From: a virus
Virus record (IMG/VR): IMGVR_UViG_3300021057_000006
Location: 1 to 44,737 of that record
Length of the DNA stretch: 44,737 nt
Direction: 5' to 3' (one strand)
Shown: positions 1-44,737 of the stretch, piece by piece
Position numbering within the stretch: position 1 is the first letter of the stretch
Layout of the letters: the number at the start of each line of letters is the position of its first letter
Made by a program: the position numbers and the translations under genes
Notes under the pieces: model-generated
What the model saw: the letters and a program-made list of their open reading frames with translations, nothing else
Told to the model about the DNA's origin: nothing
The model's database searches: none

Positions 1-127
1 CCCATCGCTAGCCGCCCTGAATACCGAGACCGCTACCCTGAGTAGGGTAAACCCCTTAAAACCCGCTATAACTAATCCTGGTGCGAAATTAGGGCATTCC
101 CTGATTGACTCACATTCCAAGAAATAC
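1..127. repeat. Direct terminal repeat, left copy
   Basis: These 127 bases are identical to the last 127 bases of the window (44611-44737), and the rusA reading frame continues through the junction. The repeat therefore most likely marks a circular map, from an assembled circular contig or a terminally redundant genome. It should be counted once. A length of exactly 127 matches a common maximum assembly word size, so it is probably not a biological terminal repeat. Confidence 0.95.
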
Positions 128-487
128 GTTATTTACGGCCAACCCGTTCCTAAGCCACGTCAAACTAGGTCTGATCGTTGGAAGAAGCGGCCATGTGTGA
201 TGAGATACCGGGAGTTCGCGGATAGGGCTAGAGAGGTGGTGGGTGAGGTGGGGGATGTTGTTGGACTTAGTGCCAAGTTCTACTTCTCAATGCCTAGTTC
301 TTGGAGTGGGAAGAAGAAGGGTGAAATGCTAGGTAAGCCACATAGAGCCAAGCCCGACTTGGATAATTGTGTAAAGGCCGTAATGGATGCACTTTTACCC
401 CAGGACTCGGGTGTTTATAGCTTTAAGGACGTGAGTAAACTCTGGTGTGAAGCTGGTCAAGAGAGAATTGAGCTAGAATTGTTTTAG
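1..487 (+). CDS. rusA: RusA-family Holliday junction resolvase (3' part; start at 44567)
   Basis: This is the larger part of a gene that begins at 44567 and crosses the circular junction. The joined product is 176 residues. The RusA signature is clear: GQPVPKPR near residue 61, then KPDLDN with Asp134 and Asp136, followed by KAVMDAL and another Asp near 158 whose spacing fits the third RusA carboxylate. RusA is a dimeric endonuclease that resolves four-way junctions, and phages use it to debranch replicating DNA before packaging. The first 55 or so residues are an extension compared with the 120-residue E. coli enzyme. A GTG at 197 would give only 96 residues and would lose the conserved N-terminal motif, so the longer frame is preferred. 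Confidence 0.9.
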   Translation, partial: PSLAALNTETATLSRVNPLKPAITNPGAKLGHSLIDSHSKKYVIYGQPVPKPRQTRSDRWKKRPCVMRYREFADRAREVVGEVGDVVGLSAKFYFSMPSSWSGKKKGEMLGKPHRAKPDLDNCVKAVMDALLPQDSGVYSFKDVSKLWCEAGQERIELELF

Positions 488-582
488 TCCATGGGCTTGT
501 CCTAGCCCGTAGCCACACGACCTCACGCCACAGCTCGTGCAGTCTAACTTTGGATTTACGCCATCGAGCGCGGCAAGTAGTC

Positions 583-658
583 CCGCCCCTGGGCCAAAAA
601 TGAGGAAAACTGAAAGGCGGCTTGAGACCTACCATGACAGAAACCTCCCCAGGGGCGG
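583..658. repeat. Perfect 11-bp inverted repeat with 54-nt loop
   Basis: CCGCCCCTGGG at 583-593 pairs exactly with its complement at 648-658. It lies between the converging rusA (plus) and 674-1936 (minus) genes, where a bidirectional terminator would be expected. There is no T-run directly after either arm, so termination is unproven. A minus-strand frame starting at 635 inside the loop has a fair ribosome site but runs antisense into rusA and is not called. Confidence 0.5.
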
Positions 659-673
659 TAAATTTAATTTAGC

Positions 674-853
674 TTAGTTCTTATGCTCCCTTAATGCCCA
701 TTTAACCCAGTTGAGAGCTAAACGGGTCTCGTGAATAATTTGGTCATGCGGGAAAGCTGTGGGATAGCGCTGTTTACGCCTACGCACTTCCCTTATGCGA
801 TCCTGCAACCTCTCGCGGACAAACTTAAAGCGGGTTGTGAGTTGTGGGTTCAT
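674..853 (-). CDS. Small basic protein of unknown function (59 aa)
   Basis: The frame starts at ATG 853, which overlaps the stop of the upstream gene as ATGA, so translation is probably coupled. AAAGG lies about seven bases before the start. The product is strongly basic, with many Arg and Lys in residues 8-30, and ends in a Trp-containing helix. It is the last gene of the four-gene leftward operon and no family was recognised. The gene is real mainly by position and overlap; a nucleic-acid-binding role is only suggested by charge. Confidence 0.55.
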   Translation of the reverse strand: MNPQLTTRFKFVRERLQDRIREVRRRKQRYPTAFPHDQIIHETRLALNWVKWALREHKN

Positions 854-1194
854 AGCAACCTTTTCTCAGCTTTAGCTATGGCCGCCTTATAGCATCGAAT
901 GTTTTCCTTAGATGCCTCAATGGGCATACTGTCTTTAGGCCACCCCTCTTTAAGCAAATCTTCAAGTTGAAGCTTCTCTAGCTTTAAGGCTTTCTTACAT
1001 GCCTCTAACAGGTCGGGTGCGGCAGCAATTAGACTAGCATTTGCCTCAGAGTAGCTATCTTTGTCTCTAACAGAGGTAACTATATATTCCTGCGACCTTA
1101 CTACGAAGAGATCAATGAGTTTCCTTGTTTCCAGGTCTCTGGCTTCCCTTCTACTTGCAACCCAGGGGCTAGGAATGTGTTTAGGCTTTCTCAT
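850..1194 (-). CDS. Phage conserved hypothetical (LIAAAPDLLEAC family)
   Basis: A protein of 114 residues containing EANASLIAAAPDLLEAC around residues 51-67 and ending in AIAKAEKR. This is a family frequent in phages and prophages (a SEAN-A-LIAAAP-LLEA core), with no established function. It is a paralog of the upstream neighbour 1191-1508, with which it shares the core and the tail. Start and stop overlap both neighbours by four bases. It has an insertion between the core and the C-terminal AIAKAE helix compared with its neighbour. Confidence 0.8.
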   Translation of the reverse strand: MRKPKHIPSPWVASRREARDLETRKLIDLFVVRSQEYIVTSVRDKDSYSEANASLIAAAPDLLEACKKALKLEKLQLEDLLKEGWPKDSMPIEASKENIRCYKAAIAKAEKRLL

Positions 1195-1508
1195 GACACC
1201 CTCCCTTCTGCTTTAGCGATTGCGCCCAGCAACACCTGTATTGCGCGACAGTTAACTGGGCGATCTAGCTCATTGAGCTTGGAAAGCGCTGTTTTACATG
1301 CCTCCAACAACTCAGGAGCGGCCGCGATTAGGCGGGCGTTTGCTTCTTGAGTCAATTGGCAGTCAGCCCCTTCAAGCATGTCTCCGCCGTAGTCTGTTGT
1401 GGCTACGGGAACTTCATTGTCCTCTTTGGAGAAAACCCCATAGACGCCCTCGAATGGCCTAATTTCCCACGGCCCAGGCGTGTGTTGTGCTTTGGTTTTA
1501 GTGGTCAT
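1191..1508 (-). CDS. Phage conserved hypothetical (LIAAAPELLEAC family), paralog
   Basis: A protein of 105 residues with the N-terminal HTPGPW motif, the core EANARLIAAAPELLEAC and the tail AIAKAEGR, all typical of this widespread phage family of unknown role. I chose ATG 1508 because it forms a 4-bp ATGA overlap with the upstream stop; a start at 1523 would add five residues. The tandem arrangement with 850-1194 indicates an old duplication. Confidence 0.8.
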   Translation of the reverse strand: MTTKTKAQHTPGPWEIRPFEGVYGVFSKEDNEVPVATTDYGGDMLEGADCQLTQEANARLIAAAPELLEACKTALSKLNELDRPVNCRAIQVLLGAIAKAEGRVS

Positions 1509-1936
1509 TGGGCACCTCCACAAACCACTGTTTCAAACGCCCTCTGATGGCAATAGTCAATTTCCTCACAAACCGACTGCTCCGGGCCTGTTGTATCGTC
1601 CTTGCGCCCATGTCCAATGAGGTTGTCCATTCTAATATTGATGCCAGGAAATTTTTCCTCTAATTTCGCGGCAATTTTTTTAGCTAGCTCCATGGCCTCA
1701 GTTTTGTCTACCCCCTCCCCGTAGTAGGATGGGTCTGTTTTTATGGTGACAGTGTATTGGGTAAACGAATTTTTGAGCTGGTCTCGGAGGAACTCCTTTA
1801 CTACCTCCACATCGGCACCCCACATATTATGGTCATTGAGACAGCTCCTGAGTGAGCTGTAACCGCACTCTCTAGCCAGGTCTGACAATTCACTGTGGCC
1901 CTCTAATTCGGGTTGTGTTAGTTCGTAGCATTTCAT
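1505..1936 (-). CDS. Hypothetical protein, first gene of leftward operon
   Basis: A protein of 143 residues, not recognised. The start at 1936 follows GAAAGGA at good spacing. The N-terminal third is acidic and Cys-containing; the middle (about residues 60-105) reads like an alternating beta-strand and helix segment (TVTIKTDPSYYG, then AMELAKKIAAKLEEKFPG). The C-terminus carries several Cys and His. It is the first gene behind the promoter at 2010-2037 and is coupled to the next gene by ATGA. Confidence 0.7.
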   Translation of the reverse strand: MKCYELTQPELEGHSELSDLARECGYSSLRSCLNDHNMWGADVEVVKEFLRDQLKNSFTQYTVTIKTDPSYYGEGVDKTEAMELAKKIAAKLEEKFPGINIRMDNLIGHGRKDDTTGPEQSVCEEIDYCHQRAFETVVCGGAQ

Positions 1937-1983
1937 ATTATTTTTTCCTTTCAGTTTTTTGTTGTTCTCAGTTTTGGACCGAG

Positions 1984-2003
1984 GTAACGCAATTTCACGT
2001 TAC
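1984..2003. promoter_or_regulatory. Operator-like inverted repeat at the leftward transcription start
   Basis: GTAACG at 1984-1989 and CGTTAC at 1998-2003 form a 6+8+6 inverted repeat. It sits where transcription from the minus-strand promoter at 2010-2037 should begin, a classic repressor position. The binding protein is unknown. Confidence 0.4.
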
Positions 2004-2009
2004 GCAGTT

Positions 2010-2037
2010 AACATAACACATGTTTGCGAAATGTCAA
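2010..2037 (-). promoter_or_regulatory. Sigma70-type promoter for the 674-1936 operon
   Basis: On the minus strand there is a consensus -35 TTGACA (2037-2032), a 16-base spacer and -10 TATGTT (2015-2010). The predicted start is near 2003, about 65 bases before the first gene. Confidence 0.6.
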
Positions 2038-2083
2038 GTGGCAGACTGAAGATTTTTCCTGAAAGTGACACCGGGGAAAATAC

Positions 2084-2118
2084 TATAATTCTGAAGTAAA
2101 AATCAAAAGCACTTCAGA
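2084..2118 (+). promoter_or_regulatory. TATAAT box followed by an 8-bp hairpin
   Basis: TATAAT lies at 2084-2089, directly followed by TCTGAAGT (2090-2097), a 13-base A-rich loop and ACTTCAGA (2111-2118). No good -35 is present, so the promoter may need an activator. The inverted repeat could be an operator or a leader hairpin for the rightward genes from 2198. The rest of the 1937-2197 spacer is AT-rich and holds no gene that I can see. Confidence 0.35.
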
Positions 2119-2197
2119 TTTATTAAACCATAAAGAAAATTTATCGTGTTAATAAAAACAATTTATGCTACGGTTGTCTCAACAAGAGGAGAATTAT

Positions 2198-2383
2198 ATG
2201 CCAGTGTCCAACGATGAGAAGGTGCGGATCTGCAATGTACAGATTGATGTCCTACGAGGTCTAGAGGTTGAAATAGCTCAGATTGCTAGCTCTGAGAATG
2301 TAGATCTGTGGGGTGAGGTGATTAAGTTGTACGAAGCGGCGCAAGATAAACTGACTGCTATTAAGGGGATTTATGGAGGTTAA
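2198..2383 (+). CDS. Small hypothetical protein (61 aa)
   Basis: I chose ATG 2198 because AGAGGAG ends six bases before it; an ATG at 2165 would add 11 residues but has no ribosome site. The product is mostly helical and acidic. Its end overlaps the next gene by 11 bases, so the two are co-translated. No family was recognised. Confidence 0.6.
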   Translation: MPVSNDEKVRICNVQIDVLRGLEVEIAQIASSENVDLWGEVIKLYEAAQDKLTAIKGIYGG

Positions 2384-2606
2384 TGCGGCTGCTATTAACG
2401 CTGTTAAGGGTGAACTACCAGCGGTGTTGCTAGATAGTAATAACGGGGTGGCGTATATTCATCTATCAGACAGGCCGGTAGCCAAGACTGAGCAACGGGG
2501 TTCAATGGTGGTGAATTTAGATGACGCTGGGAATGTTGTAGGTGTTGGGTGCACTGACATCCGAAATTGGTTTGTGGTGGTGGGGAATAGCTTAGTTAAG
2601 TCGTAA
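2373..2606 (+). CDS. DUF2283-like protein
   Basis: A 77-residue protein with the DUF2283 pattern: an N-terminal VAYIHLSDRPVAKTEQRG strand pair, then VNLDDAGNVVGVG, which matches the family's D-x-G-N-V-V-G-I signature. The family is small, common in bacteria and phages, and of unknown function. The usual acidic ending GIEIL is altered here and the C-terminus is longer (NWFVVVGNSLVKS). It overlaps the gene before it. Confidence 0.65.
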   Translation: MEVNAAAINAVKGELPAVLLDSNNGVAYIHLSDRPVAKTEQRGSMVVNLDDAGNVVGVGCTDIRNWFVVVGNSLVKS

Positions 2607-2624
2607 AAGTCAGCTACTATATAT

Positions 2625-3008
2625 ATGCCGAGCGAAATTAGGCCGTGGAAGGGCGCGTTGAGTGACGAGACACGATTTGAGGTAGTCAGGGATGCTCTGG
2701 CAGGGAAGACGCTACGGGAGATAGGGCAACAGTTACAGGTTAGTCATGAGACTATTAGACGGTGCCTAGAAGGTACAAAAGACGAAGACATCGTGACCGC
2801 CAAAAAAGCGATGGCCAAGGTCAAATACGGCCTGGCGTACATGGCAGACCACATAATCAGGGATAGACTAGAAAACTGCCCTGAGCGTATATCCACTGGC
2901 GAGTTAACCGTCATTTCAGGCGTCATGACTCAGCGTGCTAATGAGTTGCATGAGGGCGGAAACTACACCGAGCCCGATTGGACCAAGTACGAGAATTTTA
3001 GGTTGTAA
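2625..3008 (+). CDS. Helix-turn-helix protein, possible terminase small subunit
   Basis: A 127-residue protein whose residues 28-50 (KTLREIGQQLQVSHETIRRCL) form a typical resolvase or transposase-type helix-turn-helix. The rest is helical. Phage small terminases carry this kind of N-terminal domain, and this is the only such gene ahead of the large terminase, but about 2.5 kb of DNA lies between them. A regulatory role is equally possible. There is no clear Shine-Dalgarno before ATG 2625. Confidence 0.5.
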   Translation: MPSEIRPWKGALSDETRFEVVRDALAGKTLREIGQQLQVSHETIRRCLEGTKDEDIVTAKKAMAKVKYGLAYMADHIIRDRLENCPERISTGELTVISGVMTQRANELHEGGNYTEPDWTKYENFRL

Positions 3009-3521
3009 ATACGTATTCTTAGCCTGTAGAAGTTGTAATACCACTACCGGTTGTGGTTAGCTGGTTTTATTGCACAGTTTAAGGCTGTTCTAGGTTCAAC
3101 TACCTGCCTACAATGACTATTGTGCGACGTTAAGAACTTGATGGGTTTTACATTGTAATTTAGCGGGTTTTGTCGCCATTTACCCATAGCCCTCCCCCTC
3201 CCATGTCCAGGGCAGAAATGGTTTAGGTATTTCTGCCCGGAGTAGGGACTGAGCTGGTTGCTGTGGGGGAAGGGGTTGGTTGTGTAAACTGGTAGACATG
3301 CCGGGCACCCCATCCCTTTCTCCCCTCCCCGGGGTGTGTAATTATAAAGATTACTTACCACCTGCACGACTTGGACCCTAAAAGACTATTTCCAGGTCCA
3401 AAAGTAGTCCACTTGGAGGGCACCCCATCACAAAACAGGGGGGGGGTAATTTCCGTCCACTAATTACCAGGGACTGCCGGAAGGAAAGCTAACTGTCACC
3501 TGTCACAAGTGTCACAGGGCT
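3009..3521. other. 513-bp non-coding stretch rich in inverted repeats
   Basis: I see no convincing gene on either strand; a 107-codon minus frame (3044-3367) has odd composition. The stretch contains a perfect 10-bp hairpin (GGGCAGAAAT at 3210-3219 with 3229-3238). It also has a pseudoknot-like set: TTGGACC 3371-3377 with 3395-3401, interleaved with GACTA 3384-3388 and TAGTC 3405-3409. A 7-bp hairpin (GGTAATT 3445-3451 with 3462-3468) follows a run of nine G. GGGCACCCCATC occurs twice (3303 and 3418), and TGTCAC three times (3494, 3501, 3510). It may encode a structured RNA or hold regulatory sites. Confidence 0.4.
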
Positions 3522-3704
3522 TTAAGACTTCCCCGACAACACACTATCCATGAACTCTTGCCTGATATACTTCAGGTTGAGAACTAGCTTCTTAACCACT
3601 TCCGCTATCTCCTGTTGCACCCTAAACTTATCATCTAACCCCAACTCCTTCTTCCTCTGGTCTAAATAAGCCTGAGCCATTAGTATTTGGTTTCTATCAT
3701 TCAT
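3522..3704 (-). CDS. Small helical hypothetical protein (60 aa)
   Basis: A charged, probably all-helical protein with no recognised family. It lies just downstream of the DUF3820-like gene on the same strand, so the pair probably share a transcript. It is supported by length, composition and lack of overlap with other genes. The start has only a weak ribosome site. Confidence 0.5.
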   Translation of the reverse strand: MNDRNQILMAQAYLDQRKKELGLDDKFRVQQEIAEVVKKLVLNLKYIRQEFMDSVLSGKS

Positions 3705-3731
3705 AATCAGTTACTTACAATCACAGCGCCC

Positions 3732-4031
3732 CTAAAACAGGTTGTCTGGGGTTGATTTAATTAATTCCACTAACTCACCCCTAGCACATTCAACAGCCGT
3801 AAGGTCTTTGGGCATGGGCTTAAGAGTTTGAGGGATATTAGTTATTTTAACCAATTCAGTCTTAACAAGTGACTTGCGGTATTTGTAGACAGCCTTAACT
3901 GCCTCTCTAAACACCTTGTCATTCCAATTACCAGCAGCCCATTCCAGGTAGTCTAAGGGCACTAGGCCCAACAGTTCACCCTTATACCTGCCACATGGCA
4001 TCCTCCACTTCCTAGCTACTTCAGCTCTCAT
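3732..4031 (-). CDS. DUF3820-like protein
   Basis: A 99-residue protein with MPCGRYKGELLGLVPLDYLEW at residues 11-31, matching the DUF3820 signature M-P-F-G-K-Y-K-G-x3-x-V-P-x-x-Y-L-x-W. In phages this small domain often sits beside exonuclease or recombination genes; no activity is established. The usual Phe is Cys here. The C-terminal 55 residues are extra to the core. The start could be Met11, which would begin directly at the motif. It lies immediately downstream (minus sense) of the putative large RNA. Confidence 0.65.
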   Translation of the reverse strand: MRAEVARKWRMPCGRYKGELLGLVPLDYLEWAAGNWNDKVFREAVKAVYKYRKSLVKTELVKITNIPQTLKPMPKDLTAVECARGELVELIKSTPDNLF

Positions 4032-4039
4032 AGGTATAG

Positions 4040-4560
4040 CTCTTGTTAAGACATAGTTAGTCGCATTTCGTTACTAGGGCCGTTACCGTCCCATCCACTC
4101 CATGCGTCGTTGTTGTGCGGTCGACTTCCGCTCGTTACTTCCGTAAGCTCTCGCTCTCGTGACCGGGCACACTACCCCCATTGCCATGGTAGGTAGTATC
4201 GTAAACCTGCAAAGACTTCGCGCTTACTTCCTATAAGTCCCAGCCTGTTCCGAGTCACTTTAGATTAAGGTCTTTGACTCCCCCGGTTCCCATTGATCGG
4301 AGCTTCCTTAATCGTCTACCCCAGCCCGTAGGCTGAGGGAACGGTATTTCGTTACAGGTACAATCCCCTTACCGGCTATGTCCTGTAATTCGGGTCATGA
4401 TCCTATTGCCAATTAGGATCGGTCGTCCTATGCAAGCTCATCACCCGCATAAGGTTGTTTATCGAGGGTGCCTTACCTATGTTTCAGGATAATCTTTCTA
4501 CCTCGCCGCCTAGTACCCAGCCCTAACCGGATTGTATGTCTTGCCCCGCATCCTAACAAC
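4040..4560 (-). ncRNA. Candidate large structured non-coding RNA
   Basis: The 618 bases between 4032 and 4649 have no gene but carry dense complementary pairs. Hairpins: 4117-4131; 4135-4146; 4171-4197 (6+4 bp); 4319-4338 (8 bp); 4399-4420 (7 bp); arms 4463-4467 with 4501-4505. Two pseudoknot-type interleavings: 4252-4257/4275-4280 with 4263-4270/4306-4313, and 4342-4346/4370-4374 with 4352-4358/4382-4388. Read on the minus strand, one loop is GGAA (GNRA type) and another UACG closed by C-G (UNCG type). A G-U pair in the 8-bp stem exists only on that strand. Size and setting recall the phage-borne GOLLD and ROOL RNAs, but I cannot match it to either. Confidence 0.55.
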
Positions 4561-4579
4561 TTTTCTCAAAATAGTGCAA
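4550..4579 (-). promoter_or_regulatory. Possible promoter of the structured RNA
   Basis: The minus strand carries TTGCAC (4579-4574), an 18-base spacer and TAGGAT (4555-4550), a moderate sigma70-like match placed just before the structured region. The -35 overlaps a 6-bp hairpin (GTGCAA 4574-4579 with 4588-4593). Confidence 0.3.
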
Positions 4580-4649
4580 CATTTTTCTTGCACAATCTTA
4601 CAATAACCCCTAAAAGCAGCTAACAACTTAGAACTAAGGGATAAGAGGG

Positions 4650-4847
4650 ATGATAGATTTTTCGGATAAGGTCAAACGGGAATACTGGCGCAAAGTCGAT
4701 TCGGGAGAGATGAAGCAAGTCAAGATGGGGGTACCACTTACGAGTTATGTGAATTACCACTACGGGACAGGTGCCTTTCTCTCAGATATCAGGGCTAGAC
4801 GCTATAAGGATCAAATTAAGGGGGTTCCAAGTGAAAAGGCTAGCTAA
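4650..4847 (+). CDS. Small hypothetical protein (65 aa)
   Basis: A charged protein of 65 residues with a Tyr-rich middle and a basic C-terminus (RARRYKDQIKG). AAGAGGG lies close before ATG 4650. It overlaps the next gene by 17 bases. No family was recognised; it starts the rightward run that leads to the terminase. Confidence 0.55.
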   Translation: MIDFSDKVKREYWRKVDSGEMKQVKMGVPLTSYVNYHYGTGAFLSDIRARRYKDQIKGVPSEKAS

Positions 4848-5025
4848 GTCTAGGTCTATAGCCAAAAACCTTCCACAAGCCATCCTAGAGCTAGAAAAGC
4901 GCATTCTAGAGCTAGAGGTAGAGGTGGGCAGGCTAAGGTATGAGTCACAGCTAAGGATGCATTACAACCATACTTACGGTTATCCCAAGATCCAGGATGA
5001 GACCAGGAGCTATCCCAGTTTTTAG
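4831..5025 (+). CDS. Small coiled-coil protein (64 aa)
   Basis: I chose GTG 4831 because AAGGGGG ends six bases before it; an upstream ATG at 4771 has no such site. The middle of the product (about residues 14-38) is a regular Leu/Glu heptad helix, so it should form a coiled coil. The C-terminus is Tyr-rich and polar. The role is unknown; the position before the packaging genes allows a small-terminase or adaptor role, but this is a guess. Confidence 0.55.
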   Translation: MKRLAKSRSIAKNLPQAILELEKRILELEVEVGRLRYESQLRMHYNHTYGYPKIQDETRSYPSF

Positions 5026-5036
5026 AAAGGATGATT

Positions 5037-5084
5037 ATGCCAACATTAAAGCAGAAAGTTAAGGGTAAAGGTAAGAAGCGCTAA
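5037..5084 (+). CDS. Very small Lys-rich peptide (15 aa)
   Basis: ATG 5037 follows AAAGGA at good spacing and opens a 15-codon frame, MPTLKQKVKGKGKKR, seven of whose residues are Lys or Arg. An in-frame ATG at 5031 would add two residues. Being so short it may not be a real product, but the ribosome site is good and it fits the gap exactly before the repeat array. Confidence 0.35.
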   Translation: MPTLKQKVKGKGKKR

Positions 5085-5093
5085 GGGTAGCCC

Positions 5094-5169
5094 TACCCTA
5101 CCATGGTAGGGTATCCAAAGGGTATGTATAGGGTATAGAAAGGGTATGCATAGGGTATGGTAAGGGTAT
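5094..5169. repeat. Iteron array: six AGGGTAT at 11-bp period plus 20-bp palindrome
   Basis: AGGGTAT occurs at 5108, 5119, 5130, 5141, 5152 and 5163, exactly one helical turn apart. The first copy forms the right half of a perfect 20-bp palindrome (TACCCTACCATGGTAGGGTA, 5094-5113). The same heptamer with the same spacing is found inside the replication initiator gene (41181-41229). This is therefore probably a binding array for the initiator: a second origin, a control site or a packaging signal. Confidence 0.8.
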
Positions 5170-5459
5170 TAAGACGAAATGTGTTAGTAGACATGGGGGA
5201 GCTTACGAACCTAGTGGGTGCCAAGCTCATTGAGGTTCCAGAAGCCTATAAGCGCATTAATAGCCGTGGCAAGATAGTTCACGTGGCCGATGGCTGTAGA
5301 ATCCTAGATAAGAGCCATATAGGCCGAGAATGTGTTATTGGGGTTATTCGGCATGCCGATAACCGAATCCCTCCTAGACAGGCCAAGGAGATGGGGTTAA
5401 ACGAACACTGGCACTTCATTGTCCCTGAAACCCAGATTCATACGGTGCTCGAAGCATGA
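5157..5459 (+). CDS. Hypothetical protein upstream of terminase
   Basis: A 100-residue protein of mixed alpha/beta type, no family recognised. It contains IVHVADGCRILDKSHIGRECVIGVIRH, likely a small beta-barrel core. ATG 5157 lies within the last iterons and lacks a well-spaced ribosome site; ATG 5193 (residue 13) is the alternative start. If the longer start is used, its first codons are made of the repeat. It is coupled to the next micro-gene by ATGA. Confidence 0.55.
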   Translation: MVRVLRRNVLVDMGELTNLVGAKLIEVPEAYKRINSRGKIVHVADGCRILDKSHIGRECVIGVIRHADNRIPPRQAKEMGLNEHWHFIVPETQIHTVLEA

Positions 5460-5548
5460 ATCCGGCAGACATATTTTATCCTCTGGCTTTTACCCTCATC
5501 GTGGCTACGATCTTCATTATCGTCATTAACTCAACTCCCAGGCTGTAA
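5456..5548 (+). CDS. Single-pass membrane peptide (30 aa)
   Basis: ATG 5456 overlaps the previous stop (ATGA), and the stop TAA shares its last base with the terminase start. The peptide is almost one transmembrane helix (residues 8-24, YPLAFTLIVATIFIIVI) with a short polar tail. This exact nesting between two genes argues that it is real. A membrane role is likely; its function is unknown. Confidence 0.5.
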   Translation: MNPADIFYPLAFTLIVATIFIIVINSTPRL

Positions 5549-7047
5549 TGGTCATTCCTGAGAAATTCGAGAAGCGCTTGGAGTATGACCAGGAGATGCG
5601 TAAGGATTTCGAGACGATCCCCTTAGCGTTCTTTGGTTGTATAGTTAAGTACCCAAAGCAGGCCGAGATCATAAGGACATGGCTCAGGGAGCAGCCTAAG
5701 ATCTGCGTTATTACCGGCTGGAAGCGCACAACTAAGACTTCGATAGGCGCATATATTGGCTCTTGTTGGGGAATTGGGAGGCTTAAGAAGGCATGGCCGG
5801 GTGCCCGAGCAATGGGCATTGAGGAGGACTATAACTGGACTAAAACCTATAAATCAGAGCGCGTTGGACTCATTGGTGGTCGAAGCTTCGAGCACATAGA
5901 TAGCGTCCTACTTAAGCAGTATCAGGAGTTAATTCCAAAGCCATTTGTTCGCGACTGGTATTCTAAGGGCAAACCTTCAATCCACCTATACGGAGGCTGT
6001 CGGTTTGTTATTCGGTCCTATGATCAGATTTTAGAGCAATGGAAGTCAGGCAACTATCAGTTCATCCACCTAGACGAAGAGGCTCCTTGGGAGATGATGA
6101 ATGAGTGCCTAGAACGAACTAGGTTGACTAAGGGCAAAATTCTTATCACGGTGGCTGTAGACGATGCCGATGTCTCTTGGCTTCCAGATGCCTGTCTTAA
6201 TCCATTAAAGACATTTGGAACAGAAAGCTTCCGTCACTTTAAGTTAGGCGTAGAGGACGTGCCTGATGACATATACCCTCCTGAAGAGAAAAGGGCGTGT
6301 TTTGTTAAGTTTGATGGCACAGTGTACGAGCAAGCGGCCAGGAAGGGAGAGTTTGCGTTTGCCAGCGGAAAATGGCTTCCAGAGTTTGATCCGTCAATTC
6401 ACGTAATTAAACCCTTTAAGATTCCTGGTCATTGGCTTAAGTGGAGATTCATGGACGCAGGTACAGCGGCACCGGCGGGTTGTATGTGGGTGGCCATAGA
6501 CCCAGAGAATAAGTGCGCGGTTGGCTACAGGGAGTATTATAAGTCTGGCACAACTATTGATGAGAGGTGTCGTGATATTATCCAGCTCAGTGAAAATATA
6601 AGGAAGCTAGATGGCGACATCTGGGTAGAGGAAGAGTGCGGGGAAAAGTTTGTGTCTACCTTACTAGATTACCATGAGTTTAAGACGGATCAGATTACAG
6701 GTGACGGACTAGATTATCACTACGTGGCAGCCGGTATCAGTGTTCAGCCAAGCACTACGTTAGGTCAAGAGGCCAGGAGGCTTGTTGCCAGGAAGTTCTT
6801 GGAGGTCGATAAGTCTGGTAGTTGTTATGGTAAGCCTGGTAAAGCTAAGTTCTATGTGTTTGAAACTTGTGTGAATTTTATTTGGGAAGTTCAGCGTAAG
6901 TGCGTGAAGCGTCCAGTTAACGAGAGGTCTAGCGTTATTGAGAAGAGGATTCAGAACCGAGATGATCATCTAATAGACTGCTTTGAATACGCTTGTTGTG
7001 AGTTAGAAAACTGGATTAACGATACAGATGCTAGACAGGCGGCTTAG
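5548..7047 (+). CDS. terL: Terminase large subunit
   Basis: The 499-residue ATPase-nuclease that drives DNA into the procapsid. The N-terminal ATPase has a Walker A-like GWKRTTKTS (residues 57-65) and Walker B FIHLDEE (172-178). The C-terminal RNase H-fold nuclease shows FMDAG (Asp303) and the late acidic motif NRDDHLIDCFEYA. Length and layout match terminases of tailed phages. The Walker A is unusual, as Thr replaces the Gly before Lys. It is the first gene of the head module, and the portal follows after 29 bases. Confidence 0.9.
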   Translation: MVIPEKFEKRLEYDQEMRKDFETIPLAFFGCIVKYPKQAEIIRTWLREQPKICVITGWKRTTKTSIGAYIGSCWGIGRLKKAWPGARAMGIEEDYNWTKTYKSERVGLIGGRSFEHIDSVLLKQYQELIPKPFVRDWYSKGKPSIHLYGGCRFVIRSYDQILEQWKSGNYQFIHLDEEAPWEMMNECLERTRLTKGKILITVAVDDADVSWLPDACLNPLKTFGTESFRHFKLGVEDVPDDIYPPEEKRACFVKFDGTVYEQAARKGEFAFASGKWLPEFDPSIHVIKPFKIPGHWLKWRFMDAGTAAPAGCMWVAIDPENKCAVGYREYYKSGTTIDERCRDIIQLSENIRKLDGDIWVEEECGEKFVSTLLDYHEFKTDQITGDGLDYHYVAAGISVQPSTTLGQEARRLVARKFLEVDKSGSCYGKPGKAKFYVFETCVNFIWEVQRKCVKRPVNERSSVIEKRIQNRDDHLIDCFEYACCELENWINDTDARQAA

Positions 7048-7076
7048 CTTCTGACATAACTTAGGAATTGGGGATT

Positions 7077-9152
7077 ATGGGGAAAGAGGGTGTTGATAAC
7101 AAGGACTTGTTCCTTACTGAAGACAAAGGGCGTAAGCCGGTTGAGCCACTTCCATCTGCGTTAAAAGCCAAGGCCAAGGCTCCTGCCAACTTAGCCATCT
7201 ACGATGACAATGGAAACTTGCACCCTGTTGTCGAGCACGTTTTAAAGCTCTCTCGCTCTGCGTATTCAGCGTACTACAACCAGCGATCAGCCCTTGAAGA
7301 AAAGTGGAAGCTTGCTGATGAAATGTACTGGATGGGGTTAAAAGATCATAGGTTATCAGAGCTTACTAGGGCAAAAGTTAGTGCATCAGTGTTTCATCGT
7401 GTTGTTAGGCGTAACCAGGACGGTGCCTATCTCGCAACATTTACCTCTGACATGCCCGTTAAGTTTGCTCCCTCTATTGGAATCTTTGAGGATAGCGAGC
7501 AAAAGAGGAGAAAGGCTATTGTGGCTGAAGCCCTTAACCGAGTGGCTGAATGTCACATGCGTAAAACTGATTTAAAGGGCAAGGCTTATTCTGCTTATCA
7601 CAGTCTTTACAAGAACGGTAATTGCATAGCCTATGTGCCGTATGATTTTGAGGTTGAGAAGAAAAAGCGGTGGGTGACGGTTGATGTCAGTATTCCTGTT
7701 TCCACAGAGGATGGATCACTGAAATACCAGAATGCCGACACAGGAGAGATTTCCGACTCTCCATTTCCTCCCAAGTTGGTTGAAGAGGAATATGATTATG
7801 TGTGTAAGGATGAAACGGGATTTCACAATATCCCCCTCAAGGATTGCTATCTAGATAGCCGGATAAAGGAATTAAATCGTCAAACCTGTTTTCTCCATAG
7901 GTCGGATATTACTAGGGTAGAGATTTGGACCCAGGGTGAGAGTGGAAAGTATAAGAATATTGAGAGGATTACAGAGCTACAGAAGTTTCAGTTGTTCGGA
8001 CAGGATAGCGGCTTTGAGAACCAGGTAAGATCTGATGCCGGACAGACTGTTGTAGACAGCATGAATAGCGAGATGTATGAGCGCTGGATGTCCTGGATTA
8101 TGCTTCCGATGATTAGGGTGAAGCACAACAAGAAGGGTGAGGCTATTGACCTAGAGTGGGATCAAAATGGAAAACCTAGACGCTATCTGATGGAGGTTAT
8201 TGGTGGCCTGATGGGTAACAATGTTGTGGTGAGATTCCAGGAATCACCCTATTGGAGCAATAACATTCCATACCTTGGAGCGCATTCTCACGAGGACAAT
8301 ATTGGTTTCTACGGTCGTGGCTTGGTTAATCTCTTAGAGGATAACTACATCCAAGAGACAGTGGCCAAGGGCCAGCTCATGGATAATCGCACCCTCATGC
8401 TCTTTAGGCCAATGAAGAGAATTGTTGGCAGGTGCAAGACCAAGGACATGAAGATTGTTCCAGGAAAAGTCTTTGATCTTACTTCCCAAGAAGGGCTTCA
8501 GGAGATGGCTTATAGCGATTTTACGGGGACCATTTCCAATACCCTTTCGTATTTGGAGGAAGACTCTGAGAAAACAGCCCAAACCCCTCCGTTCACTCTT
8601 GGGGAGAATATGGGATCTAGGACGAGCGCAACTGAGTTTGCAGCCATCCGGGATTCTTCGAGTGCTCCGGCGTTAAACGACATCAAGAGAATCAACATGA
8701 TGCTAGCCGGTCAGTACCTTAAGAAAGTTAAGGAGTATGCCCCACAGTTCTTGGATCAAGATGTGTTGATTGAGCTTATGGGAGATGACGGAAGGGAGGC
8801 CATCGCCATCATCAAAGCCGATGACTTCAATGCCGATATGTATGTTGAAGAGGTGTCCGTGCAGGAGTTTGAAAATAAGGCCACGATGCGCCAGATGTTA
8901 ACAAACTTAGTCCAGACAGTGACGAATCCCATTTTTGCTCCATTTCTCAATGTTCCAGGTCTCCTGTCTAGGATCTTCCAAACGTTTAGTTCGGTGTTTC
9001 CTAATCCAGAGGAGATTATCAATAAAGATCCGAATATACAGCTAGCGCTAGATCAATATAAGTCTCAGAAGACTTTGCCTAGTGAGAGGACAGTGGGTCA
9101 GGTTGAGGCACAGCCTATGCAGGAAGTGATGGGGGCTGCCGGAGGAGCTTAA
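7077..9152 (+). CDS. Portal protein (podovirus type)
   Basis: At 691 residues this fits the large portals of podoviruses. It would form the dodecameric ring at one capsid vertex through which DNA passes. Its place directly after the large terminase and before the scaffold and capsid genes, and its long mixed alpha/beta core with a helical C-terminus, support the call. I prefer ATG 7077 (GGGGA just upstream) over TTG 7068. The C-terminal region is Gln/Ala-rich and probably disordered. Confidence 0.82.
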   Translation: MGKEGVDNKDLFLTEDKGRKPVEPLPSALKAKAKAPANLAIYDDNGNLHPVVEHVLKLSRSAYSAYYNQRSALEEKWKLADEMYWMGLKDHRLSELTRAKVSASVFHRVVRRNQDGAYLATFTSDMPVKFAPSIGIFEDSEQKRRKAIVAEALNRVAECHMRKTDLKGKAYSAYHSLYKNGNCIAYVPYDFEVEKKKRWVTVDVSIPVSTEDGSLKYQNADTGEISDSPFPPKLVEEEYDYVCKDETGFHNIPLKDCYLDSRIKELNRQTCFLHRSDITRVEIWTQGESGKYKNIERITELQKFQLFGQDSGFENQVRSDAGQTVVDSMNSEMYERWMSWIMLPMIRVKHNKKGEAIDLEWDQNGKPRRYLMEVIGGLMGNNVVVRFQESPYWSNNIPYLGAHSHEDNIGFYGRGLVNLLEDNYIQETVAKGQLMDNRTLMLFRPMKRIVGRCKTKDMKIVPGKVFDLTSQEGLQEMAYSDFTGTISNTLSYLEEDSEKTAQTPPFTLGENMGSRTSATEFAAIRDSSSAPALNDIKRINMMLAGQYLKKVKEYAPQFLDQDVLIELMGDDGREAIAIIKADDFNADMYVEEVSVQEFENKATMRQMLTNLVQTVTNPIFAPFLNVPGLLSRIFQTFSSVFPNPEEIINKDPNIQLALDQYKSQKTLPSERTVGQVEAQPMQEVMGAAGGA

Positions 9153-9153
9153 T

Positions 9154-9438
9154 ATGTCACAAGAGGCCAAGGACTTATGCATTCAAATGGGGGGGATTCT
9201 ATTTGAGCGTCCACACACTGAGAGTGAGGAGTGGGAATCCCTAGATCGATGTCCTTCGAACTCGTTTCTTATTAAATTTCTTACTGAGGTTAGGGATAGA
9301 AATATATCTCAAATGAGGGAGTCTGTTGTTGAGGGGGATATTGGTAAAGCCCGGGCGTGTGAGGGGTATATGGAGGCTATGGAGGACGTTATAGACTTAC
9401 TAAGTAACGGTATATCTCAAGCCCTTAGCGAAAAATAA
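9154..9438 (+). CDS. Small helical protein after portal
   Basis: A 94-residue acidic, helical protein starting one base after the portal stop, with GGAGGAG as ribosome site. Small proteins of this type often sit between portal and scaffold in podoviruses; their role is unclear. No motif was recognised. Confidence 0.65.
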   Translation: MSQEAKDLCIQMGGILFERPHTESEEWESLDRCPSNSFLIKFLTEVRDRNISQMRESVVEGDIGKARACEGYMEAMEDVIDLLSNGISQALSEK

Positions 9439-9451
9439 TTTGAAATATAAC

Positions 9452-9532
9452 TTGACGGTTTTTGCAATTTTCACAAACATGTGGAAAAGGTTGTGTAATG
9501 CAACCTGAAATCATCTTAGGGTAACACCTAAG
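9452..9532 (+). promoter_or_regulatory. Possible promoter and two leader hairpins before the scaffold gene
   Basis: TTGACG (9452-9457), a 17-base spacer and AAACAT (9475-9480) form a half-convincing promoter; the -35 is good and the -10 poor. Downstream are two 6-bp hairpins, AGGTTG 9488-9493 with 9501-9506 and CTTAGG 9515-9520 with 9527-9532. They could set the mRNA level of the highly expressed scaffold and capsid genes. Confidence 0.35.
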
Positions 9533-9559
9533 TTAACAATAGGGGAAAAAGGGAATATA

Positions 9560-10348
9560 ATGGAAGTTGATACGGTGGCTGCCGTAACTGGCAGCGAGGT
9601 CAATGAGGCTCCCCCTGGGATAACACCCAATGGCGCGGAGAATGGAGATAACAATCCTGAAGTAAAGATCCAAGAGTTAGCCAAGAACTTGGAGAACCTT
9701 GATAAGCGATATAAGGATTCTTCAACTGAGGCGAAGAGGCTTTACGAGGAAAACGTCAAGCTTCAAGCGAGATTGGAAGCTCTTGAGAAAAACCAAAGTT
9801 CTTTGAAAGCAGAGTCAGAGGCGGCTCCTGCATTTCCGTCTGAGGAGGAATATGTCCGTTATTGGACTAACCAAGACAAGACAGAGAAGGAGGCGAGAGC
9901 TGAATATCGAAGAGAGATGGCTGACTATCAGTTCAGGAACCAGGTGATTGAAGGCCAAAGGGCGCTTCAGAACTTATTAAGGCTAGAGATTGAGCAAAGA
10001 AACCGTGGGTTTGTTGAGCTTAATCCTGTGGCCAAGGAAGCTGAGGAGTTCTTTAAGGAGAATCTACCTGAGTTATCCAGTTTGCCAATCGGAGATAAGA
10101 TAGAGCGATATAAGAACCTTAAGCCTAAGCTTGTGCCTAAGTCGGACGGTAAAGACCTGACTGCAATTAAGTCTGCTGCTGGTGGATCTGTGGGTGGGGC
10201 TGCTACAACGCCACAAACTCAGAACTCGGGCATGGATGAATTTGCGATTAAGTCTGGTTTTAAGTCTTACAAGCAAATGATTGAGGCGAGCAAGTGCTCA
10301 ACTCAAGCAGATTATGCGGCATACAAGAAACGATGGGGCATTAAGTAA
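9560..10348 (+). CDS. Scaffold-like head assembly protein
   Basis: A 262-residue protein with an acidic, Pro/Gly-rich N-terminus, a long coiled coil (about residues 35-85 and 105-150) and a basic C-terminus (SYKQMIEASKCSTQADYAAYKKRWGIK-like tail). This build and its position between portal and major capsid are typical of scaffolding proteins, which template the procapsid and leave or are degraded. The sequence alone gives no specific family. The Gly/Thr/Gln-rich linker around 205-225 separates the two parts. Confidence 0.65.
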   Translation: MEVDTVAAVTGSEVNEAPPGITPNGAENGDNNPEVKIQELAKNLENLDKRYKDSSTEAKRLYEENVKLQARLEALEKNQSSLKAESEAAPAFPSEEEYVRYWTNQDKTEKEARAEYRREMADYQFRNQVIEGQRALQNLLRLEIEQRNRGFVELNPVAKEAEEFFKENLPELSSLPIGDKIERYKNLKPKLVPKSDGKDLTAIKSAAGGSVGGAATTPQTQNSGMDEFAIKSGFKSYKQMIEASKCSTQADYAAYKKRWGIK

Positions 10349-10365
10349 GGGAAAGGGAATTTTAT

Positions 10366-10875
10366 ATGGCAAAAGGGAATAAGGTTGTTGCTAGTGCGGT
10401 CATTGAACCGCCTGTTACTAGCGAGGTTGTGACTGAGGTAGAGGCTAAAGAGGTGGAAATTGGATACTCTCACGAGAGATTGGCGGCTGCGGATAATCCA
10501 GATGAATACTTAAGAAAGTATGTGTTTCCTAAGTATCCAGATAAATACATCGCGAAACCTGATAAGGAACACGTGAGGCAATCATCTAGGGGATGGAAGC
10601 CACTTTATTGGGATACAGCTAAAGATGTGCTTGTTGAGGTTAAGACGATTGATGAGGCAACCAAAACGCAAAGCTCGGTTTTGGCATGGAGAGACAAGCG
10701 CATCCAGGATGCGATTAATGCTGAGTGGAGAAAGAAGCAGGATAGATTTAACAGATTTGTGGCAGAGGAGGGATCTAAAGACCAGGCTGTTGATTTCAAT
10801 AATCAAATGAGTCAACTGGGACATGATCAGATTTCTGCTAGGCCACTTGCTAAGAAAGACGAACAAGACGATTAA
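10366..10875 (+). CDS. Head-module hypothetical protein
   Basis: A 169-residue protein with a Val/Glu-rich N-terminus (residues 8-35), a Tyr/Lys-rich centre (YVFPKYPDKYIAKPDKEH) and a charged helical C-terminus. AGGGAA precedes ATG 10366. It lies between the scaffold-like and decoration-like genes, so it is probably a head or assembly component. No family was recognised. Confidence 0.6.
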   Translation: MAKGNKVVASAVIEPPVTSEVVTEVEAKEVEIGYSHERLAAADNPDEYLRKYVFPKYPDKYIAKPDKEHVRQSSRGWKPLYWDTAKDVLVEVKTIDEATKTQSSVLAWRDKRIQDAINAEWRKKQDRFNRFVAEEGSKDQAVDFNNQMSQLGHDQISARPLAKKDEQDD

Positions 10876-10944
10876 CTAGCCCTAACACTCTATTTACTTG
10901 GGAGTAGGTAGGTGGTTTTAGGGGCATAATGATGAAAGGGGAAT

Positions 10945-11439
10945 ATGGCAACATTAGCTCTAAAACCACTTGAATTGGTAAAAATTCCTAGTGGTGGTGC
11001 TGCTGAGTACGAGAAGCGCACTTTAACAACCGGGACTCCTATTGCGGGAGATCTTGGCGTATTAACAAATAACGAAATTACTCTTTGCGGGGCTGATCCC
11101 ACGGTTATTTCGTATTTCATTCAGGCGTCTGGCGACAGCACTATTCCTGGTGAAACAAGTAAGTTGCAAGTAGTTAGGATTCATCCTGACTATGAGTTTG
11201 AAATCAGTATTTACCACTCAACTCCGGCTAGCGCTGTATTGGCTGCTGCTGATATTGATGGGCAAGTAGAGTACGGAATTATTAAGGCCACGGTAAGTGG
11301 CGTAACTGCATGGTGTTTGGATTTAGAGGAAACTACAACTAAGAGCGTTCGGATCGTCCAGGCGGTTGGATCGTTTGCCGACTTGTATCAACGAGTTCGC
11401 GTCCAATTCCTATCGTCCAGGTTAACCTTCGCTAACTAA
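10945..11439 (+). CDS. Possible capsid decoration protein
   Basis: A 164-residue protein predicted from its pattern to be mostly beta-strand, rich in Ala, Thr and Gly, with a small N-terminal loop region (PSGGAAEYEKRTLTTGTPIAGDLG). Its place immediately before the major capsid gene, with a strong GAAAGGGG ribosome site, fits a decoration protein that stabilises the expanded shell. This is inferred from position and composition only. Confidence 0.5.
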   Translation: MATLALKPLELVKIPSGGAAEYEKRTLTTGTPIAGDLGVLTNNEITLCGADPTVISYFIQASGDSTIPGETSKLQVVRIHPDYEFEISIYHSTPASAVLAAADIDGQVEYGIIKATVSGVTAWCLDLEETTTKSVRIVQAVGSFADLYQRVRVQFLSSRLTFAN

Positions 11440-11458
11440 GGGTAAAAGGGAGTAAAAT

Positions 11459-12418
11459 ATGTCTACTGTAATCACAAATAACATGCTGAGTTTGATCGAT
11501 GCGCGGCTTAAGACCTGCGTATTAGAGACAAACGCTACAATTCCGCTTATCGGTTCTAAGATCGTTAAGGAAAAGAAGACAACCAGCAAGTACGAGATCA
11601 TGAATCGTATTGTTGGCGTTGGTGAAGCCGAAGAAGTCGCCGAGGGTGCTGTTTATCCGAAGAAGGCTATTAAGCAAGATACCTCTAAGACGGTAAACAT
11701 GAAGAAATTCGGTTTCGTGATCGATGTTTCTCGTGAGCTTATCGTTGATAATCTTTTTGGGCCTATCCAAGACGATGTGGCTAAGGCTATGAAGAACGCC
11801 ATGCTCCAGACTAAGGAGCGCCGAATCCTTAATATGCTCAATAACGGCTTCACGGCCACTACTGGGCAATTGGCTCAGGATGGTTTGAGCTTGTTCAATA
11901 CGGCTCACGTATTAGTCCAAGGTGGAACGCAAAGCAATCGTGCTTCGGTTAATGCTGCATTGGACCTAGATTCTTTGTGGATCGGACGCAATACGATGCA
12001 AACCACAAAAGGCAATTCCGGTCTGTATGACGCGATTTATCCAGCTAAGTACCTCGTGGTTCCTCAGGAATTAGAGAGACGGGCACATGAACTTGTGAAG
12101 TCTGAATGGATTCCTCAGTCTACTGAGAATACGGCTAACGTGATTGGCTCTATTGCCGCTAAGCTAGAGGTGCTAACAAGTCCTCTTTTGAGTTCGACTA
12201 CGGCATGGTTCTTAATTGCTGATCCGTCTGCGGTGTTGGAGTTCTCGCTCCGATTCTTCAATCGTGAGGAAATGAGTATTCATTCTCTGTTTAACATCCA
12301 GGGCAACACTGAACTCGGAAACGCAATTGATAAGGATACTTATTCTTGGCGTGTTCGCGAGCGTTATGAATGCGACACTCCTACTTGGTATGGAGTGTAT
12401 GGCAATGTTGGAGCTTAA
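11459..12418 (+). CDS. Major capsid protein (HK97 fold)
   Basis: A 319-residue protein with features of HK97-fold major capsid proteins. It has a helical N-arm and an E-loop region (about 50-85), followed by GLSLFNTAHV near 142-151, the LVVPQELERRAHEL segment and the closing P-domain and A-domain strands with TAWFLIADP. It would assemble the icosahedral shell. A strong ribosome site (AAAAGGGAG) and a hairpin after the gene suit high expression. There is no long N-terminal delta domain, in keeping with a separate scaffold gene upstream. Confidence 0.85.
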   Translation: MSTVITNNMLSLIDARLKTCVLETNATIPLIGSKIVKEKKTTSKYEIMNRIVGVGEAEEVAEGAVYPKKAIKQDTSKTVNMKKFGFVIDVSRELIVDNLFGPIQDDVAKAMKNAMLQTKERRILNMLNNGFTATTGQLAQDGLSLFNTAHVLVQGGTQSNRASVNAALDLDSLWIGRNTMQTTKGNSGLYDAIYPAKYLVVPQELERRAHELVKSEWIPQSTENTANVIGSIAAKLEVLTSPLLSSTTAWFLIADPSAVLEFSLRFFNREEMSIHSLFNIQGNTELGNAIDKDTYSWRVRERYECDTPTWYGVYGNVGA

Positions 12419-12438
12419 TTAAAAATTAAAAGGATGAT

Positions 12439-12465
12439 GGGCTTAGGGAGTGCCTCCTTAAGCCC
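12439..12465 (+). terminator. Strong 12-bp hairpin after the major capsid gene
   Basis: GGGCTTAGGGAG pairs over 12 positions (one G-U) with CTCCTTAAGCCC around a 3-base TGC loop. It lies 20 bases after the capsid stop. No T-run follows, so it may act as an mRNA 3'-end stabiliser or a partial terminator that lowers expression of later genes. Confidence 0.55.
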
Positions 12466-12482
12466 TAATCCAAGAGGTGAAT

Positions 12483-12908
12483 ATGAATAAGAGGCTCATT
12501 TTAAGTCTTTCTTTTGCGTTTGTTTTTGTACTTTCTTTGTTTGCTTCCGATAAGGTGACAAGGATGGGGCAAAAGGTTATTTTAAATCAGGGTGGATCAA
12601 GCACAACTAGCGGATCTACTGTCATTGTTTCCGATAGTCCTACAAATGAATATAAGCAGATTGTGGTTACAGCGACCGTCACAGGTGCTCAAACTACTTT
12701 CACAAATACCTTTAGTCCTGTGTGGGTTTCAACTCCTACAGTGATTCAGGGGATTAAAAGCGGTCAAACTGCCGGGTATGGAAGCTATAGTGTGGTCACT
12801 GTGACCCCTACAAACATGTATGTGACATTGCTTTCAACGAACGCAACGATGACTAATGGTGTTCCTTACATAGTTTACGGAGTGTCTAGGACTGGAACCT
12901 TCCAATAA
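12483..12908 (+). CDS. Secreted-type beta-rich protein of the virion module
   Basis: A 141-residue protein. ATG 12483 follows AAGAGGTG; GTG 12477 is an alternative. Residues 1-22 are a clear Sec signal peptide (basic start, hydrophobic core LILSLSFAFVFVLSLFA). The mature part is rich in Ser, Thr, Val and Gly and should be beta-sandwich-like, resembling a minor tail or surface protein. No family was recognised. It is the first of three consecutive genes with signal peptides after the capsid gene, which is unusual for virion proteins. Confidence 0.6.
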   Translation: MNKRLILSLSFAFVFVLSLFASDKVTRMGQKVILNQGGSSTTSGSTVIVSDSPTNEYKQIVVTATVTGAQTTFTNTFSPVWVSTPTVIQGIKSGQTAGYGSYSVVTVTPTNMYVTLLSTNATMTNGVPYIVYGVSRTGTFQ

Positions 12909-12921
12909 CTGAAAGGTATAT

Positions 12922-13392
12922 ATGGTTAGGATTCTTGCCATAGCATCAGTAGTTTGCTTAGCTACGTCTGCACTTGCTCAATCTGTTAGGGAGGGGGCTG
13001 CAACGGTTGTTTTCACGAACCAGACTTTAACCGCTTCCTACGTGGCCTCTGATTCAATTGATCTTAAGAGCTATGATTCGGCTGTGGTTTTAATTGAGGT
13101 TCCAACCAACCAAGCCTCTAAAACAGCGAATGTTAAGTTTGAGTGGAGCAATGATGGGACTACTTTTGTTCCTGAATACGCTTTAAATCCAGGAACCATT
13201 GCCTCCGGCGATCAGCCATATACCCCAGTCCAGAAAAGGGTTGATGTTGACATGGCAAGCGGAACGACATCGGCTCCGTATATCGAGAGGGTTCGAAGAT
13301 TGGCAAGGTATTTTCGTATAAAGGTAAAGAGTGATGGGGTAACCACTGGCACCGTCAAGGGATCTGTGGTTCCAATGAATAATGAGAACTAA
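12922..13392 (+). CDS. Secreted-type beta-sandwich protein of the virion module
   Basis: A 156-residue protein with a signal peptide at residues 1-20, ending LATSALAQ, where cleavage after Ala is expected. The mature region looks like a beta-sandwich (SYDSAVVLIEVPTNQ, VKFEWSNDGTTFVPE, RYFRIKVKSDG), similar in pattern to galactose-binding or accessory tail domains. GAAAGG precedes the start. It overlaps the next gene by 11 bases. Function unknown. Confidence 0.6.
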   Translation: MVRILAIASVVCLATSALAQSVREGAATVVFTNQTLTASYVASDSIDLKSYDSAVVLIEVPTNQASKTANVKFEWSNDGTTFVPEYALNPGTIASGDQPYTPVQKRVDVDMASGTTSAPYIERVRRLARYFRIKVKSDGVTTGTVKGSVVPMNNEN

Positions 13393-14254
13393 GGTTATTC
13401 AAGGTGTTCTTGTTGCTATCTTGCTCCTTTTCGGAGTCTATTTAACGTTTGCCCAGGGACAGGGAGGCGGTGGAACCAATCCGATTGTTGTCAATACGGG
13501 CACCAACGCCACTCTCAATGCTGCCTATCTTCTTAAGGCCGGGGATACGGCAACGGGTTTAATTAGGTTCACGAATATTAACGTCTACGGAGTTACAGCT
13601 ATTAGCAACAATAGCGCTGGGGCTGTCTTTTCAATCCGCAATCTTAGGGCTGGCGATGGAACGATTGATGCTGGGTATATCGAATTGGGAGGGCTAGGGA
13701 ATACCAATATAGTTTGCTATATCGATAATAGCGGAGTTCCAACTCTAGAATCTAAGACGAATAACGGATTTAAGTTGAGAGGTAATGGTGGTGGCGCTCC
13801 TTTTATTGGAAGTTTTAGTCGTTATGATTTTTATGATGGCAATGTGAATATTGGGGAAACGGGCTCTAGGACACACTTAGTTAAGGGTATAATGACGTTC
13901 CAGAATGATGTGAGCTTCGTAACAAACCGAGGGAATTATGTTATCTCCAGCACAGCCCCAGTCCTTAACACAGCTCAAACAAATGGCGCTGTTCGTGGCG
14001 AGGTGATTGTATCAATAAGTTTACGAACTACTGCGGCCTCAGATGTGGCCAAGGCACAAATCATTTCCTATAACGCCGCCGGAACAACAACAAATGTGTG
14101 GCCAGCTAAGTCGATCACTGGACTTATTACAACCAATGACTCTTCTTTGTTTGCCAAGATCCAGCCCAGCCATATTTGGTATGTGACCAATATCAGTACG
14201 GGCGCTGGATCAGTGGCTATTAACTCGGAAGGCAATAACTTTATACAGCAATGA
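13382..14254 (+). CDS. Fibre-like protein with N-terminal signal or anchor
   Basis: A 290-residue protein. Residues 8-24 (GVLVAILLLFGVYLTFA) form a signal peptide or membrane anchor ending in a signal-peptidase-like AQ. A Gly-rich linker follows, then a region rich in Asn, Thr, Gly and Ile with repeated short strands, like phage tail-fibre or spike shafts (TGLIRFTNINVYG, MTFQNDVSF). The C-terminal 80 residues form a compact beta domain. Its arrangement resembles 20254-21246. A receptor-binding role is possible, and the exported N-terminus is unexplained. Confidence 0.55.
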   Translation: MRTKVIQGVLVAILLLFGVYLTFAQGQGGGGTNPIVVNTGTNATLNAAYLLKAGDTATGLIRFTNINVYGVTAISNNSAGAVFSIRNLRAGDGTIDAGYIELGGLGNTNIVCYIDNSGVPTLESKTNNGFKLRGNGGGAPFIGSFSRYDFYDGNVNIGETGSRTHLVKGIMTFQNDVSFVTNRGNYVISSTAPVLNTAQTNGAVRGEVIVSISLRTTAASDVAKAQIISYNAAGTTTNVWPAKSITGLITTNDSSLFAKIQPSHIWYVTNISTGAGSVAINSEGNNFIQQ

Positions 14255-14457
14255 ACGAGAAAGATGATAGAACGCTCCTAATTGAGACTCGAAATGATGT
14301 TGGCTGGATTAAGACTACGATTATCGATCTTCACAAGAAGCAAGAGAAGTCAGAGGACGCTATCAGGAATTTAGAGAAGAAGTTGTGGTACGGTTCAGGT
14401 CTAGTTGTTTCATTTGTGTGCATTGTTGAATTCTTCAAAGAGAAGCTATTCAAGTAA
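14251..14457 (+). CDS. XhlA-like holin or lysis membrane protein
   Basis: A 68-residue protein with a charged coiled-coil N-terminus (DVGWIKTTIIDLHKKQEKSE) and one C-terminal transmembrane helix (about residues 48-62, YGSGLVVSFVCIVEFF). This is the layout of the hemolysin XhlA family, membrane proteins that help release endolysins. It opens the lysis cassette and overlaps both neighbours by one to four bases. Confidence 0.65.
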   Translation: MNEKDDRTLLIETRNDVGWIKTTIIDLHKKQEKSEDAIRNLEKKLWYGSGLVVSFVCIVEFFKEKLFK

Positions 14458-14654
14458 TGGGTTTGCTGTCTAGGTTTTGGGGTTGGTTTAAGCAGGGGAG
14501 GGTTAGTGCATGGAAGGCAAGCGATCAAGAATTAACGGAGTCCGTAAAGCCTCAGGGAGTAAATCGTCCAGGGTCATTCGGAGATCATCAAAGATCCGAG
14601 GAAGTTTATCATGGGGTAAAGATCTCTATTCCTCTCCCGGAAAAAAAGAAGTGA
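14457..14654 (+). CDS. Small hypothetical protein in the lysis cassette
   Basis: A 65-residue protein with an aromatic, amphipathic N-terminus (LLSRFWGWFK) followed by a polar, probably disordered region and a Pro/Lys end. The start shares one base with the previous stop, and its stop overlaps the next start as GTGA. Such amphipathic N-termini can bind membranes. No spanin or holin motif was recognised, so the role is open. Confidence 0.5.
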   Translation: MGLLSRFWGWFKQGRVSAWKASDQELTESVKPQGVNRPGSFGDHQRSEEVYHGVKISIPLPEKKK

Positions 14655-15265
14655 GTAAGTTCTTTATCTTTATTAATGGGATTCTCACAAACCCAGAGGA
14701 CGTAAGTTCGTGGACTGATCTTGGTGAGGACTATATTGAGCACAGAACACCACACAAAGCCACAAGACTAGAGTATAGGGCCGGGGCTGCTACCCGTAGA
14801 ATTAAGCAGGAGGCTAGAGTAGACAACCTAGAGACTATTGCCAAGCGGCATGTGGATGAGAATTTAGTTTTAGTTGCCCACTCTAACGGAGGAGATATTT
14901 GTGAAAGGTTTGTTAAGAGGGGAAATTTCGATATTGAAGAACTCCACTTAATCGCATCTGCCAGCGAAGCTGATTTTGAGAAGAATGGATTCAATAAGGC
15001 GCTACTAGATGGAGTGGTTGGCAAGATCTATGTCTATTGGAGTCCGGAAGACAGGTGGCTTAAGAGAGCGAAATTTAGTAAGTCGATATTGTCTTGGATT
15101 GGTTTGGGCTATGGCTATTTGGGTTTAGTTGGTCCACAGAATGTAGATCCTCGGGTTAAGGATCGCGTTATAGAAATTAAGAGGAACTACGATCATTCCG
15201 ATTGGTTCTTTCCGGGGATATTCGAGCAAACAATGAGGATGGTGTCAGGTGAGTCCTTGGTATGA
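14651..15265 (+). CDS. Alpha/beta-hydrolase (esterase-like) in the lysis cassette
   Basis: From GTG 14651 the product is 204 residues and starts at once with the first strand FFIFINGIL. VLVAHSNGGD (residues 73-82) is a nucleophile elbow with Ser78. Asp134 in SPED and His182 in YDHSDW are in the right order for the triad. An upstream ATG at 14510 would add a basic tail that overlaps the preceding gene. Phage hydrolases of this fold in lysis cassettes include LysB-type esterases that cut envelope lipids. The substrate here is unknown, and a lipid or ester bond of the host outer layer is my inference. Confidence 0.72.
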   Translation: MSKFFIFINGILTNPEDVSSWTDLGEDYIEHRTPHKATRLEYRAGAATRRIKQEARVDNLETIAKRHVDENLVLVAHSNGGDICERFVKRGNFDIEELHLIASASEADFEKNGFNKALLDGVVGKIYVYWSPEDRWLKRAKFSKSILSWIGLGYGYLGLVGPQNVDPRVKDRVIEIKRNYDHSDWFFPGIFEQTMRMVSGESLV

Positions 15266-15714
15266 TCACTCTTTCTCATGCCGCTTCTATATCCAAGGCC
15301 AAGATTGAGACTCTGCACAAGGATTTCAAGAGGAAGGTGATGTCTTGGTACGAAGCCTGTTGTCAGGAGGGGCTATTGCCATACGTGTACGAGGGGTTTA
15401 GGAGCTTGCAGAGGCAAAAGGAGCTGTATGCCATTGGCCGAAGTCTCCCAGGAAAGATAGTGACTAATGCCGATGTGGGTCAAAGCTTTCACAACTACGG
15501 AATGGCCATTGACTGGGTTCCTCTACAGAGAGTGGCGAAGGCTGAGGGGATGTATGAGGATGTTTGGGGTAAGCCAAAGGAGGAAGAGTTGTATAGGAAG
15601 GGTCAGGCCATAGCTAATAAATATGGGTTGCGTCATCTTACATGGGAAAGGCCGCACTTAGAGGATGCTAGTTTTAGCGACTGGCGGGATTTGAGAAACA
15701 AGGTTGTATTATGA
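15262..15714 (+). CDS. Endolysin, M15-family peptidase
   Basis: A 150-residue enzyme of the VanY or L-alanyl-D-glutamate endopeptidase type. YEGFRSLQRQKELYAIGR (43-60) is the conserved substrate loop. The zinc ligands are His77 and Asp84 in HNYGMAIDW and His132 in ERPHLE. It would cut peptide stems of peptidoglycan at the end of infection. There is no signal peptide or cell-wall-binding domain, so it needs the holin. It overlaps the hydrolase stop by ATGA. Confidence 0.88.
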   Translation: MITLSHAASISKAKIETLHKDFKRKVMSWYEACCQEGLLPYVYEGFRSLQRQKELYAIGRSLPGKIVTNADVGQSFHNYGMAIDWVPLQRVAKAEGMYEDVWGKPKEEELYRKGQAIANKYGLRHLTWERPHLEDASFSDWRDLRNKVVL

Positions 15715-15878
15715 TTGCCTGGATTCTATTGGCCTTTGTATCAATTGGACTACTTCTCATGGGTGTTGTTATGGCCATTGGGAACTGGGCGCATAAAAAC
15801 AATTTACGGGTCTATGTGATGGATGGAAATCTCATGACAGAGAGTAAGGAATTGAAAGATAAGATCCTTAATACCTAA
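15711..15878 (+). CDS. Small membrane protein (55 aa) after endolysin
   Basis: The start overlaps the endolysin stop (ATGA) and the stop shares a base with the next start. Residues 2-25 form one transmembrane helix; a charged helical tail follows. The position and shape fit a second holin, an antiholin or an inner-membrane spanin. Which one cannot be decided from sequence. Confidence 0.6.
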   Translation: MIAWILLAFVSIGLLLMGVVMAIGNWAHKNNLRVYVMDGNLMTESKELKDKILNT

Positions 15879-16732
15879 TGCACACTACAGGGATTTTCAG
15901 GGTTCATAAGTTCTCTATTAGTCTTGATAAGATAGGTGACCCTATTTACCTGATTCCATTTAGTGATATTCACAGGAGTTCTCCCAATTGCGATGTAGAC
16001 TTATTTAAGGATTCATTGGCCAGATGGAAGAGGCTTAAGAATGCCTATTTCCTTGGTGTTGGTGACTACGATGATTTTGCTAGCACTTCAGAGAGAATGA
16101 TTTTCTCCAACAGGGGACTCCATGAATCAACTAGGGATACGCTAGAGGACGTTTATAAGTCAAATGTGGATCGATTGGTTAGAGAGATGTCATTCATGAA
16201 GGGTAGATTGATAGGGCTTTTAGAGGGCAATCACTATGCTGAGTTTCAGAACGGAACTACCACAACTCAATTAATGTGCGATAAGCTTGAAACAAAGTAT
16301 CTTGGTGTTTCTGCTTTTATCAGACTTGTTATTTCTTATCACAGAAAGAGGTATTCTCTGTCAATTTGTGCTCACCATGGCAAGGGAGCTTCTAGGCTCA
16401 TTGGAGGGTCTATTAATCGCGTGCAGCAAATGGGTGAGGGCGTTGAAGCTGATATCTATCTTATGGGACACGATCACAAGAAGAGTTGTGGAACGGCCTC
16501 TAAGCTCTATTTGAGTGATTTCAAAGGTAAGGTGACCTTAAAGCATAGAAAGCAGCTCTATGTGCGAACTGGGGGCTATTTAAAGGGGTATGAGGATGGG
16601 AGGGCTAGTTATATAGCCGATGCCGCCCTTAATCCTACCGATTTAGGTACTCCTATTATCACTTTAACACCAAAGGTTGTGAGATCGGAGGCTGGAAGGC
16701 GTTTTACGGTCGATATCAGTTCCACGATATGA
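15878..16732 (+). CDS. Calcineurin-like metallophosphoesterase
   Basis: A 284-residue protein with all blocks of the metallophosphoesterase fold: SDIH (29-32), GVGDYDD (60-66), EGNH (116-119), AHHGKG (165-170) and GHDH (197-200). These bind two metal ions and hydrolyse phosphoesters of nucleotides, nucleic acids or proteins. The gene lies in the late region between lysis and tail genes, where such an enzyme is not usual, and overlaps the following small gene. Substrate unknown. Confidence 0.8.
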   Translation: MHTTGIFRVHKFSISLDKIGDPIYLIPFSDIHRSSPNCDVDLFKDSLARWKRLKNAYFLGVGDYDDFASTSERMIFSNRGLHESTRDTLEDVYKSNVDRLVREMSFMKGRLIGLLEGNHYAEFQNGTTTTQLMCDKLETKYLGVSAFIRLVISYHRKRYSLSICAHHGKGASRLIGGSINRVQQMGEGVEADIYLMGHDHKKSCGTASKLYLSDFKGKVTLKHRKQLYVRTGGYLKGYEDGRASYIADAALNPTDLGTPIITLTPKVVRSEAGRRFTVDISSTI

Positions 16733-16926
16733 AGAAGAGGTCTGTATCTAGAAAGGATAAGCTCATAAGACTACGAAAGGAGCTTGATACCTTAAAACTT
16801 CAGGTAGAGGAGTTGTCGGGACTGGGATGGCTTATCAAGGGTGAGATCCATGATATTTACGAAACACTGAATGAGATGAGGGGAGAAGATGGGAAAGGGG
16901 AAGACTGGAAAGATGGAGAATCTTAG
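16729..16926 (+). CDS. Small coiled-coil protein (65 aa)
   Basis: A basic N-terminus followed by a long heptad helix (about residues 10-50, LRKELDTLKLQVEELSG) and an acidic, Gly-rich end. It overlaps the metallophosphoesterase stop by four bases, so it is co-translated with it. No family was recognised. Confidence 0.5.
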   Translation: MKKRSVSRKDKLIRLRKELDTLKLQVEELSGLGWLIKGEIHDIYETLNEMRGEDGKGEDWKDGES

Positions 16927-17083
16927 CGTGGGGTGCAAGGTCCATAGGCCATGGCCACAGGATGATTGTAGATGGTGTATTGATGCCGAAATACACGCCA
17001 AGAGGCGGGGAGCAGATAAAAAACCGTCTGATATGGACGATGATTTGAAATCTTACATTTACTCTGGGATGTCTGACGTATAG
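16889..17083 (+). CDS. Small Cys/His protein, possible zinc binding (64 aa)
   Basis: The core CKVHRPWPQDDCRWC (residues 16-30) has a C-x2-H and C-x2-C pair typical of a compact zinc site. It overlaps the gene before it by 38 bases; a later ATG at 16913 would reduce this to 14 and keep the motif. The role is unknown. Confidence 0.5.
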   Translation: MGKGKTGKMENLSVGCKVHRPWPQDDCRWCIDAEIHAKRRGADKKPSDMDDDLKSYIYSGMSDV

Positions 17084-17123
17084 AATGTGTGAGTATCCTT
17101 AAGGGTAAAAAGGGAAGGACGCA

Positions 17124-18281
17124 ATGTTGACTTATACAGACTTACTAACTGATCTCTACAGGCTTTGTGGAGCCACTTCTTCCACGGCTAGATCAGATAT
17201 CCAGGATGCGGTTAAGTCGGCTGTCCGAAGGGCGCAGGAGAGATTTTGCTTGTATGGGGATTGGTCATTTCTCCATCAGTATCAGGACGTGGTTTATATA
17301 CCACTAGGAGCGCCTTATAATACTGGAACGGTTGATGTGACCCTAGACAGTAAGACTGTTAGCGGAACAAGCACAACTTTTACCCTAGATATGGAGGGAA
17401 GCTTCTTTCATCTCCTGAATAAAGAGTTTTATGAGATAAGGACTTATACAAGCGCAACGTCTATTGCCCTAGCCATCCCCTACCAGAGCGCTACGGCAAC
17501 AGCTCAGAGCTATGAGATTCTGAAGAGGTTTTACCCACTTCCACTCAACTTTTTAAGGCCAATAGCGGTTGAGGCTAGTCTCATCACCCCCGGCTCCTCG
17601 GCTAAGGAGCCTATTAAATACAATAGAGAGGCGTCATTCTCTGGGCCAATGGACAAGAATAAGCCATCCTGGTTTGGCATTGTTGGCAATACTCGGAGAA
17701 CCGATTATTTCAATACCGGGACTGTGACTATTACAACGGTTGGAACTACTTCAACTTGGACTATTTCTACTGGCACACTTCCTACTGACATTGTGGACAG
17801 AGAGGCTAGAGTGAGCGGTGAAAGTCGATCTTATCGCATTGCGACTAGGGCCAGCGCCACAACCTTCACCACGTACGACACCTATGTTAATCCATCTGAT
17901 TCTACTAATACTCTGTCATCGGCAAGTAGCTATGCCATTACCCCCAAAGAAACGCAGTTGGTTGGCTTTTCTTGCATTCCAGATCAGCGATATATTTTCG
18001 AGCTGCCGTACATCAAGAAGCTTCCAGATTTAATTAAGGGAACTGATATTTCTGAGATTGTTCAGGCCGGATATGAGGATGCCTTTCTGAGTCTTTGTAG
18101 GGAGCTATTGGCAAGAGATGGGAGAGTAGCCATGAAAGGGGACTTGGTTGAGTCTCTTATTAATTCTTCGCAGATTGCTATGGCTGAAGCCTGGACAAGT
18201 GAGTTGCAGGCACAAACGGCTAAGGATCAGGCCAGTGGAAGGATGGTTGATCGCAGACAGCTCGGCCCTGCCTGGATATAG
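17124..18281 (+). CDS. Head-tail adaptor / tail tubular protein A-like
   Basis: A 385-residue protein whose N-terminus (LTDLYRLCGA, then AVKSAVRRAQERFC and the WSFL motif) and C-terminal helical part (GYEDAFLSLCRELLARDG) resemble podovirus adaptor or tail tubular A proteins that sit below the portal. In between is a Ser/Thr-rich beta insertion of about 180 residues (GTVDVTLDS and GTVTITTVG repeats), which may be an accessory domain. It begins the tail module with AAGGGAAGGA before the start. Confidence 0.6.
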   Translation: MLTYTDLLTDLYRLCGATSSTARSDIQDAVKSAVRRAQERFCLYGDWSFLHQYQDVVYIPLGAPYNTGTVDVTLDSKTVSGTSTTFTLDMEGSFFHLLNKEFYEIRTYTSATSIALAIPYQSATATAQSYEILKRFYPLPLNFLRPIAVEASLITPGSSAKEPIKYNREASFSGPMDKNKPSWFGIVGNTRRTDYFNTGTVTITTVGTTSTWTISTGTLPTDIVDREARVSGESRSYRIATRASATTFTTYDTYVNPSDSTNTLSSASSYAITPKETQLVGFSCIPDQRYIFELPYIKKLPDLIKGTDISEIVQAGYEDAFLSLCRELLARDGRVAMKGDLVESLINSSQIAMAEAWTSELQAQTAKDQASGRMVDRRQLGPAWI

Positions 18282-18292
18282 GGAGATGAAGA

Positions 18293-19588
18293 ATGCCAAA
18301 GATTGTAATGGATGTGCTAGGGGGAGTGAATACAAGTCGAGGGGAATTGCAGCTTCCTCCCGGAGAGGTGTCGGCACTACAGAATGTTAGAGGCGGTCTA
18401 TTTGGCAATTGGTCTAAGAGAGAGGGAGTAGAGAATGTCACCTCATTTACTAACCCTGTCCTTGGGATCTTCGATCTAGAATTTGATACCATTACTATTC
18501 CTGTCTTTGTTAGTGGATCAACACTGACATTCTTTCCTAATACAGCCACGGCATCTGGCAGTCTTCCAACCGCTGATCCGTATAATGGGGATGATCCACT
18601 AGACCCGGATACTGTTCGAACTTCTTTGCTTCTCATTGAACCAACTATGAGGGCTATCAATGAGCGGTTTGGCAGGATTCCTCTTAATGGCGTTACTTGG
18701 CCCAATAGGTTGTTTGATTCAACTGGTTACATCGGCCCTACAGGAGAGGCTCCGGCAACCATAGCGGCATCTACATTCTACCCCACGGCATTAGGCAATC
18801 TTTCAATGCCAGTAAATAATTTCTATCAATACGATTTAGCACAGCATGACGCCTATCACGGTAATCCGGCTGGCACTAGGGCAACGGCCTTGGTGAATGC
18901 CATTATTGATGCCCTAGATCAGTCTCAAGTGATGATAACGAGGTACGTGAGAGCCATCCAGGGTGAGGCTAGCGTCAGGTTCTATGATAATTCCACGCTA
19001 CCCAAGCCATCTGCGGCCACAACCGGCACCTATCGCAAGAGGCTATCTGACTGCAAGGTGGCTGTAAGAAAGCTGACTGCATTGAGTATAGCGGCTTCTC
19101 AAGTGAATAGGGCTGTGAAGTTGGTTGAAGGTCAGAGCCTAGTTGGATGCGATGCGGCAAAGTCAACATGCCAGACAAATTGGAATAGCGCGTCATTTAC
19201 AAGCCCCTACAACTCTGAGATTAGGCAGCACACTAGAGAAGGCAATAATGGAGTAACATACAAGGCGTCAGTGGATACCGTAAAAGGGCAAATCCAAGTG
19301 GATTTAAGCAACTACTCCTCTGGCACAGCAACTATCTACTTATTTCTGTCTAGCACAGGTGGCTATCTTAATGGTTTACAGACTCCTACAGGAACAAATA
19401 ACGATGTTTGGGGAGCATGGCAATCAGCTACAGTTGGTGGCGTCTATACATCTTCCGTAGTTACTCATAGCGACACTTTCCCGGGTTTTATTGGCACTTG
19501 CTCGGGTGGAATAGATACCAACTCTGGTGGATGGCTTGTTTTGAATCAGGTGGCAGTAGTTCAACCCACAATGACGTATAGCGTATAA
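18293..19588 (+). CDS. Nozzle-like tail protein with divergent C-terminus
   Basis: A 431-residue protein. The N-terminus (VLGGVNTSRGELQLPPGEVSALQNVRGG, then WSKREGVENV and VLGIFDLEF) has the look of tail tubular B or nozzle starts: a Gly-Gly segment, an LQNV patch and a K-R-x-G turn. The next gene (19595) has a similar start. The middle (90-270) is helical and unrelated, and the C-terminus is beta-rich with paired Cys. It may be a modified copy that now serves another tail role. Confidence 0.5.
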   Translation: MPKIVMDVLGGVNTSRGELQLPPGEVSALQNVRGGLFGNWSKREGVENVTSFTNPVLGIFDLEFDTITIPVFVSGSTLTFFPNTATASGSLPTADPYNGDDPLDPDTVRTSLLLIEPTMRAINERFGRIPLNGVTWPNRLFDSTGYIGPTGEAPATIAASTFYPTALGNLSMPVNNFYQYDLAQHDAYHGNPAGTRATALVNAIIDALDQSQVMITRYVRAIQGEASVRFYDNSTLPKPSAATTGTYRKRLSDCKVAVRKLTALSIAASQVNRAVKLVEGQSLVGCDAAKSTCQTNWNSASFTSPYNSEIRQHTREGNNGVTYKASVDTVKGQIQVDLSNYSSGTATIYLFLSSTGGYLNGLQTPTGTNNDVWGAWQSATVGGVYTSSVVTHSDTFPGFIGTCSGGIDTNSGGWLVLNQVAVVQPTMTYSV

Positions 19589-19594
19589 CTCACA

Positions 19595-20257
19595 ATGGCT
19601 AAAGTTTCTGAGAATAAAGAGATTTTACAGGGGTTTTCTAACCTCACCGATGTAGGTCTACTCAAGCTTAGAGATAATGAATATCCGGTTCTCCAAAATA
19701 TTCGTGGATTCACTAGGGCTAAACGTAATGGGATTTTATCTAAGGCAGTTTTGACTAGTGGCATTATGGGAGTCTTTGACCTAAAGGTTGAAGGCGATCC
19801 ATATAGCCCAGATAAGATTTTAATTGTCACTAGGAATGGAGAATTTGTTGTCTACGAGTTCTCAGAGATTTCAACGGTATTCGATTATCTATTTGCAACA
19901 GGAATCACTCTCAATTTACAGAGCCCTGATTCTAATTGGTGGAGCGTGGCCCCAGATGCCTCTACTGGTATCTTAATCAAGACTGGTATATCGGCACCGT
20001 CTACAACCAGGTCAACAGATCTATTTATTGGAGCAGGGCAGCTCTTGGGTTTCATCGATGCATCCGGTGTTTGGAGGATCTATGTGCAGGATGGGAATAT
20101 TAGGAAGTCTAGATACGCCACTTCCACGGCAACCACTAACTACTCTTCAGCGCTTTCTTTTGTGACAGGCGTTGGACCTGTGTTTGAGGACACTGATTTA
20201 GAGAGATGGAGAATAACGATTAATAACTCAGGAAATTTAATAACGACATCGATATGA
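19595..20257 (+). CDS. Nozzle N-terminal domain-like protein
   Basis: A 220-residue protein whose first 70 residues parallel the start of the preceding protein (EYPVLQNIRGFTRAKRNGIL, IMGVFDLKVEGD). The rest is beta-rich. It is much shorter than typical nozzle proteins. The missing remainder may be the 741-residue product at 21545, which lacks such an N-terminus, with two exported-type proteins encoded between them. It overlaps the next start (ATGA). Confidence 0.5.
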   Translation: MAKVSENKEILQGFSNLTDVGLLKLRDNEYPVLQNIRGFTRAKRNGILSKAVLTSGIMGVFDLKVEGDPYSPDKILIVTRNGEFVVYEFSEISTVFDYLFATGITLNLQSPDSNWWSVAPDASTGILIKTGISAPSTTRSTDLFIGAGQLLGFIDASGVWRIYVQDGNIRKSRYATSTATTNYSSALSFVTGVGPVFEDTDLERWRITINNSGNLITTSI

Positions 20258-21246
20258 AATGGGTAAAAGGGTTGGCGATTTTATTTGCGGCAATGCTCCT
20301 CATTGGGGCAGTTGGCGACACGTTTAGGGAAGTGCATACCGATAACTCGGGTAACGTATTAAATTCTCCTCTCACGTTCTCTAATCAGGTGTCTATGGTA
20401 ACGACACCAACATCTCCACAGCATGTAGTGAGATACCAAGATCATACGAATACCAGCGCGGCATACCTAACATCAGGCAACTTGTCTATATCTAGGTTTA
20501 ATAGCGGCTCTGGGGCTAGTGCCACAACCTTTTGGAGAGGAGATGGAACCTGGGGAAATGCATCTACGGCTGACATCTATGCGGCATCCAACAACACTTT
20601 CAGGGGAGTTAATGTGTTCTCCAATCAGGTAAGCATGCTGAATGTTACAAATATCTTTGGAACTACCAATGTCGCAACTCGCCTAATCATTAGATCTATG
20701 AGGGAGAATGTTGGGGGCAACATGAAGGCCATTGAGCTTGTGAACTCAAACAATGTTGTTCACGGCTGGATTGGTTGGAGGGCTAATGAAATTGGTGGTA
20801 TCCACATATCTGCGGCTGAGGCGGGATCTTTACCCGGAGATGTTGGCCATAGCTATATTAATCTTGGATCTACTCAATTTGATTTCAGGTATAGAGACTA
20901 TGGAGGCATCTCCACGGCCTCTGGTGGTAATATCATTGGGTTTAACGGAAACCAAGTCCATATCGGCTCAGGCGGCAGCTACATGGACTGGATGAAGACA
21001 GCTACAGCCTCACTAGACTTTCCTAGTATAGCTCCCGGTAATGCGGCTGACTTGACTATCACTGTAACCGGGGCAACCACAAACGATATTGTGGTTCTTG
21101 GTAGGCCGACTGATGAGAGTTCATTTCTCCATACAGAGGGGCTTGTTACGGCAGTCGATACCGTAACGGTGCGGGCATACAACTATAGCAGTAATGCGGT
21201 TGACCAGGCGTCAAAGGTTTATCGGGTTAAGGTAACTAATTTCTAA
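20254..21246 (+). CDS. Tail-fibre-like protein with signal peptide
   Basis: A 330-residue protein. Residues 5-19 (KGLAILFAAMLLIGA) form a signal peptide or anchor. A fibre-type segment follows, with LTSGNLSISRFNSGSGAS and TFWRGDGTWG near 75-105, a repeat motif very common in phage tail fibres. The C-terminal part is beta-rich (ADLTITVTGATTNDIVVLG). A host-binding fibre is the best guess. The exported N-terminus is odd, because phage fibres normally assemble in the cytoplasm. Confidence 0.65.
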   Translation: MKWVKGLAILFAAMLLIGAVGDTFREVHTDNSGNVLNSPLTFSNQVSMVTTPTSPQHVVRYQDHTNTSAAYLTSGNLSISRFNSGSGASATTFWRGDGTWGNASTADIYAASNNTFRGVNVFSNQVSMLNVTNIFGTTNVATRLIIRSMRENVGGNMKAIELVNSNNVVHGWIGWRANEIGGIHISAAEAGSLPGDVGHSYINLGSTQFDFRYRDYGGISTASGGNIIGFNGNQVHIGSGGSYMDWMKTATASLDFPSIAPGNAADLTITVTGATTNDIVVLGRPTDESSFLHTEGLVTAVDTVTVRAYNYSSNAVDQASKVYRVKVTNF

Positions 21247-21247
21247 T

Positions 21248-21544
21248 ATGAGAAAACTATTACTTCTATTCTTATTTCCAATGTCACTACTAGGGATAAC
21301 TGTTTCCGTGGATTATCCGCTACACAACATTAAGATTGATGGATCAAATGCCGGTGGCGCTCCCGAGGTTAAAGCCAATTGGCCACAACATTGGAGTTCG
21401 GTGTCATCCCACATTCAGGGACGGATTTCTAGTGACTTTGCCAACCCAAATGTAAGTCGTGCGGACATCAGGAAGATGATTAATGCGGCTAAGGCCGTAG
21501 GAATTTCAGTGGACCAGAATATCGACAATCAAGTGCCTCAATAG
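21248..21544 (+). CDS. Secreted-type hypothetical protein (98 aa)
   Basis: Residues 1-18 (MRKLLLLFLFPMSLLGIT) are a signal peptide. The mature part has a His/Trp-rich stretch (PQHWSSVSSHIQGR) and ends in a short helix. It starts two bases after the fibre-like gene and stops directly before the large nozzle-like gene. Not recognised; it could be a fibre partner or a periplasmic factor. Confidence 0.5.
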   Translation: MRKLLLLFLFPMSLLGITVSVDYPLHNIKIDGSNAGGAPEVKANWPQHWSSVSSHIQGRISSDFANPNVSRADIRKMINAAKAVGISVDQNIDNQVPQ

Positions 21545-23770
21545 ATGCCAAGCACATTCTCATTATCCCTCTCCGGGAATTATAAGTACACCCATGCCAA
21601 TCACAGGAATTGGACTGTTAACGTCATTGGTAATGGTGAGTCCTGGCCTCGTGTTATTGGCTCACAGGTGGCGTCTTCCTCTGATATCTATCGCCTTGGA
21701 ATAATTCCCACATACTCTCTAGCAACTCCAACTACGGCTGCCAGTGGAACATCAAGCGCTGGTACGTATGGCATAGCTCTTGTTTATCGGTCTAGCAAGT
21801 TTAATGATGGTGTGTCTGGGGATAATATTCAGAGCAATCGATCAAACATCGTTGATATCACTCTAACCACGTCACAGGCGGCAGTTGTTGCAAAAATTAC
21901 AACAACTGACTCTAAGGTGGACAACCTTGACATTTATGCGGCTCAGAAAATTGGTAGCACGTACGGAGCATTTTATAGGGTGGTAAAGGGTTGCGCCAAT
22001 AGTGCCGGGTCCGTGACATTTAACATCCAGATTTCAAATACGTTGCCCATCGGGGTGAATGCCAGCGAAGGCACGTCCGATACGGCAGGAGTAATCCTGG
22101 CAACAGACAATGACTATCCGTATGCCCAGCCATTTCTCTTGGAGGTTGGTGGCAGGCTAGTGAGCTGTGGAGGTTTAGTTAAAAGAGTGACAGCGACATT
22201 TACCAATGGCAGCTCATCAGTGACTACGAGTGAAACTGTGTATGACGGTGTTGAGTTCTGGAATCTGAGGAGGGATTCTGACACCACGGGCGGCTATGAT
22301 GGCAGAGGAACATATCTCTGCCGGTATTCTAGTGCCACAGGACTCACTCTGGTTAATGCTGATGGCAGTAGTAAGACGTACACAGGAACCACCGGTAGCG
22401 GAACAGCTTCTTTATGGACAGAACCCAATAGGCGCTATAGCAAGCTATTTAATCCTCATGCATTTCCCAGTGATAATGTTTCCAATGAATATCCTTCTGC
22501 AATCCTGGCATGTGGCAAAGTCCCAAACACTTCCCGCGTACTACTCATGGGCTACGATTGGGTTGTGGCAGAGGACTACGACCGGCTGCCATTAGATGAA
22601 GGCTTAAACTCGATTTCGGATGAATGGGGATGTTCATCTCACTTTAGCATTGTTGCTGCCCACGGAAAGCTCTGGTGGCTAGACTTTGGTAGGTCTAAGC
22701 GTGAGATCCTTTATAGCGATGGAGCTACTGTTAGGAGAGTGGCAACAAATAAAATTAAGAAGATCCTGGATCGACTGACATTAGACGCCAATGGTGATGT
22801 GTGGCGCGTTGGATTTATTCATGGATCTTACTATAAGCCCAATGACTGTATTCGGTGGGGACTGTACCTGGATAACAGCACAGTTGCTAACTATGTCCTT
22901 GAGCTTGACTTAACAACAATGGACCTGAGAGAAGGGCCAACATTCTACCCCATGAGGTACATGGATGTCTTTACGTATGGCGAGCTGAGGGGGAGAAACT
23001 ATATTGGACAATTTGGCTGGACTGGTGGAGTTGCTAGACTTGGGTTGGATAATGTTCAAAACCGATACTGTGATTGGGTGGCCTCTAGTAGCTCTTATGC
23101 CATCTCTGGTAGCCTTGCGACATCAGGGCAGACTGTTTCTACTCTCACTATAGCCTCTGGCACACTAGACACGTCTGGGGATGGCTTAAAGGGTGTTCAG
23201 GCCCTAGTTTGGAGAGAAACTGATACCTCCTCTAATCTCATAGCAAATCCCACGTATTACCATTGTCGGATATCGGCCAACACTTCTACGACATTCACCG
23301 TGAATTACGTTGAGACTATGAGCGCCGCCGGGTCTGTGACTGACGTGGGAACTGAGTTACCTAGTGCTCCTAGTGGCTCGGGTTGGAAATATGCCATTGG
23401 TGTGATTCAGAGTATGATCGGTCCTAAATGGTTCTTAGGGCAGCCTGATGACACTAGAGGCACATTCAGAGAGCTATCGGTGATCCACAAAGGCCAGGCT
23501 GTGGGAAGTAATAGAATTAAGGCCCATGGTTTTGAGAACTTTGACTTACAACCCAGGGAAGCACAGTACCTAGAGGCGGCACAGGATGGACAACAGGTGG
23601 CTGATACAACTAAGTACGCAACATCATTTGGTTTCCCTAAGACGAATCCGGTGGCCGTAATGGGATTCAGCCTAGTGGATAACAATGTATCGGCAACTGA
23701 CACCACGGCTCTAGAGATTGAGGCCATCGTCTTGGACTACAATGAAGCCAGTCAACAAGGGAATAGATAA
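21545..23770 (+). CDS. Large tail nozzle-like protein
   Basis: A 741-residue, strongly beta-rich protein with blade-like segments (LLEVGGRLVSCGG, ILACGKVPNTSRVLLMGYDWVV, WWLDFGRSKREILYSDG), as in the nozzle or tail tubular B proteins of podoviruses. A C-terminal insertion with Thr/Ser repeats (about 520-590) is likely an accessory domain. Size and position near the end of the tail genes fit the hexameric nozzle that closes the tail. It lacks the LQN/KR-x-G start seen in the two preceding nozzle-like genes. Confidence 0.6.
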   Translation: MPSTFSLSLSGNYKYTHANHRNWTVNVIGNGESWPRVIGSQVASSSDIYRLGIIPTYSLATPTTAASGTSSAGTYGIALVYRSSKFNDGVSGDNIQSNRSNIVDITLTTSQAAVVAKITTTDSKVDNLDIYAAQKIGSTYGAFYRVVKGCANSAGSVTFNIQISNTLPIGVNASEGTSDTAGVILATDNDYPYAQPFLLEVGGRLVSCGGLVKRVTATFTNGSSSVTTSETVYDGVEFWNLRRDSDTTGGYDGRGTYLCRYSSATGLTLVNADGSSKTYTGTTGSGTASLWTEPNRRYSKLFNPHAFPSDNVSNEYPSAILACGKVPNTSRVLLMGYDWVVAEDYDRLPLDEGLNSISDEWGCSSHFSIVAAHGKLWWLDFGRSKREILYSDGATVRRVATNKIKKILDRLTLDANGDVWRVGFIHGSYYKPNDCIRWGLYLDNSTVANYVLELDLTTMDLREGPTFYPMRYMDVFTYGELRGRNYIGQFGWTGGVARLGLDNVQNRYCDWVASSSSYAISGSLATSGQTVSTLTIASGTLDTSGDGLKGVQALVWRETDTSSNLIANPTYYHCRISANTSTTFTVNYVETMSAAGSVTDVGTELPSAPSGSGWKYAIGVIQSMIGPKWFLGQPDDTRGTFRELSVIHKGQAVGSNRIKAHGFENFDLQPREAQYLEAAQDGQQVADTTKYATSFGFPKTNPVAVMGFSLVDNNVSATDTTALEIEAIVLDYNEASQQGNR

Positions 23771-24042
23771 TGGCCATTAAACGACTATCTTTGAAGGTAA
23801 TTAGCCCTATGAATGGGCTAGAGGATTATTTCCCTGCCGAGATGCAGGCGGGTGTTCAAGAGCTTATTAGGCGTTATAACGTGAATTTAAGCAGGTTGAT
23901 GAGTGATTTGGTGTCTCAGGTGCCGGTTGATACCTCAGTGCTACCAGACATGGCGTCTGGCAGCTCAACGGCAGCCACGTATTCAATGGCCACTACTGAT
24001 GACCTGAAGCGACTAGATATGAGAAAGGCATTAGGAAGCTAG
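23770..24042 (+). CDS. Small tail-module hypothetical protein
   Basis: A 90-residue protein, helical in the first half (AEMQAGVQELIRRYNVNLSRLMSDL) and Ser/Thr/Ala-rich after that. It shares one base with the preceding stop. Not recognised; by position it is a minor virion or assembly protein. Confidence 0.6.
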   Translation: MAIKRLSLKVISPMNGLEDYFPAEMQAGVQELIRRYNVNLSRLMSDLVSQVPVDTSVLPDMASGSSTAATYSMATTDDLKRLDMRKALGS

Positions 24043-24046
24043 GGAT

Positions 24047-24382
24047 ATGGCAACTATACCAAAACCAATTTATGGCAACGCTGGCAATGGGAGCGCAACT
24101 ACGCTCTACACTGTCGCGGCTGGTGAGACTGCTATCGTTGAAACTGTAAGCGCCTATAACTCAACGGCTGGTGCCCTAACTCTGACTATTACCATAACCG
24201 AGGAGGATGGCACCACTTCTACGGTGGCGGTTGCCAGCATATCGGCTGGTGCCACAGCCCAGTTTGCCAAAGGCTCTAGCACTCCGGCATTTCCGCAAGC
24301 CTTACTAGCAGGTGCCAAGCTCAACTTTCAGGGTAGTGGATCTGGTATAAGTATTCGAGCTTCGGCCTTGAGGTATACTTAA
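24047..24382 (+). CDS. Small beta-sandwich virion protein
   Basis: A 111-residue protein of alternating short strands rich in Ala, Thr and Gly (LYTVAAGETAIVETVSAYN, LTITITEEDGTTST, SGSGISIRASALRYT). The pattern is that of small decoration or tail-tip accessory proteins common in podovirus tail operons. Specific role unknown. Confidence 0.55.
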   Translation: MATIPKPIYGNAGNGSATTLYTVAAGETAIVETVSAYNSTAGALTLTITITEEDGTTSTVAVASISAGATAQFAKGSSTPAFPQALLAGAKLNFQGSGSGISIRASALRYT

Positions 24383-24417
24383 TTAATTTGATAGGATAAT
24401 TACAAATAGGGGGATGT

Positions 24418-25305
24418 ATGCAGATATATGGATTAAATTCAGGATCTAATAGGCCAACATGGGGAGTTGGTCAAGGGGTAAATAAAATTACTGCTGGATC
24501 TGGTATGAGAATGTATGACATGGCCACAGGAAACCCTATTAACACAACCTGGAATTATCAGCTTCCTGGTGGTATGCGAGTCGGAACAATTAACTATCCT
24601 ACTGCCTCAGGAAGCGGGGCAGGAGGGGCATTATCTACCTCTAGTGGATCACTTTCGGCATCCTCTACCTCTAGTGGCCCAACATCTCCCAGGATTCCAG
24701 AGCCATCGCTACAAAACTTTTCATATAGCCAAGAGTCTCAGAGTTATCCTGCTTACCTCAGAAATCTAGGTGAGCTTATGGCTAACCAGCAATTTGAGAC
24801 TGCTGTGAATCAGGGGCTTAGAGCTGGTAATGCTGCTCAGGGCTATCAGAGGGCTTTAGACCAAAGAAACATGAATCGCTTACAGTACATGGGTCAAGCC
24901 GGACAGCATGAGTTAGGCATCCAAAAGGCGTTGGCTGATGAGATTGCTAGGCGCAATGATGAGTTCCTTAAGCGCTATGGTATTTCAGTGGGCCAAAGGG
25001 GTCAGGATGTTGACTACTCGACTAAGATTGATGCCACCAAACTAGCCTCATCCATGGCCGGTGGTGGTTGGAGTCCTACGGTTGGAGGAGCACTGAGAGG
25101 CGCTTCTACCGGTAGAAGTTCAGGTGGAGTAGATTTAACAGGAAGCGGTTCGTATATCGGATTAGGTGGCAGAACTTCTCCATATCAGGGTTTTAGTGGT
25201 ACTCAACTAAGGTGGAGTCCATTTGATGCCACTCAATCTCCATCTCTTCCGGGGTTGCCCATGGGAGAATCATCTAGTATTCGATATGTTGGGAGTAATT
25301 ATTGA
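24418..25305 (+). CDS. Internal virion / ejection protein candidate
   Basis: A 295-residue protein: a Gly/Ser/Thr-rich, low-complexity N-terminus (to about 95), a helical Gln/Ala/Arg-rich middle (NQQFETAVNQGLRAGNAAQGYQR) and a Gly/Ser-rich C-terminus. This resembles gp14-type internal proteins ejected with the DNA. It is followed by two larger internal-type proteins, as in podovirus genomes. Evidence is layout and composition. Confidence 0.5.
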   Translation: MQIYGLNSGSNRPTWGVGQGVNKITAGSGMRMYDMATGNPINTTWNYQLPGGMRVGTINYPTASGSGAGGALSTSSGSLSASSTSSGPTSPRIPEPSLQNFSYSQESQSYPAYLRNLGELMANQQFETAVNQGLRAGNAAQGYQRALDQRNMNRLQYMGQAGQHELGIQKALADEIARRNDEFLKRYGISVGQRGQDVDYSTKIDATKLASSMAGGGWSPTVGGALRGASTGRSSGGVDLTGSGSYIGLGGRTSPYQGFSGTQLRWSPFDATQSPSLPGLPMGESSSIRYVGSNY

Positions 25306-26660
25306 TTATGGAAGAAACATACACAAGAGTTCCGGCTACCAAGGTCCATCCTGAACATTTAAGAGATAAATTTGGTGGAATATACGAGCCAATTAACTCC
25401 TACGAGTTTAAGTCTCCCCAACCTACTTATCCCCGGCCATTAGAGCCAAAGAAGAGGTTGAGTGACCTTATTAGAGAAAATGCTCCGGCTGGTGGCTATA
25501 ATACCGTCACTGAGTACATTAAAGATGTTCACAAGCACGCCATTCAGATGTTAGAGAGGGATGGGATTGATCCATATGGGGATGAGGGTAGTCAAATAAG
25601 GAGAGAGTTTGAGAATAAGGCATTAGCCGACTTCCAGAAGTATCAGAATCCTACTACCACTAAGGACTTTATTAAGATGGATGATGGGAGGTATGTGAAT
25701 ATCCGTACGGGTGCGGCTATTGGTGGTTCTAGTGATGGGAGAATTGATCCCAAGGACATTGAAGAGGCTGCTTTCCTTGGAATTGAGATGCCTCAGAACT
25801 ACACTCCTATAGGGCTTAAGTATGAGATTGGGAAGAGGCGCAAGGAGTATGAGACAACTAAGACACTTCAGCCTACTTACTCAACCCCGGTGTATGACCA
25901 AGAGGGCAATGTCACAGGATTTGCCGGTAATCGTCCTGATGAGACTGGGGAAATTCCTATTAGACCTGTTGCTGGTGGGAAGATAAGAACAAAGGCCCCA
26001 CAACCTGCTCCTAGAGACGTGCAAGAGTCTATCAATAGTGGCTTTGTTGCTCTCAAGAACCTGGATGTCATGGAAAAGGCATTGTCTGAAACTGGAAGGA
26101 TTGAGGGTGTAAAGAGCAAGGCTGGTGCATGGCTTGGAACAAATAAGAAGGCTGTGAACTTTGAAACGGCCAGAAATAACTACAAGCTCCATGCTCAGTC
26201 TTTAATCAAGGGGACTCCATCTAACTTTGACGTACAGACGGTGATTGATACTATTCCGGCATTAACTTCTCCTGAGTTCGTAAACGCTTCTAGGATTGCA
26301 ATGAGCAGGGATATTCTCAAGGAAGTTCTTCACAACTCAATTTCTTACTACAAAGGAACCGGAGTTATTATTCCTAAGCATATTATAGCTCAGGCAAAGG
26401 TTTACGGAGTGAATGTGGATTCTGTGACTCCGTACGATGTTAATAGTGAAGAAGATCCCCTAATGAGAGGCAAGCTAGTTGACCTTCTGAGTAAGGCCAA
26501 GGCTGAGATTGAAGGAGATCAGGCGGTTTCAGGTGCGGGGCAGGGGGTTACTGTTCCAGGTCCGGCAGGTGCACAAGTCGAAGATCCTCAAAGAATCCCT
26601 GAAGGAATGAAGCTTCAGCGCAATAAGAAAACCGGAGAATATCGATTGGTTCCCAAATAA
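25302..26660 (+). CDS. Internal virion protein candidate
   Basis: A 452-residue protein, mostly charged and helical after residue 230, with a disordered Pro-rich start. TTG 25302 overlaps the preceding stop (TTGA) with GGGAG six bases upstream; ATG 25308 is the alternative. The C-terminus ends in a short RNKKTGEYRLVPK strand, seen in many phage internal proteins. Probably ejected with, or packed around, the DNA. No enzymatic motif was found. Confidence 0.5.
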   Translation: MIMEETYTRVPATKVHPEHLRDKFGGIYEPINSYEFKSPQPTYPRPLEPKKRLSDLIRENAPAGGYNTVTEYIKDVHKHAIQMLERDGIDPYGDEGSQIRREFENKALADFQKYQNPTTTKDFIKMDDGRYVNIRTGAAIGGSSDGRIDPKDIEEAAFLGIEMPQNYTPIGLKYEIGKRRKEYETTKTLQPTYSTPVYDQEGNVTGFAGNRPDETGEIPIRPVAGGKIRTKAPQPAPRDVQESINSGFVALKNLDVMEKALSETGRIEGVKSKAGAWLGTNKKAVNFETARNNYKLHAQSLIKGTPSNFDVQTVIDTIPALTSPEFVNASRIAMSRDILKEVLHNSISYYKGTGVIIPKHIIAQAKVYGVNVDSVTPYDVNSEEDPLMRGKLVDLLSKAKAEIEGDQAVSGAGQGVTVPGPAGAQVEDPQRIPEGMKLQRNKKTGEYRLVPK

Positions 26661-26662
26661 AT

Positions 26663-28354
26663 ATGACTAATGACTCTGACTGGGAAGATGTAGGGGTAGG
26701 CGGGGATGAGTGGGAAGATGTAAGCCCATCGTCTGCCGACCAAGCTAGGTTAATGCAGAAGAGGAAAGAGGATGGACATCCACAGATGGGAGTGTTTCCA
26801 AGTCCCTCCAATCAGGTTATTGAGGGCGGCATTGATCAGGCTATTGAATTTGCTACTCCTGGGCCATTTCGCAATCCATACTCAAAACCTGTTGCTAAGT
26901 CTATTTCCGACCAGGTATCAGGCTGGTCTGAGGCGTTGTCCCAAGGAGCGCTAGACACCATCCTAGCAGGGACCCCAGAGGCTATTGCGACTAGGTCTGG
27001 GGCTAATATTAACACAGTAGATAGCCCTAAATTTGCTCATCCAAACCTATATGCATCAGGCCAGGTAGCTGGTGCTGCATTGCCACTAGGTAGAATCGCT
27101 TCAGTTGCAAAACAAGGGATGGCTACTGCTATTAAAGAAGGTGCTAGGCTGGGAGCTGTGTTTGGTGGGGCTTCTGCCATTAGCAATGAGGCACAGAAAG
27201 AAGATCCGTTATTTACTGAGGCCGTTAAGGAGGGTGTCTCTGGCTCTCTCAAAGGGGCGGCCTTAGGTGGTGCCACTGGTGGCGTTCTATCTAAGCTCAG
27301 CTCCAAGCTCAATGTTCCACCTCCACTTCCTAGTGTTTCAGTGAAGGAACGTAAGATGCTCACTCAGGCCATTAAGCCCGCCAATAAGTTAATAGACAAA
27401 GAGGATGTTGATAAGATTAAGTGGGATGTCGATGTTGAATTGGCTGCTCCTGAAATCCTGAGAACGGGGAGAAAGGTCAACGATCAGCGAGATTTAATGT
27501 TTGCTGCCGATGAAGCCATGAAGAAGGTTTATGGTGAAATTGAATCGGTGATAAAGGCGTCTAACCCCAATACACCCCCTCTTGTTGTTAATGGAGAAAG
27601 GCTTTTTGATAAGATCCTGGAGGCCGCTGATAACGTAAAGGCAATACAGGAAGATCCTGGTAGTATTATTAAGGTGGCTCAATTGGCTCAACTCTATAGA
27701 AGAGATATTCCCATTGTGGAGGCTGAAGAACTCCTAAAGAAAACCAATGAGGAGCTATATTCTTACTACGTAAAAACAGCCATTGGTAAAGCAGCTTCGA
27801 GGTCAGACATGGAAACAAAGGCTCAATTAAAACTTGCCGAGGGGCTGAGAAATGACATCGATGACGCCCTGGAAGCGGCTCTTGGTCCTCGTGGTAGAAG
27901 GCTTAAAAGAACCTATGGAGCCTTAAGAAGCCTGAGAAATGAAACCTCCAAGAGAGTGTTGGTAGCAGACAGGCAACAGCCTATGAGCCTAGCAGAACAA
28001 TTAAGCATGGCTGAGGGCATTGGTAGAGGGGCCATGCAATTGGCTCAAGGAAATCCATTGTCGGCGGCAGCCTCTATGTCTCAGCCCATAATGGCAAAGA
28101 TTTTAAAGGACTATCAGACATCTGATGCCATCATCCGGAGAGCTTTTCAAAGAATGCAGAGGCAGCAAAGCCCAATGGATTTTAGCAGGTTGCAACCGGG
28201 GGCATCTATTTTAGTCTCTATGGATGACAAGGATTATGTTGCTGAGTTTATGGGAGTCACAGGAAAGAGTGTTAAAGTCAGAATGAAAGACGGATCTGTG
28301 AAATCTGTAGATCCAGAAGATATTGGGCCCGCTCCTGAAGAAGTCAGTCAGTAA
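26663..28354 (+). CDS. Large internal virion protein candidate with Gly/Ala-rich helices
   Basis: A 563-residue protein. It begins with a repeated acidic W-E-D-V motif (residues 7-10 and 17-20). Residues 130-210 are Ala/Gly-rich, with possible membrane-inserting helices (GAALPLGRIAS, LGAVFGGASAIS, LKGAALGGATGGVL). The rest is a long helical region, and the C-terminus is a small SH3-like strand set (VSMDDKDYVAEFMGVTGKSVKVRM). Such proteins form the trans-envelope channel in podoviruses. It is the last gene of the rightward late region. Confidence 0.5.
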   Translation: MTNDSDWEDVGVGGDEWEDVSPSSADQARLMQKRKEDGHPQMGVFPSPSNQVIEGGIDQAIEFATPGPFRNPYSKPVAKSISDQVSGWSEALSQGALDTILAGTPEAIATRSGANINTVDSPKFAHPNLYASGQVAGAALPLGRIASVAKQGMATAIKEGARLGAVFGGASAISNEAQKEDPLFTEAVKEGVSGSLKGAALGGATGGVLSKLSSKLNVPPPLPSVSVKERKMLTQAIKPANKLIDKEDVDKIKWDVDVELAAPEILRTGRKVNDQRDLMFAADEAMKKVYGEIESVIKASNPNTPPLVVNGERLFDKILEAADNVKAIQEDPGSIIKVAQLAQLYRRDIPIVEAEELLKKTNEELYSYYVKTAIGKAASRSDMETKAQLKLAEGLRNDIDDALEAALGPRGRRLKRTYGALRSLRNETSKRVLVADRQQPMSLAEQLSMAEGIGRGAMQLAQGNPLSAAASMSQPIMAKILKDYQTSDAIIRRAFQRMQRQQSPMDFSRLQPGASILVSMDDKDYVAEFMGVTGKSVKVRMKDGSVKSVDPEDIGPAPEEVSQ

Positions 28355-28576
28355 TTAGAGGAAGATTATTCCGGCAACCCCTAGTGCCACTAGGGCTAGT
28401 AGTGGCCACAGCGCCCCAATAATGGCAGCTAAAATTGCCGCCGGTATCCAGCCAAGTCCAAATCCAAATAGGAATCCGTAGTTGATACAGCAAAATATCC
28501 AGGTGGATATAAAGGTAATAAAGGCTGTGATCTTGTACCCAATCTTGTAAGCGCCTCTCAAGTCATATCCATCCAT
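28355..28576 (-). CDS. Two- or three-helix membrane protein (73 aa)
   Basis: ATG 28576 has AAGGAG six bases upstream; ATG 28582 overlaps the previous stop (ATGA) but sits too close to that site. The product contains about three hydrophobic segments rich in Ile, Phe, Ala and Gly. It is the last gene of the leftward early operon and converges with the late operon, stop to stop. Function unknown. Confidence 0.6.
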   Translation of the reverse strand: MDGYDLRGAYKIGYKITAFITFISTWIFCCINYGFLFGFGLGWIPAAILAAIIGALWPLLALVALGVAGIIFL

Positions 28577-28578
28577 AT

Positions 28579-28698
28579 TCATCTCCTTGTCAGCTCCCTA
28601 AACACCAGGATGAGAATGGGTATTGCTGCTCCAATTGAAATCCCAAGCATGAAGATGTGGAATGGGTCTACGGGATTTGTGGGGTAGTAGGGAGGCAT
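28579..28698 (-). CDS. Single-pass membrane peptide (39 aa)
   Basis: A short frame whose stop overlaps the next ATG (ATGA). It has a polar Pro/Tyr-rich start and one transmembrane helix (about residues 14-33, IFMLGISIGAAIPILILVF) ending in Arg. The ribosome site is weak. It is supported by its overlap and clear membrane pattern. Confidence 0.4.
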   Translation of the reverse strand: MPPYYPTNPVDPFHIFMLGISIGAAIPILILVFRELTRR

Positions 28699-28742
28699 GT
28701 CTTTTGTTTGCCTAAAAACGGTAGAGAAATGGGTGACGTTCG

Positions 28743-28871
28743 TCAATACCTATTTTTATGGATGAGAATTAATATCGTTTCAATCACGGCGTAGATAAAA
28801 CCAAATGCCAGTACCACCGGGATTATTAGTGGGGCTATGACTAGCCGTAGGAGTAGTGATAATATTCTCAT
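28743..28871 (-). CDS. Single-pass membrane peptide (42 aa)
   Basis: A 42-codon frame that is nearly all hydrophobic (LLLRLVIAPLIIPVVLAF, then an Ile/Leu-rich helix) with a basic end. It lies in a gap otherwise without a gene. The third membrane micro-gene in a row at the end of the early operon; the ribosome site is weak. Confidence 0.35.
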   Translation of the reverse strand: MRILSLLLRLVIAPLIIPVVLAFGFIYAVIETILILIHKNRY

Positions 28872-28912
28872 TTCACGGGCATACAAACACAAAGGCTAAT
28901 ATGTTGGCAAGA

Positions 28913-29224
28913 CTATTGTTTGCCACAGTTTTTATTCTTAAACCTGACAAGCGGAATTCTCCACCTTTTAAACTTCTCTAGCGCCTCTTCAAACTCCTTT
29001 GACCGCTTCCAGGCCATGTAGCAGGTATTGCAGAGTTCTAGGGCTTTGTGTGGGCTCCCACAGGCAACACATGGCGGCATTGCCACTTTCCTAATGACCT
29101 CTAGACTGCCTTTTCGCTCCCGCTTGTAGTGCATATTGCAGAAGCCTCTAGCCACAGGCTTTCGGTCACAGCCTATAACTACGCACTTAGCAGGGAGTGG
29201 GAAGTTTTTGTGTACGGGCTTCAC
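28913..29224 (-). CDS. Small zinc-binding phage protein (103 aa)
   Basis: CVVIGCDRKPVARGFCNMHY (14-33) is a C-x4-C and C-x2-H zinc site of a type frequent in phage early proteins related to HNH-like zinc ribbons. A second site, CVACG and CNTC, follows (52-69). The tail is basic. No HNH catalytic motif follows, so nuclease activity is doubtful; nucleic-acid binding is more likely. Coupled to its neighbour by ATGA. Confidence 0.6.
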   Translation of the reverse strand: MKPVHKNFPLPAKCVVIGCDRKPVARGFCNMHYKRERKGSLEVIRKVAMPPCVACGSPHKALELCNTCYMAWKRSKEFEEALEKFKRWRIPLVRFKNKNCGKQ

Positions 29225-29547
29225 TTCTTGGAATCAACCATTGCCAGCGTCTCTGTGGCCACGGCTGATGGGCATGGGTATTTTGTGTTACAGGTACACT
29301 TCATTCTCTCAATCCGCTTCAATCCCTTCTCCATGATCTTGTTTTGATTAATAATTTCCATGCCCCTTTTAAGCAATGCGTCTCGCTCTCTCTTTGATAG
29401 GGCATTAAGAGTTTTTCTGTAATCTCGAATCATTTCTTCCTCTCTCTTTTTCATCCACCACCTCACAAGTCTTTTGGCTTGGGAGATATGTTTCTTGCTT
29501 ACAGGGTTAAAGAAATAGATCTTCATCTCTTCTGTTTCTTTCATCAA
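29221..29547 (-). CDS. Basic helical protein with C-terminal Cys motif
   Basis: A 108-residue protein, strongly charged and helical (RWWMKKREEEMIRDYRKTL), ending with a Cys cluster CTCNTKYPC near residue 84. Several starts are possible (29547, 29544 or 29526); the last reduces the overlap with the upstream gene. Not recognised. Confidence 0.5.
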   Translation of the reverse strand: MMKETEEMKIYFFNPVSKKHISQAKRLVRWWMKKREEEMIRDYRKTLNALSKRERDALLKRGMEIINQNKIMEKGLKRIERMKCTCNTKYPCPSAVATETLAMVDSKK

Positions 29548-29671
29548 TATCTCTTCTGTAAATACCTATAAGATCTTTAAGGATATTTGTAATGCACCAA
29601 AGCCTCTCATAAATAACTGTAAGAAAGTAGATTATGATTGCCAAAACAACCGATAAAACAATGGTCTCCAT
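29507..29671 (-). CDS. Single-pass membrane protein (54 aa)
   Basis: ATG 29671 has AAGGAG nearby. Residues 3-20 (TIVLSVVLAIIIYFLTVI) form a transmembrane helix; a charged, Arg/Asp-rich tail follows. Unknown role. Confidence 0.5.
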   Translation of the reverse strand: METIVLSVVLAIIIYFLTVIYERLWCITNILKDLIGIYRRDIDERNRRDEDLFL

Positions 29672-29672
29672 A

Positions 29673-30083
29673 TCACTTCTCCTTCGCATCCAACTTAATA
29701 ACCCAAAGTCCGTTGGACTGCGTGACTTTAGGAGGGTATTTCGTGACGATGGTGGCATTGGTTGTGTTAATGACCTTAAACTGCACCTTAAAGGAATCTA
29801 TCAATTTGCCGTAAGCTCTGACCTGTGTTTCTGGAGCATCATCAGAGAGATAAATCCGACAAATCTCAGGAGGAAATTCAATGTCTAATGGAGGACTATA
29901 ATAAATCACGCCCTGGTTAAAGAGATTTGAGTATTCTATAAATCCTGTCTTTGCTGGTTCTGTTTTAACAGTTTTAAAATGCGTGCTTACCCCACACTTT
30001 TCCTTTTGTGACATTTGATAGATCTGGTCTCCTATGACCACAGATGCCAGGACTGTCATGAGTAGTAGTATTTTTAGTTTCAT
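29673..30083 (-). CDS. Exported hypothetical protein (136 aa)
   Basis: Residues 1-18 (MKLKILLLMTVLASVVIG) are a signal peptide or anchor; the rest is a polar beta-rich domain with two Cys (30 and 75). An early protein sent to the periplasm could act in superinfection exclusion or envelope modification, but this is only inference. A long stem-loop covers the sequence just before its start (30092-30170). Confidence 0.6.
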   Translation of the reverse strand: MKLKILLLMTVLASVVIGDQIYQMSQKEKCGVSTHFKTVKTEPAKTGFIEYSNLFNQGVIYYSPPLDIEFPPEICRIYLSDDAPETQVRAYGKLIDSFKVQFKVINTTNATIVTKYPPKVTQSNGLWVIKLDAKEK

Positions 30084-30091
30084 AAAAATTC

Positions 30092-30170
30092 TCGACTGGC
30101 ACCGAAGTTTATTGGTTATTCACTTCCTGCCCCCATTCATCACGGAGGCTAGCGAAAGTGTGCCAGTCGA
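30092..30170 (-). promoter_or_regulatory. Structured 5' leader: perfect 11-bp stem-loop
   Basis: TCGACTGGCAC at 30092-30102 is exactly complementary to 30160-30170, enclosing 57 bases with a nested CACTT/AAGTG pair. On the minus strand the base of the stem is nine bases before the start of the exported protein gene. It may be a cis-regulatory leader or a small RNA. Confidence 0.45.
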
Positions 30171-30189
30171 TAAATTGGTGAGATATTCG

Positions 30190-30435
30190 TCATTTCTTAT
30201 TAGAAAAATAATCAAATAATCCACATCCAGCTAGAATCATACAAATCATAAGCCCCATTCCAGTAGCATCCCAAAATCCCTTTGACACATTCATTCCCTT
30301 TTCCATCTCACGAATCTTATCCCCAATATTTATTTCCCTATACCCAAGCTCTTTTAAGATGAGAGTGGCGTTAACTCGCACCTGTTTGGATTGAGCCTCT
30401 TGCTTTGTGACTATATTCAGTTCATTTGTCTTCAT
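30190..30435 (-). CDS. Small protein with C-terminal membrane helix (81 aa)
   Basis: A charged helical N-terminus and one hydrophobic segment near the C-terminus (about 59-76, GMGLMICMILAGCGLFDYF). The LAGC resembles a lipobox, but it lies at the wrong end of the protein for a lipoprotein. Tail-anchored topology is likely. Unknown function. Confidence 0.5.
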   Translation of the reverse strand: MKTNELNIVTKQEAQSKQVRVNATLILKELGYREINIGDKIREMEKGMNVSKGFWDATGMGLMICMILAGCGLFDYFSNKK

Positions 30436-30598
30436 TCCATCCTGCCTTCTTTAATTCTTCCTTAACTAACTCCATGAGATAGCCCGCAAGATAAAGCGCT
30501 AGAATATCCCTTTGATATCCACTAGGCACAACCTTGACCGCCATATCTAATAGCCAAAGAGATAGTAAGCCCCTAATTTTATCGACTGATCTCTTCAT
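30422..30598 (-). CDS. Small helical protein (58 aa)
   Basis: A 58-residue amphipathic helical protein (GLLSLWLLDMAVKVV, then YLAGYLMELVKEELKKAG) overlapping the next gene by 14 bases. It fills a gap in the operon. Not recognised. Confidence 0.45.
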   Translation of the reverse strand: MKRSVDKIRGLLSLWLLDMAVKVVPSGYQRDILALYLAGYLMELVKEELKKAGWNEDK

Positions 30599-30601
30599 CT
30601 T

Positions 30602-30850
30602 TTAATCTCTCCATTGGTAAGGGTCTTTGCACTTAAGACCTTCGACCTCGGCTTCTAGTTCTTTTACCCTTTTTTCCAAATTCTTAATATGCTGTTTGTC
30701 TGTTATACCCGTATTCCACTCTCTAATGTCATGGGCTATCGTCTGCTCCTTGCATTCCCCAAAATTCACACAAAAAACATCTCCATATGGGGATATCCTA
30801 GGCTCTTTGCCACAAGATCTACACGGAACTGGCTTCAATTCTTCGCTCAT
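30602..30850 (-). CDS. Lar-like (restriction alleviation) protein with coiled coil
   Basis: An 82-residue protein. ELKPVPCRSCGKEPRIS followed by FCVNFGECK and REWNTG has the pattern of the Lar restriction-alleviation family: a zinc ribbon of two C-x2-C-like pairs and a final W-N. The second pair is altered (FCVNFGEC). A coiled coil follows. Lar from the Rac prophage protects DNA from type I restriction; whether this member does is unknown. A second Lar-like gene is at 37974. Confidence 0.6.
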   Translation of the reverse strand: MSEELKPVPCRSCGKEPRISPYGDVFCVNFGECKEQTIAHDIREWNTGITDKQHIKNLEKRVKELEAEVEGLKCKDPYQWRD

Positions 30851-30851
30851 G

Positions 30852-31277
30852 TTAGTCCTTCATCTTTGCCCTTGCTTCTGCTAGTTCAGTAATAAGCCAA
30901 AGCGTTAAATCCTTCATATCTGGCAATTTAAGCCTTCGGCCTTCAGGATCTTGCTTTCTCCACTCAGCAACAGCTCGGGTTTGTGCGTTATTGAATAACT
31001 CAAAAGTCGCTTCCCATTCAGCATTCTCCTTCCTTAGTTCTTCATTCTCCCTTTTAAGATCATCCAATTGATTCTGTAACTCCAATTCACGCTGTTCAGC
31101 TTCCCCAAGTCGCTCAATTGCCCAAAGAGCGTTTTGTTTTGCGATTTCGAGTTGTTTTACCAGCCTCTTGCAGTCTTCCTCTCGTTTATCGTGCCTCCAT
31201 TTCCAGTCAATGGTCACTTTAGGCATATTAAACTTATGCTCCCCTCCCTCCTTCTCAACTGGCTTGCGTGTGGTCAT
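30852..31277 (-). CDS. Long coiled-coil protein (141 aa)
   Basis: Residues 35-95 form a continuous charged coiled coil (ERLGEAEQRELELQNQLDDL, then KRENEELRKEN). The ends are globular-looking. It overlaps the gene before it by four bases. Unknown; perhaps a structural or scaffold-type early protein. Confidence 0.55.
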   Translation of the reverse strand: MTTRKPVEKEGGEHKFNMPKVTIDWKWRHDKREEDCKRLVKQLEIAKQNALWAIERLGEAEQRELELQNQLDDLKRENEELRKENAEWEATFELFNNAQTRAVAEWRKQDPEGRRLKLPDMKDLTLWLITELAEARAKMKD

Positions 31278-31468
31278 ACTCCCTGCTTTCTAACAATGTC
31301 CATTAGTTCCATAAATTCTTTGGAATGAGCTTTGATATTGATCCGCTTTGAAAATGCCGGGTAAACAACTTCTCCATTTAGGACAGCCGGAGGAACAAAC
31401 ACCTCAACATAAGGCCGTGGGTTCCTCGTAAATGGCTTTTTAACAGCCTTTCTCCTAGCACGTCTCAC
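31274..31468 (-). CDS. Small basic protein (64 aa)
   Basis: An Arg/Lys-rich N-terminus (MRRARRKAVKKPFTRNPRP) followed by a beta-strand-like centre. It overlaps both neighbours by four bases (ATGA), so it is part of the coupled early run. Possible nucleic-acid binding by charge only. Confidence 0.5.
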   Translation of the reverse strand: MRRARRKAVKKPFTRNPRPYVEVFVPPAVLNGEVVYPAFSKRINIKAHSKEFMELMDIVRKQGV

Positions 31469-31704
31469 TCTCCCTCCACTTTCTTTTGCGCTGCCTGGGT
31501 GTGTAGAATTTCAGGTTCAACTCTATAACCTCGCTCCACGCACATTCGCGCATGTTTTTCACAGGCTCCTTGTCCTCCGTAAATAGTTTCAACCTTATGA
31601 GTTGCTTTTTCACCGCACAAAGGACATTTATCACCCGGCCTAACCTTCATAGTTTTGAGATAAGCAGCAGTTAATCCAATTACGTTTCTAAAGCCCTTAC
31701 TCAT
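31465..31704 (-). CDS. Zinc-ribbon protein (79 aa)
   Basis: From ATG 31704 (good ribosome site GGAGGAAG) the product has CPLCGEKATHKV, then an ACEKHARMC motif: C-x2-C and C-x2-H, a compact zinc ribbon. An upstream start (31851) would overlap the neighbour widely. Unknown role. Confidence 0.55.
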   Translation of the reverse strand: MSKGFRNVIGLTAAYLKTMKVRPGDKCPLCGEKATHKVETIYGGQGACEKHARMCVERGYRVEPEILHTQAAQKKVEGE

Positions 31705-32116
31705 CTCTTCCTCCTTCCTTTCCTTGCTCTGCCATGGCCTTTTGCTGGTTAAGCTTAAATGCTCGTTGTAATGGCTCACAGCTTGGGACATCACTATGGG
31801 AAACAAAGGCCATCCTGTATCCATTTGGGTAATGTTTCTTAAATCCCTCATGTCGGTCTGGGCATGTTCCTTCCAGGATACCTAAATCATGTCGCATATA
31901 CCCTTCGTGGCTACATATATGACCTCCGAGCTTGGTACCATCTTCTGCTATTAGAGCAGCGCTAAACCATCCAGGGCTTCCACCATTGTTGAATCCAAAT
32001 ATCACAGGCAAGGATTCAATAGGTTTATTCTCAGGGTTATAGATTGCGTAGGGTTTTCCTTCCATCTCGTAAAGATGTTGGGCGAGATATAGTGCTTCTG
32101 CGGCTGGTGTTGTCAT
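31697..32116 (-). CDS. Hypothetical protein (139 aa)
   Basis: A 139-residue mixed alpha/beta protein with His and Cys in the second half (GGHICSHEGYMRHDLG, CPDRHEGFKKHY) that could bind a metal. The segment SLPVIFGFNNGGSPGWFSAALIAEDG looks like a small beta domain. GAGGAAA precedes the start. Not recognised. Confidence 0.55.
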   Translation of the reverse strand: MTTPAAEALYLAQHLYEMEGKPYAIYNPENKPIESLPVIFGFNNGGSPGWFSAALIAEDGTKLGGHICSHEGYMRHDLGILEGTCPDRHEGFKKHYPNGYRMAFVSHSDVPSCEPLQRAFKLNQQKAMAEQGKEGGRDE

Positions 32117-32119
32117 AAA

Positions 32120-32314
32120 TTATTTCCTCTGCTTCCCCCGCCTTGTAGGGTTAATGGAGGCGTGTTTGCGGACGATCTCCAGCGCAATGCCATAAGCCAA
32201 AACACAAACCGAATCGGAAATGGATATATCGGCATTAGCCTCAGATCGGCGCTTGAGTCTCCTTATGTCTCTAATACAATCCCTCCACGCCTTCTCCCGT
32301 GCCTTAGTCTTCAT
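32120..32314 (-). CDS. Small KAWR-type basic protein (64 aa)
   Basis: ATG 32314 overlaps the preceding stop (ATGA). The start REKAWRDCIRDIRRLKRRSEAN resembles that of the gene just upstream (QKAWRECIKHLRWMHKDAL), so the two are tandem paralogs. Helical and basic. Family unknown. Confidence 0.5.
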   Translation of the reverse strand: MKTKAREKAWRDCIRDIRRLKRRSEANADISISDSVCVLAYGIALEIVRKHASINPTRRGKQRK

Positions 32315-32538
32315 TTTTTCTTTCCTTTTGCGATATCGGCGTATTGAGCCACCAGATCTGCATTTAATTCTATGTCGAAAGCACTCTGACTCCAATAAAG
32401 TGCCTCACCGTAACGTCGTTCCTTCCAGGCTTTACGCTCTTTCCTTAAAGCGTCCTTATGCATCCACCTAAGATGCTTAATACACTCCCTCCACGCCTTC
32501 TGATTCGCTCTTGCGCGGGATTTTGGGGTGGGTTTCAT
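32311..32538 (-). CDS. Small KAWR-type basic protein, paralog (75 aa)
   Basis: A basic helical protein with the shared A-x-x-K-A-W-R-x-C-I motif at residues 11-20, and a Lys-rich end. A duplication with 32120-32314 is likely. Unknown function; nucleic-acid contact is suggested by charge. Confidence 0.5.
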   Translation of the reverse strand: MKPTPKSRARANQKAWRECIKHLRWMHKDALRKERKAWKERRYGEALYWSQSAFDIELNADLVAQYADIAKGKKK

Positions 32539-32663
32539 AGTAAAATTATGTGCGGTTTAAGAGTCGCACCCCTCTTGCAATACAGCACAAAGCTTGAGTC
32601 GTTCCTATTGCGGAACCAGACTGACTGCTCTGCGCTGCTACGTTGGGCGTTCCATACTTTCAT
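32535..32663 (-). CDS. Doubtful small frame or structured leader (42 codons)
   Basis: The stop overlaps the next ATG (ATGA), which favours a gene, but there is no ribosome site. The translation (AEQSVWFRNR) looks like chance readings of tRNA-like DNA. On the minus strand the stretch also has hairpins GTTCC/GGAAC and GTGCG/CGCAC. It may be a structured leader of the 32311-32538 gene instead of a coding gene. Confidence 0.25.
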   Translation of the reverse strand: MKVWNAQRSSAEQSVWFRNRNDSSFVLYCKRGATLKPHIILL

Positions 32664-32696
32664 ACGAGTTCTGTACTTGCTTGTCGTGGGATAGAC

Positions 32697-33002
32697 TTAC
32701 GCGACTGATGAGGCTAACTGCTGGACGTTACCCGACTTACGGCGAAACGATTCCAGCTTTACGCTGTATTGCGGTATAGTTTCTTGTACTGACTTTTCTA
32801 GTGCATTCATAAATATGCGCTTTTCTTCTTTGTTTAACTCCTTAGCGAGTTTCACTTCGATAAGGAAAGCCTTCGACCTGACGCTTAATTTTTCTGAAAT
32901 TCCACACGTGGAAAGTGTAGTATTCACGGAGTCTATAAACTCGCCAATACGCCCTCCAAAACTGGCAATATCGACTGAAAATGTTGCTTTGTATTTAATC
33001 AT
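32697..33002 (-). CDS. Hypothetical protein (101 aa)
   Basis: A 101-residue protein with a beta-strand start (KYKATFSVDI) and a helix-strand-helix layout (FLIEVKLAKELNKEEKRIFMNALEK). GGAAGGAAG precedes the start. Not recognised. Confidence 0.5.
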   Translation of the reverse strand: MIKYKATFSVDIASFGGRIGEFIDSVNTTLSTCGISEKLSVRSKAFLIEVKLAKELNKEEKRIFMNALEKSVQETIPQYSVKLESFRRKSGNVQQLASSVA

Positions 33003-33048
33003 AAATCTTCCTTCCTTCTCGTGCTGGATTTAGGGGTGGGCTTAGGTT

Positions 33049-33327
33049 TTATAAAGGTTTTATTAATTCTCGAACCCTTACAGGCTTGAATTTCCAATCA
33101 CTACCAAATTTTTTACATTTCTCCATTGCAAGCTTGCACCAGATTTGAGCGAGCCTTCTGGTGTTGAACAACAAGGCTCGTGTCGGCTCTCCGGTGTATA
33201 ATGGCCCAACAACCTTTTCCCAGGATGCTCCAATTAATTCTGGTTTATTAGATTTCATTTCTACTGCCCAAAGTAGTCTATCCCAGCTTCTTACCTGCTT
33301 CTTCCTTCTCGTGCGTGGGCGGTTCAT
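33049..33327 (-). CDS. Basic hypothetical protein (92 aa)
   Basis: A basic protein beginning NRPRTRRKKQVRSWDRLLWAVE, with a second half containing TRRLAQIWCKLAMEKCKK. The pattern KSNKPELIGASWEK suggests a small alpha/beta domain. It overlaps the upstream gene by four bases. Unknown. Confidence 0.5.
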   Translation of the reverse strand: MNRPRTRRKKQVRSWDRLLWAVEMKSNKPELIGASWEKVVGPLYTGEPTRALLFNTRRLAQIWCKLAMEKCKKFGSDWKFKPVRVRELIKPL

Positions 33328-33512
33328 GGCTTCCTTTTGGTTTTAACGGCCTTGAAATTTGTTACAGTCGCTTTTTGTTGGGCTCCAATACCGAGGATAC
33401 CCTCTAATAGCCACTGCTTTTCCATTGCAGCTCTTTGACTTGGACGGCAATCGTATTCTTCTAGTCTAGCTTCATACTCAATTTTAATGGTTGCTTTAAT
33501 TTTATAACTCAT
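33324..33512 (-). CDS. Small hypothetical protein (62 aa)
   Basis: A 62-residue protein with a strand start (YKIKATIKIEYEARLEEYDCR), then a helix and a basic tail. The N-terminus resembles that of 32697-33002 in pattern. Coupled to both neighbours by 4-bp overlaps. Confidence 0.45.
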   Translation of the reverse strand: MSYKIKATIKIEYEARLEEYDCRPSQRAAMEKQWLLEGILGIGAQQKATVTNFKAVKTKRKP

Positions 33513-33886
33513 AAATCCTCCTCCCCATCAGCCTCGGCTATGGCCTGGGGTGGCTCTAGCAGTGGTCGCCAATGAGTTACCGCCTCTTGGGTGTGAATCC
33601 ATCCACCGCCATAAATATTATCCCAATAAAACTCGCTTGATCCTTCGTATCGGATTAGTCGCATCAATGCCTTAACTTTTCTATGCTCTGACCTCGGCGT
33701 ATAAACCAAAACTGCACTGCCAATCTCTGGCAACATCTCCCCCACCGGAATCCACCTCTGATTTGCTTGGAGTTGGTCGATTATGGAGAGGAGGAATTGA
33801 ATGTCTTTAACATAGGGCCAGTCGCCTTGGTATATGCTGTAATCCTTCCTTATCTCCTCAATTCGCTTTTGTTGGTCAGGTGTCAT
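33509..33886 (-). CDS. DUF551-like protein (125 aa)
   Basis: RWIPVGEMLPEIGSAVLVY and the ending VTHWRPLLEPP match the DUF551 pattern (W-I-x-V-x-x-x-L-P-x-x-G ... V-T-H-W-x-P-L-P-x-P-P), a family found widely in phages, with no known role. A helical N-terminal extension of about 40 residues precedes it. ATG 33886 reduces the overlap with the upstream gene compared with 33919. Confidence 0.75.
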   Translation of the reverse strand: MTPDQQKRIEEIRKDYSIYQGDWPYVKDIQFLLSIIDQLQANQRWIPVGEMLPEIGSAVLVYTPRSEHRKVKALMRLIRYEGSSEFYWDNIYGGGWIHTQEAVTHWRPLLEPPQAIAEADGEEDL

Positions 33887-34058
33887 AAATTTTCTTCTGA
33901 AATATCCGATAAATTTCACCTTCTGTGTTTTTAGTTGGAGTCGTAAACATCCAGTCCTTGCATTCGAATTTCCGATCAGTTTGACGTCTCAGCCATTCAA
34001 TCCATTTCTGAAACTCAGATTCGCCTCTCGCAATAATTGGCAGTATTTCGTCACTCAC
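33876..34058 (-). CDS. Small hypothetical protein (60 aa)
   Basis: A 60-residue acidic-then-basic protein with several Trp residues (KWIEWLRRQ, CKDWMF). It overlaps its neighbours by 4 and 11 bases. Not recognised. Confidence 0.45.
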   Translation of the reverse strand: MSDEILPIIARGESEFQKWIEWLRRQTDRKFECKDWMFTTPTKNTEGEIYRIFQKKIYDT

Positions 34059-34354
34059 TTCTCCTCCCCCTCTCGTTGCTCAGAGGAGCGGTTGGGCTCA
34101 TTTTCATCCGATTTCCAGTGGTAGGCCAGATCATATCCAAACCACCACGCCTCACTAAAATCCTTTAGTATGTGCCAAAGAATCTGGTGAACATGTAAAA
34201 CAGCGTAGGCTGTGCCATAATTCCTTCTAACCTTGCCGAAGCAACTAATCATATTAGGCATTGAATTTTTTAAGATCTGAATAACCACGCAGCTTAGGTA
34301 TGCTCCGATTAAGAACAGTGGGAAGCTAAAGAATCCACACAAGAACATCTTCAT
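34055..34354 (-). CDS. Membrane-anchored protein (99 aa)
   Basis: Residues 3-28 (MFLCGFFSFPLFLIGAYLSCVVIQIL) form one or two membrane helices or a signal anchor; the rest is aromatic and ends in an acidic tail. Coupled by ATGA to the Nmad1-like gene upstream. Function unknown. Confidence 0.5.
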   Translation of the reverse strand: MKMFLCGFFSFPLFLIGAYLSCVVIQILKNSMPNMISCFGKVRRNYGTAYAVLHVHQILWHILKDFSEAWWFGYDLAYHWKSDENEPNRSSEQREGEEK

Positions 34355-34704
34355 ACCTTCCCTCCGTCATATTGCTCAGAGGAGCGAGTGAGTTGCTTTG
34401 ATCGGATTAATCCCTTTAATAAAATCAAGTAATTGATTGAATCATCAATGGCGTCTTCAACGGATTCGGATTTAACCTTTAGCGTCCCGGTGTTAACAAA
34501 CGCCTGGATACGCTTAAACTTATCCATGCATCGCATTAGAATGCCTAGTTCGGGAGGAATGCCGATAAATTCCGAAGCGTTAAAATTTGCGAATGGATCA
34601 TCAATCCCGCCTGAGTAATCGTGATTTTTGTTTATAAGAACCTGTCGACAAGAATCACAAGTTTCTTGGTGTAATTTGATTAAATCTTTTCTGGTGAAGC
34701 TCAT
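34351..34704 (-). CDS. Nmad1 / DUF1599-like nucleotide-modification-associated protein
   Basis: A 117-residue protein: KNHDYSGG, DPFANF, then GILMRCMDKFKRIQ and ESVEDAIDDSINYLILL. These fit the MazG-like, all-helical family known as nucleotide modification associated domain 1 (DUF1599), which is often near DNA-modification genes in phages. The acidic residues would bind metal and a nucleotide. Upstream in the same frame, with no start codon, is a scar of a C5 DNA methyltransferase (34705-34779). Confidence 0.72.
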   Translation of the reverse strand: MSFTRKDLIKLHQETCDSCRQVLINKNHDYSGGIDDPFANFNASEFIGIPPELGILMRCMDKFKRIQAFVNTGTLKVKSESVEDAIDDSINYLILLKGLIRSKQLTRSSEQYDGGKV

Positions 34705-34779
34705 AATAGTTCTCTCGGATGCAATGGCAAAGCCTCCGATTCCTGAGAATAAGTCGAGATGTGTGGGTTCATTTAAATC
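34705..34779 (-). pseudogene. Remnant of a C5-cytosine DNA methyltransferase N-terminus
   Basis: Read in the frame of the Nmad1-like gene, these 25 codons give LDLFSGIGGFA at 34758-34726. This is motif I (the SAM-binding F-x-G-x-G) of Dcm-type methyltransferases, preceded by NEPTH as in many phage enzymes. The frame has a stop before it and no ATG, GTG or TTG, so it is not translated. A different-frame ATG at 34772 gives a 23-codon peptide instead. It looks like what was left after deletion of a methyltransferase gene. Confidence 0.7.
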
Positions 34780-35036
34780 TTACCTCCATCTTCCCCTTTA
34801 CCAGAGCCAGAGGGGGACTTGGTGAGGGTGTTTTGCAACTTAATCCAGTCCCGAGACACACGTTTAAGTTCTTCAATATTAACAAAGCCAATAGGTATTA
34901 GGCTGATTATCTTTTCAGCAGCTAAATTAAGGTTCTTGGATTTTTCCAGCTCCTTGCGTAGCGCGAGAATCTCGGATTCTAACCTCTCTATTTTTTCCCG
35001 ATAAAACGCGTTTTGCAATGTTAGTCCGGTGCTCAT
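34773..35036 (-). CDS. Small coiled-coil protein (87 aa)
   Basis: ATG 35036 overlaps the upstream stop (ATGA). Residues 10-35 form a coiled coil (REKIERLESEILALRKELEK), and a second helix follows. The tail is Gly/Ser-rich. Not recognised. Confidence 0.5.
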   Translation of the reverse strand: MSTGLTLQNAFYREKIERLESEILALRKELEKSKNLNLAAEKIISLIPIGFVNIEELKRVSRDWIKLQNTLTKSPSGSGKGEDGGKI

Positions 35037-35581
35037 TTCTTCTCCTCTCGGGTTAGATTGTCGTAAGCCTCCAAAAGCTGACAGAGTTGTCCAGCAGGAT
35101 GCGGAGCTCCTTCTACAGTACGCCAATACGAAATTAATTCCTCAGCGGCCTTGAGCCTTGCTTCCAACTCCCCAGTCTTCCTCGTTTCGGCGTCATATTT
35201 TTTCTCCCAATACTCGACGTCTTTTTTAGTGTATTCCACAACCTCAGGATGTTTTTCCAAGGCTTTTCGCAAATTCCTTGCAGCCTCTTTTCCTAATCTC
35301 CGACAATCAGACTCCGTCACTTTTCGCGTTCCAACTCCAAACATATATCCCACCTTTTCACCACAGTGGGTGCAGTATTTCCCCACTTCAACTTCAGCAT
35401 GGTTGCATTCAGTTTGACCCCCACTCTCACATTGGCATGGAGTGGAGTCTTCTAATTTAGCTCTGGCTTTTTGTGCAACCTCAGCGCATTCAACTTCAAA
35501 GTCAGTTCCAGTCCTAACCTCTTCGAGCATCGAAGCACATTCCTCCAAAGTCTCTCGCAACTCTTTGCAGCAGTTAGTCAT
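35033..35581 (-). CDS. Cys-rich protein with zinc ribbon and coiled coil (182 aa)
   Basis: An acidic N-terminal helix, a Cys/His cluster in the middle (CQCESGGQTECNHAEVEVG, then YCTHCGEKVGY), followed by a long helical region. The second cluster is a C-x2-C zinc ribbon half. It may bind DNA or protein. Starts ATGA-linked to the neighbour. Confidence 0.55.
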   Translation of the reverse strand: MTNCCKELRETLEECASMLEEVRTGTDFEVECAEVAQKARAKLEDSTPCQCESGGQTECNHAEVEVGKYCTHCGEKVGYMFGVGTRKVTESDCRRLGKEAARNLRKALEKHPEVVEYTKKDVEYWEKKYDAETRKTGELEARLKAAEELISYWRTVEGAPHPAGQLCQLLEAYDNLTREEKK

Positions 35582-35745
35582 GGTTTTAGTCCTTTAATTA
35601 AGTATTTCCCAATCCATAAAATCCCAACCACCCTGCTGCGCTCTGAGAATAAGAGTGGCCGTTTAGCTGTGTTTTTAACAACTAAACCATATCCGAATAT
35701 CCTAAACCAAAAGATGCCCTCTCCTATGTAGTAACAGTTAGTCAT
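35578..35745 (-). CDS. Small hypothetical protein (55 aa)
   Basis: From ATG 35745 (AAAGGGAAAG upstream) the product is short, hydrophobic and strand-rich (GIFWFRIFGYGLVV). Not recognised. An upstream start at 35814 would overlap its neighbour widely. Confidence 0.45.
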   Translation of the reverse strand: MTNCYYIGEGIFWFRIFGYGLVVKNTAKRPLLFSERSRVVGILWIGKYLIKGLKP

Positions 35746-35965
35746 TGGCTTTCCCTTCTTTTTCAAAGCACACAATAAGGCTGTCGTTATATCCTTCTCT
35801 CCACCAACCACCATTGCATTTGTAGAATTGCCCTAAAAAAACCTTGGCGGGATAAATTTTCCCTCCAGCAGGAAACATTGATTCAATGATCTGCTTGTCG
35901 AAATCACTTTCAGGTGTAAGAATGACTTGCTTAGAGCCTCCTTCAATAAATACGGCTGCTTTCAT
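35738..35965 (-). CDS. Small hypothetical protein (75 aa)
   Basis: A 75-residue alpha/beta protein with KAAVFIEGGSKQVILTPES and a Trp/Tyr-rich end (YKCNGGWWREGYNDS). The start and strand pattern are seen in other small phage proteins, but I cannot name a family. Overlaps both neighbours. Confidence 0.5.
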   Translation of the reverse strand: MKAAVFIEGGSKQVILTPESDFDKQIIESMFPAGGKIYPAKVFLGQFYKCNGGWWREGYNDSLIVCFEKEGKAND

Positions 35966-36189
35966 TCCCTCGCCCCTTCCTTCTCATGCCACCTATAACC
36001 ACACCGATTGCAGGTTATGTACATTCGATTAGATGCCTCACTCCATCGAATGTTGTGATATTCATGGCCGCATTTTTCACAGGCTTGGTCATCGCGGTGA
36101 AAGAACTTAAGCCACACAAGGAATAGCAATGGAAAAGCGCCGAAACCAGTCAAGAATCCACCTATAATTAATCCTATTTCATTACTCAT
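35962..36189 (-). CDS. Membrane protein with zinc ribbon (75 aa)
   Basis: Residues 5-28 form a transmembrane helix (GLIIGGFLTGFGAFPLLFLVW). After it comes a zinc ribbon with CEKCGHEYHN and CNRCGYRWH. This places a metal-binding domain at the inner membrane. Unknown role. Confidence 0.55.
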   Translation of the reverse strand: MSNEIGLIIGGFLTGFGAFPLLFLVWLKFFHRDDQACEKCGHEYHNIRWSEASNRMYITCNRCGYRWHEKEGARE

Positions 36190-36379
36190 TTCTTAACTCC
36201 TTCTCCTTGGGTTCAAACCAGCGAGCATCAAGCCCGCACATGCCCTCGTCGCAAGCCCTTTGGATGTTGCAATTATAGTCCGGCTCTCCATTAACAGGGG
36301 ACCTGTTGTTGGGATGCCCACACTTAGGGAATTGGATTCCATTATCAACGAAATACCTGCAATCCTTACATAACTTCAT
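36182..36379 (-). CDS. Small Cys-rich phage protein (65 aa)
   Basis: CKDCRYF, PKCGHP, NCNIQRAC, MCGLDARWFEP: an eight-Cys pattern seen in a common family of small phage proteins of unknown function, likely to bind zinc. AGGAGG precedes the start. Confidence 0.6.
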   Translation of the reverse strand: MKLCKDCRYFVDNGIQFPKCGHPNNRSPVNGEPDYNCNIQRACDEGMCGLDARWFEPKEKELRNE

Positions 36380-36419
36380 TTAGCTGCCTCCTAGGTCTTA
36401 ATCTCTTTATTTATGTTTA

Positions 36420-36638
36420 TCAACGAATCCAAATTATCCTGCAAAAATTAACCTCTAGTCCTTTAAGATTTGGAGCCTTGCCCATTGGAACTGATATCCT
36501 CCGGTCAGACATCTTAATTGTGGCCCCTGCATCCATAAGCACTCGGGCAATTAGTCCTGCTACTGATGAAGTGGCAATATTGGACTCCAATGTAATATTG
36601 GCCCTAATAACACCATTTCCAGGGATTCGCTTATTCAT
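36420..36638 (-). CDS. Small hypothetical protein (72 aa)
   Basis: A 72-residue alpha/beta protein without a motif I recognise (VAGLIARVLMDAGATIKMSDRR). It is ATGA-linked to the gene upstream. Confidence 0.45.
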   Translation of the reverse strand: MNKRIPGNGVIRANITLESNIATSSVAGLIARVLMDAGATIKMSDRRISVPMGKAPNLKGLEVNFCRIIWIR

Positions 36639-36802
36639 TCTTCACCATCCCTAAGTTCCGGTGGATTCACCCAAACATGCTCATGATCTTCAGATTTATA
36701 GCAGTAGTTGGGATCTGGCCCTGTACAGCCCAGGTCGATCATAATAGCCAAGATCATGGCTCTCTCGGCCTTCTGGCCACATAATTCACAATAAGTAGTC
36801 AT
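36635..36802 (-). CDS. Small zinc-finger-like protein (55 aa)
   Basis: Start and stop each overlap a neighbour by ATGA, strong evidence that this short frame is real. YCELCGQKAERAM holds a C-x2-C; further Cys (26 and 34) and His residues follow. Probably a zinc-binding early protein. Confidence 0.55.
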   Translation of the reverse strand: MTTYCELCGQKAERAMILAIMIDLGCTGPDPNYCYKSEDHEHVWVNPPELRDGEE

Positions 36803-37380
36803 TCATTCTCCTTCGCTTCAGTGCCAGACAGGGCGGCTGCTACATCCTTAGACGGCTTATCCGAAGCGCAAGCCTTGGTTTGACCTGATAGATATTTCTC
36901 CCACTCCTCACGCTCGTAATCATGAATATACCATCTAGGCTCTAAATGCACCTTATGAGCAGAACTGAGTATTCTATTAAGAATTACTTGAAACACTCTT
37001 TTAACTTCTTCTGGCCATTCTTTTTTTACCGAGCTAGTGGATAGGGATTGAATATAGCTCAATGCACCTGAAGCCTGTCCAAGCTGCTCATCCTTCCGAT
37101 TGATGGCCTGCTTGAGGGAGGTGAGTTCAGCTTCTCTATCCCTATACATCTTCTCCCAGTCCGGCATCGCGTCTAGCTTGGCTTGTCGTAGCTCCTCTTC
37201 AAGCTTCTGTATTTGCGGAGCGTAAAACCTTACAGCTGCATCCCACGACAACTTCATTGTATACCAGATAAGTGCTTGTGTTTCCGGAGTCATCTTAACG
37301 TAGACATGCTCCGCTTTGTCCGCACAGCTCTTAAACCAACTCTCAAACCTCTCGTCACTGTTTTGATTTATTGCGGTCAT
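36799..37380 (-). CDS. Coiled-coil hypothetical protein (193 aa)
   Basis: An N-terminal domain of about 55 residues (ESWFKSCADKAEHVYVKM, then MKLSWDAAVRFY) is followed by a coiled coil (QIQKLEEELRQAKLD, EAELTSLKQAINRKDEQL). The arrangement resembles phage early proteins of the type that begin with a W-D-A-A motif and a coiled coil; no function is known. Confidence 0.55.
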   Translation of the reverse strand: MTAINQNSDERFESWFKSCADKAEHVYVKMTPETQALIWYTMKLSWDAAVRFYAPQIQKLEEELRQAKLDAMPDWEKMYRDREAELTSLKQAINRKDEQLGQASGALSYIQSLSTSSVKKEWPEEVKRVFQVILNRILSSAHKVHLEPRWYIHDYEREEWEKYLSGQTKACASDKPSKDVAAALSGTEAKENE

Positions 37381-37559
37381 TTAGACCCCCCAAATAACAA
37401 TACTCCGGTCCAACATGTGAAAGCTATGTAGACAACCGCTTCGGCATTATCATGGAATAAGGTTTTTTCACGAGGGTACTCTCCACGAGCAATGTATGCA
37501 ATGCGCGTAAACACCTCTAATATTGACATTACAAACATGCATAAAACAAAGGTTCTCAC
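37377..37559 (-). CDS. Small membrane protein (60 aa)
   Basis: Two hydrophobic helices (about 3-20 and 42-57) with a charged loop between. Coupled to the downstream gene by a 4-bp overlap. Unknown. Confidence 0.5.
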   Translation of the reverse strand: MRTFVLCMFVMSILEVFTRIAYIARGEYPREKTLFHDNAEAVVYIAFTCWTGVLLFGGSK

Positions 37560-37561
37560 TT

Positions 37562-37795
37562 TTATCTCCCAGCCCTTAAAACATTACTCACAGAGCCCTC
37601 TGATATCCCTAACAGCCTAGAAATAGACCTAATCTTACACCCTTCCTCTCGTAAGGCCACGGCAGCCATTCGGGTGTCGCTATCTATTGCGGGTCTTCCA
37701 GCTTTCTTTCTCTGGGTATTGTCACTATGCCTCAACTCTCTCTTAAGAGCCTTGAGCGCCAATTCCAACCTTTCTATCTTTGAGTTTACATTCAT
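37562..37795 (-). CDS. Resolvase-type helix-turn-helix protein (77 aa)
   Basis: A short coiled coil is followed by KKAGRPAIDSDTRMAAVALREEGCKIRSISRLLGISEGSVSNVL, which contains a resolvase-like helix-turn-helix (ISRLLGISEGSVSNVL, 57-72) and the basic linker G-R-P that binds the minor groove. Likely a small transcription regulator of early genes, since it has no catalytic domain. Confidence 0.65.
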   Translation of the reverse strand: MNVNSKIERLELALKALKRELRHSDNTQRKKAGRPAIDSDTRMAAVALREEGCKIRSISRLLGISEGSVSNVLRAGR

Positions 37796-37977
37796 TCTAA
37801 TTCTCCTTTGTTTTCGTTTTCATAGTGCTTCTTGATCCAGTCTTCACAACTCTCACATTTCCCGTATAGGTTGCTGCCAACTAGACGCACTCTATCTGTT
37901 GGCTTATCACAAAAGTAACATTTAACTAATTCCAACTTGATTAACACTGCCTTAATAATTTCTAGTTCTGTTGTCAT
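37792..37977 (-). CDS. Small zinc-ribbon protein (61 aa)
   Basis: CYFCDKPTD and CESCEDW form a four-Cys zinc ribbon around a short strand pair. ATGA overlaps on both sides. Unknown function. Confidence 0.55.
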   Translation of the reverse strand: MTTELEIIKAVLIKLELVKCYFCDKPTDRVRLVGSNLYGKCESCEDWIKKHYENENKGELE

Positions 37978-38153
37978 ACACTATTATGCTTGTTCCAGGC
38001 GTTAATAGCGGCCTGGGCGCTTGTTCTCTTGGCGGTTCGCGTGCCACACTTGGCGCATTCGATGCGGCTAGTCATTTTGCCAAACCACTTTTGCTCAATG
38101 AGCTTTGCAGCCTTAGCCCCACACGTGGGGCACTTATTTAGTTTTATTTGCAT
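37974..38153 (-). CDS. Second Lar-like zinc-ribbon protein (59 aa)
   Basis: CPTCGAKA, then RIECAKCGTRTA and ending AINAWNKH. Two C-x2-C pairs and the final A-x-x-x-W-N are the hallmark of the Lar restriction-alleviation family. The frame is a few residues too short for usual gene cutoffs but is tied to the next gene by ATGA. Anti-restriction is inferred from the family. Confidence 0.65.
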   Translation of the reverse strand: MQIKLNKCPTCGAKAAKLIEQKWFGKMTSRIECAKCGTRTAKRTSAQAAINAWNKHNSV

Positions 38154-38337
38154 TTTTCTCCATTAGCCTAATGACGTTCTCATAAGCCCTCCACTGGGCA
38201 TTTGGTATGATACCAATACCGGCATCGAAGGCTTCGTTCTGAAGCTGTTTTACTCTGTGGAGTATATACTTCTTATGACACTTAATCCCAAAGAGCCACA
38301 TAAGCATACAGGCGAAGAAAGTTGCGATGGCTGTCAT
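38134..38337 (-). CDS. Membrane-anchored small protein (67 aa)
   Basis: A transmembrane helix at residues 3-18 (AIATFFACMLMWLFGI) and a basic helical tail. It overlaps the Lar-like gene by 20 bases. The role is unknown. Confidence 0.5.
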   Translation of the reverse strand: MTAIATFFACMLMWLFGIKCHKKYILHRVKQLQNEAFDAGIGIIPNAQWRAYENVIRLMEKNANKTK

Positions 38338-39033
38338 CTATCTATACTTCACTTTCTTAAGAGAGTAATAGAGGCTCACTAGGTCCTTAAAGACATTGAA
38401 GTAATCACTAATATCTCCGTACAGCTCTCTAGTTTCAAAGTCGCCCGACTTCTCTTTGCCAATGCGAACAATAATGCGACGCTTAATCTTTTGGCTTATG
38501 TGTTCATTCCACAGGTTCTCGTATGACGCCACTTGGTAGAGATATGGATCGTAGATGCCCTTAGAGGTTTTAAGGTCAATTAGAACTAAGTCCCCATTGC
38601 GATCCCGGGCAACCCAGTCTAGGGTGCCACCATACTTGTAGGTTTCAGACACCAATTGGAACTCTGACTTAACGTGCTCAAAGTCCTCTCTATACTTATA
38701 CTCTAAGAACTTCCCGTAAGACACGGTGGCCCTAGAGATATCGTCCTTAGAGTAATTCCTGAGATCAGGCTCCCAGTTGTTAAGGTGGCATTCGCAGAGG
38801 AAATGAGCGATCTTGCCAATATTGGCGGCCTTGTCCTTTACCTTACGGTAGTCCAGACCCTTCTTGCCGCAATCCCATGCCCAGTACATGAGCGGAGCTG
38901 ATTTATCGAGGTTGTTTATTACTGTGGTGGACCCTGGAACTTCAGTTCCATCGGCCAACAAATACCTCTGATGGGCCTCTATGTCCTCTAGCGTTACAAC
39001 CCTTTTTTCCCCATTAACCTGGGTTTGGGTCAT
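38338..39033 (-). CDS. PD-(D/E)XK exonuclease, RecB/Cas4-like
   Basis: A 231-residue nuclease. IGKIAHFLCE (72-81) is motif I; GTLDWV (137) supplies Asp139; LIDLKTS supplies Asp153 and Lys155; QVASY (167-171) is the final QhxxY motif. Together they define the RecB-like nuclease core without a helicase. In phages such enzymes resect DNA ends for recombination. It lies next to a ssDNA-binding-like gene, as in recombination cassettes. It begins two bases after the neighbour's stop. Confidence 0.82.
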   Translation of the reverse strand: MTQTQVNGEKRVVTLEDIEAHQRYLLADGTEVPGSTTVINNLDKSAPLMYWAWDCGKKGLDYRKVKDKAANIGKIAHFLCECHLNNWEPDLRNYSKDDISRATVSYGKFLEYKYREDFEHVKSEFQLVSETYKYGGTLDWVARDRNGDLVLIDLKTSKGIYDPYLYQVASYENLWNEHISQKIKRRIIVRIGKEKSGDFETRELYGDISDYFNVFKDLVSLYYSLKKVKYR

Positions 39034-39036
39034 ATA

Positions 39037-39441
39037 CTATTTCTTAGGCGCTGGATCAGCTTCCCACTTGGCGTCTTGCGTGGACATTTCAGACCTCATG
39101 GTGGCTACAGTGGCACGAGTGGCTACTTTCTGAGTGCTAATACGAATAGCTGGCCCCACCTTGCCCCTATAGGACGCATCTACGACAGCCAACTTAACTT
39201 TACGCCCAATCCAATCATCGGTCTCATCACCAAATAACCCTATAAGGGTGTTGTTATTAGTGCGATTAAGGACCAGCTCTTTGTCAACTTCCTCGAATGA
39301 CAAGACAGGCTTTCTTTCCTTGTCATCCTCTGTTCCGATGTCTTTCATTTCATAACCCGCAATGGTGAGAATAGCCCCCACCTCTGCGTCGATGTCTGTT
39401 GCCTTTAGCCAATTACTTGGGAATGCTTCTGATGCTTTCAT
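39037..39441 (-). CDS. Probable phage ssDNA-binding protein
   Basis: A 134-residue protein with the layout of a phage family often placed beside RecB-like exonucleases: SNWLKATD, then GYEMKDIG, KPVLSFEEVDKELVLNRTN, WIGRKVKLAVVDASYRGK and AIRI. The N-R-T-N motif and the W-x-G-K strand are the conserved marks. It is probably an OB-fold-type single-strand-binding protein that works with the exonuclease, based on context and pattern. Confidence 0.6.
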   Translation of the reverse strand: MKASEAFPSNWLKATDIDAEVGAILTIAGYEMKDIGTEDDKERKPVLSFEEVDKELVLNRTNNNTLIGLFGDETDDWIGRKVKLAVVDASYRGKVGPAIRISTQKVATRATVATMRSEMSTQDAKWEADPAPKK

Positions 39442-39466
39442 GGTGTTTTAGTTTATTTGTTTAGGT

Positions 39467-39544
39467 TTAGGTTAGTAACATGCCTGCGATCATTAGAAAC
39501 GTGATCGCAATTGTTTGAAGAACGTAGATAAAAAACTCTTTCAA
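39467..39544 (-). CDS. Membrane micro-peptide (25 aa)
   Basis: TTG 39544 overlaps the upstream stop as TTGA, with GGAGG five bases before it. The peptide is one transmembrane helix (YVLQTIAITFLMIAGMLL). An 8-bp inverted repeat (39485-39492 with 39502-39509) lies inside it. It is supported by the overlap and a strong ribosome site. Confidence 0.4.
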   Translation of the reverse strand: MKEFFIYVLQTIAITFLMIAGMLLT

Positions 39545-39669
39545 GCTGCCTCCGATATTTTAAAGGGTTGACCGTTTACGGTTAAGACGTTACGAACTCT
39601 GACGCTAGCCGGTGTGTCTAGGATTAGAATGTCGCCCACTTTAATTCCATGAGTCATAAAGCCTTTCAT
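39541..39669 (-). CDS. Small beta-rich protein (42 aa)
   Basis: ATG 39669 overlaps the previous stop (ATGA). The product, HGIKVGDILILDTPASVRVRNVLTV-like, reads as a compact strand pair. Not recognised. Confidence 0.45.
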   Translation of the reverse strand: MKGFMTHGIKVGDILILDTPASVRVRNVLTVNGQPFKISEAA

Positions 39670-39929
39670 ACTTCAACCCTGTCGTAATACGGGTCATAAC
39701 CGTCTTCGGTGTAGCCGCCGATAGCTATATACTGCCTGCCGTTTTCTGCGTACACAGATGGATACTCAACTTCTAAGGGGATTTTGGTTTTTATTTCATT
39801 CATGGGTTTTGCTAAATAAAACCGCTCCACAGCATTCCCTTTGACCCCCTTGATGCTTCCCTCGCATCCACCATGACCAGGCCGTGAAGCGGTTGGGTTT
39901 AAATTTTTTTGTTTGTTGATTTTTGTCAT
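39666..39929 (-). CDS. First early-operon gene, hypothetical (up to 87 aa)
   Basis: The C-terminal 45 residues (from ATG 39803: PLEVEYPSVYAENGRQYIAIGG) look like a real small beta domain. The longer start at 39929 lies about 25 bases after the likely transcription start of the early promoter, but neither start has a ribosome site. It is the first product of the early operon. Confidence 0.45.
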   Translation of the reverse strand: MTKINKQKNLNPTASRPGHGGCEGSIKGVKGNAVERFYLAKPMNEIKTKIPLEVEYPSVYAENGRQYIAIGGYTEDGYDPYYDRVEV

Positions 39930-39961
39930 TTTTCAGAGGGAAAACTATTGAATGACCTTTG

Positions 39962-39989
39962 GTTATAAGCAAAAATGCAATAATGTAAA
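39962..39989 (-). promoter_or_regulatory. Main leftward early promoter
   Basis: On the minus strand TTTACA (39989-39984), a 16-base spacer and TATAAC (39967-39962), both one base from consensus, in a very AT-rich context. It would drive the long early operon, and two inverted repeats lie upstream at 40054-40067 and 40091-40111. Confidence 0.6.
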
Positions 39990-40053
39990 GCAAAATTGCA
40001 AAAAAATCAAAAAAAATTTTTACCCTTAATTTCTTATAGGGGAAAACACTAGG

Positions 40054-40067
40054 ACAAACCTGTTTGT
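40054..40067. promoter_or_regulatory. Operator-like inverted repeat ACAAAC-N2-GTTTGT
   Basis: A 6-2-6 inverted repeat between the repressor gene and the early promoter. Its size suits a helix-turn-helix dimer; which protein binds is unknown. Confidence 0.4.
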
Positions 40068-40090
40068 GTCACTGCTAGGTAAAAGACGAA

Positions 40091-40118
40091 AATTGTACAA
40101 GTTGTACAATTTTGTACA
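40091..40118. promoter_or_regulatory. Operator: perfect TTGTACAA-type palindrome and third half-site
   Basis: AATTGTACAA at 40091-40100 and its exact complement at 40102-40111 flank a single G; a third TTGTACA follows at 40112-40118, up to the last base of the repressor stop. Tandem palindromes beside a repressor gene are the usual build of phage operators. Confidence 0.6.
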
Positions 40119-40520
40119 CTATGCCTGTTCTATCCAGGCCATGATTTTTTGATAATCTTCAGGCCATAAAAGCGCTATTCTTCGCTCTAAATCCTGTATA
40201 CCCCTTTGGTCGCCTATTTTCTTTAACTCCCTGTGCTTTAATACTATGGACCGAAACCATTTACTAGGGGCATCGATATCTAGGCGGTAGTCCTCAATGC
40301 TTTTGACATCCGGATCTGTAAAGTATTGGACGCGAATCTTAAAGCCATTTGCAATTCTTCTTAAGGCTTTTTCCTTAGGTGGAGGATTACCTTGAATCCA
40401 GTTGTAGAATGCTCTTTGGCTCACCCCGCAAATAAGGGCAGCCTGATATGAGTTCTTTATTCCCTCATGTTCGCAAAGCTCATTAAGTCTTTTTACAATC
40501 ATTTTTTGTTCTTCGTTCAT
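40119..40520 (-). CDS. Phage repressor, Cro/CI-type helix-turn-helix
   Basis: A 133-residue protein. Residues 24-52 (SYQAALICGVSQRAFYNWIQ) form a lambda-repressor-like helix-turn-helix, followed by NPPPKEKALRRIANGFKI as typical of this fold. There is no S24 peptidase domain, so SOS-triggered self-cleavage is not expected. It is divergent from the initiator gene and just upstream of the early region. It probably keeps lysogeny by binding 40091-40118. Induction would need an antirepressor or another mechanism. Confidence 0.75.
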   Translation of the reverse strand: MNEEQKMIVKRLNELCEHEGIKNSYQAALICGVSQRAFYNWIQGNPPPKEKALRRIANGFKIRVQYFTDPDVKSIEDYRLDIDAPSKWFRSIVLKHRELKKIGDQRGIQDLERRIALLWPEDYQKIMAWIEQA

Positions 40521-40739
40521 TTAGAAGAGGCTTTAACGTACAGATTTGTTCACCAAGCTGTCATAGGCAATTTCCTGTGTTTTGGGTAGGGAAAAACCTG
40601 GGCCAAAATAGGGGCCACTAGCGAGGCATCAGGGAAACCATTAGAAATAATACTTGCTAAGTTCAGCAAATATGCATAAAAGGCATGGCAGGCAATCACC
40701 GCTGCTCACAATTGTTAAGCACCACATAACTATATTTTA

Positions 40740-40812
40740 ACCCCAATCCCCCTCTAGAACAGCTCACTGTCGCATATCCGGTGAGCTGCGGTGACTAGGG
40801 GCGGGTTGGGGT
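40740..40812. repeat. Long imperfect inverted repeat before the initiator gene
   Basis: ACCCCAATCCCCCTCTAG (40740-40757) pairs with 40795-40812 with a few mismatches; inside it CAGCTCAC (40760-40767) pairs exactly with 40781-40788. It ends 25 bases before the TTG start. It may be a terminator, an attenuator or a cruciform near the origin. The rest of 40521-40837 holds a small TTGCT/AGCAA hairpin and no gene that I can see. Confidence 0.5.
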
Positions 40813-40837
40813 GAATTAACTCCCAAGGAGGTTTTGA

Positions 40838-41623
40838 TTGAAGAAGAGGTTCACCGACACTGAAAAGTGGCAAGGCTGGTTCCGTAAGCTGAGCATAGAA
40901 CATAAGTTGCTATGGGTATACATTAACGACGCCTGCGATTGCACTGGAGTCTGGATACCAGACTTTGAACTAGCGGCATTTAAAATAGGTTGCGAAATAG
41001 ACCCAAAAGCGGCCACGGAAGCCTTTAAGGATCACATTGAGGTACTTAAAGATGGAAGGTGGTGGATTAGCGGTTTTATCGGATTCCAGTACGGTGAATT
41101 ATCAGAAAATTGCAAGCCACACCTAAGCATTCTTAAGGCCCTAAAGGGCCATGGATTACATTTAACACACAATTCTCGTAAGGGTATACAAAGGGTATAC
41201 AAAGGGTATCCAAAGGGTATACATACCCTTGAAGAAAAAGAAAAAGAAAAGGAAAAGGATAAAGAACAAGAAAAAGAAAGGAGAATCAGGTTTAAGGATA
41301 GGTTGAATAAGCTTTTCAATAGAAGGGATTCAACGGGTTGGAGCGTTAAGGAGGATTTGAAGTTGAGTGAGGTCCTGGAAAGACCAGAGGCCGACCTGGA
41401 AATAGATGAGATTGAGCGTTACTACACGTCAGGGGCTAAGTTTTTGAGACAGGACATTATGACCCTGCTCAACAACTGGACTGGGGAACTAGACCGGGCA
41501 AGGGCTAGGCTTGAAACCCCTACCAAGAAGGAAAGGTTTAGGTCGTATGAGGAGTATGAGGCTGCCATGGCTGAGAAAGCTCAAACAGGGCTAGAAGTTG
41601 TGAAGGAGGATGAAAATGAGTGA
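40838..41623 (+). CDS. Replication initiator (lambda O-like organiser)
   Basis: A 261-residue protein. The N-terminal 95 residues (FRKLSIEHKLLWVYINDACDC, then GVWIPDFELAAFKIG) resemble the winged-helix DNA-binding domains of phage replication organisers. The centre is a charged Lys/Glu linker (about 130-150). The C-terminal helical part precedes and probably loads DnaB, encoded next. TTG 40838 is the start, with AAGGAGG six bases away. The gene carries iterons within its coding sequence (41181-41229), as lambda O carries its origin. Confidence 0.72.
   Translation: MKKRFTDTEKWQGWFRKLSIEHKLLWVYINDACDCTGVWIPDFELAAFKIGCEIDPKAATEAFKDHIEVLKDGRWWISGFIGFQYGELSENCKPHLSILKALKGHGLHLTHNSRKGIQRVYKGYPKGIHTLEEKEKEKEKDKEQEKERRIRFKDRLNKLFNRRDSTGWSVKEDLKLSEVLERPEADLEIDEIERYYTSGAKFLRQDIMTLLNNWTGELDRARARLETPTKKERFRSYEEYEAAMAEKAQTGLEVVKEDENE
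41181..41229. repeat. Origin iterons inside the initiator gene
   Basis: AGGGTAT occurs at 41181, 41192, 41203 and 41214 (11-bp period), and an inverted copy ATACCCT is at 41223-41229. A purine-rich stretch of about 55 bases follows, which could be the unwinding region. This is the same plan as lambda ori within gene O. The same heptamer array occurs at 5108-5169. Confidence 0.82.
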
Positions 41624-42896
41624 TGTCCCGCACAACAAGGATGCAGAGGTGGCTATTATTTCCCGGCTACTCACATCGGATAATGTCGATGAGATTTTCA
41701 ATGCCCTCAATGCTGATCACTTCTTTATCCGTTCCCATCGCAAGATCTTTAGGGCAGCACAGACCGTGTTTAAAGCCAGTAAGCTCGTAGACTTGATCAC
41801 GGTGAGTCAGGAGCTTCGGGACCGTGGCGAAATTGAGGAGGTGGGTGGAGACTATGCGCTAGGGCAGTTAGTTGCCCCCAGGTTCCTGGGAAACTTAGAG
41901 GAGTGCGTTAAAGAACTTAAGAAGGCGCACACTAAGCGCAAACTCCTAGAGCTATCGGCTGACATCCAAATGATGCTTAATGAGGAGCTAGAGGAAACCC
42001 TGCCACAGTTTGAAGAGAAGATTCAGTCCATGCTCGAAGATAGTGGCGAGGAGGATAATGACATTCCCCGGGCTATAGAGGAGTTGGAGGAAGAAGTTCA
42101 GGCCATGCTCAGGGGTGATACCGTCACCGGTATTCCTATTGGCATTAACTCCATTGATGGCTGTTTTGGTGGGCTTCGTAAGGCTCACTACTACGCTGTT
42201 GCTGGTAGGCCGGGAACAGGAAAAACAAGTCTTGGAACTCAGGCGGTGTTGTATGCAGCTCAGAGGGGGAAAACTTGCTTGGTAATTTCCATTGAAATGA
42301 CCAGAGATCAAATTGTTTCGCGCATGGCCTGTCAGCTAGAACAACTCAACTACGACCTGATTTGCAAGAGAAAGGCTGATAAGGAAACGATTTTAAGGTA
42401 TCAGGCGGCTTATAGGAAGCTCAATAGACTGCCGTTGTTTGCTAGATGTGTTTCAATCATTAACGGGCCTCAGGTTAGATCAATGATCCGCAGATATGCC
42501 CGGAGGTATCAAGTGGAGTTGGTTGTGATCGATTACATTCAGCTCATCGATATTGGCGGTAAAGACATGCGAAGGAATGTGACTCAAGCTTCTCAGAACA
42601 TTCTCATGGCCTGCAAAGAAACAGGAGTAGCGGCCCTGGTGTTAGCCCAACTCAGTAGAGAGAGCGAGAGGGAGGGAAGGCCGAGACTGGGACACCTCAA
42701 AGAGTCAGGACAGATTGAGCAAGATGCTCATGGCGTGATTCTCATGTGGAGAGACGATGAAGTTGAAATGCTCAACCCATGGGACCCGGTGCCGATCATT
42801 GCCACGATTGCCAAGAACAGGAATGGGCCTAGTGGGTATGACCAAAAACTCTGGTTTAATGGAGATAGGCTGACTTTTAGGGAGAGGAATACATGA
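41616..42896 (+). CDS. dnaB: Replicative DNA helicase, DnaB family
   Basis: A 426-residue protein from ATG 41616 (AAGGAGGA five bases upstream; 41610 is too close). It has a DnaB N-terminal domain (6-105: HNKDAEVAIISRLL), a Walker A AGRPGTGKTS (196-205), Walker B LVVIDYIQL (302-310) and the C-terminal LRESGQIEQDAHGV-like arginine-finger region. It would be the ring helicase of the phage fork, loaded by the upstream initiator. It overlaps that gene by eight bases. Confidence 0.92.
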   Translation: MSDVPHNKDAEVAIISRLLTSDNVDEIFNALNADHFFIRSHRKIFRAAQTVFKASKLVDLITVSQELRDRGEIEEVGGDYALGQLVAPRFLGNLEECVKELKKAHTKRKLLELSADIQMMLNEELEETLPQFEEKIQSMLEDSGEEDNDIPRAIEELEEEVQAMLRGDTVTGIPIGINSIDGCFGGLRKAHYYAVAGRPGTGKTSLGTQAVLYAAQRGKTCLVISIEMTRDQIVSRMACQLEQLNYDLICKRKADKETILRYQAAYRKLNRLPLFARCVSIINGPQVRSMIRRYARRYQVELVVIDYIQLIDIGGKDMRRNVTQASQNILMACKETGVAALVLAQLSRESEREGRPRLGHLKESGQIEQDAHGVILMWRDDEVEMLNPWDPVPIIATIAKNRNGPSGYDQKLWFNGDRLTFRERNT

Positions 42897-43066
42897 ATAA
42901 ATTTCTAGAAGATCGACTCAAGGAAGTGAATGAGAAGCTTACTCTTATCCGCAACGGAATTGCTGAGATTCGAAGTGTTGGTATTGATGTCTTTGAAGAA
43001 AACAATCGGCGCGAAGCTCGTTTATGGTGGATTTCGCAAGGCAAATATTTTGAAGAGAAACTATGA
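42893..43066 (+). CDS. Small helical protein (57 aa)
   Basis: The start overlaps the helicase stop and the stop overlaps the next gene (ATGA). Residues 3-35 form an amphipathic helix (EDRLKEVNEKLTLIRNGI). Not recognised; the coupled position suggests a replication or recombination accessory. Confidence 0.55.
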   Translation: MNKFLEDRLKEVNEKLTLIRNGIAEIRSVGIDVFEENNRREARLWWISQGKYFEEKL

Positions 43067-43287
43067 AATACTCGGAACTGATATCCTCGAAAATTGAGTT
43101 AAAGCCCTTCAATATTCCAACAGAGATGGCTGTTATTCTGATAGGGCAAGAAAAACTTTTTAACAAGATGGTCTCAGCAGGGTGGATTAAACCAGTAGTT
43201 GACAAGAATCGATGTAGACTATGGAGCTATGAGGATGTGAAGACGTGTGCCTTCAGGCTCAAGAATGGGGAGTATCCTGAAAATTAG
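43063..43287 (+). CDS. Excisionase-like winged helix protein (74 aa)
   Basis: A 74-residue MerR/excisionase-type domain: MAVILIGQEKLFNKMVSAGWIKPV, then RLWSYEDVKTC, the usual helix-turn-helix followed by a wing with a W-x-Y-x-D-V signature. It lies beside the integrase and overlaps its stop by four bases on the other strand. It could direct excision as Xis, or be another regulator. Confidence 0.6.
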   Translation: MKYSELISSKIELKPFNIPTEMAVILIGQEKLFNKMVSAGWIKPVVDKNRCRLWSYEDVKTCAFRLKNGEYPEN

Positions 43288-44384
43288 CTTAGGACATGAA
43301 TATCTTTGTCACCCTTCGCGAGCTTGGCATAGTGGTGTTGCACTACGCGAACATCGTCACCCAACCACTCCGCAATCTTGTAAATCGATACGCCTCGACT
43401 CGCGAGAATAGAGGCAAATGAATGTCGCATTACGTGGGGCGTTACCCATTCGCACTTCTGAGACTTCATGTACTCCGTAAACGGTCGTCTAAAGTCATAT
43501 CGGTATCGCCACTTTCGGTGTTTGAGGTCGGCGTAGAGAACGAAGTCCAAGGGATCTAGTCCTTTAAGGTATTCTTTGAGAAAGGCTTTGAATGTCGGTG
43601 TCAGTGGAATAGCCCTCTCCTCCTTGTCCTTGATGAGAAACGAGCGCTCACCTTCTCTCAGTCTATCACCTTTAGCCTTGCGCACGTAGATCATGCCATG
43701 TTTGAGGTCAAACCAATCCCTGCGAGACTCCACAATTTCGTTGCGTCTTAACCCGGCATCGAAACCACAGTGGAGAATGAAGCGCAGTTCGTCATTCGGG
43801 GCCTCAGTGATTAATTTATTTTTAAGAGCCTTATCACACCACAGAATGCGTATCCCTGACTTCTCAAACTCCGGCCTTGGAACTGGGTTTGTCACCCTCA
43901 CTCTCTCAACCTCCACAGCCCAGCGCATGAAGACGCGAATGGCTCCTAGGTAGCCCATGATTGTGTTGTGGGTACGGTGTTTAACCCGATCATTGTCTTT
44001 TGAGATATTCTCGGTTCTCAGTAGTTCGCAGTAGTCCTCAATGTGCCTCGGATTGATATTCACCAAGGTGGTGTTCTCTGGAAGTGAATTGATGAAATGT
44101 TTAAGGATAGGTCGCTTATCAGAGATACTGCGAGGGGAGTATTTACCGGTCCTCTGTTGGTAGCCCAGGTATCGCTCTAGATCGTGCTCTAGGCTGGTGC
44201 CATGGTTTTTGACTATGGGGTTTACCTGAATTTCCTGAACCCTCTTAACGGCTTCAGATGGGTTTTTTGTTTCTAAATTTACCCAAAGCCTATTGCCTTT
44301 CACCATTTTGGAGTACCAATACCAGCCTTTAATGAGATAGATGTTTTTCACTTGGAGCCTGAATTTGTTAGCTTTGACTAACAA
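43284..44384 (-). CDS. int: Tyrosine recombinase integrase
   Basis: A 366-residue phage integrase. It has an N-terminal arm-binding segment (YLIKGWYWYSKMVKGNRLWVNL), a SAM-like core-binding domain (60-165) and the catalytic domain with Arg213 (GLRRNE), Lys238, His317 and Arg320 (HVMRHS), a His at 350/351 and nucleophile Tyr352. TTG 44384 lacks a ribosome site; GTG 44351 with AGG upstream is an alternative start that trims 11 residues. attP lies just beyond the start. Confidence 0.88.
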   Translation of the reverse strand: MLVKANKFRLQVKNIYLIKGWYWYSKMVKGNRLWVNLETKNPSEAVKRVQEIQVNPIVKNHGTSLEHDLERYLGYQQRTGKYSPRSISDKRPILKHFINSLPENTTLVNINPRHIEDYCELLRTENISKDNDRVKHRTHNTIMGYLGAIRVFMRWAVEVERVRVTNPVPRPEFEKSGIRILWCDKALKNKLITEAPNDELRFILHCGFDAGLRRNEIVESRRDWFDLKHGMIYVRKAKGDRLREGERSFLIKDKEERAIPLTPTFKAFLKEYLKGLDPLDFVLYADLKHRKWRYRYDFRRPFTEYMKSQKCEWVTPHVMRHSFASILASRGVSIYKIAEWLGDDVRVVQHHYAKLAKGDKDIHVLS

Positions 44385-44521
44385 ATTGCAATTCTATTTT
44401 GAGCCATTATGAGCCATTGAGAGGCAAAACGATGGCGGTCGCGACGAGGCTCGAACTCGCAACCCCCGCCGTGACAGTATGGAGTTCCCCATAGCCGTGA
44501 TAACACAAAACGACTAACAAA
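44364..44521. other. attP site with arm-type repeats
   Basis: A tRNA-Asp 3' half (44433-44477) is flanked by copies of GACTAACAAA at 44376-44385 and 44512-44521, and an inverted TTTGTTAG at 44364-44371. TGAGCCATT is repeated at 44400 and 44410. This is the usual build of attP: a core matching the end of a tRNA gene between integrase arm sites. The sequence is just upstream of int. Confidence 0.75.
44433..44477 (-). tRNA. 3' half of a tRNA-Asp(GTC) gene (attP core)
   Basis: Read on the minus strand: anticodon loop CTGTCAC (GTC), anticodon stem GGCGG, variable GGGTT, T-stem GCGAG, loop TTCGAGC, stem CTCGT, acceptor strand CGCGACC, discriminator G, then CCA. The G73 and GTC identify tRNA-Asp. 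The 5' half is absent (the anticodon stem has no partner), so this is not a working gene. On integration it would restore the 3' end of the host gene. Confidence 0.8.
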
Positions 44522-44566
44522 AACAATTTGACGCCCTAGATTCCTCCTGTTACCAAGGGCAAGGGG

Positions 44567-44737
44567 ATGAAACTAACAGGGCAAGAACTGAAGGAAGTCT
44601 TAAAACGTAACCCATCGCTAGCCGCCCTGAATACCGAGACCGCTACCCTGAGTAGGGTAAACCCCTTAAAACCCGCTATAACTAATCCTGGTGCGAAATT
44701 AGGGCATTCCCTGATTGACTCACATTCCAAGAAATAC
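44567..44737 (+). CDS. rusA: RusA-family resolvase (5' part; continues at 1)
   Basis: ATG 44567 opens the frame that continues through the junction into the RusA product ending at 487. Of its 57 codons in the window, 14 whole codons (and part of a 15th) lie before the terminal repeat. The extension holds L-K-R-N-P-S-L-A-A-L, a helix seen ahead of several phage RusA proteins. A purine-rich AAGGGCAAGGGG lies just upstream. Confidence 0.85.
   Translation, partial: MKLTGQELKEVLKRNPSLAALNTETATLSRVNPLKPAITNPGAKLGHSLIDSHSKKY
44611..44737. repeat. Direct terminal repeat, right copy
   Basis: Identical to 1-127 and therefore duplicated by the circular closure. Confidence 0.95.

Follow-up and report, generated by a model that had tools for sequence, protein, structure and literature searches.

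We propose that a temperate phage genome carries, in a stretch devoid of genes, a folded RNA of about 530 nt that would be transcribed leftward, from the minus strand. The window analysed, that is, the whole stretch of DNA, is the virus record IMGVR_UViG_3300021057_000006 (44,737 nt, G+C content of 45%), and the features discussed below are collected in the table. The proposal rests on observations that we made directly, namely strand-specific foldability, hairpins capped by GNRA and UNCG loops, the absence of a gene, and the absence of a match in Rfam. A folded minus-strand RNA is the best reading of the region because of its stability, the asymmetry between the strands, the tetraloops, the lack of a gene, and the leading position in a leftward unit. 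That it is a large structured RNA read leftward, probably stand-alone and without known kin, is a view to which we give even weight. A structured minus-strand RNA of any kind is, in our estimate, about two to three times likelier than chance folding of intergenic DNA.

Table. Features of the candidate RNA, its neighbourhood, and the phage genome (RNA position 1 = 4565, RNA position 531 = 4035).
Feature	Coordinates	Strand	RNA positions	Remark
Candidate structured RNA	4035-4565	minus	1-531	about 530 nt
Possible closing helix, 5' strand AAGACAUA	4535-4542	minus	24-31
Possible closing helix, 3' strand UAUGUCUU	4048-4055	minus	511-518
Nested long-range helix (possible), 5' strand UACUAGG	4509-4515	minus	51-57
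11-bp hairpin	4428-4454	minus	112-138
7-bp hairpin GAUCCUA/UAGGAUC	4399-4420	minus	146-167	probability about 0.8
Hairpin UUACAGG/CCUGUAA	4352-4388	minus	178-214
UACG tetraloop hairpin	4319-4338	minus	228-247	closed by C-G
GAUUAAGG	4306-4313	minus	253-260
Multi-branched domain	4145-4305	minus	261-421	three hairpins inside; in MFE and centroid
Hairpin UUAC-GGAA-GUAA	4135-4146	minus	420-431	GNRA loop
GUAA tetraloop hairpin GGGACGGUAACGGCCC	4077-4092	minus	474-489	stem of 2+3 bp; 3' domain
99-aa ORF, Pfam QSregVF_b (PF12843)	3732-4031	minus		directly downstream of the candidate RNA
60-aa ORF	3522-3704	minus		second in the leftward unit
Divergent intergenic region	4566-4649			leftward promoter would have to lie here
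Large terminase	5548-7047
Portal	7068-9152
Major capsid protein	11459-12418
DnaB-type helicase	41610-42896
Integrase	43284-44384	minus

The gap between the flanking ORFs (4032-4649, 618 nt) separates a leftward gene pair from rightward genes starting at 4650. The sequence-only reading had seen no gene there, and this holds, since the gap contains no ORF of at least 60 aa and stops interrupt all six frames; a trace of a long reading frame was also sought in the six frames of the stretch and none was found. The gap covers most of 4071-4752, which is the longest run in the window where none of the frames stays open for 70 codons, in a genome that is otherwise gene-dense. The candidate RNA occupies the first position in the unit of the leftward gene pair. 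No family was assigned to the 60-aa ORF by the family search. As the divergent region lies upstream of this leftward unit, it is there that the leftward promoter would be required, and a convincing sigma-70 promoter was sought in 4566-4649 and none was found. The inverted repeat GTGCAA-N8-TTGCAC is present at 4574-4593, flanked by the two copies of a 10-bp direct repeat (AAGTTGTTAG / CTAACAACTT), one in the 5' end of the RNA (4553-4562) and the other at 4620-4629, 67 bp apart. Such direct and inverted repeats in a divergent promoter gap may be operators. Another poorly coding stretch, with convergent genes on either side, was noticed at 3009-3520; it includes a strong hairpin (gggcagaaa...tttctgccc, about 3211-3239), and the 530-nt window that starts at 2710 and extends into it gave z values of -3.4 to -3.8 on both strands.

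When the minus strand of 4035-4565 was folded, the minimum free energy (MFE) was -173.8 kcal/mol (about -172 to -174 across runs), with a z of -2.97, and the fold was matched by 1 of 100 shuffles and, in a second run, by 3 of 300. The plus strand of the same interval was ordinary (MFE of -139.9, z of -0.87), and an energy difference between minus and plus as large as the -32 kcal/mol observed was reached by 1 of 100 shuffles. The many stems described by the sequence-only reading are thus borne out, at most 1% of the shuffles being as stable, with p-values that are optimistic because the stretch had been chosen on account of its stems. Minus-strand hairpins with a GNRA or UNCG loop and at least 4 pairs numbered three, against none on the plus strand; shuffles had 0.5 on average, and at least three in 15 of 1000. 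Two of them are the UACG hairpin closed by C-G and the GGAA hairpin that the sequence-only reading had pointed out, both confirmed on the minus strand, and the third has the GNRA loop GAGA at RNA 414-417. In a scan of the minus strand with 530-nt windows, whose ranking is rough owing to the 12 shuffles used for each window, the region came 4th of 168, behind the windows at 2710, 10395, and 20730. Its absolute energy (-172) was lower than that of all the minus-strand windows scanned in the second half of the genome. The earlier preference for an RNA from the minus strand is upheld by the strand asymmetry and by the tetraloops found on that strand only. Three other minus-strand windows are at least as stable relative to shuffles, which counts against the folded RNA. 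The foldability signal is real but moderate, and the stability, good but not unique, is suggestive. Elsewhere in the genome, the 530-nt window that exceeds its shuffles most in minus-strand stability (z of -5.73) is at 20730-21260, where a 330-aa gene ends, and a 180-nt window at 30061-30240 reached a minus-strand z of -5.98.

The predicted architecture is that of a central multi-branched domain surrounded by hairpins. This domain is closed by AAGCUC/GAGCUU and ACCGGG/CCCGGU, pairs that are exact inverted repeats, and it was the source of the covariance model R1. Two long-range helices might close the molecule: the outer one (RNA 24-31/511-518) has 8 perfect pairs but is outside the unconstrained MFE, with a probability of 0.01, and the nested one, in which UACUAGG pairs with 4072-4078 (RNA 488-494), has the same probability of 0.01 in the unconstrained ensemble. 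Several loops are complementary to other parts of the molecule. That of the 11-bp hairpin could pair with 4391-4399 (RNA 119-127/167-175) in a possible pseudoknot, and the loop of the hairpin at RNA 178-214 contains both GGAUUGUA, complementary to 4529-4536 (pairing RNA 30-37/200-207), and CGGUA, complementary to 4343-4347 (RNA 219-223). In addition, GAUUAAGG is complementary to CCUUAAUC in the loop of the hairpin at 4252-4280 (RNA 286-314), so that RNA 253-260/296-303 may form another pseudoknot. The interleaved pairings announced by the sequence-only reading do exist in 253-260/296-303, 30-37/200-207, and 119-127/167-175, but at a frequency near chance: perfect helices of at least 8 pairs were as numerous in 26 of 300 shuffles, a slight excess only, and loop-loop helices of at least 6 pairs left after the MFE were equalled in 39 of 300, which is not a clear enrichment. 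Since these helix counts are close to those of shuffled sequences, we consider the pseudoknots as possible pairings.

The folding could have a simpler origin if the region were intergenic DNA, either not transcribed or unstructured, whose foldability comes from chance and purine bias and which would hold operators or divergent promoters, signals for replication or packaging, or the remains of a gene. The inverted repeat and the 10-bp direct repeat of the adjoining gap are in line with this, as are the loop-loop helices at chance level, the other windows that fold equally well, and the lack of a relative of any kind. However, strand-specific stability and tetraloops are unexpected for a DNA element, the six frames of the region show no remnant of a long reading frame, and a search for an iteron-like array gave none; GTAACG, a 6-mer found four times, was dropped as an iteron because 13% of shuffles reach four copies. 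Altogether, we find an origin in intergenic DNA unlikely, although it deserves serious attention. A packaging RNA similar to the pRNA of phi29, working with the terminase about 1 kb away, was also considered, and the large terminase gene is indeed nearby. The candidate is nevertheless on the strand opposite to the terminase, in a divergent unit, the phi29 pRNA is about 174 nt and thus far smaller than the candidate, and no Rfam family matched, which makes this role very improbable.

Another rival reading is a cis-regulatory 5' leader of the 99-aa and 60-aa genes, in which pairing of the 3' end beside the presumed ribosome-binding site would control translation. As drawn, the RNA stops 3 bases short of the 4031 start codon, it is co-directional with both genes, and no terminator-like site was found between the RNA and the 99-aa ORF. 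Moreover, AACAA, which closes the outer helix (RNA 519-523, probability of about 0.5 to 0.96), adjoins AAGAG, the presumed ribosome-binding site at about 4042-4046. On the other hand, a leader of 530 nt would be a long one, Rfam gave no match to a riboswitch or leader family, and the QSregVF_b family downstream gives no clue to a ligand. This reading stays alive because the RNA directly adjoins the start codon of the 99-aa ORF, and a stand-alone RNA is favoured over it mainly because of size; we regard a leader as rather unlikely. The stand-alone RNA that we prefer would have its promoter between 4566 and 4650 and be transcribed leftward, and we infer both this transcription and the exact ends. 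It would be made along with the two small downstream genes or cut out of their transcript, and most likely it would act through its own fold, and so as an RNA beyond a leader, like other large RNAs of phages whose function is unknown.

The phage proteins have distant relatives only. The best match of the capsid among named phages was a phage from Manatee Spring, with 34% identity, and the identity of the terminase to the named phages listed did not exceed 23.5%. In viral contigs, single-protein queries with TerL or the capsid gave no relatives, while a query with a capsid alignment gave 80 loci, all with at most 34% identity. Homologues of the RNA were searched for with DNA sequences and with two covariance models, R1 and R2, derived solely from the sequence of the window. 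Against phages, blastn of the RNA region gave chance matches only (the best of 23 nt), and against plasmids it gave no homologue. Exact RNA patterns hit 22, 6, and 19 stretches of viral contigs, with a similarity confined to the pattern. The RNA was absent from the 80 capsid-related loci searched with blastn, R1, and R2, and there was no homologue in about 380 Verrucomicrobiia genomes searched with DNA, R1, and R2, nor in 388 Verrucomicrobiota genomes searched with DNA. The big noncoding gaps of three related phages had no similarity to the RNA, and four QSregVF_b-like loci were unrelated to the RNA region. An R2 match in one genome (E of 0.03), within a 725-aa open frame, and 28-nt matches in three genomes, within long open frames, were discarded as chance. 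As R1 and R2 come from one sequence, their reach is limited and their empty answers are weak evidence. That no relative of the RNA turned up hardly counts against it, given that the collections searched contain no near relative of the phage either.

The sequence at 1-130 is found again at 44608-44737, a terminal direct repeat of about 130 bases. From these shared ends, the genome is taken as closed, with about 44.6 kb, the record being circular or having redundant termini. Besides the proteins of the table, an exonuclease is encoded. Two neighbouring minus-strand ORFs at 850-1523, both of phrog_1273 (function unknown), are probably a tandem duplication. Beside the start of the integrase, at 44432-44485 on the minus strand, lies the 3' half of a tRNA-Asp(GUC) gene, including CCA, as expected of the attP core of an element that would integrate into a tRNA-Asp gene. 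A 25-base piece of this attP tRNA matched just three genome contigs, every one in a tRNA-Asp gene and all from Verrucomicrobia/Verrucomicrobiia MAGs, whose copies differ by one base from the full tRNA-Asp 3' part; no viral contig matched the attP tRNA sequence. The three MAGs belong to one small order, represented by six genomes in the collection searched. Integrases 55-58% identical to that of the phage, with E values down to 2.3e-129, were found in two of these six genomes, each beside a tRNA gene other than that for Asp (Ala, Val, or Gly), which suggests one integrase family with differing tRNA targets. From the tRNA-Asp match and the integrase relatives, we infer that the host is most likely a member of this small uncultured Verrucomicrobiia order.

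Few large structured phage RNAs are known. Represented by one sequence only and lacking relatives, the candidate is at present a lead, still short of a class. With its GNRA- and UNCG-capped stems, multi-branched centre, and several possible loop-to-strand pseudoknots, and with a temperate phage, probably of an uncultured order of Verrucomicrobiia, as its carrier, it could tentatively, and with somewhat more doubt than confidence, be taken to represent an undescribed class. If true, this would add a class from a phylum whose phages are poorly sampled as is the phylum itself, and would help to show whether such RNAs are a strategy general among phages. The sequence-only reading could match it neither to GOLLD nor to ROOL, in agreement with the Rfam search: cmscan of 3400-5200 with all 4227 families gave no match at curated thresholds or at E of at most 5. 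Recognisable members of GOLLD, ROOL, OLE, and group I/II introns are ruled out by this result. The candidate is like group I/II introns in its size, possible pseudoknots, and tetraloop-capped stems, but it is intergenic and not within a gene, and no intron family matched. OLE is known as a bacterial RNA rather than a phage RNA. The candidate resembles it in size and multi-stem architecture, OLE being 577 nt in Clostridium acetobutylicum (PMC12286853), but is phage-borne and did not match the OLE model. The size and setting of GOLLD and ROOL had been invoked by the sequence-only reading, and the phage setting is indeed shared, whereas the tRNA genes are missing, ARAGORN having found none in the window. 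In GOLLD, lengths above 800 nt are common, the 3' region is conserved, and tRNA islands frequently lie close by (PMC12286853). The candidate, in a gap of 618 nt, differs from such members in size, in its lack of tRNA genes, and in the absence of a model match. ROOL, of 659 nt in a solved example, is often near tRNA islands in phages and prophages (PMC12286853), and again the candidate has neither tRNA genes in the window nor a covariance-model match at E of at most 5. What it shares with GOLLD is to be a large phage RNA of elaborate structure, and with ROOL a comparable size, a phage or prophage origin, and multiple predicted pseudoknots; those two RNAs form RNA-only cages, in ROOL homo-oligomeric nanocages, whose function is unknown (PMC12286853).
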